Positions 1 through 45,575 of a stretch of DNA of 45,575 bases are shown here, piece after piece; position 1 is the first letter of the stretch, and every line of letters begins with the position of its first letter. Below the pieces are notes generated by a model, which had not been told where the DNA came from, ran no database searches, and saw nothing but the letters and a program-made list of their open reading frames with translations. The DNA comes from Sulfurospirillum sp. UBA12182. GTDB lineage: Bacteria; Campylobacterota; Campylobacteria; Campylobacterales; Sulfurospirillaceae. Both the position numbers and the translations under genes were made by a program. The stretch is from assembly GCA_002742765.1 (NCBI GenBank), contig DLUF01000066.1, positions 1-45,575 of the forward strand, written 5' to 3'.

Positions 1-1052
1 TTTTGAAGTTGTCTATCTAAAACTTTTCTATCCGTAATAACAATCACACTATTAAAAATGATTTTATCATCGCTGTCATGTAAAGAAGAGAGCCTGTAAG
101 CACACCAAGCAATTGAGTTACTTTTACCACTTCCCGCACTGTGCTGAATTAAGTAGTTTTGTCCTACTCCTTTTTCTTTTACATCTTTTACTATCTCTCT
201 TACGACATCTAGCTGATGATATCTAGGGAATATCATGTTCTCTTTAGTATATTTTTTACCACCTGATACAATCTCATCTTTTTGTAGATGTATAAATCTT
301 CCGATAATTTCAAGCCAACTATCTTTTTGTAAAACTTTTTCCCACAAATATGCTGTTTTGTATCCATTTTCATTTATTGGATTTCCTGCACCGTTATCAT
401 TTCCTAGGTTGAACGGCAGAAATCTTGTCTTTGTTCCATCTAGTTTTGTTGTTAGATACACTTCATCGCTATCAACTGCAAAATGAACCAATGCTCTTTT
501 TTTAAATGAAAATATTAACTCTTTAGCATCTCTATCATTCATATATTGCCATTTTGCATTTTTGACATTTTGACCAGTGAACTGATTTTTCAACTCCATC
601 GTAGCAACAGGCAAACCATTAATTGAGAGTACCAAGTCAAGTGAATTTTCATTTTTAAGGCTATATCTTACTTGCCTTGTAACAGTTAAAATATTTTTAT
701 TGTAAAGCTCAAGTAATTCTTCATTTTTTTCATTTTCAGGTTTAAAATAGCAAAGTTTAAATCGTACTCCATAATCAACTATACCATTTCTTAAAACATC
801 AAGCATACCCCTTAAATCTAACTCTTTATAAAGCCTTGCTGTTAGTTTGTTTTTTATCTCTTCACCATGATATTTTTCAAGTTTTTCCCATGAGCTTTTT
901 TGTGTATTTTGTAAAAACTCCAAAACCTTTTCTTTATCAAATGCTAAATCTTTATTAAAGGTTTGATTATCCCCTTCAACATATCCACCATTTTCACAAA
1001 GTGAAGAAATTATTGCACTTTCAAATGCATTTTCATTTAATATATTTGACAT
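1..1052 (-). CDS. hsdR: Type I restriction enzyme R subunit HsdR (N-terminal 350 residues, cut by window edge)
   Basis: This is the ATP-dependent DNA translocase and nuclease of a type I restriction complex. Reading the minus strand from ATG at 1052 gives an open frame to the window edge. A PD-(D/E)xK nuclease core is visible: Asp139 followed by the strand ending in MELKN (Glu153, Lys155). The helicase Walker A sequence HSAGSGKS follows at about 304-311, and the start of the next helicase strand (VITDRKVLDRQ) at about 338-348. HsdR proteins are usually near 1,000 residues, so about two thirds is missing from view; nothing seen suggests a broken gene. The ATG shares one base with the stop codon of the preceding gene (TAATG), so it is translated as the last gene of the hsdM-hsdS-cargo operon. 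Confidence 0.95.
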   Translation of the reverse strand, partial: MSNILNENAFESAIISSLCENGGYVEGDNQTFNKDLAFDKEKVLEFLQNTQKSSWEKLEKYHGEEIKNKLTARLYKELDLRGMLDVLRNGIVDYGVRFKLCYFKPENEKNEELLELYNKNILTVTRQVRYSLKNENSLDLVLSINGLPVATMELKNQFTGQNVKNAKWQYMNDRDAKELIFSFKKRALVHFAVDSDEVYLTTKLDGTKTRFLPFNLGNDNGAGNPINENGYKTAYLWEKVLQKDSWLEIIGRFIHLQKDEIVSGGKKYTKENMIFPRYHQLDVVREIVKDVKEKGVGQNYLIQHSAGSGKSNSIAWCAYRLSSLHDSDDKIIFNSVIVITDRKVLDRQLQ

Positions 1053-2023
1053 TATTCACCTACCTCACAATTTGCTTTAAAGTCCTTATAAGCCTTATCT
1101 CTAAAAATTAATTTTAATCTCTCTTTTTCTCTATCTGCTAAATCTTTCAAATAACCATCTTCATCATAACAAGTTGTAATAAATTCAAATTCTTTTAAAG
1201 TTGAAAAATCATCTAGTTTTATTTTTGTTAATATTTCATTATCGATGACTTCAAGAGTATTTGGGTCAAAATATCTCTCTTTGGGTTTATTGTGTTCCTC
1301 GAATTTTCTTCCTTGAAAATGAGGTTTATTTTGCCAATAAATTCCAAATAACTCAGAAGTACCTGAACGATAAATTTTGACAATTTGAGTAGATCCACCA
1401 ATCTCTCTAATTGATGGGTCTTGAGAAATATCAATTAAAACTCGAAGTGGCTCCATATCAACATTTGCACCAACTTCTTTTTTTTCTCGTTCTTCTTTTA
1501 ATTTTTGAGCTGCAATATCTTTTTTATCATTCGGATCAACAATAAATGCACATAAGCCATCTAATGAACATTTCTCTTGTTCTGTAGGAAGATATGCTTC
1601 TGTACTTTCATTGTAGCTAACTTCCCAAATTCTAAATCTATTTTCTCTCCAGCACCATCCACAAAATAAAAATCTCACTTCAGCTCTTAGCTTGTGTATA
1701 TTTTCACTTGGTATCTCATTGATGCTATTTTTTATCAAAACAGTAAAAAGCTCACTTATGTATTCTACAACTTCGATAAGAGGTGTGTAGTTATTTTTAA
1801 GTCTATTGTCAAGTTTTATAGAGCTAATAAGATTTAGTATCAGTGTATATGCTTTACCAGTAACTCCAACAAATGCAATCACACAATCGGTTCTTGGCAA
1901 TTCAAAAAGTTTTATACCATTTTCCCAACTCTCACCATTACCAGTAAATATAGAATCTGTAGCGACGATTAGCTCTTCATCTCCATCATTTTTTTGTCTA
2001 ACCCAAGCCATACACATACTCAT
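1052..2023 (-). CDS. Predicted proteasome-fold Ntn-hydrolase, cargo gene of the hsd operon
   Basis: I do not recognise a named family for this 323-residue protein. Its first 100 residues look like a 20S-proteasome/HslV-type Ntn-hydrolase. A first beta strand (residues 4-11) leads into a turn with Asp-Gly. An ATDS motif places Asp23 where proteasome Asp17 lies, and a GIKLFELP strand places Lys38 at the position of Lys33. A glycine-rich turn with a following helix (FVGVTGKAYTLI, 51-62) matches the GxGA...helix of beta subunits. Aligning on the Asp-Gly turn puts Cys4 opposite the nucleophile Thr1, preceded by Met-Ser-Met. Residues 160-185 are charged, and the C-terminal 200 residues are unrecognised. 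The ATG overlaps the previous stop (ATGA) and has AGGAG seven bases upstream. The fold call is inference from motif spacing. Confidence 0.6.
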   Translation of the reverse strand: MSMCMAWVRQKNDGDEELIVATDSIFTGNGESWENGIKLFELPRTDCVIAFVGVTGKAYTLILNLISSIKLDNRLKNNYTPLIEVVEYISELFTVLIKNSINEIPSENIHKLRAEVRFLFCGWCWRENRFRIWEVSYNESTEAYLPTEQEKCSLDGLCAFIVDPNDKKDIAAQKLKEEREKKEVGANVDMEPLRVLIDISQDPSIREIGGSTQIVKIYRSGTSELFGIYWQNKPHFQGRKFEEHNKPKERYFDPNTLEVIDNEILTKIKLDDFSTLKEFEFITTCYDEDGYLKDLADREKERLKLIFRDKAYKDFKANCEVGE

Positions 2024-2814
2024 AATCTGGCTCCTAATCGTTTATTAATCTCTTCTTTAAGAATTTTTTTATCAAAATCACCAAAATCTGGTAATGCTTT
2101 ATCGCTTAATGCCATAAGTCTTTTATATTTATTTCCTTTTGCAAACTTTGACAATTCATCAAAAATTGAAATGTTATAGAATTCGGCTTGTGGTGCTTCA
2201 TAACGATAATACATCATAGACATCGTTGATTCTGTTAGTTTATTATGGTTGTTTATAGCATATATGTTGACAAATTTTTTATTGTCATTTGATAATGCAA
2301 TATCAACTGGATATAAACTTTCACTATCGTATGCTTCTATTCCTTGAGAATAAAATTTGTATTTAACATCAAAATTATTTTTAATATATTCTTTTATAAT
2401 TTCTAAAAACTCTTTGATAACTATCTCTTTTTTCAAAAATATTAAATCTTGTAGCTTTATAAGTGCAGTGATATAATCCAAAACATCTTCTTGCCAATAA
2501 TTAGAACTCAAGTCAATTTTTTTAATATATTTAAACTCATTCTCATCAACACCATAAGTTTTTAAAATATTCATAGCTATATCAAGAGCATTTGATGTAG
2601 GATCATAAAAATTTTTATCAAAAAATCTATAAGTCAAAAGTTCATCATTTAGAACTAATGTTTTACTATCTTCAAGTTTTGCTACAAATGAAATAGGGTC
2701 ACTATCTAATCCACCAAAAGGTGTAGTGATTTTTGCTTTAAATCTATCCCTTGGACTGATTCTGATTCTATACTTATTACAAAATTCATCAAAAATATTA
2801 TTAATTTCCATCAT
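2020..2814 (-). CDS. DUF1828-like protein, cargo gene of the hsd operon
   Basis: This is a 264-residue soluble protein of unknown function. The N-terminal 85 residues carry the pattern I associate with DUF1828: an ITTPF motif, a D.I.F strand, then a hydrophobic stretch with LNDE and a following helix ending KTYGV. The C-terminal half has a region ending in a short basic tail and no membrane segments. A longer frame reaches 2835, but the start at 2814 is preferred: it overlaps the upstream stop as ATGA and has a strong AAAGGAG eight bases away. Four-base overlaps on both sides mean it is co-translated with the DUF6978-like protein and the Ntn-hydrolase-like protein, so the three probably act together. 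DUF1828 has no established biochemical role that I can name. Confidence 0.6.
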   Translation of the reverse strand: MMEINNIFDEFCNKYRIRISPRDRFKAKITTPFGGLDSDPISFVAKLEDSKTLVLNDELLTYRFFDKNFYDPTSNALDIAMNILKTYGVDENEFKYIKKIDLSSNYWQEDVLDYITALIKLQDLIFLKKEIVIKEFLEIIKEYIKNNFDVKYKFYSQGIEAYDSESLYPVDIALSNDNKKFVNIYAINNHNKLTESTMSMMYYRYEAPQAEFYNISIFDELSKFAKGNKYKRLMALSDKALPDFGDFDKKILKEEINKRLGARL

Positions 2815-3314
2815 GAGAATAAACTCCTTTGACAATCAAGCTTATAATCCAAACATATTGTTTTGCAAAATAATGTAACAAAGCATTTAAAATCTAAATT
2901 AATTAGTTTTTCTTCGCTTATATTTAGTACAAAAGCATCATATTTAAAGCCATCTTTTAAACAATCTTCACAGTACAAGTGTAGATGTAGCTCGTTTGCA
3001 ACTCTTTCTTTAAAAATCTCTTTTTTGCAATTTCTTCTATGTGCTTCATGAAAATCAAGTCGACAAATTCTAATATTATTTTTCATTAAAATAGCACTAT
3101 ATTCTGGAAATTCATCATCGTTGTTATGTTGCAATATTACTTTATAGTCACCATCAATATCTAGCTTTAAAGTATAAAACTGTGGATTATTTGGTTTTAG
3201 CTTCATTCTTCTATCGATGTCACTATCTTCCAATCTTCCACAGTTGTATGTTTTTGGTTCTTTAAGAATTTGTAAAATTTCTTCTTTTGTATAAATATTT
3301 TCAATGAGTTTCAT
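2811..3314 (-). CDS. DUF6978-like protein, first cargo gene after hsdS
   Basis: This 167-residue protein has no known function. A central block reads as beta strands followed by an RLDFHEAHRRN motif (about 101-111) and, about 20 residues later, HLHLYCEDC. This LRLD...HRN...HLHiY arrangement resembles what I recall of DUF6978; the assignment is from memory and unverified. A CxxC pair (CEDC) sits in the second motif, which could be structural but has no partner pair, so a zinc site is not supported. It has no signal peptide or membrane segment. The gene overlaps the 3' end of hsdS by 14 bases with a GAGGGG ribosome site just upstream, and its stop overlaps the DUF1828-like start. It is therefore physically embedded in the restriction-modification operon. 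Confidence 0.55.
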   Translation of the reverse strand: MKLIENIYTKEEILQILKEPKTYNCGRLEDSDIDRRMKLKPNNPQFYTLKLDIDGDYKVILQHNNDDEFPEYSAILMKNNIRICRLDFHEAHRRNCKKEIFKERVANELHLHLYCEDCLKDGFKYDAFVLNISEEKLINLDFKCFVTLFCKTICLDYKLDCQRSLFS

Positions 3315-4638
3315 TCCATCCCCTCACATCTATTTTTCCCGTAATAACTTCATAAATAAGTGTTTCTTTATACTCTTTTAAAAGTTCGATTTCATCTTTT
3401 ATAATTTGTACTGTTTCATTTGTTTCAGCTATTTTTTTATCCAAATATTCAACTATTTGTTCTTGTTCTTCAATCAAAGGACATGGTATTCGTAAAGATT
3501 TGATAATTTCTTGACTTATATTTGGCTGTCCACCACCATAACCTAAATCTATAATATATTTTTTATTTGCAATAAACCAATAATATATATATCTTAAAGT
3601 AAAATAATCACTTTCAGCTAAAACACAACAAGCTTGATTAACACAAGCATCAAAGGTAGTTATACCTATTTTTCCTATAGTTGCACCATACATTGCTATT
3701 ACCAATGAATATTTTGGATAAATTTTTAATGCACTATTATCTTCAACGGCAAATGTTGAAACAGTTTTATTTACATCGAGAAGATAATCATTATTTAAAT
3801 CACCTGTATTAATCCAAGGTATAGTTCCATTTGTATAATAAGCACTATTTGATGTTAATGGTGTCGTTCCACTTCCAATAGTATTAAAGCTATGGCTTAT
3901 TTTTCTTAAGCTCCATTGTTCAGGTATTTCACCTATCCACTTAACTTTACTATCTTTTATAGAAACATTAGGATTTAACCCTTTTGTTACTGCATTTGAA
4001 ATCGTTAGCTCTTTTTCTTGCTCCAAAAGAGAGATGAGATTTACTTTGTCGGCTATAAGTTCTTCTATCTCAGTAGTTTTTTTATCAAGATAGTTTGCGA
4101 TTAGTTTTTGCTCATCAATATCAGGATAAGCAAAAATAAAATCTTCAAAGACATTTTGATAAAGATGAAGTATAGTAGAACCTCTTGAAGTGAAATCAAA
4201 AAACTTTTTAAATTCAAAAGAATTCAAAATCCAATACATAAAAGGTGTTATATAAACTCCATTTAAAGGTCTTGTAACAAATATTCCACTATTTAAACAT
4301 GCTGGTTTATCTAAATTTTTTACAAGTGCTGTTTTACCAATAGTTCCGTCTTTTGTTATGAGTAAATCATTCTCTTTTAACTGAATAAAAGGGTCAACTT
4401 CATATCTTTCTTGATCAATGTAATAACATTTCTCCCAGTCAACAAACCCATCTTTAAAATCTGTTCCTGTCACAAGATACGAATAACCATCTATTAAAAA
4501 TTCACTAGATGTTAATCCATTCCATCCAACACGACCTTTAACATAAGTAGAATATTTTATTTTAATTGTTTGCCAATGTTCAGGTATCTCACCTATCCAT
4601 TCAACATTTGAAGATTTGTATCGCTCGTATCTTTTCAC
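3301..4638 (-). CDS. hsdS: Type I restriction-modification specificity subunit HsdS
   Basis: The specificity subunit binds the two halves of the target sequence and holds HsdM and HsdR. The 445-residue protein shows the expected duplicated architecture. EWIGEIPEHW (about 13-22) opens the first target-recognition domain, and KWIGEIPEQW (about 233-242) opens the second. Each domain ends in a helical spacer of similar sequence (EQKLIANYLDKKTTEIEEL, and EEQEQIVEYLDKKIAE). Length matches the family, so both recognition domains are present and the system should be functional. It begins with GTG overlapping the hsdM stop as GTGA. The target sequence cannot be read from the protein alone. Confidence 0.93.
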   Translation of the reverse strand: MKRYERYKSSNVEWIGEIPEHWQTIKIKYSTYVKGRVGWNGLTSSEFLIDGYSYLVTGTDFKDGFVDWEKCYYIDQERYEVDPFIQLKENDLLITKDGTIGKTALVKNLDKPACLNSGIFVTRPLNGVYITPFMYWILNSFEFKKFFDFTSRGSTILHLYQNVFEDFIFAYPDIDEQKLIANYLDKKTTEIEELIADKVNLISLLEQEKELTISNAVTKGLNPNVSIKDSKVKWIGEIPEQWSLRKISHSFNTIGSGTTPLTSNSAYYTNGTIPWINTGDLNNDYLLDVNKTVSTFAVEDNSALKIYPKYSLVIAMYGATIGKIGITTFDACVNQACCVLAESDYFTLRYIYYWFIANKKYIIDLGYGGGQPNISQEIIKSLRIPCPLIEEQEQIVEYLDKKIAETNETVQIIKDEIELLKEYKETLIYEVITGKIDVRGWNETH

Positions 4639-6383
4639 GATATTACCTCTTTGAGTTTACCCATTGTTTTTTCTTCAAGTTTTAAAATATCTGCTTTGAC
4701 CTCTTCTAAGGTTCGAAGGGTTTTAAATGTATAAAACTCTTTGCTGAAGTTTATTTCATAACCTATCTTTGTTTTGCTCTCATCTATCCAAGCATCACTT
4801 ACATAAGGTAATACTTCCTCTTTGAAATACTCATTGATATCTTTTAAAAGAGGGATATTTTCAGAGTCTCTAAGAGAACCGTCAGCTTTTGGATTACCAT
4901 TTCTATCTGTAATTATTTCACCATTTTCATCTCTTTGTGGTCGCTCAACTGTAACTTTGTAATACCCAAAATACTCATTTGGCAAAATCTTACAAAACTC
5001 ATTTTCTTTAAAATCACCATAAAGATTTGCTATATGAACTATTTGCTCTGGAGTAATAGTTTTTCTTTTATTACCAAGACTTCTATCCATTTTTTTCCAA
5101 AATGGTGTCTCTTTTATGTCTTTATCATCAACAGAACCAGAAGCATTTATAAGCTGGATTTTCCCTTTTCTATTTTTGTTTTTGTTATTTGTAAGTATCC
5201 AGATATATGTTGAAATACCAGTATTATAAAAAAGTTGATCAGGTAAAGCAATAATAGTTTCAAGTAGATCATTTTCAATAATCCACTTTCTTATTTCACT
5301 CTCACCACTTCCAGCGGTTCCACTAAATAGAGGTGAACCGTTAAATACTATAGCTATTCGGCTACCGTTATCTGTATTTTTTATTTTTGATACCATGTGT
5401 TGTAAAAAAAGCAATGAACCATCATTGATTCTAGGAAGTCCAGCACCAAATCTACCATCATAACCTTGTTTTTCATGTTTATCTTTGATGATTTTACTTG
5501 CTTTTTTCCAGTCCACTCCAAAAGGTGGATTTGAAAGCATATAATCAAACTTTTCCTCTTTTAGCCCATCTACTGTGAATGTATTTCCAAATTTTATATT
5601 TGAAGGATTTTGTCCTTTGATTAGCATTTCAGATTTACAAATTGCATAAGATTCTGGATTTATCTCTTGTCCAAAAAGCTCTAATTTAGCTTTGCTATTG
5701 AGTTCATTTACATATTCATCTGCAATAGAGAGCATCCCTCCTGTACCACAAGCCGGGTCATATACTGTTTTTACAATACCTTCTTTAGCAAGTACTTCAC
5801 TATCATCAATAAACAAAATATCTACCATTAGTCTGATAACTTCTCTTGGAGTAAAGTGTTCTCCAGCTGTTTCATTTGAAGCGTCGGCAAATTTTCTAAT
5901 AAGCTCTTCAAAGATATAACCCATCTCTTGAGGAGTAATGTCTTTAAGATACTCTACTGCTGATAAATCTTTTACGATTTGATAGAGTAAGTCTGCACTA
6001 TCAAGCTTTTCTATTTGATCATCGAAACTAAAATAAGAGATAATATCTCTTACACTTGCAGAAAACCCGTTGATATAATTTCTTAGATTTGAGGCAATAT
6101 TATTTGGATCATCTAAAAGGTTTTTAAAATCAAATTTTGATTTGTTGTAAAAATTTTGTTTTGCTTTTTTCTCCAATGCAATGTCTCTTGCTTTTTCTGA
6201 AAGCGTTTCAACTTTCGGTAAAAAGTCCAAGACTTCTTTTTTTGTAGGTTCTAAAATAGCATCAAGTCTTCTAAGTACTGTAAAAGGTAAAATAACTTTC
6301 CCGTAATCTGATTGTTTATAATCACCTCTTAAGAGGTCTGCTATTTTCCAAATATCATTCGCTTTTTCTTTGAAATTCATCAC
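4635..6383 (-). CDS. hsdM: Type I DNA N6-adenine methyltransferase subunit HsdM
   Basis: HsdM methylates adenine in the target to protect host DNA and is an obligate partner for restriction. The 582-residue protein has the N-terminal helical HsdM_N region (about 5-145), then the N6-MTase domain. The SAM-binding motif I, DPACGTGGM, is at about 209-217 and the catalytic motif IV, NPPFG, at 285-289. Both are intact. The C-terminal region ends in a helical tail typical of HsdM. Translation may start at GTG 6383 or ATG 6380; an AAGG lies 7 and 10 bases away respectively. It is the first gene of the minus-strand operon hsdM-hsdS-DUF6978-DUF1828-Ntn-hsdR, and all junctions overlap by 1 to 25 bases or less. 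Confidence 0.95.
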   Translation of the reverse strand: MMNFKEKANDIWKIADLLRGDYKQSDYGKVILPFTVLRRLDAILEPTKKEVLDFLPKVETLSEKARDIALEKKAKQNFYNKSKFDFKNLLDDPNNIASNLRNYINGFSASVRDIISYFSFDDQIEKLDSADLLYQIVKDLSAVEYLKDITPQEMGYIFEELIRKFADASNETAGEHFTPREVIRLMVDILFIDDSEVLAKEGIVKTVYDPACGTGGMLSIADEYVNELNSKAKLELFGQEINPESYAICKSEMLIKGQNPSNIKFGNTFTVDGLKEEKFDYMLSNPPFGVDWKKASKIIKDKHEKQGYDGRFGAGLPRINDGSLLFLQHMVSKIKNTDNGSRIAIVFNGSPLFSGTAGSGESEIRKWIIENDLLETIIALPDQLFYNTGISTYIWILTNNKNKNRKGKIQLINASGSVDDKDIKETPFWKKMDRSLGNKRKTITPEQIVHIANLYGDFKENEFCKILPNEYFGYYKVTVERPQRDENGEIITDRNGNPKADGSLRDSENIPLLKDINEYFKEEVLPYVSDAWIDESKTKIGYEINFSKEFYTFKTLRTLEEVKADILKLEEKTMGKLKEVIS

Positions 6384-6533
6384 TATTTTTCCTTATTTTG
6401 TTACTTGACTGATAGTTAAACTATTGAAATTTTAATATTAATTTGTATGATTAAAAATAGTTATATATTAGCTAAAAAGCTCTTTATGGAAGTTAAACTG
6501 TAAAGAATATGAGAGAAAAATAATCAGTAGATA

Positions 6534-6588
6534 GCAAAAATAAACAAGCCCTCAAGAACTAGCAGAGTCGCTCCCATCTTAGGGCTTG
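6534..6588 (-). terminator. Structured hairpin and T-rich tail downstream of the 69-residue gene
   Basis: CAAGCCCT at 6545-6552 pairs with AGGGCTTG at 6581-6588. The stem continues as AAGA/TCTT past a one-base bulge, enclosing about 19 bases that can form a small GAG/CTC hairpin. On the minus strand it is followed by TTTATTTTT, so it fits a rho-independent terminator for the gene ending at 6620. The loop is larger and more GC-rich than the surroundings, so it may also be a structured RNA. Confidence 0.6.
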
Positions 6589-6619
6589 ATATTCAAAGCA
6601 AATTTTACCAAAATTTAGC

Positions 6620-6829
6620 TCAAATTTCAACCATTTGCACTCCAAAATGCTCTGGCTTGATATGAAAGTATGATGATATTTTTTGATACATTAGCTCATT
6701 TACTTCACTTAAAATTCCTTCGCTTTCTTCATCAATGATTTTATCTTTGATGTCATAGGCAAATAGCAGTTTATTTTCTTCATCAAGCTTGATAGCTGTC
6801 AAATATTCTTTGATGATGAGTAGTTCCAT
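6620..6829 (-). CDS. Small hypothetical protein (69 residues)
   Basis: I do not recognise this acidic small protein. It has no signal peptide or membrane helix; the sequence alternates short strands and a central acidic helix (DEESEGILSEVNELMYQKI, about 33-51). It is probably real: an AAAGGA lies about nine bases before the ATG, it stands alone between an upstream regulatory region and a convincing terminator at 6534-6588, and the gap to hsdM is not otherwise explained. It transcribes divergently from hipB and may share the regulatory region 6830-7183. It could be an accessory of the restriction system or a small regulator; nothing in the sequence decides this. Confidence 0.55.
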   Translation of the reverse strand: MELLIIKEYLTAIKLDEENKLLFAYDIKDKIIDEESEGILSEVNELMYQKISSYFHIKPEHFGVQMVEI

Positions 6830-6954
6830 TTTTGTTTTTCCTTTTTGATAATGATTTGATTTTTTTAAATTTTAGCTGTTTTTTTGAAGATGTCAAGGAA
6901 AATGAAAAAGTGAGTACGAACTTTGTTTGAAAATAGGTTACGAAAACAGTATGT

Positions 6955-6974
6955 CTATATAGTATATATACTGT
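6955..6974. repeat. 20-bp AT-rich repeat, copy 1
   Basis: CTATATAGTATATATACTGT occurs here and, identically, at 8776-8795. Its core AGTATATATACT is a perfect 12-bp palindrome. In both places TGAGTACGAA lies 44 to 55 bases upstream (6911-6920 and 8721-8730), so a composite module is repeated on either side of the hipBA region. Binding site for an element-encoded regulator or part of a replication origin are both possible. Confidence 0.75.
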
Positions 6975-7050
6975 GGCTACGAATAGGGTCAAAAAATTTG
7001 TAAAAATGAGTACTATTTTAGATTTTTTTGAAGCAAAATAGCTATTTATA

Positions 7051-7159
7051 AATACTCTATAACAAGTATTTTATATGAAAAATAGAGATTTAATACTATT
7101 TTTACAGTATCTATTCACAAACTATAAATTTTGATGTATAATACTTGAAATAAAGTATT
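7051..7159. promoter_or_regulatory. Three inverted-repeat operators and promoter of hipBA
   Basis: AATACT-N8-AGTATT occurs at 7051-7070 and 7140-7159, and a copy with one mismatch (AGTATC) at 7092-7111. The proximal copy overlaps a TATAAT -10 box at 7137-7142, so binding there would block transcription. HipB-type antitoxins are known to bind several such palindromes upstream of their own operon, which makes the product of the next gene the likely ligand. Confidence 0.65.
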
Positions 7160-7183
7160 TTAGATATGAAAGTGGAGCCGTAG

Positions 7184-7435
7184 ATGCCTAAAAAAATTAT
7201 CCCGATTGACTTTCCAAAGCAACCATTTGAGATCACAAAAGGGTTTCTAGGTGAGTACATAAAAGCAAAAAGGACACAATCAAATCTTACAATGCATCAA
7301 GCTGCAATGTTGTGTAATGTACCTGTTGATGTTTTTACAAAACTTGAAAACTCAAAAGGTGGAGTGACTCTTGATAGCTTTTTAAAAGTAGCAAATGGTT
7401 TGGGACTTGATATTAGATTTGGAACTGAGCAATGA
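7184..7435 (+). CDS. HipB-like XRE-family regulator/antitoxin
   Basis: This 83-residue protein carries a helix-turn-helix of the XRE (Cro/C1) class at about residues 22-75: a helix with RTQSNLTMHQAAMLC, a turn, then VPVDVFTKLENSKG and a SFLKVANGLGL helix. HipB-like proteins dimerise, bind operator palindromes upstream of their own genes and neutralise the HipA kinase. The stop overlaps the next start by four bases (ATGA), the usual antitoxin-toxin arrangement. Three palindromic sites lie directly upstream. A weak ribosome site (GTGGAG) precedes the ATG. The role as antitoxin depends on the neighbour being an active toxin, which is uncertain (see the next gene). Confidence 0.8.
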   Translation: MPKKIIPIDFPKQPFEITKGFLGEYIKAKRTQSNLTMHQAAMLCNVPVDVFTKLENSKGGVTLDSFLKVANGLGLDIRFGTEQ

Positions 7436-8325
7436 ACCAAAATATTAAAAATGGATATCAAGAAGTTTCAAAAAAAGAGATCATCGCCAAAAGGCTGAAT
7501 AATCTCACCATAAAAGATGGCAAATATTTCATAGGATCACTATCTACTCATAAAGTCAAATTTGATGAAGATGATAAATTCTTAGCTCTCAATGAATATT
7601 TTTGCACCCGCTTAGCACAAATTGCAAATTTGCAAACTATGGATTGTATCCTTGAAAATTTTGGTAGCAAAAAAGTGTTGGTGCTAAAACGATTCGATAG
7701 GGAGTTAATAGAAAGCGATGAGTCTTTTGAGATAGTTGAAAAAGAAATAATCGATGGATATCAGCTTGTAAACTTAGGAGCAAATCAAAAAGTAGAAAAA
7801 CGAGACATCTCATTTGAGTTGCTCTATAGCAAGGGGATATATTTTTGCAAAACAAAAGCAGTGGCAAAATTAGAACTTCTAAAATGGGCGATTTTAAATC
7901 TTATCATCTCAAACTATGAAGCAGATGTGACAAATATATCGTTTTTTAGCGCTCACAACGGGATTGAGATAGCCCCTTTTTGTGAGTTGAAAAGCTATGA
8001 TGTTTATGATGACATTCCAAAACAGTTCGTATTTACATATGGCGATAGCTTTATAAGTGAAGATTTAAGCACGATGAGCCTTGTAAATTTTTGTAAAAAT
8101 ATCGATATCCATCCTCGACTTTTCAATCAAGAGTTTGCAAATATGCTTAAAACTATCAAAAAAGAGATAAGAAATCTGCACTTAGAATTTTATGCAAATA
8201 CCTCACAAAAAGAGCAAGATTTTTTAAAAAAATTAATGCAAAGTATCGAAAACAACATACTCAGATATGAAAATATGATGAGTGATTTTTTAGAAATCTA
8301 TCGTGAATATAAAAATATTTTATAA
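7432..8325 (+). CDS. HipA-like kinase-fold protein with altered catalytic residues
   Basis: This 297-residue protein resembles the core and C-terminal lobes of HipA serine kinases. LALNEYFCTRLAQIANLQ (about 49-66) followed by VLVLKRFDREL (about 82-92) matches the HipA core; a region LLKWAILNLIISN leads into the active site. There the canonical N-x-D-x-H-x-x-N loop reads N-Y-E-A-D-V-T-N, so the catalytic Asp is Glu and the His is Asp. The metal-binding Asp of LAPxYDL is also Glu (IAPFCEL). The Gly-rich GVQxK segment at the front and the N-terminal subdomain of about 100 residues are absent; HipT of three-gene HipBST systems also lacks the latter, but no HipS gene is present. It may be a pseudokinase, a kinase with shifted chemistry, or a decaying toxin. 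Confidence 0.7.
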   Translation: MNQNIKNGYQEVSKKEIIAKRLNNLTIKDGKYFIGSLSTHKVKFDEDDKFLALNEYFCTRLAQIANLQTMDCILENFGSKKVLVLKRFDRELIESDESFEIVEKEIIDGYQLVNLGANQKVEKRDISFELLYSKGIYFCKTKAVAKLELLKWAILNLIISNYEADVTNISFFSAHNGIEIAPFCELKSYDVYDDIPKQFVFTYGDSFISEDLSTMSLVNFCKNIDIHPRLFNQEFANMLKTIKKEIRNLHLEFYANTSQKEQDFLKKLMQSIENNILRYENMMSDFLEIYREYKNIL

Positions 8326-8335
8326 GGAGATGGCA

Positions 8336-8536
8336 ATGTATGATTTTAACCCAACTACAGGCTTACCAATGTCTGGTGGAGGAATTGATGCAGGTGGAAC
8401 ACCGTACGGTTCAAGTAATAGTGATAATGGAGATTATGAATCAAGTGGTGGGAATTTTAATTACTGGAGCTGGAAAGTTGATGTAGTGCTAATGCTGATT
8501 GTAATTGGTGTAAATGTTTATTTTTGGGTCACATGA
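8336..8536 (+). CDS. Small Gly/Ser/Asn-rich membrane protein (66 residues)
   Basis: I do not recognise a named family. The product starts MYDFNPTTGLPMSGGG, has a low-complexity polar stretch rich in Gly, Ser, Asn and Asp to about residue 44, then one C-terminal hydrophobic helix (VDVVLMLIVIGVNVYFW, about 48-64) that would anchor it in the membrane. The start at 8336 is chosen because AAGGAG lies six bases upstream; longer frames into the end of the HipA-like gene have no such site. It follows the HipA-like stop by ten bases and is probably in the same transcript. One-helix proteins in such positions are sometimes membrane-acting toxins or phage-type inhibitors; no direct evidence supports that here. 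Confidence 0.65.
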   Translation: MYDFNPTTGLPMSGGGIDAGGTPYGSSNSDNGDYESSGGNFNYWSWKVDVVLMLIVIGVNVYFWVT

Positions 8537-8980
8537 AGCGATTAGAAGATTTAATCGTCTCATATTTTGATACTGTTAAGATTTAAAACTATATCCAAGT
8601 ATTGTTTTTATATGTGAATTGGTATTTTAATTCATAAACATTACTCTAATACTGTTTTTAATAAATTGTCCAATCTCTTTTCATTGTTTCTCATTTCCGA
8701 AAAATTTACAAAATATTTTTTGAGTACGAATTGCTTTTAAAAATCGCTTCAAAAAGAACTACTATTTTATAGTACCTATATAGTATATATACTGTAGTGA
8801 CTAATTTGCATGAAAAAATAGACTTAAAGTAGGTAACTAATTGACTTCAAAAATCATAAATTTCAACCCATAAGCTCAAATTTAGTGACAACAAATCAAT
8901 CACAAACTTTCATTTTTTTACTAAGATTTCAAAAGTTCGGCCGACTAAAAAACTTGTCAAATTGTAAAAATGGAGAGAAT
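8537..8980. promoter_or_regulatory. Intergenic region upstream of the RepA-like gene
   Basis: No gene is supported in these 444 bases. The region opens with a weak CGATTA/TAATCG hairpin. It carries several TACTGT-type words (near 8571 and 8657, plus TATTGT near 8600), TGAGTACGAA at 8721-8730, a short ACTAT-TTT-ATAGT inverted repeat near 8760-8774, the second copy of the 20-bp repeat at 8776-8795, and two ACTAATT words (8800s and 8830s). A repeat-rich AT region in front of a RepA-like ATPase could be a plasmid-style origin, but no clear iteron ladder is seen. Confidence 0.45.
8776..8795. repeat. 20-bp AT-rich repeat, copy 2
   Basis: This is an exact copy of the repeat at 6955-6974, again with TGAGTACGAA upstream (8721-8730). 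It lies about 185 bases before the start of the RepA-like gene. Confidence 0.75.
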
Positions 8981-10201
8981 ATGAAAGATGAAATAGCATA
9001 TATTCAAAAACAAATCGCAGAAAAAAATGCAAAAACTCATGAGCTTGCAAATCTTAGAAAATTGCTTGATGAGGATTTTTTGACGGATGCTCAAGCGGAA
9101 ATTGTCGGCAAACAAATTGAGCTTCTCAAAGAGGAAGTAGATAGCTTCAAACAAAGAAGCGTCACAAAAGATATAGGTTTTGTGTTAGATAAATATAAAA
9201 AATATCGTCTTGAGAGTGAAGATTTAGCAAATGTCAAAATTGAGTATATCCAGCTTGGTTTTTTGGTCAAATCTGAAATCACCCTCATCGCTGGAAAATC
9301 AGGTGGCGGAAAAAGTCTAACTGCTTTAGCTATTAGCAATATGGCACTTATGAACAACAAAGTAGATCATGTGCTTTATTTTGACATGGATAACTCTATC
9401 TCAACACTCAAAGATAGAAAAGTCGATACTTTACTTAATCAGCACAAAGAGAGGTTCCAATACTATACAACTACCCATAAGAAAAATGGAACAGGTGTGA
9501 GTGAGCAAAATATTTGGGATATTTTGAGTGATTTGGAAAAAGCAAATGGAGAAGAGGTGCTTATCGTCATAGATAGTGCAAAAAATTTTCTCTCAAGTGG
9601 TGCTGATAGAGATAAAAATAAAGATGTATCTGCATTGATGAAGAAGTTTAAAAGGCTTCGCGGGAAAAAATTTACTATCATCTTGCTGCATCATACCAAC
9701 AAACCTCAAAAAGATATCGATGAACTTACTTATGCTGGGTCATCTGCGTGGATGGAGGATAGCTCAAACGCTTTTATTTTGAGACATAATGAGTACAAAA
9801 AAACATTTATATTTGAGCCTATAAAGCAAAGAAGCGGTTGTTTGCAAGAGAGAGCCTATATCTTTGAGAGTGAAACGATTAGCTTAAAGATGACACCACT
9901 TTTTGAATCAAAACTTTCAAAAACAGATGAGATGCTGGTAGAAGCTATCAAAACTTTTATTGCTTCAAGTAAAAATCAACCAACCTATAGTGATATATTT
10001 AAAAATCTTATAGACAATGGCTTTAGAAATAATGACAAAATAAATGCAGTAATACAAGGTGGGAAAGGGTTATATTGGATAGCTACAAAAGATACAAAAA
10101 ACAACAACAGAGATATTTATCAACTTATGCCAGATAAAAAAGATAGCTCGGATAAGTCCAAAAATAAACAACTTTCACAAAGCAAGAGTACAAAAGAGTA
10201 A
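8981..10201 (+). CDS. RepA-like AAA/RecA-fold ATPase
   Basis: This 406-residue ATPase resembles the RepA/AAA_25 group of hexameric DNA helicases found in plasmids and integrative elements. An N-terminal coiled coil (about residues 3-60) precedes a RecA-type core: Walker A GKSGGGKS at about 105-112, an aspartate-rich YFDMDNS strand, Walker B VLIVIDSAKNFL at about 191-202, and a sensor strand IILLHHTNKP. The C-terminal part has a winged-helix-like region and a Ser/Lys-rich tail. A longer frame starts at 8885, but ATG 8981 has GGAGA five bases upstream and gives the coiled coil as the true N-terminus. It is followed at 12 bases by the HTH gene and integrase, so the three form one operon that could replicate, excise and regulate the element. 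Confidence 0.8.
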   Translation: MKDEIAYIQKQIAEKNAKTHELANLRKLLDEDFLTDAQAEIVGKQIELLKEEVDSFKQRSVTKDIGFVLDKYKKYRLESEDLANVKIEYIQLGFLVKSEITLIAGKSGGGKSLTALAISNMALMNNKVDHVLYFDMDNSISTLKDRKVDTLLNQHKERFQYYTTTHKKNGTGVSEQNIWDILSDLEKANGEEVLIVIDSAKNFLSSGADRDKNKDVSALMKKFKRLRGKKFTIILLHHTNKPQKDIDELTYAGSSAWMEDSSNAFILRHNEYKKTFIFEPIKQRSGCLQERAYIFESETISLKMTPLFESKLSKTDEMLVEAIKTFIASSKNQPTYSDIFKNLIDNGFRNNDKINAVIQGGKGLYWIATKDTKNNNRDIYQLMPDKKDSSDKSKNKQLSQSKSTKE

Positions 10202-10213
10202 GGGAGATAACAG

Positions 10214-10459
10214 ATGACTTCACAAGAATATTTTGAATTTAAAAATCTATTATTAGAGCAAAAAGAGCTTTTGAAGATGATGGTTCCTAAAAAAGCAAGT
10301 GTAAGTTACCTTGCTGAAGCCACTGGAAAATCAAGGCAGGCTATCAGACAATTTTTACTAAGCAACTATGTTCCTGAAGTTGATTATTGGCTTGAAGGTG
10401 GTAAAATGTTTGTGTCGCAAAAAACAGCCGTTGCAATTTTGACGAGGAGTTCAAAATGA
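10214..10459 (+). CDS. Small helix-turn-helix protein, probable excisionase/regulator
   Basis: This 81-residue protein has an N-terminal helix (about 5-24) and a helix-turn-helix (about 29-53) with the recognition-helix sequence GKSRQAIRQFLLSN, followed by a small beta wing with VDYWLEGGKMFVSQ. Its size, fold and place immediately before an integrase fit an AlpA/Xis-like recombination directionality factor or a regulator of integrase expression. GGGAG lies eight bases before the ATG, and the stop overlaps the integrase start as ATGA, so the two are translationally coupled. Excisionase is an inference from context; the protein has no recognisable family signature beyond the HTH. Confidence 0.65.
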   Translation: MTSQEYFEFKNLLLEQKELLKMMVPKKASVSYLAEATGKSRQAIRQFLLSNYVPEVDYWLEGGKMFVSQKTAVAILTRSSK

Positions 10460-11583
10460 AAGGTGACGGTGTATTTAAGGTGCGTGCGGGTAAGATTTAT
10501 GTTCATGGTACGATAAACGGTATTTTTTATAGAAAATCAACAGGTAGAACTGCTACGAAACTCTCACTTGCTTGGATGAAAAAACAAAATCCTATGCAGG
10601 TTTTAGAAGAGATTTTGCAAAACGAAAACCAAAGAATCGAATCTACAACATTCGAATCATTTGGTTATGAAGTGGTTAACTTAACAAAATCAAATCGAGG
10701 CATCTCTACTCAAAATGATTGGAAAAGTCTGTTTAAAAACAAGATTTTACCATATTTTAAACACTATAGATTTGAAGATGTAAGACCTATTGATGTGGTC
10801 AACTTCTTAGAATCACATAGAGGCAAACTAAGTAATGATAGGGTAAAAAAGCTAAAGTATATTTTAAGAACCATATTTGCTTATGCTGAGGAGAATGGAT
10901 TGATGGTCAAAAATCCCGTCACTTCTATCTCAGTATCGCAAGTAAATCTAAAATATAAGCCTAAAAACACTCCATCGTACACAACCGATGAGATAGCAAA
11001 GATTTTAAAACATGCCAAAGGTTGGATGAAAGTGTTTTTGGATCTGTCATTTACTTTGGGGCTTCGAACTGGTGAAACTATAGGATTAAAATGGGAAGAT
11101 TTTGATTTTGAAACAGGTAAGCTTCACCTAAAAAGGTCAATAAGTAAAAGTCAAATCACTGAACAAAACAGTGAACAAGAGAGCAATAAAAACCATTTTA
11201 GGGTATTGCAACTTTTTCCACAGTCATTGGAATTGCTTAAAAAATATTATGAGTTTAGACCTGATGATGAGTGGCTTTTTATCAATAAAGATGGCAATAA
11301 CTATGGAAGTTCGCAGATGATTATACGAACCCATTTTAAACCATTTTTAAAAGAGATAGGTGTTCCATATAAAACTTTGTACGCAACTAGAAGATCTTAT
11401 GCATCTGTTATGAAGTATGCAGGGGAAAATCTAGGAGTGATCCAAAAAACGATGGGACATGCCCAGGGTTCTAAGATAACTGAGAAGCACTACATAAGTC
11501 CAAAAGTGCTCAATCTTAAACATGAACAAGCTATTGCACAAAGACAAGAAAATATGTTTAAAACTATGATATTTGGGGCCTAA
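10456..11583 (+). CDS. Tyrosine-type site-specific integrase
   Basis: This 375-residue recombinase inserts and excises the element. The N-terminus (1-60) has beta strands rich in Lys and Arg like an arm-type DNA-binding domain. A SAM-like core-binding domain (about 75-170) follows, then the catalytic domain. Catalytic residues seen are Arg in GLRTGETIGLKW, the beta-hairpin Lys in LHLKRS, Arg in YATRRSYAS (the HxxR histidine is Tyr, as in many phage integrases), GH in KTMGHAQ, and the nucleophile Tyr in TEKHYI near residue 353. All essential positions are therefore present and the gene looks intact. It reads towards the tRNA-Leu fragment at 11698-11753, and repeated TGCACA words between the two may be its arm sites. 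Confidence 0.92.
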   Translation: MKGDGVFKVRAGKIYVHGTINGIFYRKSTGRTATKLSLAWMKKQNPMQVLEEILQNENQRIESTTFESFGYEVVNLTKSNRGISTQNDWKSLFKNKILPYFKHYRFEDVRPIDVVNFLESHRGKLSNDRVKKLKYILRTIFAYAEENGLMVKNPVTSISVSQVNLKYKPKNTPSYTTDEIAKILKHAKGWMKVFLDLSFTLGLRTGETIGLKWEDFDFETGKLHLKRSISKSQITEQNSEQESNKNHFRVLQLFPQSLELLKKYYEFRPDDEWLFINKDGNNYGSSQMIIRTHFKPFLKEIGVPYKTLYATRRSYASVMKYAGENLGVIQKTMGHAQGSKITEKHYISPKVLNLKHEQAIAQRQENMFKTMIFGA

Positions 11584-11620
11584 AATAGGCTAAAAATGGT
11601 GGAGTGTTTGAAGTACATTT

Positions 11621-11650
11621 TGCACAGATATTGCACAGTGATACTGCACA
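11621..11650 (+). repeat. Three TGCACA direct repeats near the attachment site
   Basis: TGCACAG at 11621-11627, TGCACAG at 11632-11638 and TGCACA at 11645-11650 are spaced 11 and 13 bases apart, close to one helical turn, so they lie on one face of the DNA. They sit between the integrase stop and the tRNA fragment, where arm-type integrase or excisionase sites are normally found. Confidence 0.5.
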
Positions 11651-11697
11651 CTTCAACAAATGCCTTATTTTAGGGGCTTAATACCGTATGTTTACCA

Positions 11698-11753
11698 CCT
11701 TGAGGGGGTAGTGCCTTACGGGTGTAGGAGTTCAAATCTCCTTCGACGCACCA
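11698..11753 (+). pseudogene. 3' fragment of tRNA-Leu (GAG loop), right attachment site of the element
   Basis: The segment reads as the 3' half of a leucine tRNA: anticodon loop TTGAGGG with GAG, 3' anticodon stem GGTAG, a long variable arm containing CCTTACGG, T-arm AGGAG-TTCAAAT-CTCCT, then TCGACGC-A-CCA. No D-arm or 5' acceptor strand (expected GCGTCGA) is found upstream, and the bases before the loop match the 5' stem only in part. Tyrosine integrases commonly recombine within the anticodon loop, leaving an intact tRNA at one end of the element and a 3' remnant at the other. This remnant is followed directly by chromosomal genes, so it marks attR. Confidence 0.85.
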
Positions 11754-11789
11754 TTTTTAAACAAATCTTCATCAAACTCAAGGACTTGT

Positions 11790-13019
11790 ATGAGCTTAGA
11801 AGATAAAGCAAAACAGATATATTTTTCAGCTCTTCAAAGTGTTCTTCCTAAAAATTTTATCTCCCGTTACATCTCTTTCCAAAACGATACTTTATATGTA
11901 CAAAATGATGTCTACGATTTGTCAAATAAAAAGTTATATCTTTTTGGTTCAGGTAAAGCTTCTTTATCTATGGCAAAGGCTTTGATGCAAGTCTTGGAAA
12001 ACAAAGTATCAAAAGGAGCTATCGTTACCTATGAAACAGACGAAGTATTAAGCGGAGTAGAAATCTTATCTTCTACACATCCAATTCCTTCTCAAAAAAG
12101 CTTAAAAGCAGGAGAAACGCTTTTACAACAGATGTCTCAGTTAGAAGAGAATGATTTTTATATATATCTGCTCTCTGGTGGTAGCTCTTCGATGATAGAG
12201 AGTCTCAAAGAGGGAATTTGCTTGGAAGATTTACAAGAGACAACGAAAATTCTCTTAGAAAACTCTTTTTCTATCTTTGAAATCAATACTCTTAGAAAAA
12301 AACTTTCTCTTATAAAAGGGGGAGGTTTAGCAAGGGTGACAAAAGCTATGGGGATTGTTTTGGTGATTTCTGATGTAATAGGAGATGATTTACAAACGAT
12401 AGGTTCTGCCCCATTTTTACAAAGTAAAGATACAGTTATTTCTTTGGATGGGATTGAACTTCCACCTATGGTTGCAGAAGCTTTAAAATCTGATGAACAG
12501 ACACAAAAAATAAATGAACCTAAGCACTATATCTTAGCTTCTAACTCTTTAGCTCTTAACGCAGCAAAACAAAAGGCGCAAGAGTTAGGCTTTACATGTA
12601 ATATAAAAACAGATTCTTTGAATGTCTTAGTTACTAAAGCGGCTCATTTAATCTGTGAAGATTTAAAAGATGCAAAACCTTTTACATGTAATCTTTATGC
12701 TGGAGAATGTTTAGTAGATGTAAAAGCTAATGGATTTGGTGGAAGAAATCAACATTTAGCACTTTTAAGCCTTTTTGATTTACCCTCTGATGCAGTTGTT
12801 TTATGTGCTGGTACTGATGGTATAGATGGAAATTCAAAAGCTGCTGGAGCTTTTGGAAGTAAAAATCTATTAGAGAGGGCAAACAATAGAAATTTAGATG
12901 CAAGAGCATATCTGGATAATTTTGATTCATTTTCCTTTTTTGATGCTTTTGAGAAAACTATCATAACAGGTCCTACTGGAACAAATGTTATGGACTTGTA
13001 TATAGCTTTAAAAGAGTAA
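11790..13019 (+). CDS. gckA: Glycerate 2-kinase (MOFRL family)
   Basis: This enzyme phosphorylates D-glycerate to 2-phosphoglycerate with ATP, feeding the glycolate/glycerate route into lower glycolysis. The 409-residue protein is full length for the GckA/TtuD group. The N-terminal domain shows LYLFGSGKASLSMAKAL (about 50-66) and the Gly-rich LSGGSSSMIES loop (about 129-139). The C-terminal MOFRL domain ends with GFGGRNQHLAL and CAGTDGIDGNSKAAGAF. The ATG has AAGGA six bases upstream. It is the first chromosomal gene after the attachment site. Two TTACATGTAA motifs fall inside the coding sequence (12592-12601, 12682-12691). Position near lactate/glycolate transport genes supports 2-hydroxyacid use, though it is not in the same operon. 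Confidence 0.88.
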   Translation: MSLEDKAKQIYFSALQSVLPKNFISRYISFQNDTLYVQNDVYDLSNKKLYLFGSGKASLSMAKALMQVLENKVSKGAIVTYETDEVLSGVEILSSTHPIPSQKSLKAGETLLQQMSQLEENDFYIYLLSGGSSSMIESLKEGICLEDLQETTKILLENSFSIFEINTLRKKLSLIKGGGLARVTKAMGIVLVISDVIGDDLQTIGSAPFLQSKDTVISLDGIELPPMVAEALKSDEQTQKINEPKHYILASNSLALNAAKQKAQELGFTCNIKTDSLNVLVTKAAHLICEDLKDAKPFTCNLYAGECLVDVKANGFGGRNQHLALLSLFDLPSDAVVLCAGTDGIDGNSKAAGAFGSKNLLERANNRNLDARAYLDNFDSFSFFDAFEKTIITGPTGTNVMDLYIALKE

Positions 13020-13056
13020 AAAAGAGAAATCTGTTTTTATCTTATATTTCTCTCAT

Positions 13057-13062
13057 TATAAT
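13057..13062 (+). promoter_or_regulatory. Putative -10 box of the symporter gene
   Basis: A TATAAT lies 55 bases before the symporter start, after a weak AGAGAAAT/ATTTCTCT inverted repeat (13023-13053) that could end gckA transcription. No good -35 is seen, which is common in Campylobacterota. Confidence 0.4.
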
Positions 13063-13117
13063 ATGCTAAAATTTTGACTTATCATTGGCGTGTGCCAAAA
13101 AAAGATTAAGGATATTT

Positions 13118-14455
13118 ATGAATGTTGCGAGATTTAGTCGTATAGGCTTTATACTAGCAGCTGCAGGTAGTGCGGTTGGGTTGGGAAATATATGGAAATT
13201 TCCATATATGACAGGTGAAAGTGGCGGAGGAGCTTTTGTTCTTATATATCTTTTGACCATTACTTTTATAGGTTTGTCTCTTTTTATTGCAGAAGTAATT
13301 ATGGGAAAAGCTAGCAGAAATGATGCTGTTAGTACTTTTGAAGAGTTGGCTCCACGCAACAAAGGGTTGTGGAAATATGCAGGCTTTATGATTTTTACTG
13401 GTATGCTTATACTCTCATTTTATCTCATAGTAATTGGTTGGATTTTAAAATACGTCTTTCTCTCTTTTACTACACTTCCTAGCTCAGGTGATGCTGCTGG
13501 TGCATTGTTTGGAGGGATGATAAGCTCTGATGCTTTTACTCAATTTGCTTTTTTTAATTTAGCATTTTTTATCACTATTTGGATTGTAACTAGAGGGATA
13601 AAAAAAGGGATTGAGAGGGTAAATCTTATTTTAATGCCTATATTGATTTTGATACTTGTGGCACTGTTTTTCTATGCTATGAGTTTAGATGGTTTTGGTA
13701 AAGCCTTAGAATTTCTTTTTCTTCCTAACTGGGATAAGATAGATGCTACTATCATCTTAAAAGCAGTTGGACATGCCTTCTTTACACTCTCTTTGGGTAT
13801 GGGAACGATTATGACTTATGCAGCTTCTTTGCCTAAAGAGGCAAATATAGCAAAAGCATCTGCTAGTGTTGCGATTTTAGATACTGCTATTGCATTAATT
13901 GCTGGGGTTGTTATCTTCTCTTTTATGTTTAACGCAGGACAAAACCCAGCTGGTGGTCCAGGATTGGTTTTTATATCTTTACCGACAGTTTTTGCCTCTT
14001 TTGGCTCTTTAGGAAATATATTTGCAATCTCCTTTTTTGTCGCTTTGGCTTTTGCTGGTATCACTTCGGCTGTTTCTATCATAGAACCAACAGTTTTATA
14101 CATGACTAGTCGTTTTAAGTACTCACGTTTTAAAGCTTTACTCATTTTAGGTACTATCACTTATATCTTGGGAGTTATGGCATTATTTTCTAATGTTAAG
14201 GATTATGCTAGTTATCTCACTTTTGGAGGAAAAGGATTTTTTGATATTTTAGATTTTACAAGTTCTTCAATACTTCTTCCATTAGGTGGTATCATTATTT
14301 CTATCTTTGTAGGCTTTGTAATGCAAAAAGAGAGAGTTTATTCTTTGTTAAAAGAGAGTATGAGTAAGAATGTTTTTAATTTATGGTACTATTGTGTGAA
14401 ATATCTCACTCCAGTTGCAATTTTAATTGTTATGATAAATAAAATATTTTATTAA
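13118..14455 (+). CDS. Sodium-dependent transporter, neurotransmitter:sodium symporter (SNF) family
   Basis: Proteins of this family take up amino acids or related solutes with sodium in the inner membrane. The 445-residue sequence begins with the family's hallmark first helix, FILAAAGSAVGLGNIWKFPY, containing the unwound sodium/substrate-binding segment, then GESGGGAFVLIY. About eleven hydrophobic helices follow, consistent with bacterial members that lack the twelfth. The start at 13118 has AAGGA five bases upstream; a longer frame from a TTG at 13085 would add a basic tail without a ribosome site. Substrate cannot be assigned from sequence; other bacterial homologues carry Leu, Trp or Tyr. 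It is followed at 11 bases by a small hypothetical gene. Confidence 0.88.
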   Translation: MNVARFSRIGFILAAAGSAVGLGNIWKFPYMTGESGGGAFVLIYLLTITFIGLSLFIAEVIMGKASRNDAVSTFEELAPRNKGLWKYAGFMIFTGMLILSFYLIVIGWILKYVFLSFTTLPSSGDAAGALFGGMISSDAFTQFAFFNLAFFITIWIVTRGIKKGIERVNLILMPILILILVALFFYAMSLDGFGKALEFLFLPNWDKIDATIILKAVGHAFFTLSLGMGTIMTYAASLPKEANIAKASASVAILDTAIALIAGVVIFSFMFNAGQNPAGGPGLVFISLPTVFASFGSLGNIFAISFFVALAFAGITSAVSIIEPTVLYMTSRFKYSRFKALLILGTITYILGVMALFSNVKDYASYLTFGGKGFFDILDFTSSSILLPLGGIIISIFVGFVMQKERVYSLLKESMSKNVFNLWYYCVKYLTPVAILIVMINKIFY

Positions 14456-14466
14456 AAGGTTTTGTT

Positions 14467-14727
14467 ATGAGGGATTTAGAACTAAAAAATGTCCTAAAAG
14501 TCGACGATAAAGAGTTTTTAGTTTCAACTATTAGTATGAAGATACGTCATGCATTTTTTGATGGAGATGATGACAAAGTAGTATACGAAACGATGGTCTT
14601 TGAAATCATAGATGATGAAGTTCAATACCATAAAACAATTTTTAATGAAAGATATAATACTCCAGATGAAGCGATAGCAGAACACGGAGCAATTCTAAAA
14701 AACCCTAAGGCCTTTTTTATTGCATAA
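14467..14727 (+). CDS. Conserved-looking hypothetical protein (86 residues)
   Basis: This is a small acidic soluble protein with no recognised domain. The sequence suggests a beta-rich fold: strand KEFLVSTISMKIRH, a hairpin with an acidic DGDDDK turn, strand VVYETMVFEII, then a helix (TPDEAIAEHGAIL). It lies 11 bases after the symporter gene and presumably shares its transcript; TTTTGTT precedes the ATG with no clear Shine-Dalgarno, consistent with coupling. Its 3' end abuts the terminator of the convergent lctP gene. A role in the symporter's function is possible but not shown. Confidence 0.6.
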   Translation: MRDLELKNVLKVDDKEFLVSTISMKIRHAFFDGDDDKVVYETMVFEIIDDEVQYHKTIFNERYNTPDEAIAEHGAILKNPKAFFIA

Positions 14728-14757
14728 AAAATGGGATAACTCTTTTGAGTTATCCCA
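14726..14757 (-). terminator. Rho-independent terminator of lctP
   Basis: TGGGATAACTC (14732-14742), a TTTT loop and GAGTTATCCCA (14747-14757) form a perfect 11-bp stem, followed on the minus strand by TTTTTT (complement of 14731-14726). It ends lctP transcription and may also slow the convergent plus-strand transcript. Confidence 0.85.
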
Positions 14758-14767
14758 AAGTAATTTC

Positions 14768-16474
14768 TTATTTTATAAGAGCCATAAGAGGGTCACTTAT
14801 TCCAAGTACATACATACCAATTAAACCTAAAATACCCGCAAAAAGAACATAGTATAAAGTTGGTATAACAGTTTTACGAAGTGTTTCACCTTCTTGACCA
14901 AGTAAACCAACAGTAGCAGAAGCTGCAACTACGTTATGAATTGCTATCATATTACCAGCAGCAGCGCCTACTGCTTGTAAACCTACCATAAATGCTGTTG
15001 AAAGTCCTAGAGTATCAGCTACACTAAATTGGTACTGGGAGAGCATCATGTTTGAAACAGTATTTGATCCAGCGATGAATGCTCCTATCGCACCAACCAT
15101 TGGAGCAAAGATAGGATAAATATCACCCATAGTCGTAGCTACATATTTTGCCATAGTAACAGGCATAGAAGCCAAGTCAGCACCATTTACACCTGAGTTT
15201 ATCATGATACGAACAAGAGGGATAGTAAAGATAAGAACAAAACCTGCTCCTAAGAGTACTTTTGCACTCTCACTTACAGCAGCACTTATCTCTTTTGCTC
15301 TCATTCCGTGTAGAACAAAAGTGATTAATACAACAAAAGCTATGATTCCTCCAGGAAGATAAAGTGGTTGAATCGCTCCACTAATACCTTTTTCACCAAG
15401 GATATCAACAAAAGCTACTTTAAAAGATAGAAGGAATTTTTTAACTTCAGGGCTTACACGAGTTAAAACTAAAATTCCAGCAACCATTACATAAGGAAGC
15501 CAAGCTTTAAAAAGTGACATTTGTTTAGTTTTTTCTGTAAGAGTGTCTAATTTGATTTCGATACTTCCTATCCATTTTGCTGGCCATTCACTAGCAGGAG
15601 GGAAATCCCAAGCTTCTTTTGGTGTTAAAAAACCACTTTTAGCAGCCATTACTACGATTGGAAGTCCTACAAGAGCACCTATGATAGAAGGAAACTCAGG
15701 TCCTAAGAAAATACCTGTTAATGCATAAGGGATAACAAAAGCTAAACCACCAAAAATAGCAAATGGAACAGCTGCTAAGCCTTCAGACCACGAAGCATTT
15801 TTACCAAAGAAACGTGTAAGCATCATTACCATTAAAGTAGGGATTAAAACTCCCACTATGGCATGAGTGATAGCGACATTTACAGTAATAGTTTGGATAT
15901 ACGCATCCCAACTTGAACCAGCTTGAGTAAGTTGTGCAGAGATAGTTGCTTTATCTAAACCACTATTTACTCCGATAAGAATAGGAGTTCCAACCGCACC
16001 AAAAGTAACTGGTGTACTTTGAACCATCATTCCTAACATAACAGCTGCAGCTGCTGGAAAGCCAAGAGCTACCATAAGAGGTGCTGCGATAGCTGCTGGA
16101 GTACCAAATCCAGAAGCACCTTCGATAAAAGCACCAAATAACCAACAAACAATGATAAGTTGGATTCTTCTATCCGCACTTACATTGTTAAATCCATTTC
16201 TAATTACAGCAACAGCACCAGAGTGTTTGAGTGTATTTAGAAGTAAAATAGCTCCAAAGATAATCCAAAGAACAGCGACAGTTATCACGATTCCTTGAAG
16301 CGTTGAAGCAAGTACACGGTTTGTCGAAACATCCCATACGAAGATAGCGATAAGTGCCGTTAAGATATAAACTATTGGCATCGCTTTTTTTGCTGGCATT
16401 CGCATACCAACAAGTAAGATACCTGCACTAATGATAGGTAGTGCAGCAAATAGAGCTTGTAAACCTAAACTCAT
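14768..16474 (-). CDS. lctP: L-lactate permease family transporter (lactate/glycolate)
   Basis: LctP-family permeases import L- and D-lactate and often glycolate by proton symport. This 568-residue protein has about thirteen to fourteen hydrophobic helices and conserved loops such as [30 protein letters not shown] and [15 protein letters not shown], all typical of LctP/GlcA. The start at 16474 has AAGGGGA seven bases upstream and gives the expected N-terminus ([14 protein letters not shown]); a longer frame to 16519 would add 15 polar residues and is not preferred. It is transcribed divergently from the sensor kinase gene. A tandem repeat resembling that upstream of dctP sits in its promoter region (16530-16547), suggesting common control. 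Confidence 0.92.
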
Positions 16475-16514
16475 TTGAATCCCCTTTTTGAAGTTTGATT
16501 TTTTGTCTGCTACA

Positions 16515-16547
16515 ATCATAGTTTATAGAAATGATAAACTTATGACG
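16515..16547 (-). promoter_or_regulatory. Possible response-regulator site and -10 box for lctP
   Basis: On the minus strand CGTCATA (16547-16541) and TATCATT (16536-16530) are offset by 11 bases, like the TGTCATA/TATCATA pairs upstream of dctP. A TATGAT that could be a -10 lies at 16520-16515. The distance from repeat to -10 is shorter than at dctP, so the match may be partly fortuitous. Confidence 0.4.
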
Positions 16548-16602
16548 TAATTTTTCATCTGTTTAATAATTTTTTTAAAAAAAGTTTAATAGAAATTTAG
16601 GA

Positions 16603-16608
16603 TATAAT
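16603..16608 (+). promoter_or_regulatory. Putative -10 box of the two-component operon
   Basis: A TATAAT lies 31 bases before the sensor kinase ATG, downstream of AT-rich tracts with a T7A7 step at about 16571-16583. No clear -35 is visible. Confidence 0.5.
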
Positions 16609-16639
16609 TTTTGCCAAACGAAGAAATGGAATCTAATTT

Positions 16640-18841
16640 ATGACAAAAAAAACTCTCTTGATTTTCTACTTTTTGCTACTCTTTTTTACTCCTCTTTTGT
16701 ATGCAAAAACAACCAAAGATGTTCTACTTATACACTCATATCATAAAGGATATAAATGGAGTGATGAGATATCAAAAGTCATAGAAGAGAGATTTGAAAC
16801 ACAAGAGAATGTTTTTGTTACGACAGTTTATATGGATACGAAGAAGATAGCGACATACACGTACTTTGAAAAGCTTTTTGAACTCTATGAAGAACAGTTT
16901 AAAACACGTAAATTTGACTTAGTAATTGCTGTTGATAATTATGCTTTGGAGTTTTTTATCAAGTATAGAGAAGCTCTTTTTCCACAAACTCCGATGGTCT
17001 TTTTAGGTATAAATAATTTTGATAAAGCAATGCTTGAAGAGAACAATACTTTATCAATCGCAACTGGGGTAGTTGAACAAGTTGATATAGAGAAAAATAT
17101 ACAACTCATTTTAGAGATGCATCCAAAATTAGAGAAAATTTTGATTATAAATGATCAATCAAAAACAGGTTTTGCAATTAAACGAGATATGACTAATGTG
17201 TTACCAAAATACACAAATAAAGTAAAGTTTGAGTATGTTGACAATATAGAATTAAGTAGGCTTGAAGAGAAAGTAAAGATACTTCCAGACAATACTGTCA
17301 TCCTTTGGGTTCTTCTTTTTAAAGATAAAACGGGACGTTATTTTACCCATAAAGAGAGTTTAAAGGCTATAAAAGAGGTTGCAAAAGTACCTATCTATGG
17401 GCTTTGGGATTTTTACTTGAATGAAGGTATCGTAGGGGGACTTTTAACAAGTGCAAAAGCTCAAGCTAGTAATGCCGCTAAAATGGCTGATATGATTTTA
17501 AAAGGTGCTCATCCTGCAAATATACCTATACTTATGGAAAGTCCAAATCAATATATCTTTGATTATAATGAATTGAAAAGATTTGAACTTGAAGTACCTA
17601 AGAGTATCTTAAAATATGAGATGATAAACAAACCTTTCTCTTTTTACAATGAGTATAAAGAGTTTGTTTGGTTAGGTGGTGCTTTTGGGCTTGCTATTGC
17701 CATGATTTTAGTTTTATTAGCAACAAATGTTGCTAAAAGAGTGATGAGTGAAGAAGCTTTAAAAAATCAATTGCAATTCATAAGAGTTTTACTCGATACT
17801 GTTCCAAATCCTATAAATTACAAAAATTTAAGAGGTGAGTTTGAAGGTTGTAATAAAGCTTTTGCAGATCTCTTTGGATTGCAAAGAAAAGACATCATAG
17901 GCAAAAGTGTTTATGATTTTTTCTCAAAAGAGTGGGCAGATGATTCCTCGAAGAAGGATAAAGAACTCATTTTGAGTGAAGGAAGTGATAGTTTTGAACA
18001 GACTTTGCATCTACCAAACGGTACAAAAAAAGTTATGACTTATACAAAAACAGTCTATAAAAATATTAATGGTTCTATTGGTGGAGTAGTAACTGTGATG
18101 GATGATATTACCGAGAGAAATCAGCAAAAACAATTTCTAATCCAACAATCAAAACTTGCAGAAATGGGAGAGATGATAGCTGCTGTGGCACATCAATGGA
18201 ATGAACCTTTAGTGGAACTTTCTGCAATCCTTCAAGATTTGGAGTTTAGCTATAAAAGTGGAAAGCTAAGTCAAGAAGAGATGCGAGATTTTGTTCAAGA
18301 TTCGATGATACAAATCCAGTACATGTCAAAGACTTTAAAAGATTTTAGAAATTTTTTAAAACCCTCAGTGAACAAAGTTTTTTTTAGTGCTCAAAAGGCG
18401 ATAGATGAGGTTTTAGAAATTATCGGAAAGCATATTTTTTACTCTTATATCTCTTTACATGTAAAGATTGAAAACAAAGAGATGATAGTATTTGGCTATG
18501 AAAATGAGTTTAAACAAGTTTTACTCAATGTTATCAACAATGCAAAACAAAAAATTCTTGCTAAAAAGAAAAAAGGCAACATATATATCAACGTACAAGA
18601 TGAAGGTTTATACACGAGGTTTCAGATTATAGACGATGCAGGCCCTATCCCTGATGAAATTATTGAGTTTATATTTGACCCTTATTTTACTACAAATGAG
18701 AATGGCACAGGGCTTGGTTTATACATGGCAAAGGTGATTATAGAAGATAAAATGGGTGGCAAGATTTGGGCACGCAACTTTGCTAATAAAGTGATTTTTA
18801 ATATAGAGGTACCAAAAAATACAGACGAGAAGGATGTGTGA
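16640..18841 (+). CDS. Membrane sensor histidine kinase with ABC-type substrate-binding sensor and PAS domains
   Basis: This kinase senses a periplasmic ligand and passes phosphate to the response regulator encoded next. Order along the 733 residues: signal peptide/first helix (1-22), a periplasmic domain of the ABC_sub_bind type (about 26-320, starting DVLLIHSYHKGYKWSDEI), one membrane helix (about 343-365), a PAS domain (about 380-490), a HisKA helix with the phosphoacceptor His near residue 518 in AAVAHQWNEPL, and an ATPase domain with N-box NVINNAKQKI and G-box ENGTGLGLYMAK. The usual Campylobacterota H-box is AHQWRQPL; here Arg-Gln is Asn-Glu. It lies between lctP and the TRAP genes, so lactate, glycolate or a 2-oxoacid is the likely signal. 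Confidence 0.88.
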   Translation: MTKKTLLIFYFLLLFFTPLLYAKTTKDVLLIHSYHKGYKWSDEISKVIEERFETQENVFVTTVYMDTKKIATYTYFEKLFELYEEQFKTRKFDLVIAVDNYALEFFIKYREALFPQTPMVFLGINNFDKAMLEENNTLSIATGVVEQVDIEKNIQLILEMHPKLEKILIINDQSKTGFAIKRDMTNVLPKYTNKVKFEYVDNIELSRLEEKVKILPDNTVILWVLLFKDKTGRYFTHKESLKAIKEVAKVPIYGLWDFYLNEGIVGGLLTSAKAQASNAAKMADMILKGAHPANIPILMESPNQYIFDYNELKRFELEVPKSILKYEMINKPFSFYNEYKEFVWLGGAFGLAIAMILVLLATNVAKRVMSEEALKNQLQFIRVLLDTVPNPINYKNLRGEFEGCNKAFADLFGLQRKDIIGKSVYDFFSKEWADDSSKKDKELILSEGSDSFEQTLHLPNGTKKVMTYTKTVYKNINGSIGGVVTVMDDITERNQQKQFLIQQSKLAEMGEMIAAVAHQWNEPLVELSAILQDLEFSYKSGKLSQEEMRDFVQDSMIQIQYMSKTLKDFRNFLKPSVNKVFFSAQKAIDEVLEIIGKHIFYSYISLHVKIENKEMIVFGYENEFKQVLLNVINNAKQKILAKKKKGNIYINVQDEGLYTRFQIIDDAGPIPDEIIEFIFDPYFTTNENGTGLGLYMAKVIIEDKMGGKIWARNFANKVIFNIEVPKNTDEKDV

Positions 18842-18844
18842 GAA

Positions 18845-19507
18845 ATGAAGATTTTATTACTTGAGGATAACGAAAGGCTCAACAAAACGATAGTGAAAAG
18901 ACTAGAAGCAAAAGGCTATGTTGTAGATAGTTTTTTAGATGGCAATGAAGCATGCGAAGCAGTGGACAATGGCTACACTTGTTTTGTTTTAGATATCAAT
19001 GTTCCTTCGATTGATGGGATTGAAATCTTAAAAAGAATCAGAGAATTTAATCTTGATACGCCAGTGATTATCATAAGTTCAACAGTAGAACTTGATGTGA
19101 TACGAAGCTCTTATAACTATGGATGCAATGATTATCTTAAGAAACCATTTTTTATCGATGAACTTGAAATCAAAATTGAAAAATTATGTCATTTTGATAA
19201 AGAAGAGGTGGAAATCTCTCCAAAATGCAAATTTAGATTTAAAGATAGCGTTTTGGAGGTTGAAGGCAAAAGTGAACACCTCTCAAGAAAGGAGAGATTG
19301 TTACTAAATTTACTTTTATCCCACAGAGGAAAAGTGGTTTCATTTGATACGATTCAAGCCATAGTTTGGGAGGGTAATTTCGCAAGTATAGATTCCATAA
19401 GGTCTTTGGTAAGAAGGCTTAGAAAGAAGATACCAATAGATTGTATAGAGACAGCTGTTGATGTTGGGTACCAATTCAGAGATAAAAGCTATTGTCACGA
19501 TTTGTAA
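18845..19507 (+). CDS. OmpR/PhoB-type response regulator
   Basis: This is a 220-residue cytoplasmic transcription factor. The receiver domain (1-115) has the acidic pair Glu-Asp at 7-8, the phosphoacceptor Asp50 in FVLDINVPS, the SST switch residues near 78-80 and KKPF at about 99-102. The winged-helix output domain (about 130-217) shows LSRKERLLLNLLLSHRGKVV and the recognition-helix region SIRSLVRRLRKKI. The gene starts three bases after the kinase stop. Proteins of this class bind tandem direct repeats 11 bases apart, and exactly such repeats lie between this gene and dctP, so it very likely activates the TRAP operon and possibly lctP. Confidence 0.9.
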   Translation: MKILLLEDNERLNKTIVKRLEAKGYVVDSFLDGNEACEAVDNGYTCFVLDINVPSIDGIEILKRIREFNLDTPVIIISSTVELDVIRSSYNYGCNDYLKKPFFIDELEIKIEKLCHFDKEEVEISPKCKFRFKDSVLEVEGKSEHLSRKERLLLNLLLSHRGKVVSFDTIQAIVWEGNFASIDSIRSLVRRLRKKIPIDCIETAVDVGYQFRDKSYCHDL

Positions 19508-19512
19508 CTTAA

Positions 19513-19568
19513 TGTCATAGATTTGTCATATAGTTTAATACAGGATTAAATGTCATATAGATATCATA
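19513..19568 (+). promoter_or_regulatory. Tandem TGTCATA repeats upstream of dctP, probable response-regulator operator
   Basis: TGTCATA occurs at 19513-19519 and 19524-19530, and again at 19551-19557 with TATCATA at 19562-19568. Each pair is offset by 11 bases, the spacing preferred by PhoB-type regulators. The second pair ends about 20 bases before a TAAAAT (19589-19594) that can serve as -10, so the repeats replace the -35 region as in activator-dependent promoters. Confidence 0.65.
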
Positions 19569-19614
19569 CAGCCTGATGTAAGATTTAGTAAAATTAAACT
19601 TGAAAGGAGTTCGG

Positions 19615-20676
19615 ATGAGGATTGCAAAGATCTTAGGGACTTTGGGTCTAGTAGCAGCGATGGCAATCGGTGCAAACGCGGCAGAGAAGAAAGTGAAGTG
19701 GAAGTTAGCTATGACATGGGGACCAACACTTACTCCATTTACAACAGCTGTTGAGAATATGGCTAAAATGGTAGAGACGATGAGTGGGGGAGACTTTGTT
19801 ATCAGAATTGATGCAGCAAATAAGCATAAAGCTCCATTTGGTGTACTCGATATGGTAAAGCTTGGTCAGTATGAGATGGCTCACTCTGCATCGTACTACT
19901 GGAAAGGTAAAGATGTAAATCTTCTTCCTTTTTCAACGATGCCTTTTGGTATGACTGCTCCTGAACAATATGCGTGGTTTTATCATGGTGGTGGAATGGA
20001 GCTCATGGAAAAAGCTTATGCTCCTCACAATATGCTCTCTTTCCCTGGCGGTAACACAGGTAACCAAATGGGTGGATGGTTTAGAAAAGAGATTAAATCT
20101 CTTGATGACCTTAAAGGTCTTAAGATGAGAATCCCTGGCTTTGCTGGTGAAGTTTTAGCAAAATTAGGATTGACTGTTACAAATATTGCTCCAGGTGAAC
20201 TTTATACTTCGCTAGAGAGAGGAACTATCGATGCACTTGAGTGGGTTGGACCTGGTATGGATATCAAGATGGGATTTCACAAAATTGCTCCTTACTACTA
20301 CACAGGATGGCATGAGCCAGCAACAGAGTTACAATTTCTTGTAAACAAAAAAGAGTTTGATAAACTTTCAGATAAAAACAAAGAAATTCTAAGAGTTGCT
20401 ATGAGACTTGCTTCTTATGACATGTACATTGAAAACTATCATATGAGTACAGATGCATGGGCTAGTATAGCAACTGAATATCCAAATATCAAAATCAAAA
20501 CTTTCCCTAAAGAAGTTTTAGATGCTATGAAAAAAGCAAATGATGAGCTTTTAGCCGATATGGCAAAAGACCAACCATTGTTAAAAGAGATTTTAGATTC
20601 TCAAAAAGCGTACTTGACAAAATCAAGAGCTTGGACAGAGATGTCTGATTATCTTTACCTAAAAGATAATTTATAA
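19615..20676 (+). CDS. dctP: TRAP transporter periplasmic substrate-binding protein (DctP/TakP group)
   Basis: This is the extracytoplasmic receptor of a TRAP transporter. The 353-residue precursor has a signal peptide (MRIAKILGTLGLVAAMAIGANA, cleavage near 22). The mature part matches the TakP/2-oxoacid and lactate-binding group rather than the C4-dicarboxylate DctP group: PGGNTGNQMGGWFRKEI, DLKGLKMRIPGFAGEVL and the ALEWVGPGMD motif are recognisable. Known members of this group bind 2-oxoacids or calcium lactate, so lactate, pyruvate or glycolate are candidates. The ATG at 19615 has AAAGGAG six bases upstream; the frame extends to a TTG at 19600 without support. Two strong hairpins separate it from dctQ, which would favour high expression of the receptor relative to the membrane subunits. 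Confidence 0.9.
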   Translation: MRIAKILGTLGLVAAMAIGANAAEKKVKWKLAMTWGPTLTPFTTAVENMAKMVETMSGGDFVIRIDAANKHKAPFGVLDMVKLGQYEMAHSASYYWKGKDVNLLPFSTMPFGMTAPEQYAWFYHGGGMELMEKAYAPHNMLSFPGGNTGNQMGGWFRKEIKSLDDLKGLKMRIPGFAGEVLAKLGLTVTNIAPGELYTSLERGTIDALEWVGPGMDIKMGFHKIAPYYYTGWHEPATELQFLVNKKEFDKLSDKNKEILRVAMRLASYDMYIENYHMSTDAWASIATEYPNIKIKTFPKEVLDAMKKANDELLADMAKDQPLLKEILDSQKAYLTKSRAWTEMSDYLYLKDNL

Positions 20677-20681
20677 CAATA

Positions 20682-20713
20682 TTGTCGGTTACATGTAAAA
20701 ATGTAACCGACAA
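20682..20713. repeat. Intercistronic hairpin 1 between dctP and dctQ
   Basis: TTGTCGGTTACAT (20682-20694) pairs perfectly with ATGTAACCGACAA (20701-20713) around a six-base loop. The left arm and loop contain TTACATGTAA (20689-20698). No T-tract follows, so it is more likely an mRNA stability or processing element than a terminator. Confidence 0.85.
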
Positions 20714-20717
20714 AATC

Positions 20718-20761
20718 TAAGAATAAACCAAGCTTTACATGTAAAGCTTGGTTTATTCTTA
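20718..20761. repeat. 44-bp perfect palindrome between dctP and dctQ
   Basis: The 44 bases are a perfect palindrome centred on ACATGT, so the TTACATGTAA motif (20735-20744) sits at its centre. As RNA it folds into a stem of about 20 pairs with almost no loop; as DNA it can form a cruciform. It follows hairpin 1 by five bases. Confidence 0.9.
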
Positions 20762-20797
20762 TTGTGTGGATAAGAAAAGTTTCAAGAAAGGTTGTTT

Positions 20798-21337
20798 ATG
20801 TTGTTAAAAATAGAAAACTTTTTTAACAAAGTTGCTGATTTTATAGGGCATCTCACAGCAGTGTTAATGGTTTTGATGATGCTTAATGTATTTTATGATG
20901 TTATTATGAGATACTTTTTCAATACAGGCTCAATCGCTATGCAAGAGATGGAGTGGCATCTGTTCTCTTTAGTTATTTTATTAGGCGTTTCTTACTCCTT
21001 AAAAGAGGATGGCCACGTTAGAGTTGATGTGATTTATGACAGGTTACATGTAAAGAAAAAAGCTATTATCAATATAGTAGGTGCATTTGTATTTTTAATC
21101 CCATTTTCTATTTTTATAGGAACTGGTTCTTTTGATTTTGTTATGGAAGCATATACGAGTCATGAGATTAGTGGAGACCCAGGTGGATTGACACATCGTT
21201 GGATTATTAAAGCTTTTATACCAGCATCTTTTTATCTTCTTGTTTTCACAAGTATAGGCTTTATCGTCAAAAATATAAATCTATACAGAGGTGCTCATAA
21301 TCCTCATCAACATAATCTTGAGGGAGAGCACAAATGA
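20798..21337 (+). CDS. dctQ: TRAP transporter small permease subunit
   Basis: This is the small membrane subunit that supports the transporter channel. The 179-residue protein has four hydrophobic helices (about 17-40, 52-70, 88-110, 135-160), the usual DctQ topology, and the conserved EMEWHLFSLVILLGVSYSL segment in helix 2. The start at ATG 20798 follows AAAGG; the frame could extend two codons to a TTG but this is not supported. It overlaps dctM by four bases. A TTACATGTAA motif lies inside the gene (21044-21053). Confidence 0.9.
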   Translation: MLLKIENFFNKVADFIGHLTAVLMVLMMLNVFYDVIMRYFFNTGSIAMQEMEWHLFSLVILLGVSYSLKEDGHVRVDVIYDRLHVKKKAIINIVGAFVFLIPFSIFIGTGSFDFVMEAYTSHEISGDPGGLTHRWIIKAFIPASFYLLVFTSIGFIVKNINLYRGAHNPHQHNLEGEHK

Positions 21338-22683
21338 TAGGTATCATAATGTTCTTTGTTGCGCTTGTCGCACTTCTTTTTGGTTTCCCTGTTGCTTTTA
21401 CTTTTGGGGCAGTTTCTGTTGTTTTTGGTTTGATTGCGGGGATTGTTGAAGCCCTCTCTTATGACCAAAGTGTGATGGAGGGGATTATAGAGGGCATAAA
21501 TATGTTTGCTTTTATGCCTCATAGAATCTACTCGATTATGAACAATACTATTTTGATGGCTGTACCACTTTTTATCTTTATGGGGATTGTCCTTCAAAAA
21601 TCAAGACTTGCTGAAAAACTCTTGGAGTCTATGGGTTTTTTATTTGGAGAACTTCGTGGAGGACTTGCTATCAGTACAGTTTTAGTTGGCGCACTTTTAG
21701 CTGCTTCAACTGGTGTTGTAGGGGCGAGTGTTGTTGCGATGGGTGTTATCTCGCTACCAGTTATGCTCAAATACAACTATTCAAGACGTTTAGCAACAGG
21801 GACGATATGTGCTTCTGGAACTTTAGGGCAGATTATTCCTCCTTCAATCGTTCTTATCATCTTAGGAGATGTTTTTCAAGTTCCAGTAGGGGATCTTTTT
21901 GAAGCGGCTGTTTGGCCAGGTCTCTCTTTGGTTGGGGCTTATATACTTTATATTTTGATTGTTGCTTTTTTTAACAAAGACGCAGCTCCAGCGATACAAA
22001 TCGAAGGAAGTGCTGGAACAAAAGGAAGACAAGTTTTTAACGCACTCAAAGCTATCGTTCCTCCTTTAGTACTTATTATCCTTGTTTTAGGTTCTATCTT
22101 TGCAGGTGTTGCAACACCAACTGAATCAGCTGCTGTGGGTGGCATCGGTGCTATGGGATTGGCTTGGATGTATAAAGAGTTCTCTTTTAAGATGGTTCAT
22201 GAAGCAGCACTTGAGACTGTTAAGATTACTGCTATGGTTTTTGGTATCCTCATAGGAGCAACTGCATTTTCAATGGTCTTTACTTACACTGGTGGTGATG
22301 CTATCGTAGAAGAGTTTATGATGGGACTTCCTGGTGAAAAATGGGGATTTATCATCCTTTCTATGTTAGCGATTATGGTTCTTGGATTTTTTATTGATTT
22401 TATTGAAATTTCCTATATCATCGTTCCTATCTTAGTTCCTATCGCTGAGGCTATTGGCATCAACCCTGTTTGGTTTGCCATTTTAATCGCAATGAATTTA
22501 CAGACTTCATTCTTAACCCCGCCTTTTGGTTTTAGTCTTTTTTACCTCAAAGGTGTCGCGCCACCAGAAGTAAAAACAACTCATATCTATAAAGGGGTTA
22601 TTCCTTTTATCTCTATTCAAGTTATCATACTTATCATACTAACAGTTTTCCCAGAGTTTTTTGGGCTAAACCCACTACTTTAA
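21334..22683 (+). CDS. dctM: TRAP transporter large permease subunit
   Basis: This channel-forming subunit imports the substrate with sodium. The 449-residue protein has about twelve helices and the DctM hallmarks GALLAASTGVVGASVVAMG, GTLGQIIPPSIVLIILGD and LVPIAEAIGINPVWFAILI. It starts within the dctQ stop (ATGA). Length and motifs are intact, so with dctP and dctQ a complete TRAP system is present. The TakP-like receptor type suggests lactate, pyruvate or glycolate as cargo; the membrane subunits alone do not reveal the substrate. Confidence 0.92.
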   Translation: MIGIIMFFVALVALLFGFPVAFTFGAVSVVFGLIAGIVEALSYDQSVMEGIIEGINMFAFMPHRIYSIMNNTILMAVPLFIFMGIVLQKSRLAEKLLESMGFLFGELRGGLAISTVLVGALLAASTGVVGASVVAMGVISLPVMLKYNYSRRLATGTICASGTLGQIIPPSIVLIILGDVFQVPVGDLFEAAVWPGLSLVGAYILYILIVAFFNKDAAPAIQIEGSAGTKGRQVFNALKAIVPPLVLIILVLGSIFAGVATPTESAAVGGIGAMGLAWMYKEFSFKMVHEAALETVKITAMVFGILIGATAFSMVFTYTGGDAIVEEFMMGLPGEKWGFIILSMLAIMVLGFFIDFIEISYIIVPILVPIAEAIGINPVWFAILIAMNLQTSFLTPPFGFSLFYLKGVAPPEVKTTHIYKGVIPFISIQVIILIILTVFPEFFGLNPLL

Positions 22684-22695
22684 TATTTATATAAA

Positions 22696-22732
22696 ATTTA
22701 CATGTAAAGGTTAAAATCCTTTACATGTAAAT
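22696..22732 (+). terminator. Hairpin built from two TTACATGTAA motifs after dctM
   Basis: A 15-bp perfect stem (22696-22710 with 22718-22732) carries one TTACATGTAA in each arm (22698-22707 and 22721-22730) and a seven-base loop. A T-rich tract begins about eight bases later (22739-22750). It probably ends the TRAP operon transcript. Confidence 0.7.
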
Positions 22733-22794
22733 ATCATGTCTTTTTTATTTTTTATTGTTACAATTACAAACATAGTTTATTCTAAGGATTTATC

Positions 22795-25632
22795 ATGATG
22801 GCATTAAGTGGTCCTTATCTTGATTTTTACAACAAGATTACGCAGTATATCCCTCAAAAAAGAGTTTTTACCGATCCTTTGCATACATTAACTTACGGTA
22901 CAGATGCCTCTTTTTATAGGCTAGTTCCAAAGATTGTTATTTGGGTAGATAATTCAAAAGAAGTCAGTCAAATCCTTAAAGATTCATCAGCTTTAAACTT
23001 ACCAGTTGTTTTTAGAGCTGCTGGAACTTCTCTCTCAGGTCAGGCTATTACTGATTCGATTTTGATAGTAACTTCTAGGGACTGGAAGGGAGTTTATATA
23101 AGTGATGATGCTACGACAGTGAGACTTGAACCTTCCGTTGTGGGAAGTGATGCAAACTTAAAACTGTTGCCATATGGGAAAAAAATTGGACCAGATCCAG
23201 CCAGCATTAGCGCTGCTATGATAGGGGGAATTGCTGCAAATAATGCAAGTGGTATGTGCTGTGGTACGACAGATAACTCTTATAAAACTTTAAAACACAT
23301 GAAAATTATACTTCATGATGGTTATGAACTCGATACTGGAAGTAAAAAAAGTGTAGATGACTTTATCCAGACACATGGAAGTATGGTTGAGAGTATAAAA
23401 GCTTTAGCAAAAAAAGTCAGAGAAAACAAAGCCCTTCATGATAAGATAGTAAGAAAATTTAAAATTAAAAATACCTGTGGCTACTCTTTGAATGCTTTAG
23501 TTGATTTTGAAGACCCAATCGAAATTATACAGCATTTGATGATAGGAAGTGAAGGAACTTTAGGCTTTATCAAAGATATTACTTTTAAAACAGTTCCAGA
23601 ATACAAAGATAAAGCAAGTGCTTTAATGATATTTAAAAATGTTAAAGACGCTTGTGAAGCTGTTATTACGATGCGTACACAGTGTAGAACAAGAATGGAA
23701 AATGCAGAAGTTGATGCAGCTGAGATTATGGATAGAGCCGCTTTAAGAAGTGTGGAAAATGTTGAAGGTATGCCTTCTTTTTTGAAAACTTTGAGTGAAA
23801 CAGCAACGGCTGTTTTAGTGGAGACAAGAGCTCCAGATCCACAAACACTAGATGAAAATATAGAAAAAATTTTAGAAAAACTTTCCCATATAGAGCCAGA
23901 AAGACCTCTTAATTTTACAAAAGATGTGGCTGAGTATACAAAGTATTGGAAGATAAGAAAAGGTCTTTTTACTGCTGTTGGAGCTGCACGTGAGAGTGGA
24001 ACTACTTGTATCATTGAAGATGTTGCTTACCCAATCGAATCACTAGCAGATGGAACACTGGAGCTTCAAGCACTTTTTAAAAAATACGGTTATGATGAGG
24101 CTATTATCTTTGGACACTCTTTGGATGGAAATTTACACTTTGTTTTTAATCAAACTTTTGACAAGCAAGAAGAAGTGCAAAGATATGAAAATTTCATGGC
24201 AGAGATTGCCGAGCAAGTTGCAACAAAGTACAAAGGAAGTCTCAAAGCAGAACACGGAACAGGACGCAATATGGCTCCTTTTGTGGAGTTAGAATGGGGT
24301 GAAGATGCATATGAACTCATGAAGGAGATTAAGAGGATTTTTGACCCTAGAGGTTTGATCAATCCTGGTGTAATCTTGAACAATGACCCAAAAGTACATC
24401 TTAAGAATTTTAAATTTATGCCTCGTACGGATGATTTGATAGATAAATGTATCGAATGTGGTTTTTGCGAGCCTCAGTGCCCTTCAAATTTTTTAACTAT
24501 TACTCCTAGACAAAGGATAGTTGCTAGTAGATATATGACAATTTTAAGAGAGTCTCAGAAAACGCAAGAATTAGAAGAGTTTGAAAAAATGTATCAATAT
24601 GATGGTATTGAAACTTGTGCTACTTGTCAACTCTGTTCGCTTGCTTGTCCTGTCGGTATAGATACTGGAAGCCTTACAAAAAAACTAAGAAGCAAACAGA
24701 TAGGAAAACTAGGGCATAAGATAGCTTGGAGTATAGCTGATAATTACGCTACGGTATTAGGTATAGGACGAGTTGCTCTAAGTGCTGTCAAAGGAGTAAA
24801 TCAGATTATACCAAATGAGACGATGAAATCTATCTCTAGCACTCTTCGTAGTATAAGTGGTGATAGATTACCTTTATGGATGGCTTCTTTACCAAAAGGT
24901 GTACGACAAAAAGGTGTGCCAACACTTAAAAGTGAAGATAAGGTAGTTTACTTCTCCTCTTGTATCAACAGAACAATGGCAAATCCAAATCAAGCTGACG
25001 AAAAGAATTTAGATGTTGTGATTATTGGCATTTTAGAGAGAGCTGGTTTTGAAGTGATTATCCCAAGTCATTTAGAAGGTCTTTGCTGTGGAATGCCTTT
25101 TAGCTCAAAAGGCTATAAAGAAGAGGGTAAGAAAAAGTCTAATGAGCTTGAAAATGCCTTACGAATTGCGAGTAGAGATGGAAAATACCCTATCCTTTGT
25201 GACATGAGTCCTTGTTCAAAAACGATGCAACAAAACTTCTCTAAAGAGATAAAAGTATATGATACTGTCGAATTTATCATTGATTTTCTAGCTTCTAGGT
25301 TAGAGTTTAAACAGATTGATGAACCTATCGTCATACATACTACATGTAGTACTAGAAAAACTGGACTTGCTGAAAAATTTGAACAAATCGCAAGAATGTG
25401 TAGTTCAAATGTAATTATCCCAACAGATGTAGGATGTTGTGGTTTTGCTGGAGATAGAGGTTTTAGTTTTCCAGAACTCAACAAATCAGCTTTAAGACAC
25501 CTTAAATCTTCTATTCCACAAGGGGTAAAATTAGCGTTTTCTACAAGTAAAACTTGTGAAATCGGTCTTAGTGAAGAAGCAGGAATTGATTATAAATCAA
25601 TCTTTTATCTCGTGGATAGATGTACAAGATAG
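22795..25632 (+). CDS. FAD- and Fe-S-containing D-2-hydroxyacid dehydrogenase (D-lactate/glycolate type)
   Basis: This fused flavoprotein probably oxidises D-lactate (or glycolate) and passes electrons to the quinone pool. The 945 residues comprise an FAD-binding domain (about 30-260, with RAAGTSLSGQA and GPDPASISAAMIGG), an FAD-oxidase C domain (about 270-530), two ferredoxin clusters (CIECGFCEPQCP near 550 and CATCQLCSLACPVG near 607), and two CCG domains (CCGMPF near 764, CCGFAGDRG near 881). This is the layout of Campylobacter jejuni Cj1585, described as an NAD-independent D-lactate dehydrogenase, and of E. coli YdiJ. AAGGA precedes the ATG by seven bases. It stands alone after the TRAP operon and before its own terminator. 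The exact 2-hydroxyacid is inferred from context. Confidence 0.85.
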   Translation: MMALSGPYLDFYNKITQYIPQKRVFTDPLHTLTYGTDASFYRLVPKIVIWVDNSKEVSQILKDSSALNLPVVFRAAGTSLSGQAITDSILIVTSRDWKGVYISDDATTVRLEPSVVGSDANLKLLPYGKKIGPDPASISAAMIGGIAANNASGMCCGTTDNSYKTLKHMKIILHDGYELDTGSKKSVDDFIQTHGSMVESIKALAKKVRENKALHDKIVRKFKIKNTCGYSLNALVDFEDPIEIIQHLMIGSEGTLGFIKDITFKTVPEYKDKASALMIFKNVKDACEAVITMRTQCRTRMENAEVDAAEIMDRAALRSVENVEGMPSFLKTLSETATAVLVETRAPDPQTLDENIEKILEKLSHIEPERPLNFTKDVAEYTKYWKIRKGLFTAVGAARESGTTCIIEDVAYPIESLADGTLELQALFKKYGYDEAIIFGHSLDGNLHFVFNQTFDKQEEVQRYENFMAEIAEQVATKYKGSLKAEHGTGRNMAPFVELEWGEDAYELMKEIKRIFDPRGLINPGVILNNDPKVHLKNFKFMPRTDDLIDKCIECGFCEPQCPSNFLTITPRQRIVASRYMTILRESQKTQELEEFEKMYQYDGIETCATCQLCSLACPVGIDTGSLTKKLRSKQIGKLGHKIAWSIADNYATVLGIGRVALSAVKGVNQIIPNETMKSISSTLRSISGDRLPLWMASLPKGVRQKGVPTLKSEDKVVYFSSCINRTMANPNQADEKNLDVVIIGILERAGFEVIIPSHLEGLCCGMPFSSKGYKEEGKKKSNELENALRIASRDGKYPILCDMSPCSKTMQQNFSKEIKVYDTVEFIIDFLASRLEFKQIDEPIVIHTTCSTRKTGLAEKFEQIARMCSSNVIIPTDVGCCGFAGDRGFSFPELNKSALRHLKSSIPQGVKLAFSTSKTCEIGLSEEAGIDYKSIFYLVDRCTR

Positions 25633-25642
25633 CTTAAAAAAC

Positions 25643-25685
25643 TTTGTATCTCCTCTTGAAAAAGGAGGGGATACAAACTGTTTTT
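25643..25685 (+). terminator. Rho-independent terminator after the FAD/Fe-S dehydrogenase
   Basis: A 13-bp stem (25643-25655 with 25665-25677, one G-T pair) with a nine-base loop is followed by CTG and TTTTT. It lies 11 bases after the stop codon. Confidence 0.85.
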
Positions 25686-25843
25686 ACACTAAAATACTCA
25701 CTCTTTTTTTCTTATTTTAATCAATCTTTAATATATGGTTTATTTAATAAAAGAAATGCTAAAATAATCCAATTTATCCTGACACAACTTGATAACAATC
25801 TGGTTACAAGGATAGAGTATCTGTGAAAAAAAGGGTTGTTCCA

Positions 25844-26092
25844 ATGGAAATCAATTTGGTTGCAGAGGGTTTGAAGTTTATGGTTTTAGGGATGGCTACG
25901 GTATTTTTATTTTTGATACTTTTAGTCTTCGTTCTTAATCTTCAAGCAAAAATTTTAAATAAATTTTTCCCTCAAAAAGCTATACCTACGGAAGGTAGGA
26001 GATCTTCAGATGCTAGTTCACCAAAAAGTGACAACAAAGCATTAGTCGCAGCGATAACAGCTGCAATACAAACTTTCAGAAATTCAAAGTAG
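25844..26092 (+). CDS. oadG: Oxaloacetate decarboxylase gamma subunit
   Basis: This small membrane subunit anchors the alpha subunit to the beta sodium channel. The 82-residue protein has a single N-terminal membrane helix (about 12-35, FMVLGMATVFLFLILLVFVLN), then a polar, Pro/Ser-rich linker and a C-terminal helix containing AAITAAIQTF, as in other OadG proteins. The start at 25844 follows AAAAAAGGG with an eight-base gap; a GTG seven codons upstream is not supported. It is the first gene of the operon oadG-oadA-oadB, 16 bases ahead of oadA. Confidence 0.85.
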   Translation: MEINLVAEGLKFMVLGMATVFLFLILLVFVLNLQAKILNKFFPQKAIPTEGRRSSDASSPKSDNKALVAAITAAIQTFRNSK

Positions 26093-26108
26093 TATAAAAG
26101 GGTAAGCA

Positions 26109-27890
26109 ATGGCTAAAAAATACATTGACATAATGGATACCACATTTAGAGACGGATTTCAATCTGTTTTTGGAGGTCGTGTGCTTATGGAAGATTTCAT
26201 GCCAGCAGTGGCTGCTGCGCGTGAAGCTGGAATAACGCATTTTGAATTTGGTGGAGGAGCAAGATTTCAGAGTCTTTTCTTCTATCTTAACGAAAATGCT
26301 TTTGACATGATGGACAAATTCCGAGAGGTTGCGGGGGCTGACGCAAATCTCCAAACGTTAGCAAGAGGTGTAAATACAGTAATGCTCGATACAGGCAGTA
26401 GAGAGTTGATAGATTTACATGCAAAAATGTTTAAAAAACATGGAACAACTACAATTAGAAATTTTGATGCATTAAATGATGTTGAAAACCTTAAATACTC
26501 AGGCGAGAGGATTATACATCATGGCTTAAAGCACGAGGTTGTTGTTACGATGATGGACTTGCCTCCTGGATGTAGTGGAGCTCATGATGTTGCTTTTTAT
26601 GAAAAAACTTTACGCAATATCTTAGATACAAATATCCCTTATGATAGTGTTTGTTTTAAAGATGCAAGTGGAACTTCTAGCCCACAAAAAGTATATGAAA
26701 CGATAAAAATGGCAAAAAAACTTCTTCCTGAAGGTGTACATGTAAGACTTCATACACATGAAACAGCAGGTGTGAGTGTAGCATGTTATTTAGCTGCTTT
26801 AGAAGCTGGTGTTGATGGGATAGATTTAGCAGCGGCTCCTGTAAGCGGAGGCACTAGCCAGCCAGATATCCTTACAATGCTTCATGCAACAAAAGGAAAA
26901 GATTATGATCTTGGTGGATTAGAAGTTGAGAAAATTCTGAAGTACGAAGAGGTTTTGCAAGATTGTCTTAAAGATTATTTTATGCCACCAGAAGCAACTC
27001 AAGTTTCTCCTCTTATCCCATTTTCTCCTATGCCAGGTGGTGCACTTACAGCAAATACACAAATGATGAGAGATAACAATATCTTAGAAAAATTCCCAGA
27101 AGTTATAAAAGCGATGAGAGAAGTTGTTGAAAAGGGAGGATACGGTACAAGTGTAACTCCAGTTTCACAATTTTATTTCCAACAAGCATTTAATAATGTA
27201 ATGTTTGGACCATGGAAAAAGATAGCTGATGGCTATGGTAAGATGGTTTTGGGATATTTTGGTCATACGCCTTCAACTCCAGATTCAGATGTTGTTCGTT
27301 TGGCAAGTGAACAGTTAAAATTAGAACCAACAACAAAAAATGCTCTTGACTTAGCTGATGCTGATGAAACAAAATCATTATCACATGTTCAAGCTATCTT
27401 AGAAAAAGAGGGCATTGAGATTAATGATGAAAATCTTTTCATTGCAGCTTCTTGTAAAGAAAAGGGAATTGCTTACCTAAAAGGTGAAGCAAAAGCAAAT
27501 GTAAGAAAAATATCAACAATGAAAAAAGAGGAGAGTTGTACAGTGGCAAATTCAAATGGTGAATATACAGTAATCGTCAATGGTGAGAGATTTAATGTCC
27601 AAGTTAGCGAAGGTTTAGATGCATCAGTTGAAGTAAAATCAATTACTCCAGCTGCTAGTACAACTGCTGTTCAAAGTAGTGGTGTAGAGATAAAATCAAC
27701 ACTTCCTGGTTCTGTATTTCAAGTTGTTGCTAATGTTGGTGATAGTGTAAAAGAAGGCGATGTCGTAATGATTTTAGAAGCGATGAAAATGGAAATTGAA
27801 GTTGTTGCTCCAAGTGATGGAAAAGTGAGTGCGATTCATGTACAAAAAGGTCAAAGTGTCCAAAATGGTCAACTTTTAGTGACACTATAA
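26109..27890 (+). CDS. oadA: Oxaloacetate decarboxylase alpha / pyruvate carboxylase B-type biotin subunit
   Basis: This subunit transfers the carboxyl group of oxaloacetate to biotin, or the reverse. The 593 residues have an HMGL-like TIM barrel (1-270, with DTTFRDGFQSVFGGR, FKDASG and HTHETAGVSVA), the PYC/OADA conserved domain (about 290-470), and a C-terminal biotinyl domain (about 525-593) with EAMKMEIEV, where Lys carries biotin. Campylobacter PycB has the same architecture and works with a separate PycA. Here the flanking oadG and oadB argue for sodium-pumping decarboxylase. The metal-site motif is RDGFQS where most members have RDAHQS, as seen in some Campylobacterota proteins. No PycA is encoded nearby, but one could be elsewhere. 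Confidence 0.88.
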   Translation: MAKKYIDIMDTTFRDGFQSVFGGRVLMEDFMPAVAAAREAGITHFEFGGGARFQSLFFYLNENAFDMMDKFREVAGADANLQTLARGVNTVMLDTGSRELIDLHAKMFKKHGTTTIRNFDALNDVENLKYSGERIIHHGLKHEVVVTMMDLPPGCSGAHDVAFYEKTLRNILDTNIPYDSVCFKDASGTSSPQKVYETIKMAKKLLPEGVHVRLHTHETAGVSVACYLAALEAGVDGIDLAAAPVSGGTSQPDILTMLHATKGKDYDLGGLEVEKILKYEEVLQDCLKDYFMPPEATQVSPLIPFSPMPGGALTANTQMMRDNNILEKFPEVIKAMREVVEKGGYGTSVTPVSQFYFQQAFNNVMFGPWKKIADGYGKMVLGYFGHTPSTPDSDVVRLASEQLKLEPTTKNALDLADADETKSLSHVQAILEKEGIEINDENLFIAASCKEKGIAYLKGEAKANVRKISTMKKEESCTVANSNGEYTVIVNGERFNVQVSEGLDASVEVKSITPAASTTAVQSSGVEIKSTLPGSVFQVVANVGDSVKEGDVVMILEAMKMEIEVVAPSDGKVSAIHVQKGQSVQNGQLLVTL

Positions 27891-27899
27891 GGAAGATAT

Positions 27900-29216
27900 A
27901 TGAAACACTTTTTGTTAGCACTTAGTGCATTTGTCTTTTTAGCTTTTTCACAAGTTAATGCAGCCGATACTCATGCACAAGTTTCTACACAGAATGTACA
28001 AAGTGAGTATCATTCAAAAAGTATAACGGAACTTTTTAAAAACTTTTATGCTTCTACTGGGATTAATGCATTTTTGAGTCCAAAAGAGGGAATGATGTCT
28101 CATGGGCAAGAATTGAGTACTTTTCACCAATCTTATGGAAGAATTATCATGATTCTTGTAGCATTTGCTCTTTTTTATCTAGCGATTGCTAAGGGATTTG
28201 AGCCACTGCTGCTCATACCTATTGCTTTTGGAGGTTTGTTAGCAAACATTCCACTTGCAGATATAGCAGGTCCAGAAGGATTTTTAGGTATTCTTTTTAA
28301 CATGGGGATAAGTACTGGTTTATTTCCTTTACTCATCTTTATGGGAGTAGGTGCGATGACAGATTTTGGTCCACTTTTGGCAAATCCAAAAACTGCTCTT
28401 CTTGGTGGTGCTGCTCAATTTGGGATATTTGGTACTCTTGTAGGTGCAGTTGCTTTAACGCAGTATACATCGATTTTCGAGTTTAGCTTACAAGATGCTT
28501 CAGCCATAGGTATCATTGGTGGTGCTGATGGTCCAACGTCTATCTTTGTTGCTTCTAAATTAGCTCCTGATCTTTTAGGTGCTATTGCTGTTGCTGCATA
28601 CTCTTATATGGCACTAGTTCCTATCATCCAACCTCCTATTATGAGAGCGCTTACAACAAAAGAAGAGCGTAAAATCAAAATGGAACAATTAAGAGAAGTT
28701 TCAAAGCTAGAGAAGATTATTTTTCCATTGACAGTGATTGTTCTATCTATCTTGATTTTACCAGATTCAACACCACTCATAGGTGCTTTGATGTTTGGTA
28801 ACTTTGCTAAAGAGAGTGGGGTTGTTGATAGACTTTCAGATACGATGCAAAATGCACTCATCAACATCGTAACTATCTTTTTAGGACTCTCAGTAGGCTC
28901 TAAGCTAGCAGCTGAAAAGTTTTTAGTTGCAGAAACTCTTGGTGTCTTAGCGTTAGGTTTGATTGCTTTTTCAGTAGGAACAGCTTCAGGCGTTTTGATG
29001 GCAAAATTAATGAATAAATTTAGTTCACAAAAAATAAATCCTTTAATTGGTTCAGCAGGTGTTAGTGCCGTTCCTATGGCTGCTCGTGTCTCGAACAAAG
29101 AAGGTATGAAGGCGGATCCAACAAATATGCTTCTAATGCATGCAATGGGTCCAAATGTCGCTGGTGTTATAGGTTCTGCCGTAGCCGCTGGTGTATTGTT
29201 GTCAATTTTTAATTAA
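27900..29216 (+). CDS. oadB: Oxaloacetate decarboxylase beta subunit with N-terminal signal-like extension
   Basis: This membrane subunit decarboxylates carboxybiotin and pumps sodium. From about residue 72 it follows Oad[27 protein letters not shown], then about nine helices with the diagnostic [17 protein letters not shown] loop (about 203-219) carrying the sodium-binding Asp, and [16 protein letters not shown] at the end. The first 20 residues ([21 protein letters not shown]) look like a signal peptide with a cleavage site, followed by about 50 polar residues; enterobacterial OadB lacks this. The extension may put an N-terminal segment in the periplasm. AGGAAG lies just before the ATG, ten bases after oadA. 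Confidence 0.9.
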
Positions 29217-29238
29217 GAAAGTGGGGATGGAGAAAGCT

Positions 29239-30816
29239 ATGTCAAGTATAAAGGAAATAGACAAGTTAGGCTTAAGCAATATAGGAAAGATTTTTCATAA
29301 TCTTAGTTATGAGGAACTTTATGAACACGAAGTAAAAAACAATGAAGGTGTTACAACAGCCAATGGTACTTTTGCTGTTGATACAGGTATTTTTACGGGA
29401 CGTAGTCCTAAAGATAAGTACTTTGTAAAACAAGACCCTTCACAAAAATATATAGCTTGGGGTAATATAAATCAACCTATCAGTAAAGAGATTTTTGATG
29501 ATTTGTTTACACAAGCTAGGACACAGCTTTCAAATAAGGATTTATATATACAAGATGCTTATTGTGGTGGAAGTTTAGCAAGTAGAAAAAAGGTTAGATT
29601 TGTTACTGAAGTTGCTTGGCAAGCACATTTTGTTAAGAACATGTTCATTCGTCCTGATGAAAAAGATTTAGAGTCTTTTGAACCTGATTTTACAGTTTTT
29701 AATGCTTGTAAAACAACAAACAAAAATTATGAAGCACAAGGATTACATTCTGATGTTTTTGTAGTTTTTAATATCGAAGAAAATATGGCAATTATTGGTG
29801 GAAGTTGGTATGGTGGAGAGATGAAAAAAGGGATTTTCTCTATGATGAACTACTGGTTACCACTTGAAGGTAAGTTATCGATGCACTGTTCAGCTAATGT
29901 TGGTAAAGATGGAGATACAGCTCTGTTCTTTGGCCTTAGTGGAACAGGGAAAACAACTCTTTCAACAGATCCAAAAAGAAAACTTATAGGTGATGATGAG
30001 CATGGTTGGGACGATAATGGAATCTTCAATTTTGAAGGAGGTTGCTATGCTAAGTGTATCAACCTTGATCCACAAAGTGAACCTGAGATTTTTGGTGCTA
30101 TCAAAAGAGATGCTCTTTTAGAAAATGTTGTTATAAATGAAGATGGAAGAGTAAACTATGCAGATGGTAGTAAGACAGAAAATACTAGGGTTTCTTATCC
30201 TATCTATCACATCGCAAATCATGAAAGTTCTTTACAAGGCGGACATCCTAAAAAGATTATCTTTCTAACAGCTGATGCTTTTGGTGTTTTACCTCCTGTT
30301 TCAAAGCTTACAAAAGAGCAAGCGATGTACTATTTTATGAGTGGTTATACGGCAAAAGTAGCAGGAACTGAAAGAGGTATTACTGAGCCAGTTGCTACAT
30401 TTAGTTCATGCTTTGGTGAAGCTTTTTTGCCACTACATCCAACAGTATATGCTAAACTTTTAGGTGAAAAAATTGAAAAGCATAATGTTGATGTTTACCT
30501 TGTAAATACAGGCTGGACTGGTGGACAATATGGCATTGGAAAAAGAATGAGTATCAAAGCTACAAGAGCTTGTATAAATGCTATTTTAGATGGTTCTATT
30601 AATAACACAACATTTGAAAAAACACCAATTTTTGGTTTAAGTGTTCCTACTTCTTTAGAAGGTGTGGATAGTCACATTCTTAACCCTCGAAATACTTGGG
30701 AAAATAAAAGTAGATTTGACGCAACTTTAAAAGAGTTAGCGGGAATGTTTATTGAAAACTTTAAAAAGTATATTACTCCAGAATCAGACTATTCAGGTGC
30801 TGGTCCAAAGTTATAA
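29239..30816 (+). CDS. pckA: Phosphoenolpyruvate carboxykinase (ATP)
   Basis: PEP carboxykinase interconverts oxaloacetate + ATP and PEP + CO2 + ADP, the first committed step of gluconeogenesis. The 525-residue protein shows the family signature: [13 protein letters not shown] near 45-60, the P-loop [11 protein letters not shown] near 230-240, kinase-2 motif GDDEHGWDD with FEGGCYAK, and [13 protein letters not shown] near the end. The start at 29239 follows GGAG by six bases; ATG 29227 is possible but lies directly behind its GGGG. With the upstream decarboxylase it gives two competing exits from oxaloacetate, to pyruvate or to PEP, suited to growth on lactate or C4 acids. Confidence 0.95.
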
Positions 30817-30828
30817 CACACAACAATA

Positions 30829-30851
30829 TTAGGGAGATTTTTTCTCCCTAA
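30829..30851 (+). terminator. Hairpin after pckA
   Basis: TTAGGGAGA (30829-30837) and TCTCCCTAA (30843-30851) form a nine-pair stem with a five-T loop. It is followed by AATTTCTTA rather than a run of T, so termination may be partial. A CTTACATGTAAG palindrome (30857-30868) lies just after it, in front of argH. Confidence 0.6.
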
Positions 30852-30875
30852 AATTTCTTACATGTAAGGCAACAA

Positions 30876-32264
30876 ATGTCAAAATTATGGTCAGGTAGAT
30901 TTTCAAAGAGTGGAGCAAAGCTTTTAGATGAATTTAACGCATCACTCCCTTTTGATAGAAAATTATATGCAGAAGATATAAAAGGTTCAATTGCTCATGC
31001 AACGATGCTCGCAAAACAAAAAATACTAACTGAAGATGAAGCCAATAGTATCGTCATAGGATTAACTCAAATTCTTGAAGAAATTGATGCAGATAAGTTT
31101 GAGTTTAATATCTCAGATGAAGATATCCATATGGCGGTTGAAAAGCGTTTAATAGAAATTATAGGAGAGACGGGTAAAAAACTGCATACTGCAAGAAGTA
31201 GAAATGATCAAGTAGCACTTGATTTTAGACTTTATGTTCAAAAAAATAATCTTCTTCTTCCTAGGTTGCTTGAAGAACTTATACAAACACTCCTATCCAT
31301 AGCAAAAGAAAATAAACAAACTCTCTTGCCAGGAATGACTCATTTACAACATGCGCAACCTATAAATTTTGCATTTCATATGCTTGCTTATGCAAGTATG
31401 TTTAAACGTGATATAGAGAGATTTGAGAGTTCTTATAAGAGAAATAATATCCTTCCTTTAGGATGTGCAGCATTAGCAGGAACGCCTCATAATATAGATA
31501 GACAAGAAGTCGCAAAGCTTTTAAATTTTGATAGCGTCAGTGTAAATTGTTTAGATACTGTAAGTGATAGAGATTTTGCGTTGGAAATTTTATTTAATAT
31601 AGCAACTATGATGATGCATATTTCACGCTTTGCAGAAGAGCTTATCCTTTGGTCAAGTTATGAGTTTAAATTTATAACTTTAAGCGATGAGTACTCTACT
31701 GGAAGTTCAATTATGCCACAAAAGAAAAATCCAGATGTCCCAGAACTTTTAAGAGGAAAAACAGGAAGAGTAAATGGAAATCTGATCTCTTTATTAACAG
31801 TTTTAAAAGGCTTACCTCTAGCTTATAACAAAGATATGCAAGAGGATAAAGAAGGAACTTTTGATAGTGTAGAAAATGCAATCATATCTTTAAAGATTTT
31901 AAATGAAGCTCTTAAAACAATGAGCATTAACCAAGAAGCTATGTTAAGAGCTTGCAAAGTTGGACATTTAAGTGCAACTGATTTGGCTGATTATTTAGTG
32001 GCTTACTGTGATATTCCTTTTAGAGAAGCACATTTTATTACAGGACGTGCTGTTGCTCATGCTGAAAGTTTGGGTGTTGATTTAAGTGAACTTAGCTTAG
32101 TTGAACTTCAAAAAATAGATGCTCGTATTCAAGAAAATGTTTTAGAAAAACTTGATTTAAGAAACTCTATGAATGCAAGAAACTCTGAAGGTGGTACTTC
32201 TCAAGGTTCGACTACAAAACAATTAGAGTATTTTGAAAAATGGTTGGAGGAGAGAAATAGATGA
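30876..32264 (+). CDS. argH: Argininosuccinate lyase
   Basis: ArgH splits argininosuccinate into arginine and fumarate, the last step of arginine synthesis. The 462-residue protein has the usual N-terminus ([21 protein letters not shown]), [17 protein letters not shown] near 104-120, and the signature catalytic loop [12 protein letters not shown] near 277-288 with the essential Ser. Length and motifs are complete. Its ATG lacks a strong Shine-Dalgarno; AAGG lies about seven bases upstream within the TTACATGTAA-containing leader. It ends at a shared terminator facing the HIT gene. Confidence 0.96.
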
Positions 32265-32287
32265 GGCAAAATTTGCCTCGTCTATTT
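32255..32287. terminator. Bidirectional terminator between argH and the HIT gene
   Basis: A 16-bp stem (32255-32270 with 32272-32287, one G-T pair) with a one-base gap covers both stop codons of the convergent genes. It ends in TTTT on the plus side and in the AAAT/ATTT flank on the minus side, so it can stop transcripts from both directions. Confidence 0.8.
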
Positions 32288-32643
32288 TAGATAAAACTTT
32301 TTGAGTCACTATCGCTTAAATGATCCCACTTTAGTTTAGCTCCACCTAAAAGATGGAAATGCAGATGCATAACTTCTTGTCCACCATCATCTCCATTGTT
32401 TGTTATCAATCTATAACCATTTTTATCTAAACCTAAAAGAGTTGTAACTTCATGGATAAATGATGTCATTCTTGCCATAATCTCGGGACTTACTTCTTGA
32501 AAATTTTGTACCTCTTGTTTTGGAATGATGAGTATGTGAATCGGTGCTTTTGGGTTAATATCATGAAAAGCTAAGAAATTTTCATTTTCTAAAACCTTAT
32601 TGCAAGGTAGTTCACCATTGATTATCTTTGTAAATACAGTCAT
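32287..32643 (-). CDS. HIT-family nucleotide hydrolase
   Basis: This is a 118-residue histidine-triad protein of the Hint branch. The active-site HLHFHLLGG (HxHxHxx) is at about 93-101, and the upstream strand PIHILIIPKQEV is typical. Hint proteins hydrolyse purine nucleoside phosphoramidates and adenylylated intermediates; the cellular role in bacteria is poorly defined. AGGAG precedes the ATG. A HIT gene next to pheST is common in Campylobacterota; here it has the cytochrome gene upstream on the same strand (33 bases), probably in one transcript. Confidence 0.9.
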   Translation of the reverse strand: MTVFTKIINGELPCNKVLENENFLAFHDINPKAPIHILIIPKQEVQNFQEVSPEIMARMTSFIHEVTTLLGLDKNGYRLITNNGDDGGQEVMHLHFHLLGGAKLKWDHLSDSDSKSFI

Positions 32644-32676
32644 GTTTTCTCCTAAATTTTAAATCATGGTATTATA

Positions 32677-33906
32677 TTATAATTTTAATTCCTTACTATA
32701 AATTGGATATTTTTTGAGATAAACTTCATCTTCGATTTTTAAAATAGGAATAAGAGATTCTTTGATTAGCCTATACCAAAAATTAACTTCTACTTGGGTG
32801 GCTCCATCAACATTTTGTATGGTATACTCTCTTTTTTCATTTAAATCCAATCTATCATCAGATTTTAGCTCATCTGCTATATAAGATATCGTTTCTCTAC
32901 CGTGTCTATCTAGGTAGAGGGTATTAAGCTTTTTTGTAACTTTTTTTATAATTTGATTGTTTTTCTTGTATAGCACTTCTATCTCAATTTCTCTTCCTGA
33001 AAAGCCAGTAGGTACTTTATGAGGAGTAATATTTTCTAAAAGTACATGTAAAAAACCTGATTTATTTTCTAAAGAAATTTTAAGAGACTGCTTTACAATA
33101 TCACTATTTCTAGCGCCAGCAAAGAGATGTCTCCTTGTTGGTCTTTGGATGGCAGGAGTTGAACCTTTGACATTTGGAGCTATTATGTTGATTTCTTGTT
33201 TGCCCATATGACACTCTACACATTTTTCTGTACTTTGTGAGCGTTCATATTCAATCCCAGTTTCATAAAGAGGAATGTTCTTGTCATTTTGAGAACTGTA
33301 ATGGCAAGCAAAACAGAGTTTGTTTACCTCCTCTTGAAAATGAGGGACTTGTTTCATCTTATGATAAGTTGTTCTATAACTCTCTTCAAATGGCCCTACC
33401 ATTACATCATTTGGACCAAATTTTAGGGCTTGAAAACCACTGTTTCGATGAGTTTTTTTGTGAGGATTTGAACTATTTGTATCTCCTGCTTTGTACTCTA
33501 TTTTTTCAACATTATGACAAATAATACAAGAAATTCCATCCTGAGATGTACTATCTTTTAAAGCTTCAGATACTTTTTTGCTCTCTTCATTTTCAAAGCC
33601 ATAAGCTCTGGAAAGAGAGTAAGAGATATCAGCATCTTTTGTATCCATTCTAGGATTGTGACATTTTCCACATCTTAGTGATTGAACTTCTTTATAGATG
33701 AATTTTTTAGCTTCTATGTACTCTAAAGTTTTGAGATAAAGAGGATTTTTAGTCATATGTGATTTTGAGTGTAGAGATGTTTTCCAGTCTTTTCCTTGTT
33801 CTTGATGGCAACCTATACAGTATTCGCTTTTTGCAAATCTTTCATCTATCTTAGCTCCAAGAAGCTGGGTTAAAAAACACAAAAATATTAAAGTAACAAA
33901 TCTCAT
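32677..33906 (-). CDS. Periplasmic pentahaem c-type cytochrome
   Basis: This 409-residue secreted protein has a signal peptide (MRFVTLIFLCFLTQLLGA) and five CxxCH haem sites: CIGCH, CGKCH, CIICH, CFACH and CVECH, all within the first 230 residues. The remaining 180 residues have no haem motif and look like a beta-rich domain (strands such as KSGFLHVLLEN and EIEIEVLYKKN). The spacing resembles the cytochrome c554/multihaem family, but I cannot assign a reaction. The start at 33906 has GAGGG seven bases upstream; a longer frame lacks support and would hide the signal peptide. It is transcribed away from pheS and may carry electrons in the periplasm. Confidence 0.85.
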   Translation of the reverse strand: MRFVTLIFLCFLTQLLGAKIDERFAKSEYCIGCHQEQGKDWKTSLHSKSHMTKNPLYLKTLEYIEAKKFIYKEVQSLRCGKCHNPRMDTKDADISYSLSRAYGFENEESKKVSEALKDSTSQDGISCIICHNVEKIEYKAGDTNSSNPHKKTHRNSGFQALKFGPNDVMVGPFEESYRTTYHKMKQVPHFQEEVNKLCFACHYSSQNDKNIPLYETGIEYERSQSTEKCVECHMGKQEINIIAPNVKGSTPAIQRPTRRHLFAGARNSDIVKQSLKISLENKSGFLHVLLENITPHKVPTGFSGREIEIEVLYKKNNQIIKKVTKKLNTLYLDRHGRETISYIADELKSDDRLDLNEKREYTIQNVDGATQVEVNFWYRLIKESLIPILKIEDEVYLKKYPIYSKELKL

Positions 33907-34040
33907 AAGAGTACCCTCGCAGTGTAGTAGACATAATTGTAACAAAATAAGTTTAAATTAAAATTGAATATTATTCATGATTAACGATTTTTTAATCAAT
34001 ATTTCATTAGAATAGATAAAAATTATTGAAGGTACTAGAA
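33907..34040. promoter_or_regulatory. Divergent promoter region of the cytochrome and pheS
   Basis: This AT-rich gap contains TAGAAT (34008-34013), a plausible -10 for pheS, and a TGAATA-T-TATTCA inverted repeat (33965-33977) that could be an operator for the cytochrome gene. No known regulator consensus is matched. Confidence 0.35.
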
Positions 34041-35033
34041 TTGAAAAAAATTATAAAATCAGTAAATTCTTGTGAGTCGTTGAAAGAGCTTGAAGCAATT
34101 AGGGTTTCTTTATTTGGCAAAAAGGGATATTTTGCAGCAGAGTTTGCAAAAATGAAATCTTTAAGTGACGAAGAGAGAAAAGATTTTGCACAGAATTTAA
34201 ATAGAGACAAAGAAGATTTTTTAACGCTTTTAAACAATAAAAAGCTGGAATTAGAAGCAGAAGCTATAGCTTATGAAATGAAAAAAGATGGGGTTGATGT
34301 AACTCTTTTTAACAAAGATTCTAATGCAGGCGCAATTCACCCTGTTATGGATACTATGGACAAAATCATTGAGTATTTTGTTGCGATGAATTTTTCTATC
34401 GAAGAGGGGCCTCTTGTAGAAGATGATTTTCATAATTTTGAAGCCTTAAACCTTCCAAAATACCATCCTGCACGTGATATGCAAGATACTTTTTATTTTG
34501 AAGATGGGATGTTGCTTCGTACACATACAAGTCCTGTTCAGATACGAACAATGCTCAAACAAAAGCCACCTATTCGTATGATTTGTCCAGGAGCAGTTTT
34601 TAGAAGAGATTATGACTTAACTCATACGCCAATGTTTCATCAAGTAGAAGGGTTGGTTGTGGAAGAAGCAGGTAAGGTATCTTTTGCAAATTTAAAATTT
34701 ATTTTAGAAGATTTTTTAAAGTACATGTTTGGTGATGTACAAGTACGTTTCCGTCCAAGTTTTTTCCCTTTTACAGAACCAAGTACAGAAGTTGATATCA
34801 GCTGTATCTTTTGTAAAGGAGAGGGTTGTCGAGTTTGCTCACATACTGGATGGCTTGAAGTTTTAGGTAGTGGATATGTTGATCCAAACGTATTTAAAGC
34901 AGTTGGTTACGAAAATGTAAGCGGATACGCTTTTGGCTTAGGTGTAGAGAGATTTGCAATGCTTTTACACAAAATTCCTGACTTACGTTCACTTTTTGAA
35001 GGCGATTTAAGATTATTGGAGCAATTTAGATGA
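34041..35033 (+). CDS. pheS: Phenylalanyl-tRNA synthetase alpha chain
   Basis: PheS is the catalytic class II subunit charging tRNA-Phe with phenylalanine. The 330-residue protein has the N-terminal coiled coil (with [11 protein letters not shown]) and the core domain with [41 protein letters not shown] and the C-terminal [12 protein letters not shown]-type motif (seen here as [13 protein letters not shown]). No ATG fits the N-terminus. TTG at 34041 is chosen because GAAGG lies eight bases upstream and it gives the family-typical length; a TTG at 34026 adds five residues without better support. It is joined to pheT by an ATGA overlap. Confidence 0.95.
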
Positions 35034-37369
35034 TTATTACTAGAGAGTGGCTAAAAGAGTGGATAGATATAAGCAAAATTTCTACAGAAGAAATCTGTAA
35101 AACACTCAATGATATCGGCTTAGAAGTTGATAGTGTACAAACTATTCGTATACCAGCGAATGTTGTAATTGGAAAAGTTCTTACATGTAACAAACATCCA
35201 GATGCAGATAAGCTAAATGTTTGTGAAGTTGATTTGGGAAATGAAGTAAAACAGATTGTTTGTGGAGCAAAAAATGTAGCTCAAGGGCAGTATGTGGCTG
35301 TTTCCAAAGTAGGAGCAATTTTACCTAATGGATTAGAGATTAAAGAAGCAAAACTAAGAGGTGTTGCATCTTCTGGAATGATTTGTTCTTCAAGTGAACT
35401 TGGTTTACCAGCGATGGAAGATGGTATCATGGTTTTTGATAGTAGTATTGGAAAGCTTGTTTTAGGAAAAGAACTTTGTGAATATCCTTTGATTAATGAT
35501 GATATCATAGAGATAGAATTGACTGCAAATAGAGGAGATTGTCTCAGCATACATGGTGTCGCTAGAGATTTGAGTGTACCTTTTGATTTAGATATTAACG
35601 CTTTAGAGATAAAAGAGGAAGAAGATAATCAGTTAGGCATAGGAAGAGTTCTCAATGTTGTTGCACATGAAAAAGTTGATGGCTCTTTTTTATTTAAAGT
35701 TTATGATAAAAAAGAGATTAAAAGTCCATTCTTAGTAGATTTGCGATTGGCATTTGCTGATTTGTATAAAAAAGATCCGCTTGATAGAGTTTTACAGTAC
35801 GCTACATATGCAACAGGAGTGCTTTTAAGAGCATATTCACATAACTGTTTTACAACACAACAAGAAAAAGCTACTGTACGAATTAAAAAACACACAAATG
35901 GCTTAGATGCTGTTTTTGGTTCTAATTCACAGATGCTCTCTTTTGTTGGTATTTCTCAAATTGATGAGTGTAAAGCAACCTGTGAAGATGAGAGAGTTGT
36001 GTTGGAAGCAAATTATACGCATCCAAAGATTATCTCACAAAATAGTGCAAATAAAAAAATCGATTCTGATAAACATCTTTATCGCTCAAGCAGAGGAAGT
36101 GAACCTGATTTAGATTTTGGTATGAATTATTTTTTAAATGTACTCAAAGAAAAATCAAACGTTATGATTTATGCAGGAACCCAACAAGTTTTACAAGATA
36201 TCCATGAAACACATATAACTATCAACTTAGAAGAATTAGCTTTGATGATTGGTGAAGAGATTGATAAAAATACAATTATAAAAATTCTTCAACGATTGGG
36301 GTTTGGAGTAAGCTTTAAAAATGAACAAAATATAATGCATGTAAAAGTTCCTACATGTAGACATGATATTTTAAATGAACAAGATGTTTGTGAAGAGATA
36401 GTAAGAATAGTAGGTATCGATAATATACGTTCAAAGCCCCTTGTTTTTGCGGAAAGAAATAAGATAAATTCTGCTTATGAAAGCTTTAAAAAACGGCAAA
36501 TGTATCGTTATAAGGCTGTTGGCGTTGGATTTTACGAAACCTTGCATTTTGTCTTTGATGATTTGTCTCGTATTGAAAAATATGGTTTAAAAACTGTCTA
36601 CAAAAAAAGAGAACTTTCAAACCCTATTACACAAGAGTTAAATACTCTAAGAACATCTCTTATCCCAAATCTTTTGGATTCAGCTAGTAGAAACTTGAAG
36701 TTTGGGAAAAAAAGTATAAGACTTTTTGAAACAGGTATAGTCTTTGATAGAAGCAGAGATGAAAGCTTGAAATTAGGCTTTATCTTTAGTGGTGATGTTG
36801 AGAGTGAAAAAATTTCCAATCATGGGAAACCAGCACAGATTGATTTTTTTACTTTTGCACAAAAAATCAGCTCTATTATAGGCGATTTTGAGTTAGAAAA
36901 GGGTGTTGTAACTGACAATCTAAGTAGCCCTTATGAGTTTGCAAGAGTGATGATAGGAGAGGAAGAAGTTGGTTTTATCTCTCGTGTTCATTTGGAGATA
37001 GAAAGAGAACTTGATTTGCCTAGAACTTATATCTGTGAACTTGATGTAAACAAATTGCCATATGGAAGAAAACAAGCTCATATGTATTCAAAGTTTCAGT
37101 TAAGCTCAAGAGATTTAAGTTTGATGGTTCCAAAAACTTTAGAATTTGGAATTTTGAAAAATTTCATTCTTGCTCAAGCGCCACAAGAATTACTTAAAAT
37201 CTATCCAATTGATATATATGAATCAGAAGAGTTTGGAGAAAATATAAGCTTGACTTTAAAACTCCAGTTTCAATCTCTTGAAAAAACGCTTGAAGATGAG
37301 GAGATAAATAAAATCATTGAGGATTTACTGTTCAATATAAAAGAAAAATTTGGAATTACAATCAGATGA
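35030..37369 (+). CDS. pheT: Phenylalanyl-tRNA synthetase beta chain
   Basis: PheT binds tRNA-Phe and carries the editing site. The 779 residues include an N-terminal tRNA-binding OB domain (about 40-150, with [15 protein letters not shown] and [14 protein letters not shown]), the B3/B4 and B5 domains, the class II-like core, and a C-terminal anticodon-binding FDX-type domain ending [19 protein letters not shown]. Full length for the family. Its stop overlaps aroA by four bases, so pheS, pheT and aroA are translated as one unit. A TTACATGTAA motif lies in the OB domain coding region (35181-35190). Confidence 0.95.
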
Positions 37370-38646
37370 AAAAAATGACCGTATTTCCAAAGTCGCATTT
37401 TATTTTTGAAACAGATGAGATTGCTAGTGATAAATCTATCTCGCATAGATGCGCTATTTTTTCACTGCTAGCACAAGAGACCTCTTATATAAGAAACTTT
37501 TTAAGAGCTGAAGATACTTTGTGTACTTTAAACATCGTTCAGCTTTTAGGTGCGACTGTTAAAGATGATAACAAAGAGATACAAATCATACCTCCTTCAA
37601 AAATTATAGAGCCTCCTTGTATCTTAGATTGTGGTAATTCTGGAACGGCGATAAGGCTTTTGATGGGATTTTTGTCGGCACAAGAGGGTTTTTTTGTATT
37701 GCATGGAGATAAGTATTTAGCTAATCGTCCGATGAAAAGAGTGGCAAATCCATTAAGAGATATAGGTGCTAATATAGATGGACGTAAGGATGGGGAACTT
37801 GCTCCCATAGGTATAAGGGGTAAAAAACTCTCTTCTTTTGCATATACTTCGCCTATCGCTTCAGCACAAGTTAAAAGTGCACTCATTTTAGCTGGTTTAA
37901 GTAGTGAAGGTGTTTGTACTTTTAGTGAACCTGAACTGAGTCGAGATCATACAGAAAATATGCTACGAGGTATGGGTGTTGACATAAAAACTGAGGGTAC
38001 AACAGTAGTGTTAAATCCTCCTAAAGAGAAGTTAAAGCCTCTTGATATAACAGTTCCAAATGACCCTTCTAGTGGTTTTTTCTTTGCGGTAGCAGCTGCG
38101 ATTACACCTAATAGTAGAGTTGTTTTAAAAAATATGCTCTTAAATAAAACTAGAATTGAAGCATATAAGGTTTTAGAAAAGATGGGTGTGAATATCGAGT
38201 ATAAGCAAAAAGAAAGCTCTTATGAAAGTGTAGGAGATATTATTATAGAAGGTCCATTAACTCTAAATTCTACTGTTGTTGAAACAAATATCGCATGGCT
38301 GATTGACGAACTACCAGCTCTATCGATAGCATTTGCATGTGCTAAAGGTAAAAGTTTAGTTAAAAATGCCCAAGAGTTACGTGTTAAAGAGAGTGATAGA
38401 ATTAGTTCAGTAGTAAATAACTTAAAATTATGTGGTATCAGCGTAGATGAGTTTGAAGATGGCTATGAAGTAGAAGGTGGAGAGTTAAAAAGTGCAACAA
38501 TAAACAGTTTTGGTGACCATAGAATCGCTATGAGTTTTGCAATTGCTGGTTTAAAATGTGGTATGCATATACAAGATACTGCTTGTATCGATACTTCGTT
38601 TCCAAATTTTATAGCTTTATTATCTCAGATAGGAAATGTTGAATAA
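37366..38646 (+). CDS. aroA: 3-phosphoshikimate 1-carboxyvinyltransferase (EPSP synthase)
   Basis: AroA joins shikimate-3-phosphate and PEP in aromatic amino-acid synthesis. The 426-residue protein has the two characteristic signatures: [15 protein letters not shown] near 86-100 and [11 protein letters not shown] near 343-353, with [14 protein letters not shown] at the N-terminus and [12 protein letters not shown] at the C-terminus. The substrate-loop reads CGNSGTAIR, as in class II-type enzymes, where class I plant and enterobacterial forms have GNAGTAMR. It starts inside the pheT stop. Confidence 0.95.
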
Positions 38647-38725
38647 ATTATATATTTTTAATAAAGCAAAAACTTCAAGGAGAGGGGTTTTATCTGGACT
38701 TATTCCGATAAAAGGAGACAATTAA

Positions 38726-39556
38726 ATGGAAATTAAGCTTGCTAAAAATTATGGTTTTTGTTTTGGTGTTAAAAGAGCTATTAAGATAGCAGAAAGTTCT
38801 AAAGATGCCTCAACAATAGGACCTTTGATACATAACAACGAAGAGATAAAAAGATTGAAAGAAAATTTTAATGTCGATACCTTACATAGCTTAGATGAGG
38901 TTCAAGATATTAAAAAAGCTATCATAAGAACACATGGCATCCCAAAAGATGATTTACATGAGTTGCAACAAAGAAATATAGACATCATCGATGCAACATG
39001 TCCATACGTGACAAAACCTCAAAAGATTTGTGAGCAAATGAGTGACGAGGGGTATGATGTAGTGATTTTTGGAGATGAAGCTCATCCTGAAGTAAGAGGT
39101 GTAAAGAGTTATGCTAAAGGCAATGTAAAAGTTGTTTTAAGTATAGAAGAGCTTGAAAAAGAGAGATTTAATTCAAAGATAGCTATCGTTTCTCAAACAA
39201 CTAGAAAAGTAGATGAATTTTTAAAAATAGTGAATTATTTGGTTCAAAACTATAAAGAAGTGAGAGTTTTTAACACTATTTGTAATGCTACATTTGAGAA
39301 CCAAGATGCTGCAAGAGAATTGGCTAAAGATGCTGATGTTATGATAGTTATCGGTGGAAAAAACTCTTCTAATACCAAGCAACTCTATCATATTGCTAAA
39401 GAGTTTTGTGAAGATAGTTTTTTGATAGAAAATGAGAATGAACTCAAAAATGAGTGGTTTACAGATAAAAAACTATGTGGTATAACTGCTGGGGCTTCGA
39501 CTCCTGATTGGATTATTGAAAAAATTATTGGAAAAATAAGCAAAATTAAAGTATAA
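38726..39556 (+). CDS. ispH: 4-hydroxy-3-methylbut-2-enyl diphosphate reductase
   Basis: IspH performs the last step of the MEP isoprenoid pathway, making isopentenyl and dimethylallyl diphosphate with a [4Fe-4S] cluster. The 276-residue protein carries the three cluster cysteines: GFCFGVKRAI (Cys12), DATCPYV (near 93) and NTICNATFENQ (near 189), plus conserved His in THGIPK and HPEVRG. Length is normal. AAAAGGAG precedes the ATG. It follows aroA after 79 bases and is probably in the same operon. Confidence 0.95.
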   Translation: MEIKLAKNYGFCFGVKRAIKIAESSKDASTIGPLIHNNEEIKRLKENFNVDTLHSLDEVQDIKKAIIRTHGIPKDDLHELQQRNIDIIDATCPYVTKPQKICEQMSDEGYDVVIFGDEAHPEVRGVKSYAKGNVKVVLSIEELEKERFNSKIAIVSQTTRKVDEFLKIVNYLVQNYKEVRVFNTICNATFENQDAARELAKDADVMIVIGGKNSSNTKQLYHIAKEFCEDSFLIENENELKNEWFTDKKLCGITAGASTPDWIIEKIIGKISKIKV

Positions 39557-39658
39557 TTAGGCACTTTTCATATTGCTATATTTTTAGACGTAGGTTAAAG
39601 ACTATTTTTGAGAATTTGCAAATGATAAAAAACAAAAATCAAATAAAAAGGGTATGTA

Positions 39659-41338
39659 ATGGCGAATGAGGCGAACGAGGTTGTTCAAACAGAAGCTGCG
39701 AACGAAATAGAGGAGATGGATTTTGCAGCAATGCTAGAAGAGTCTTTTAAAAAAGAGTCTGGAAGAGACGCACTAATTGATGGTGTTATTGTAGAGATCA
39801 AAGATGATGTTGCTTTAGTTGATGTAGGTAAAAAGCTAGAGGGACGTTTAAATGTTTCTGAGTTACTTGATGCTAAAGGAAATTTGGCGTATAAAGTCGG
39901 TGACGCAATCAAAGTTGTTATCTCAGGTTTTAGAAATGAACGACCTAATGTTTCTCATAAGAAAGCTATACGTAAAGAGCGAGTAAAAGACTTCATCGCT
40001 GAGTATAAAGAAGACGATGAGAGAGTTATTGACATTAAGATAACTGGTAAAAATAAAGGTGGCTTTATCGCTGAAGGTGAAAATGATGTAGAGTTCTTCC
40101 TTCCTCGTTCACAAGCAGCAGTAAAAGATACTAACTCATTAATGGGAAAAACTTTAAAAGTAAAGATTATCAAAATTGATGAGGAAAATGAGTCAATTAT
40201 CGTTTCTCGCAAGAAATTTTTAGATGATGAAAGAAAGAAAAGAAAAGAAGTTGTTCAAGATTTGATTGATGCTGACCAAGCAGTTGAAGGTACGATTAAA
40301 AAGATTACAACTTATGGAATGTTTGTTGATGTTGGCGGTATTGATGGATTGGTTCACTATAGTGAAATTAGTTATAAAGGACCAGTAAATCCAAGTACGA
40401 TCTACAAAGAAGGTGAAGTAGTTCCTGTAAAAGCTATCAAATATGATAAAGAAAAAAGACATCTTTCTCTGTCTATCAAAGCTGCTATGCCAGATCCTTG
40501 GGAAGAGATTAAAGATCAGTTAGAAGTAGGTGATGCTATCTCTGTTACTATTAGCAATATCGAACCATATGGTGCTTTTGTTGATTTAGGAAATGATATA
40601 GAAGGTTTCTTACATATCTCTGAAATTTCATGGGATAAAAACATAAAACATCCTCGTGATTATATCGAAGAGGGACAAGAAGTTGATGTAGAAGTTATCG
40701 AAATAGATGCAAACGATAGAAGACTTCGTGTATCTTTAAAAAATGTTCTTCCAAAGCCATTTGAAGAGTTTAAAAAGTCTTATAAAGTTGGAGATGTAGT
40801 TAAAGGAACTGTAACAACAATTACTAACTTTGGTGCATTTGTAAAAATAGGTAGCATAGAGGGTTTATTACACAATGAAGATGCTTCATGGAGCAGAAAT
40901 GACAAGTGTAAAGAACTACTAAAAGTTGGTGATGAAATCGAAGTAAAAATTATCAAAATAGATAATGAAAATGAAAAAATTTCTCTTAGTAAAAAAGAGT
41001 TAGAAGATAGTCCTATTCAACAGTATTCAAAAAAACATGCAAACGGTGATATCGTAACTGGAACAATCAGAGATATCAAAGAGTTTGGTATTTTTGTTGA
41101 ATTGGAAGATAACGTGGACGCTCTTATTAGAAAAGAAGATTTAGGTCAAGTTAATGAGGAAGATTTGAAAGTTGGTGACACGATTGAAGCTGCTATCACT
41201 TTCATTGATGAGAAAAAGAATCGTATCAGACTTTCTGTTAGAAGACTTTCTAAATTAAAAGAGAGAGAAGTTCTCAAAGAGATCAATAAAGAAGAAAAAA
41301 TGACTCTTGGAGACATTATCAAAGATCAATTGAAGTAG
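39659..41338 (+). CDS. rpsA: 30S ribosomal protein S1
   Basis: S1 binds mRNA leaders on the small ribosomal subunit. The 559-residue protein consists of six S1-type OB repeats. The last four are closest to the consensus (GMFVDVGGIDGLVHYSEIS, GAFVDLGNDIEGFLHISEI, GAFVKIGSIEGLLHNEDAS, GIFVELEDNVDALIRKEDL); the first two are more divergent, as is normal for ribosome-binding repeats. The N-terminus is acidic. The 102-base leader holds a TATATT that may be its own -10. The 3' end is followed within three bases by a hypothetical membrane-anchored protein. Confidence 0.96.
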   Translation: MANEANEVVQTEAANEIEEMDFAAMLEESFKKESGRDALIDGVIVEIKDDVALVDVGKKLEGRLNVSELLDAKGNLAYKVGDAIKVVISGFRNERPNVSHKKAIRKERVKDFIAEYKEDDERVIDIKITGKNKGGFIAEGENDVEFFLPRSQAAVKDTNSLMGKTLKVKIIKIDEENESIIVSRKKFLDDERKKRKEVVQDLIDADQAVEGTIKKITTYGMFVDVGGIDGLVHYSEISYKGPVNPSTIYKEGEVVPVKAIKYDKEKRHLSLSIKAAMPDPWEEIKDQLEVGDAISVTISNIEPYGAFVDLGNDIEGFLHISEISWDKNIKHPRDYIEEGQEVDVEVIEIDANDRRLRVSLKNVLPKPFEEFKKSYKVGDVVKGTVTTITNFGAFVKIGSIEGLLHNEDASWSRNDKCKELLKVGDEIEVKIIKIDNENEKISLSKKELEDSPIQQYSKKHANGDIVTGTIRDIKEFGIFVELEDNVDALIRKEDLGQVNEEDLKVGDTIEAAITFIDEKKNRIRLSVRRLSKLKEREVLKEINKEEKMTLGDIIKDQLK

Positions 41339-41341
41339 TCA

Positions 41342-41824
41342 ATGCAAAAAAAGGTACTCTTAGCACTTTTTACAACACTTACCATCATCATTTTTGCGGT
41401 TCTTATGAACCTCTTTAGTGGTGATGAGTTGAGTGTGCGAGTGGAAAGAGAGTACCTTTCTCCATCTCAAAAGCAGAATAATCAAAATACTCTATCTGAA
41501 AAAACTTGGACTCAAGAGCTTGCTATGTCTAATAGTGTAGATTTTCAATTCCCTGTGAATGAACTTTTTATGCAAATAGACTTAAAGGCTTATGTTCCAC
41601 CTAAAGTGAAGTTCTTTAGACTTGTAGTAGATAGAACTGATAGATATTCTTTATTTTGTATTTTGCAGACACTATCTTCTTTTAATCTTCCTTTTGTTTT
41701 GTCCAAACAAACACAGTATCCAACTGTATATGTGACAAGCAAGACAAAAGAGTCTCTTGATGGTGTTATTAAACGCTTAAAAGAGTATGAAATAGAATCA
41801 AAAATCATTGAAGTTTGGCTGTAA
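41342..41824 (+). CDS. Membrane-anchored hypothetical protein between rpsA and serA
   Basis: This 160-residue protein has one N-terminal hydrophobic helix (VLLALFTTLTIIIFAVLMNLF, about 5-25), a polar Gln/Asn-rich linker, and a C-terminal domain of about 90 residues (KVKFFRLVVDRTDRYSLFCIL... ending YEIESKIIEVWL) with alternating strands and helices resembling a SPOR/ferredoxin-like ligand-binding fold; that resemblance is weak. It begins three bases after rpsA and is followed by serA after 52 bases. I believe genes of this type occur at the same place in other Campylobacterota, but the function is unknown. The protein would face the periplasm. Confidence 0.75.
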   Translation: MQKKVLLALFTTLTIIIFAVLMNLFSGDELSVRVEREYLSPSQKQNNQNTLSEKTWTQELAMSNSVDFQFPVNELFMQIDLKAYVPPKVKFFRLVVDRTDRYSLFCILQTLSSFNLPFVLSKQTQYPTVYVTSKTKESLDGVIKRLKEYEIESKIIEVWL

Positions 41825-41876
41825 ATAGACTTTAAAACAGCATTTCAAATAGATAATTAGGATATGGGAGATAGTT

Positions 41877-43463
41877 ATGAAAAATAAAAAAATAATTGTA
41901 TGTGATGCCATACATTCAAAAGGTTTTGAACTTTTAAATAAAGAAAAAGACATTGATGTTATCGATGCCGTAAAGGTTCCAAAAGATGAGCTTTTAAAGC
42001 TTTTAGCAGATGTAGATGTTGCGATTACAAGAAGTTCTACTGATGTGGATGAAAAATTCCTTAACAGTGCTAAAAATCTAAAAGCAATCGTGAGAGCTGG
42101 TGTTGGGGTTGATAATGTTGACCAAGAAGGTTGTAGTAGAAGAGGGATAATTGCTATGAATGTGCCTACTGCAAATACGATAGCAGCTGTGGAACTTACT
42201 ATGGCCCATCTTCTAGGAACTGCAAGAAGCTTTCCTAATGCAAACAATCACTTAAAACTTGATAGAGTTTGGAAACGTGAAAAATGGTATGGTGTTGAGT
42301 TATGTGGTAAAAAACTTGGTGTTATAGGTTTTGGTAACATTGGAAGCCGAGTTGCACTAAGAGCTAAGAGCTTTGAGATGGATGTTATCGCTTATGACCC
42401 TTATATCTCTGCTTCAAAAGCAACAGATTTAGGTATAGGCTATACAGAAAATTTTGAGGATATTTTGACTTGTGATTTTATCACAATTCATACACCAAAA
42501 AACAAAGAGACTGAAGATATCATCTCTTATGATGAAATTGCGAAAATGAAAGATGGCGTAAGGTTGGTTAACTGTGCTAGAGGTGGATTATATAATGAAA
42601 AAGCACTTTATGAGGGCATAAAAAGCGGTAAAATCGCTTATGCGGGGATAGATGTATTTTCTTATGAACCTGCTACTGATCACTTTTTACTTGATTTAGA
42701 AAATATCTGTGTTACACCACATTTGGGTGCTAATACATTAGAATCACAAGAAAAAATAGCACTTCAAGCTGCTGAAGCTGCTGTGAGTGCTGCTCGTGGA
42801 ATCAGTTATCCTCATGCACTTAATCTTCCTATTAAAGCAGAAGATTTGCCACCTTTTGTTGAACCATATTTGGAATTGGTACAAAAAATGGCATTTATGG
42901 CAGCTCAAATCAACAAAGCTCATATCAAATCAGTAAAAATTGAAGCCGAAGGAGAAGTCGGTGAATATGTCAAATCTCTTTTAACCTTTGCTCTTGTTGG
43001 CTCTTTAAAAGAATCAATCGGCAATAAGATAAATTATGTAAATGCAGAGTTTGTTGCGAATGAAAAAGGGATTGAGACAAAATATGAAGCAAAACCTAGT
43101 ACAAGTGGCTACAAAAATAAAATAACAATAAAACTGACAACTGATAAAAGTGTGACAAATATAAGTGGTACAGTTTTTGGTGAAAATGAGCAACGTATAG
43201 TAGGTATCAACGGCTTTAAGTTTGATTTTAAACCTAAAGGGAAAATGATTGTTTTCAAAAACTCAGATGTACCAGGTGTTATCGCTGATATCTCAACAAT
43301 TCTAGCAAAATCTGGAGTGAATATCGCAGATTTTAGGTTAGGACGTGATGAGCATGGTTTAGCTATGGCGGTTATCTTAGTCGATGAAGATATTAGTAAA
43401 AAGTTGATAAGTGAGTTAAATAGCTTAGAGACTTGTATCTGGGCAGAGTACGCTGTATTATAA
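41877..43463 (+). CDS. serA: D-3-phosphoglycerate dehydrogenase
   Basis: SerA oxidises 3-phosphoglycerate to 3-phosphohydroxypyruvate in serine synthesis. The 528-residue protein is the long form: an N-terminal substrate/NAD domain with AIVRAGVGVDNVD, the Rossmann motif GVIGFGNIGSRVA (about 149-161), the catalytic Arg in LVNCARGG, Glu in VFSYEPA and His in VTPHLGANTLESQ, an intervening domain, and a C-terminal ACT domain (about 455-528, DVPGVIADISTILAKSGVNIADF) likely to bind serine for feedback. All catalytic residues are present. Confidence 0.95.
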   Translation: MKNKKIIVCDAIHSKGFELLNKEKDIDVIDAVKVPKDELLKLLADVDVAITRSSTDVDEKFLNSAKNLKAIVRAGVGVDNVDQEGCSRRGIIAMNVPTANTIAAVELTMAHLLGTARSFPNANNHLKLDRVWKREKWYGVELCGKKLGVIGFGNIGSRVALRAKSFEMDVIAYDPYISASKATDLGIGYTENFEDILTCDFITIHTPKNKETEDIISYDEIAKMKDGVRLVNCARGGLYNEKALYEGIKSGKIAYAGIDVFSYEPATDHFLLDLENICVTPHLGANTLESQEKIALQAAEAAVSAARGISYPHALNLPIKAEDLPPFVEPYLELVQKMAFMAAQINKAHIKSVKIEAEGEVGEYVKSLLTFALVGSLKESIGNKINYVNAEFVANEKGIETKYEAKPSTSGYKNKITIKLTTDKSVTNISGTVFGENEQRIVGINGFKFDFKPKGKMIVFKNSDVPGVIADISTILAKSGVNIADFRLGRDEHGLAMAVILVDEDISKKLISELNSLETCIWAEYAVL

Positions 43464-43488
43464 CTTAGATTTTAGGAGTGTGTGTAAA

Positions 43489-44667
43489 ATGAAGTTAAAA
43501 GCAAATTTAAAAGAAAATTATAGTCCGTTATATTTTCTTGGTTCTTTAGGGGCTGGTGGACTTAGTGTCTCAATTTATATGTATTTGATGTTTATGATAG
43601 AACATCCAAAAACGCCATTAGCAATTTTTGAAGATATATTTCCTTTCGTAATGCAGGGGAATTTAGTCTCTTTTTTAATTGTTATAAATTTAGCATTAGT
43701 TTTAGCTTTTGCTTATTTGCATTTTAGATTATTAGCATGGAATATAAAAGAGTATAAAATATTTAAAACAACAGAAAAATTTCAATTGCTTAAAAAAACA
43801 AACGATGAAGTATCTTTGATGGCAATTCCTCTTACTTTGGCTATGACTATCAACGTTTGTTTTGTCTTAGGTGCAGTTTTCGTTCCTGGACTTTGGAGTG
43901 TAGTTGAGTATCTATTTCCAGCAGCTATTTTAGCTTTTTTAGCTGTTGGAACATATGGTCTTGTGATTTATGGTGATTTTATATCAAGAGTAGTGACAAG
44001 TGGTGGTTTTGATTTTGAAAAAAATTCAAACTTTTCACAAATGTTAGCTGTTTTTGCTTTTGCAATGGTTTCAGTAGGACTTGCAGCTCCTGGTGCTATG
44101 AGTCATCATGTTAGTGTTTCAGCAATTGGACTTTTTTTCTCGATATTTTTTATGATTCTTTGTGTTGTACTTATCTTAAAGTCCCTTTTCCTTGGTTTTA
44201 AATCAATGTATAGATATGGAGTTTCTCCTGAAGCTGCTGGAAGTTTATGGATTTTAATTCCGATTGCAACTTTATTAGGGATTGCCATTATAAGAATCAG
44301 TTTTGGTTTAGTTCATAATTTTGCGCATCAACCAGCACCATCAGAGTTGTTTTTTATCACTTCATCAGTTCTCTCTTTTCAAATAGTTGTTGGACTGTTT
44401 GGATATAAAATCATGAAAACAATGGGATACTTTCAAAATTTTGTACACTCAGATGTAAAAAGTGCTGCTACTTTAGGATTGATTTGTCCTGGTGTTGCAT
44501 TTTTTGTATTTGGTATGTTTTTTATCTTTTTTGGATTACTCAAAAACAATGTTGTAGAGATTTTTTCTCCTGCTTATTTTATAGTGTTATTACCTTTTGT
44601 GTTTGTGCAAATCAAGACTATAAAAACATTCATAAAGTTACTTATAAAACTTCTTTATAAGGACTAA
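43489..44667 (+). CDS. Ten-helix membrane protein, TDT-like
   Basis: This 392-residue integral membrane protein has about ten hydrophobic helices and begins with a segment (YFLGSLGAGGLSVSIYMYLMF) similar in style to the tellurite-resistance/dicarboxylate transporter (TDT) superfamily. A conserved-looking motif LGLICPGVAFFVFGMFF lies near residues 332-348. I recall an annotation name TsoY for a family of this kind in sulfur-oxidising Campylobacterota, but I cannot verify it. The start at 43489 has TTAGGAG eight bases upstream; a GTG three codons earlier lacks a better site. It follows serA by 25 bases and ends at a strong terminator. Substrate unknown; C4-dicarboxylate, sulfite or tellurite are possibilities only by family analogy. 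Confidence 0.7.
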   Translation: MKLKANLKENYSPLYFLGSLGAGGLSVSIYMYLMFMIEHPKTPLAIFEDIFPFVMQGNLVSFLIVINLALVLAFAYLHFRLLAWNIKEYKIFKTTEKFQLLKKTNDEVSLMAIPLTLAMTINVCFVLGAVFVPGLWSVVEYLFPAAILAFLAVGTYGLVIYGDFISRVVTSGGFDFEKNSNFSQMLAVFAFAMVSVGLAAPGAMSHHVSVSAIGLFFSIFFMILCVVLILKSLFLGFKSMYRYGVSPEAAGSLWILIPIATLLGIAIIRISFGLVHNFAHQPAPSELFFITSSVLSFQIVVGLFGYKIMKTMGYFQNFVHSDVKSAATLGLICPGVAFFVFGMFFIFFGLLKNNVVEIFSPAYFIVLLPFVFVQIKTIKTFIKLLIKLLYKD

Positions 44668-44668
44668 A

Positions 44669-44703
44669 CATAAAAAGAGGTATAACCTCTTTTTATGATT
44701 TTT
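44669..44703 (+). terminator. Rho-independent terminator after the membrane protein gene
   Basis: CATAAAAAGAGGT (44669-44681) and ACCTCTTTTTATG (44685-44697) form a perfect 13-bp stem with an ATA loop, followed by ATTTTTTATTTT. It ends the rpsA-serA-side transcripts before the TolC-like gene. Confidence 0.9.
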
Positions 44704-44777
44704 TATTTTAAACTTTCTTTTTGCCTAGAATTATATAATAGACTTTTATATCAAAATTTTATTTGTAGAGGAAAGTT

Positions 44778-45575
44778 ATGAAAATTTTACTATTCCTCTT
44801 TTTTTTGTTCACTTCTCTTTTTGCCTTGCAAGTTGATTATAATAAAGCAAGAGAATTAGCACTCCAAAATAATGCTTTATTGCAACAAAAAATACTAGAA
44901 TCCCAAGAGGCTACTCTTCAAAAAAGTGAAGTCGATGCACAAAAGTTTGGTCGAGTTTATCTGAGTGAAGAGTTTATGCGAACAAACCAAGCTTCACATG
45001 TCTTTGCTTCAAAGTTAGCTTCACGAGAGGCAAGTTTTAGTGATTTTGGATTAGGCTCTTACACAAATCCTAGTGATTTACATGTAAAGCCTTCAGATTT
45101 GAATTATCCCTCAAGTGTTCAAGCTTTTGATACTTCTATTGTTTATGAAGTCCCTCTTTTTACAGGATTTAAACTAAGCTCACTCGAAGAGATAGCAAGC
45201 TTAGATGTGCAAGCAAAAAAAAGCTTTCTTAGCTTTTATGAGATGCAACTTTTACATCAAGTTTTACTCTATTACAATAAAGCAGTCGCAGCGAAGTATG
45301 AGATAGAAGCTGCAAAAAAAAGTTCGGAAGCTATCAAACAAGTTTCGTATCTAGTCTCTTTAAATTATAAAAATGGAATGGCTACGGAAGTAGATACTTT
45401 AACGATGAAAAAAAGGGAACTTGAGGCAGCCTCTAGGTATTCTAATGCTACAAATAACTATCAAATAGCCCTTTCAAATCTAAGATTCTTATGCGCTACT
45501 AAAGAGATAGATGATGTTGATTCTTTTTATATAAGAGCATTTAACTATGAGGATTTAGAATCTTTACATGTAAAG
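44778..45575 (+). CDS. TolC-family outer-membrane efflux protein (N-terminal 266 residues, cut by window edge)
   Basis: TolC-type proteins form outer-membrane exit ducts for efflux or type I secretion. The visible part has a signal peptide (MKILLFLFFLFTSLFA), then long heptad-rich helices with the typical pattern (YNKARELALQNNALLQQKILESQ), a beta segment TSIVYEVPLFTGFKLSS that should insert in the membrane, and helices containing QVSYLVSLNYKNGMATEVDTL. AGAGGAAAG lies just upstream of the ATG. A TTACATGTAA motif occurs twice in the coding sequence (45078-45087 and 45564-45573), each encoding Leu-His-Val-Lys. The gene continues beyond the window; efflux-pump partner genes are expected downstream. 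Confidence 0.9.
   Translation, partial: MKILLFLFFLFTSLFALQVDYNKARELALQNNALLQQKILESQEATLQKSEVDAQKFGRVYLSEEFMRTNQASHVFASKLASREASFSDFGLGSYTNPSDLHVKPSDLNYPSSVQAFDTSIVYEVPLFTGFKLSSLEEIASLDVQAKKSFLSFYEMQLLHQVLLYYNKAVAAKYEIEAAKKSSEAIKQVSYLVSLNYKNGMATEVDTLTMKKRELEAASRYSNATNNYQIALSNLRFLCATKEIDDVDSFYIRAFNYEDLESLHVK

Follow-up and report, generated by a model that had tools for sequence, protein, structure and literature searches.

A predicted proteasome-fold hydrolase in a type IC-like restriction-modification operon: a candidate dedicated accessory of one HsdR lineage

Type I restriction-modification enzymes require protection against unmodified sites in the DNA of their own host. In the case of EcoKI, the translocating HsdR subunit is degraded by ClpXP (PMC4231737), while restriction alleviation of the type IC enzyme EcoR124I occurs without ClpXP, through a mechanism that has been described as unresolved (PMC3874165). 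Type I operons can also contain embedded genes; one of them is prrC, a latent anticodon nuclease gene inside the type IC operon EcoprrI, whose product the type I enzyme keeps bound until infection by phage T4 sets it free (PMC3874165). On the side of the proteases, the survey of the proteasome-like family by Fuchs, Alva and Lupas (2021) covers HslV, Anbu, BPH, connectase and 22 uncharacterised groups, and reports that the genomic contexts of the new groups gave no clue to function (PMC8665760). Accessory genes inside type I operons have precedents; a hydrolase of the proteasome family restricted to such operons is, in the literature that we searched, a new variation on this theme.

The locus described here lies in a stretch of 45,575 nucleotides (the window) of contig DLUF01000066.1 from Sulfurospirillum sp. 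UBA12182 (assembly GCA_002742765.1). The original prediction had placed three overlapping genes between hsdS and hsdR, and these three cargo ORFs were indeed confirmed on the minus strand, in the transcriptional order hsdM–hsdS–167 aa–264 aa–323 aa–hsdR. The features are as follows:

3..1052, minus strand: hsdR, first 350 aa, with HSDR_N and SWI2/SNF2 motor.
1052..2023, minus strand: 323-aa predicted proteasome-fold Ntn-hydrolase (NTN), with the predicted active site S2/D23/K38/G53 and an M1-S2 start.
2020..2814, minus strand: 264-aa DUF1828 protein, divergent PDC-M24B, variable cargo; family matches include phrog_5059 (E 6e-12).
2811..3314, minus strand: 167-aa protein, divergent DUF6978 and probable PDC-M24A partner, variable cargo; the match is weak, with gene order and overlap as in prophage pairs.
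3301..4638, minus strand: hsdS, specificity subunit with two target-recognition domains.
4635..6383, minus strand: hsdM, N6-adenine methyltransferase subunit.

The type I restriction-modification genes hsdM, hsdS and hsdR are all present, each with matches in both Pfam and PADLOC. HsdR is cut by the edge of the window, and its missing C-terminal part (aa 369-995) was found on another contig (C37), so that the end of the window represents a contig break and not demonstrably a biological truncation. All junctions overlap, as had been predicted; the overlaps amount to 14 bases for hsdS and the 167-aa gene, 4 bases for the 264- and 323-aa genes, and 1 base for the 323-aa gene and hsdR. The upper value of 25 bases in the predicted range of 1 to 25 is attained, at the 167/264-aa junction, only if the TTG at 2835 serves as start codon; the overlap is 4 bases if translation begins at the ATG at 2814, whose Shine-Dalgarno sequence is good, and with the most plausible starts the overlaps range from 1 to 14 bases. 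An AGGAG Shine-Dalgarno-like sequence precedes both this ATG and that of the 323-aa gene (ATG 2023). From the overlaps, we infer that the genes of the operon are co-translated. The operon is situated on an island that also carries an integrase and a HipA-type pair. Among the PDB entries, HsdR matched chains of EcoR124I/II only, while HsdM matched several families; judged by its closest relatives among solved structures, the HsdR lineage appears to be EcoR124I-like, i.e. type IC-like.

Taken alone, the 323-aa protein found no family in Pfam, NCBIfam, PADLOC or PHROGs (a single Pfam match with E 0.06 is at chance level), and a phmmer search against the PDB returned chance matches only. With its AlphaFold2 model (pLDDT 85, pTM 0.76), each of the best 50 Foldseek matches in the PDB was a subunit of the 20S proteasome (E from 1e-8, probability 1.00), at an overall sequence identity to proteases of about 10-15%. 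In a viral library, the leading matches included phage proteins with the annotation proteasome beta or HslV. A profile built from 21 relatives, when compared with PDB sequences, had an HslV chain as its best match (E 0.004), with an alignment running through the FAGxTAxA motif, and one member of the hydrolase family matches Pfam Proteasome (E 9e-4). The HslV family model did not match the window protein (0 NCBIfam families), whose operon neighbours are hsdR and the DUF1828 gene, without HslU.

In the alignment of the 21 sequences, D23, K38 and G53 are invariant, within motifs resembling those of HslV and of proteasome beta subunits, and all 21 have Thr or Ser at residue 2. As the predicted nucleophile, Ser occurs in the window protein and in its counterpart from genome G058, and Thr in all others. 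The model places the N-terminal Ser in a strand, the Asp after strand 2, the Lys before the next strand and the Gly immediately ahead of the first long helix, so that each predicted catalytic residue fits the topological position expected from the Thr1/Asp17/Lys33/Gly47 scheme of the proteasome-like family (PMC8665760). Structure prediction thus bears out the proposal that the 323-aa protein is a proteasome-fold Ntn-hydrolase, with a modelled beta-type alpha-beta-beta-alpha architecture. A C-terminal extension (about residues 240-323) is specific to the hsd-linked clade described below.

We collected relatives of the hydrolase by tblastn, which yielded plasmid loci, and by a scan of genome contigs with one degenerate pattern, in which homologues without the MEP motif would be missed. 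The tblastn relatives reside on plasmids of Klebsiella, Agrobacterium, Rhodococcus and Lactiplantibacillus and in an E. coli record. All 10 C-terminally extended homologues that we found (those of the window and of G058, and eight new ones) are situated between hsdS and hsdR. The records of the eight new loci (8/8) are titled Flavobacterium (two), Algoriphagus, cyanobacteria (two), Deltaproteobacteria, Methylobacter and unclassified bacterium; two of these loci are on short contigs on which hsdS and hsdR are visible and hsdM is not. The hsd-linked clade hence spans several phyla (Bacteroidota genera, cyanobacteria, Deltaproteobacteria/Myxococcota, Methylobacter). It is nevertheless rare, as a small cyanobacterial sample contained the hydrolase in the seed genome alone. 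By contrast, none of the 19 loci with short-form relatives had a match to the hsd queries. With the two query loci left out, 8/8 versus 0/19 corresponds to a Fisher probability of about 4e-7, a value that is descriptive only because the loci share ancestry; the 10 extended loci represent one clade and not independent events. A linkage of the entire hydrolase family to hsd was accordingly rejected, since the linkage is confined to the C-terminally extended clade.

The same restriction is visible in the phylogeny, where a branch with 100/100 support sets the hsd-linked hydrolases apart. The distances of NTN correlate with those of HsdR (r = 0.80, p = 5e-5; the value for HsdR and HsdM is r = 0.92), and NTN, with dN/dS values of 0.03–0.17, is under purifying selection by this sequence-based measure. 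Among 397 genomes of the window's class, HsdR proteins with 60% or more identity to this lineage occur in two (the window's own and G058), both of which have NTN, and NTN was found in 0/54 of the other genomes with HsdR matches. Within the Bacteroidota, there are relatives with HsdR proteins 58–76% identical to that of Algoriphagus that possess other genes upstream of hsdR in place of NTN; G531 and G519, with identities of 75-76%, are examples, and their systems presumably still restrict. On the HsdR tree, the presence of NTN takes two changes, e.g., one gain and one loss. We therefore rejected the idea that NTN is an obligate subunit of its HsdR lineage; the existence of close HsdR relatives without it marks NTN as an accessory. 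Both the linkage and the distance correlation could also have arisen from a single capture and subsequent co-transfer.

The genes upstream of hsdR in the Bacteroidota, as named from a reading of their ORFs, are Fic-type, RhuM-type, REP-transposase-like, nuclease-like and toxin-antitoxin-like. In NTN-positive operons, Pfam confirmed SIR2, GmrSD, SatD/DUF3307 and RhuM, with GmrSD located between hsdM and hsdS. The expectation that this slot hosts unrelated defence genes was therefore well founded (SIR2, Fic, RhuM, PIN and nuclease genes in relatives), and the surrounding cargo differs between loci, NTN being the constant element. NTN and hsdR are not adjacent everywhere, as some loci have further genes between them.

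The 167- and 264-aa genes belong to this variable cargo. Of the two family assignments originally made for them, that to DUF1828 stood: the 264-aa protein reaches Pfam DUF1828 with E 4e-4, just below the curated cut-off, and PADLOC PDC-M24B (PDLC04539) with E 3e-8 over residues 2-197 (E 1.4e-7 in the genome-level search). The assignment of the 167-aa protein to DUF6978 found weak matches only, both in Pfam (E 0.012; 16.3 bits against a cut-off of 29.6 bits) and with hhalign (p 0.008), where the common motifs are limited to RxDF…H and HLHxY. Clear DUF6978 and DUF1828/1829 pairs matching PDC-M24A and B are present, without the hydrolase, in G141, G038 and G032, three other genomes of the window's class, where they sit among phage-type genes and, in two of them and by our own reading, beside an S24-type repressor. 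The pair was found in 0/9 of the other hydrolase-carrying hsd operons. The view of the three genes as one module thus had to be given up, as the trio recurs in none of these nine operons; what recurs is the hydrolase together with hsd. To judge from their sequences, the 167- and 264-aa genes are probably a very divergent PDC-M24 relative in the cargo slot, separate from the hydrolase. Phage records contained no relative of the trio proteins P0001 or P0002, and viral-contig scans with P0001, P0002 and P0003 found none either. As single-sequence structure prediction of P0002 reached a pLDDT of 36, we assign no fold to either the DUF1828 or the DUF6978 protein. In the literature searched, no paper on PDC-M24 was found, and DUF1828 and DUF6978 were mentioned in passing only.

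We propose, with a probability of roughly 40%, that NTN is a specialised, co-inherited accessory of one type IC-like restriction-modification lineage that cleaves a restriction-modification protein, HsdR being the likeliest. Upon removal of the Met, the Ser or Thr at position 2 would become the nucleophile, and the C-terminal segment might dock the hydrolase on the restriction-modification complex. The hydrolase would then cleave a protein of this complex, most likely HsdR, and would thereby lower restriction when the host DNA has unmodified sites, as may be the case in a newly entered host or following repair and recombination. Its job would be equivalent to that of ClpXP for EcoKI. The need for alleviation, the EcoR124I-like HsdR and the movement of the operon between phyla are circumstances that an operon-encoded HsdR protease would fit. 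Against such a protease speak the lack of an AAA+ unfoldase in the operon, the mostly unlinked cargo in the slot, and the close HsdR relatives without NTN. Framed more broadly, the hydrolase could be an integral, dedicated part of a four-component system of restriction, modification and proteolysis, acting either on HsdR (self-protection) or on target proteins (as a defence arm); this broader reading we consider somewhat less likely than not. The context restricted to one clade suggests, at the level of sequence, a dedicated partnership between a protein-cutting and a DNA-cutting enzyme.

The alternative that survives best, which we consider somewhat unlikely, is that of a self-sufficient single-gene protease, serving defence or another function, that was captured once and travels with the operon without acting on restriction-modification proteins. 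The short-form relatives would accord with this, being solitary genes on plasmids and chromosomes, several of them adjoining tyrosine integrases, with no neighbour common to at least three of the 19 loci; so would the many unrelated genes in the hsdS-hsdR slot and the island, with its integrase and HipA-type pair, that carries the window's operon. An independent passenger does not, however, readily account for the clade-specific C-terminal extension, for an extended clade that was found nowhere else in the scan, or for the retention of NTN while its neighbouring cargo changes.

A role resembling that of PrrC appears unlikely to us. Here, the restriction-modification complex would keep the hydrolase bound and silent until a phage inhibits restriction, whereupon the freed hydrolase would attack essential proteins or those of the phage. 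The precedent for such an arrangement is prrC in EcoprrI, and NTN lies in an equivalent operon with an EcoR124I-like HsdR. In G058, however, transposase-like ORFs split hsdS into fragments and leave the ORF of the hydrolase whole, a finding hard to reconcile with a silencing that depends on the complete enzyme, and the solitary relatives exist without a conserved silencing partner. A non-proteolytic use of the fold, as a structural subunit, an amidase or a connectase-like transpeptidase/ligase, is the least probable of the readings, in spite of the low identity to proteases and the presence of the non-protease connectase in the family (PMC8665760), for catalytic positions invariant in 21 sequences argue against a purely structural role, an argument that leaves ligase or amidase chemistry unaffected.

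A restriction of the clade to a single type of operon would point to a specific, experimentally accessible partner for an orphan protease. If NTN acts on HsdR, it would provide a possible alleviation mechanism for type IC-like systems; if it serves as a defence arm, a proteasome-type protease would join the effectors embedded in restriction operons.

Compared with known systems, the 167/264-aa genes match PDC-M24 (M24A = DUF6978, M24B = DUF1828/1829) in order, overlap and approximate sizes, but the pair of the window is very divergent, with its A subunit below every threshold, and is located in an hsd operon, whereas the homologous PDC-M24 loci lie beside a phage-type repressor. NTN has in common with the proteasome-like family the beta-type fold and the positions of the N-terminal Thr/Ser, the Asp, the Lys and the Gly; the hsd-linked clade differs in its genomic context, which is fixed, and in a C-terminal extension that is peculiar to it. 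With HslVU it shares the fold and the FAGxTAxA motif, but its operon is without HslU or another AAA+ partner. With regard to the alleviation of EcoKI by ClpXP, the proposed common purpose is proteolysis of HsdR, an activity that is hypothetical for NTN; ClpXP is a housekeeping protease of general function that includes an unfoldase, whereas NTN is encoded in the operon and has no known unfoldase. PrrC, as an anticodon nuclease, belongs to a different family and has a different target, and none of the three cargo proteins had a PrrC/RloC anticodon-nuclease match in Pfam, PADLOC or NCBIfam. In their genetic setting, PrrC of EcoprrI, RloC and NTN are nevertheless alike: all are embedded in a type I hsd operon, and all have both restriction-modification-linked and solitary relatives (PMC3874165, PMC2610378).

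The hsd operon of the window is adjoined by a HipA-type gene pair and an integrase, an arrangement which suggests that the operon is part of an integrated island:

7184-8325 and 10456-11583, + strand: HipB-like HTH and HipA_C-domain pair, and phage-type integrase

At position 1 of the window the assembly is broken within hsdR, at about residues 351-368, where the contig carrying the remainder of the gene (C37) starts; downstream of hsdR, this second contig contains more large, uncharacterised ORFs.

In G058, a genome of the same class with an equally placed, C-terminally extended hydrolase, hsdS is fragmented, while the frames of the hydrolase and of hsdR are intact. A 301-aa ORF, Abi_2-like by ORF reading, lies between its hsdM and hsdS. 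Two Bacteroidota hsd operons carry a small ORF (108-111 aa) immediately upstream of the hydrolase; the two ORFs resemble each other, and neither matched a known Pfam family.

L014 (G058), 9681-13168: hsdS pieces with transposase-like ORFs between them
L015, 9671-9997: small ORF
L017, 9665-10000: small ORF

The short-form hydrolase, which lacks the C-terminal extension, is found with an adjoining tyrosine integrase in 126 of 5,426 E. coli genomes, exclusively on the chromosome. It may be decaying in this species, since the copies read (L104, L011, L105) have either a truncated reading frame, annotated at 576 b, or one broken by IS1. On two Klebsiella plasmids, it is located directly downstream of two dynamin-like GTPase genes on the same strand; in L009, its annotation is split into two pieces adjoining an ISKpn26 transposase.

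L104, 9038-10576: E. coli integrase and hydrolase (L011 and L105 likewise)
L007, 5963-10834: Klebsiella GTPase genes and hydrolase
L009, 4739-10811: Klebsiella GTPase genes and hydrolase

One of the two GTPase genes is annotated as a member of the LeoA/HP0731 family.
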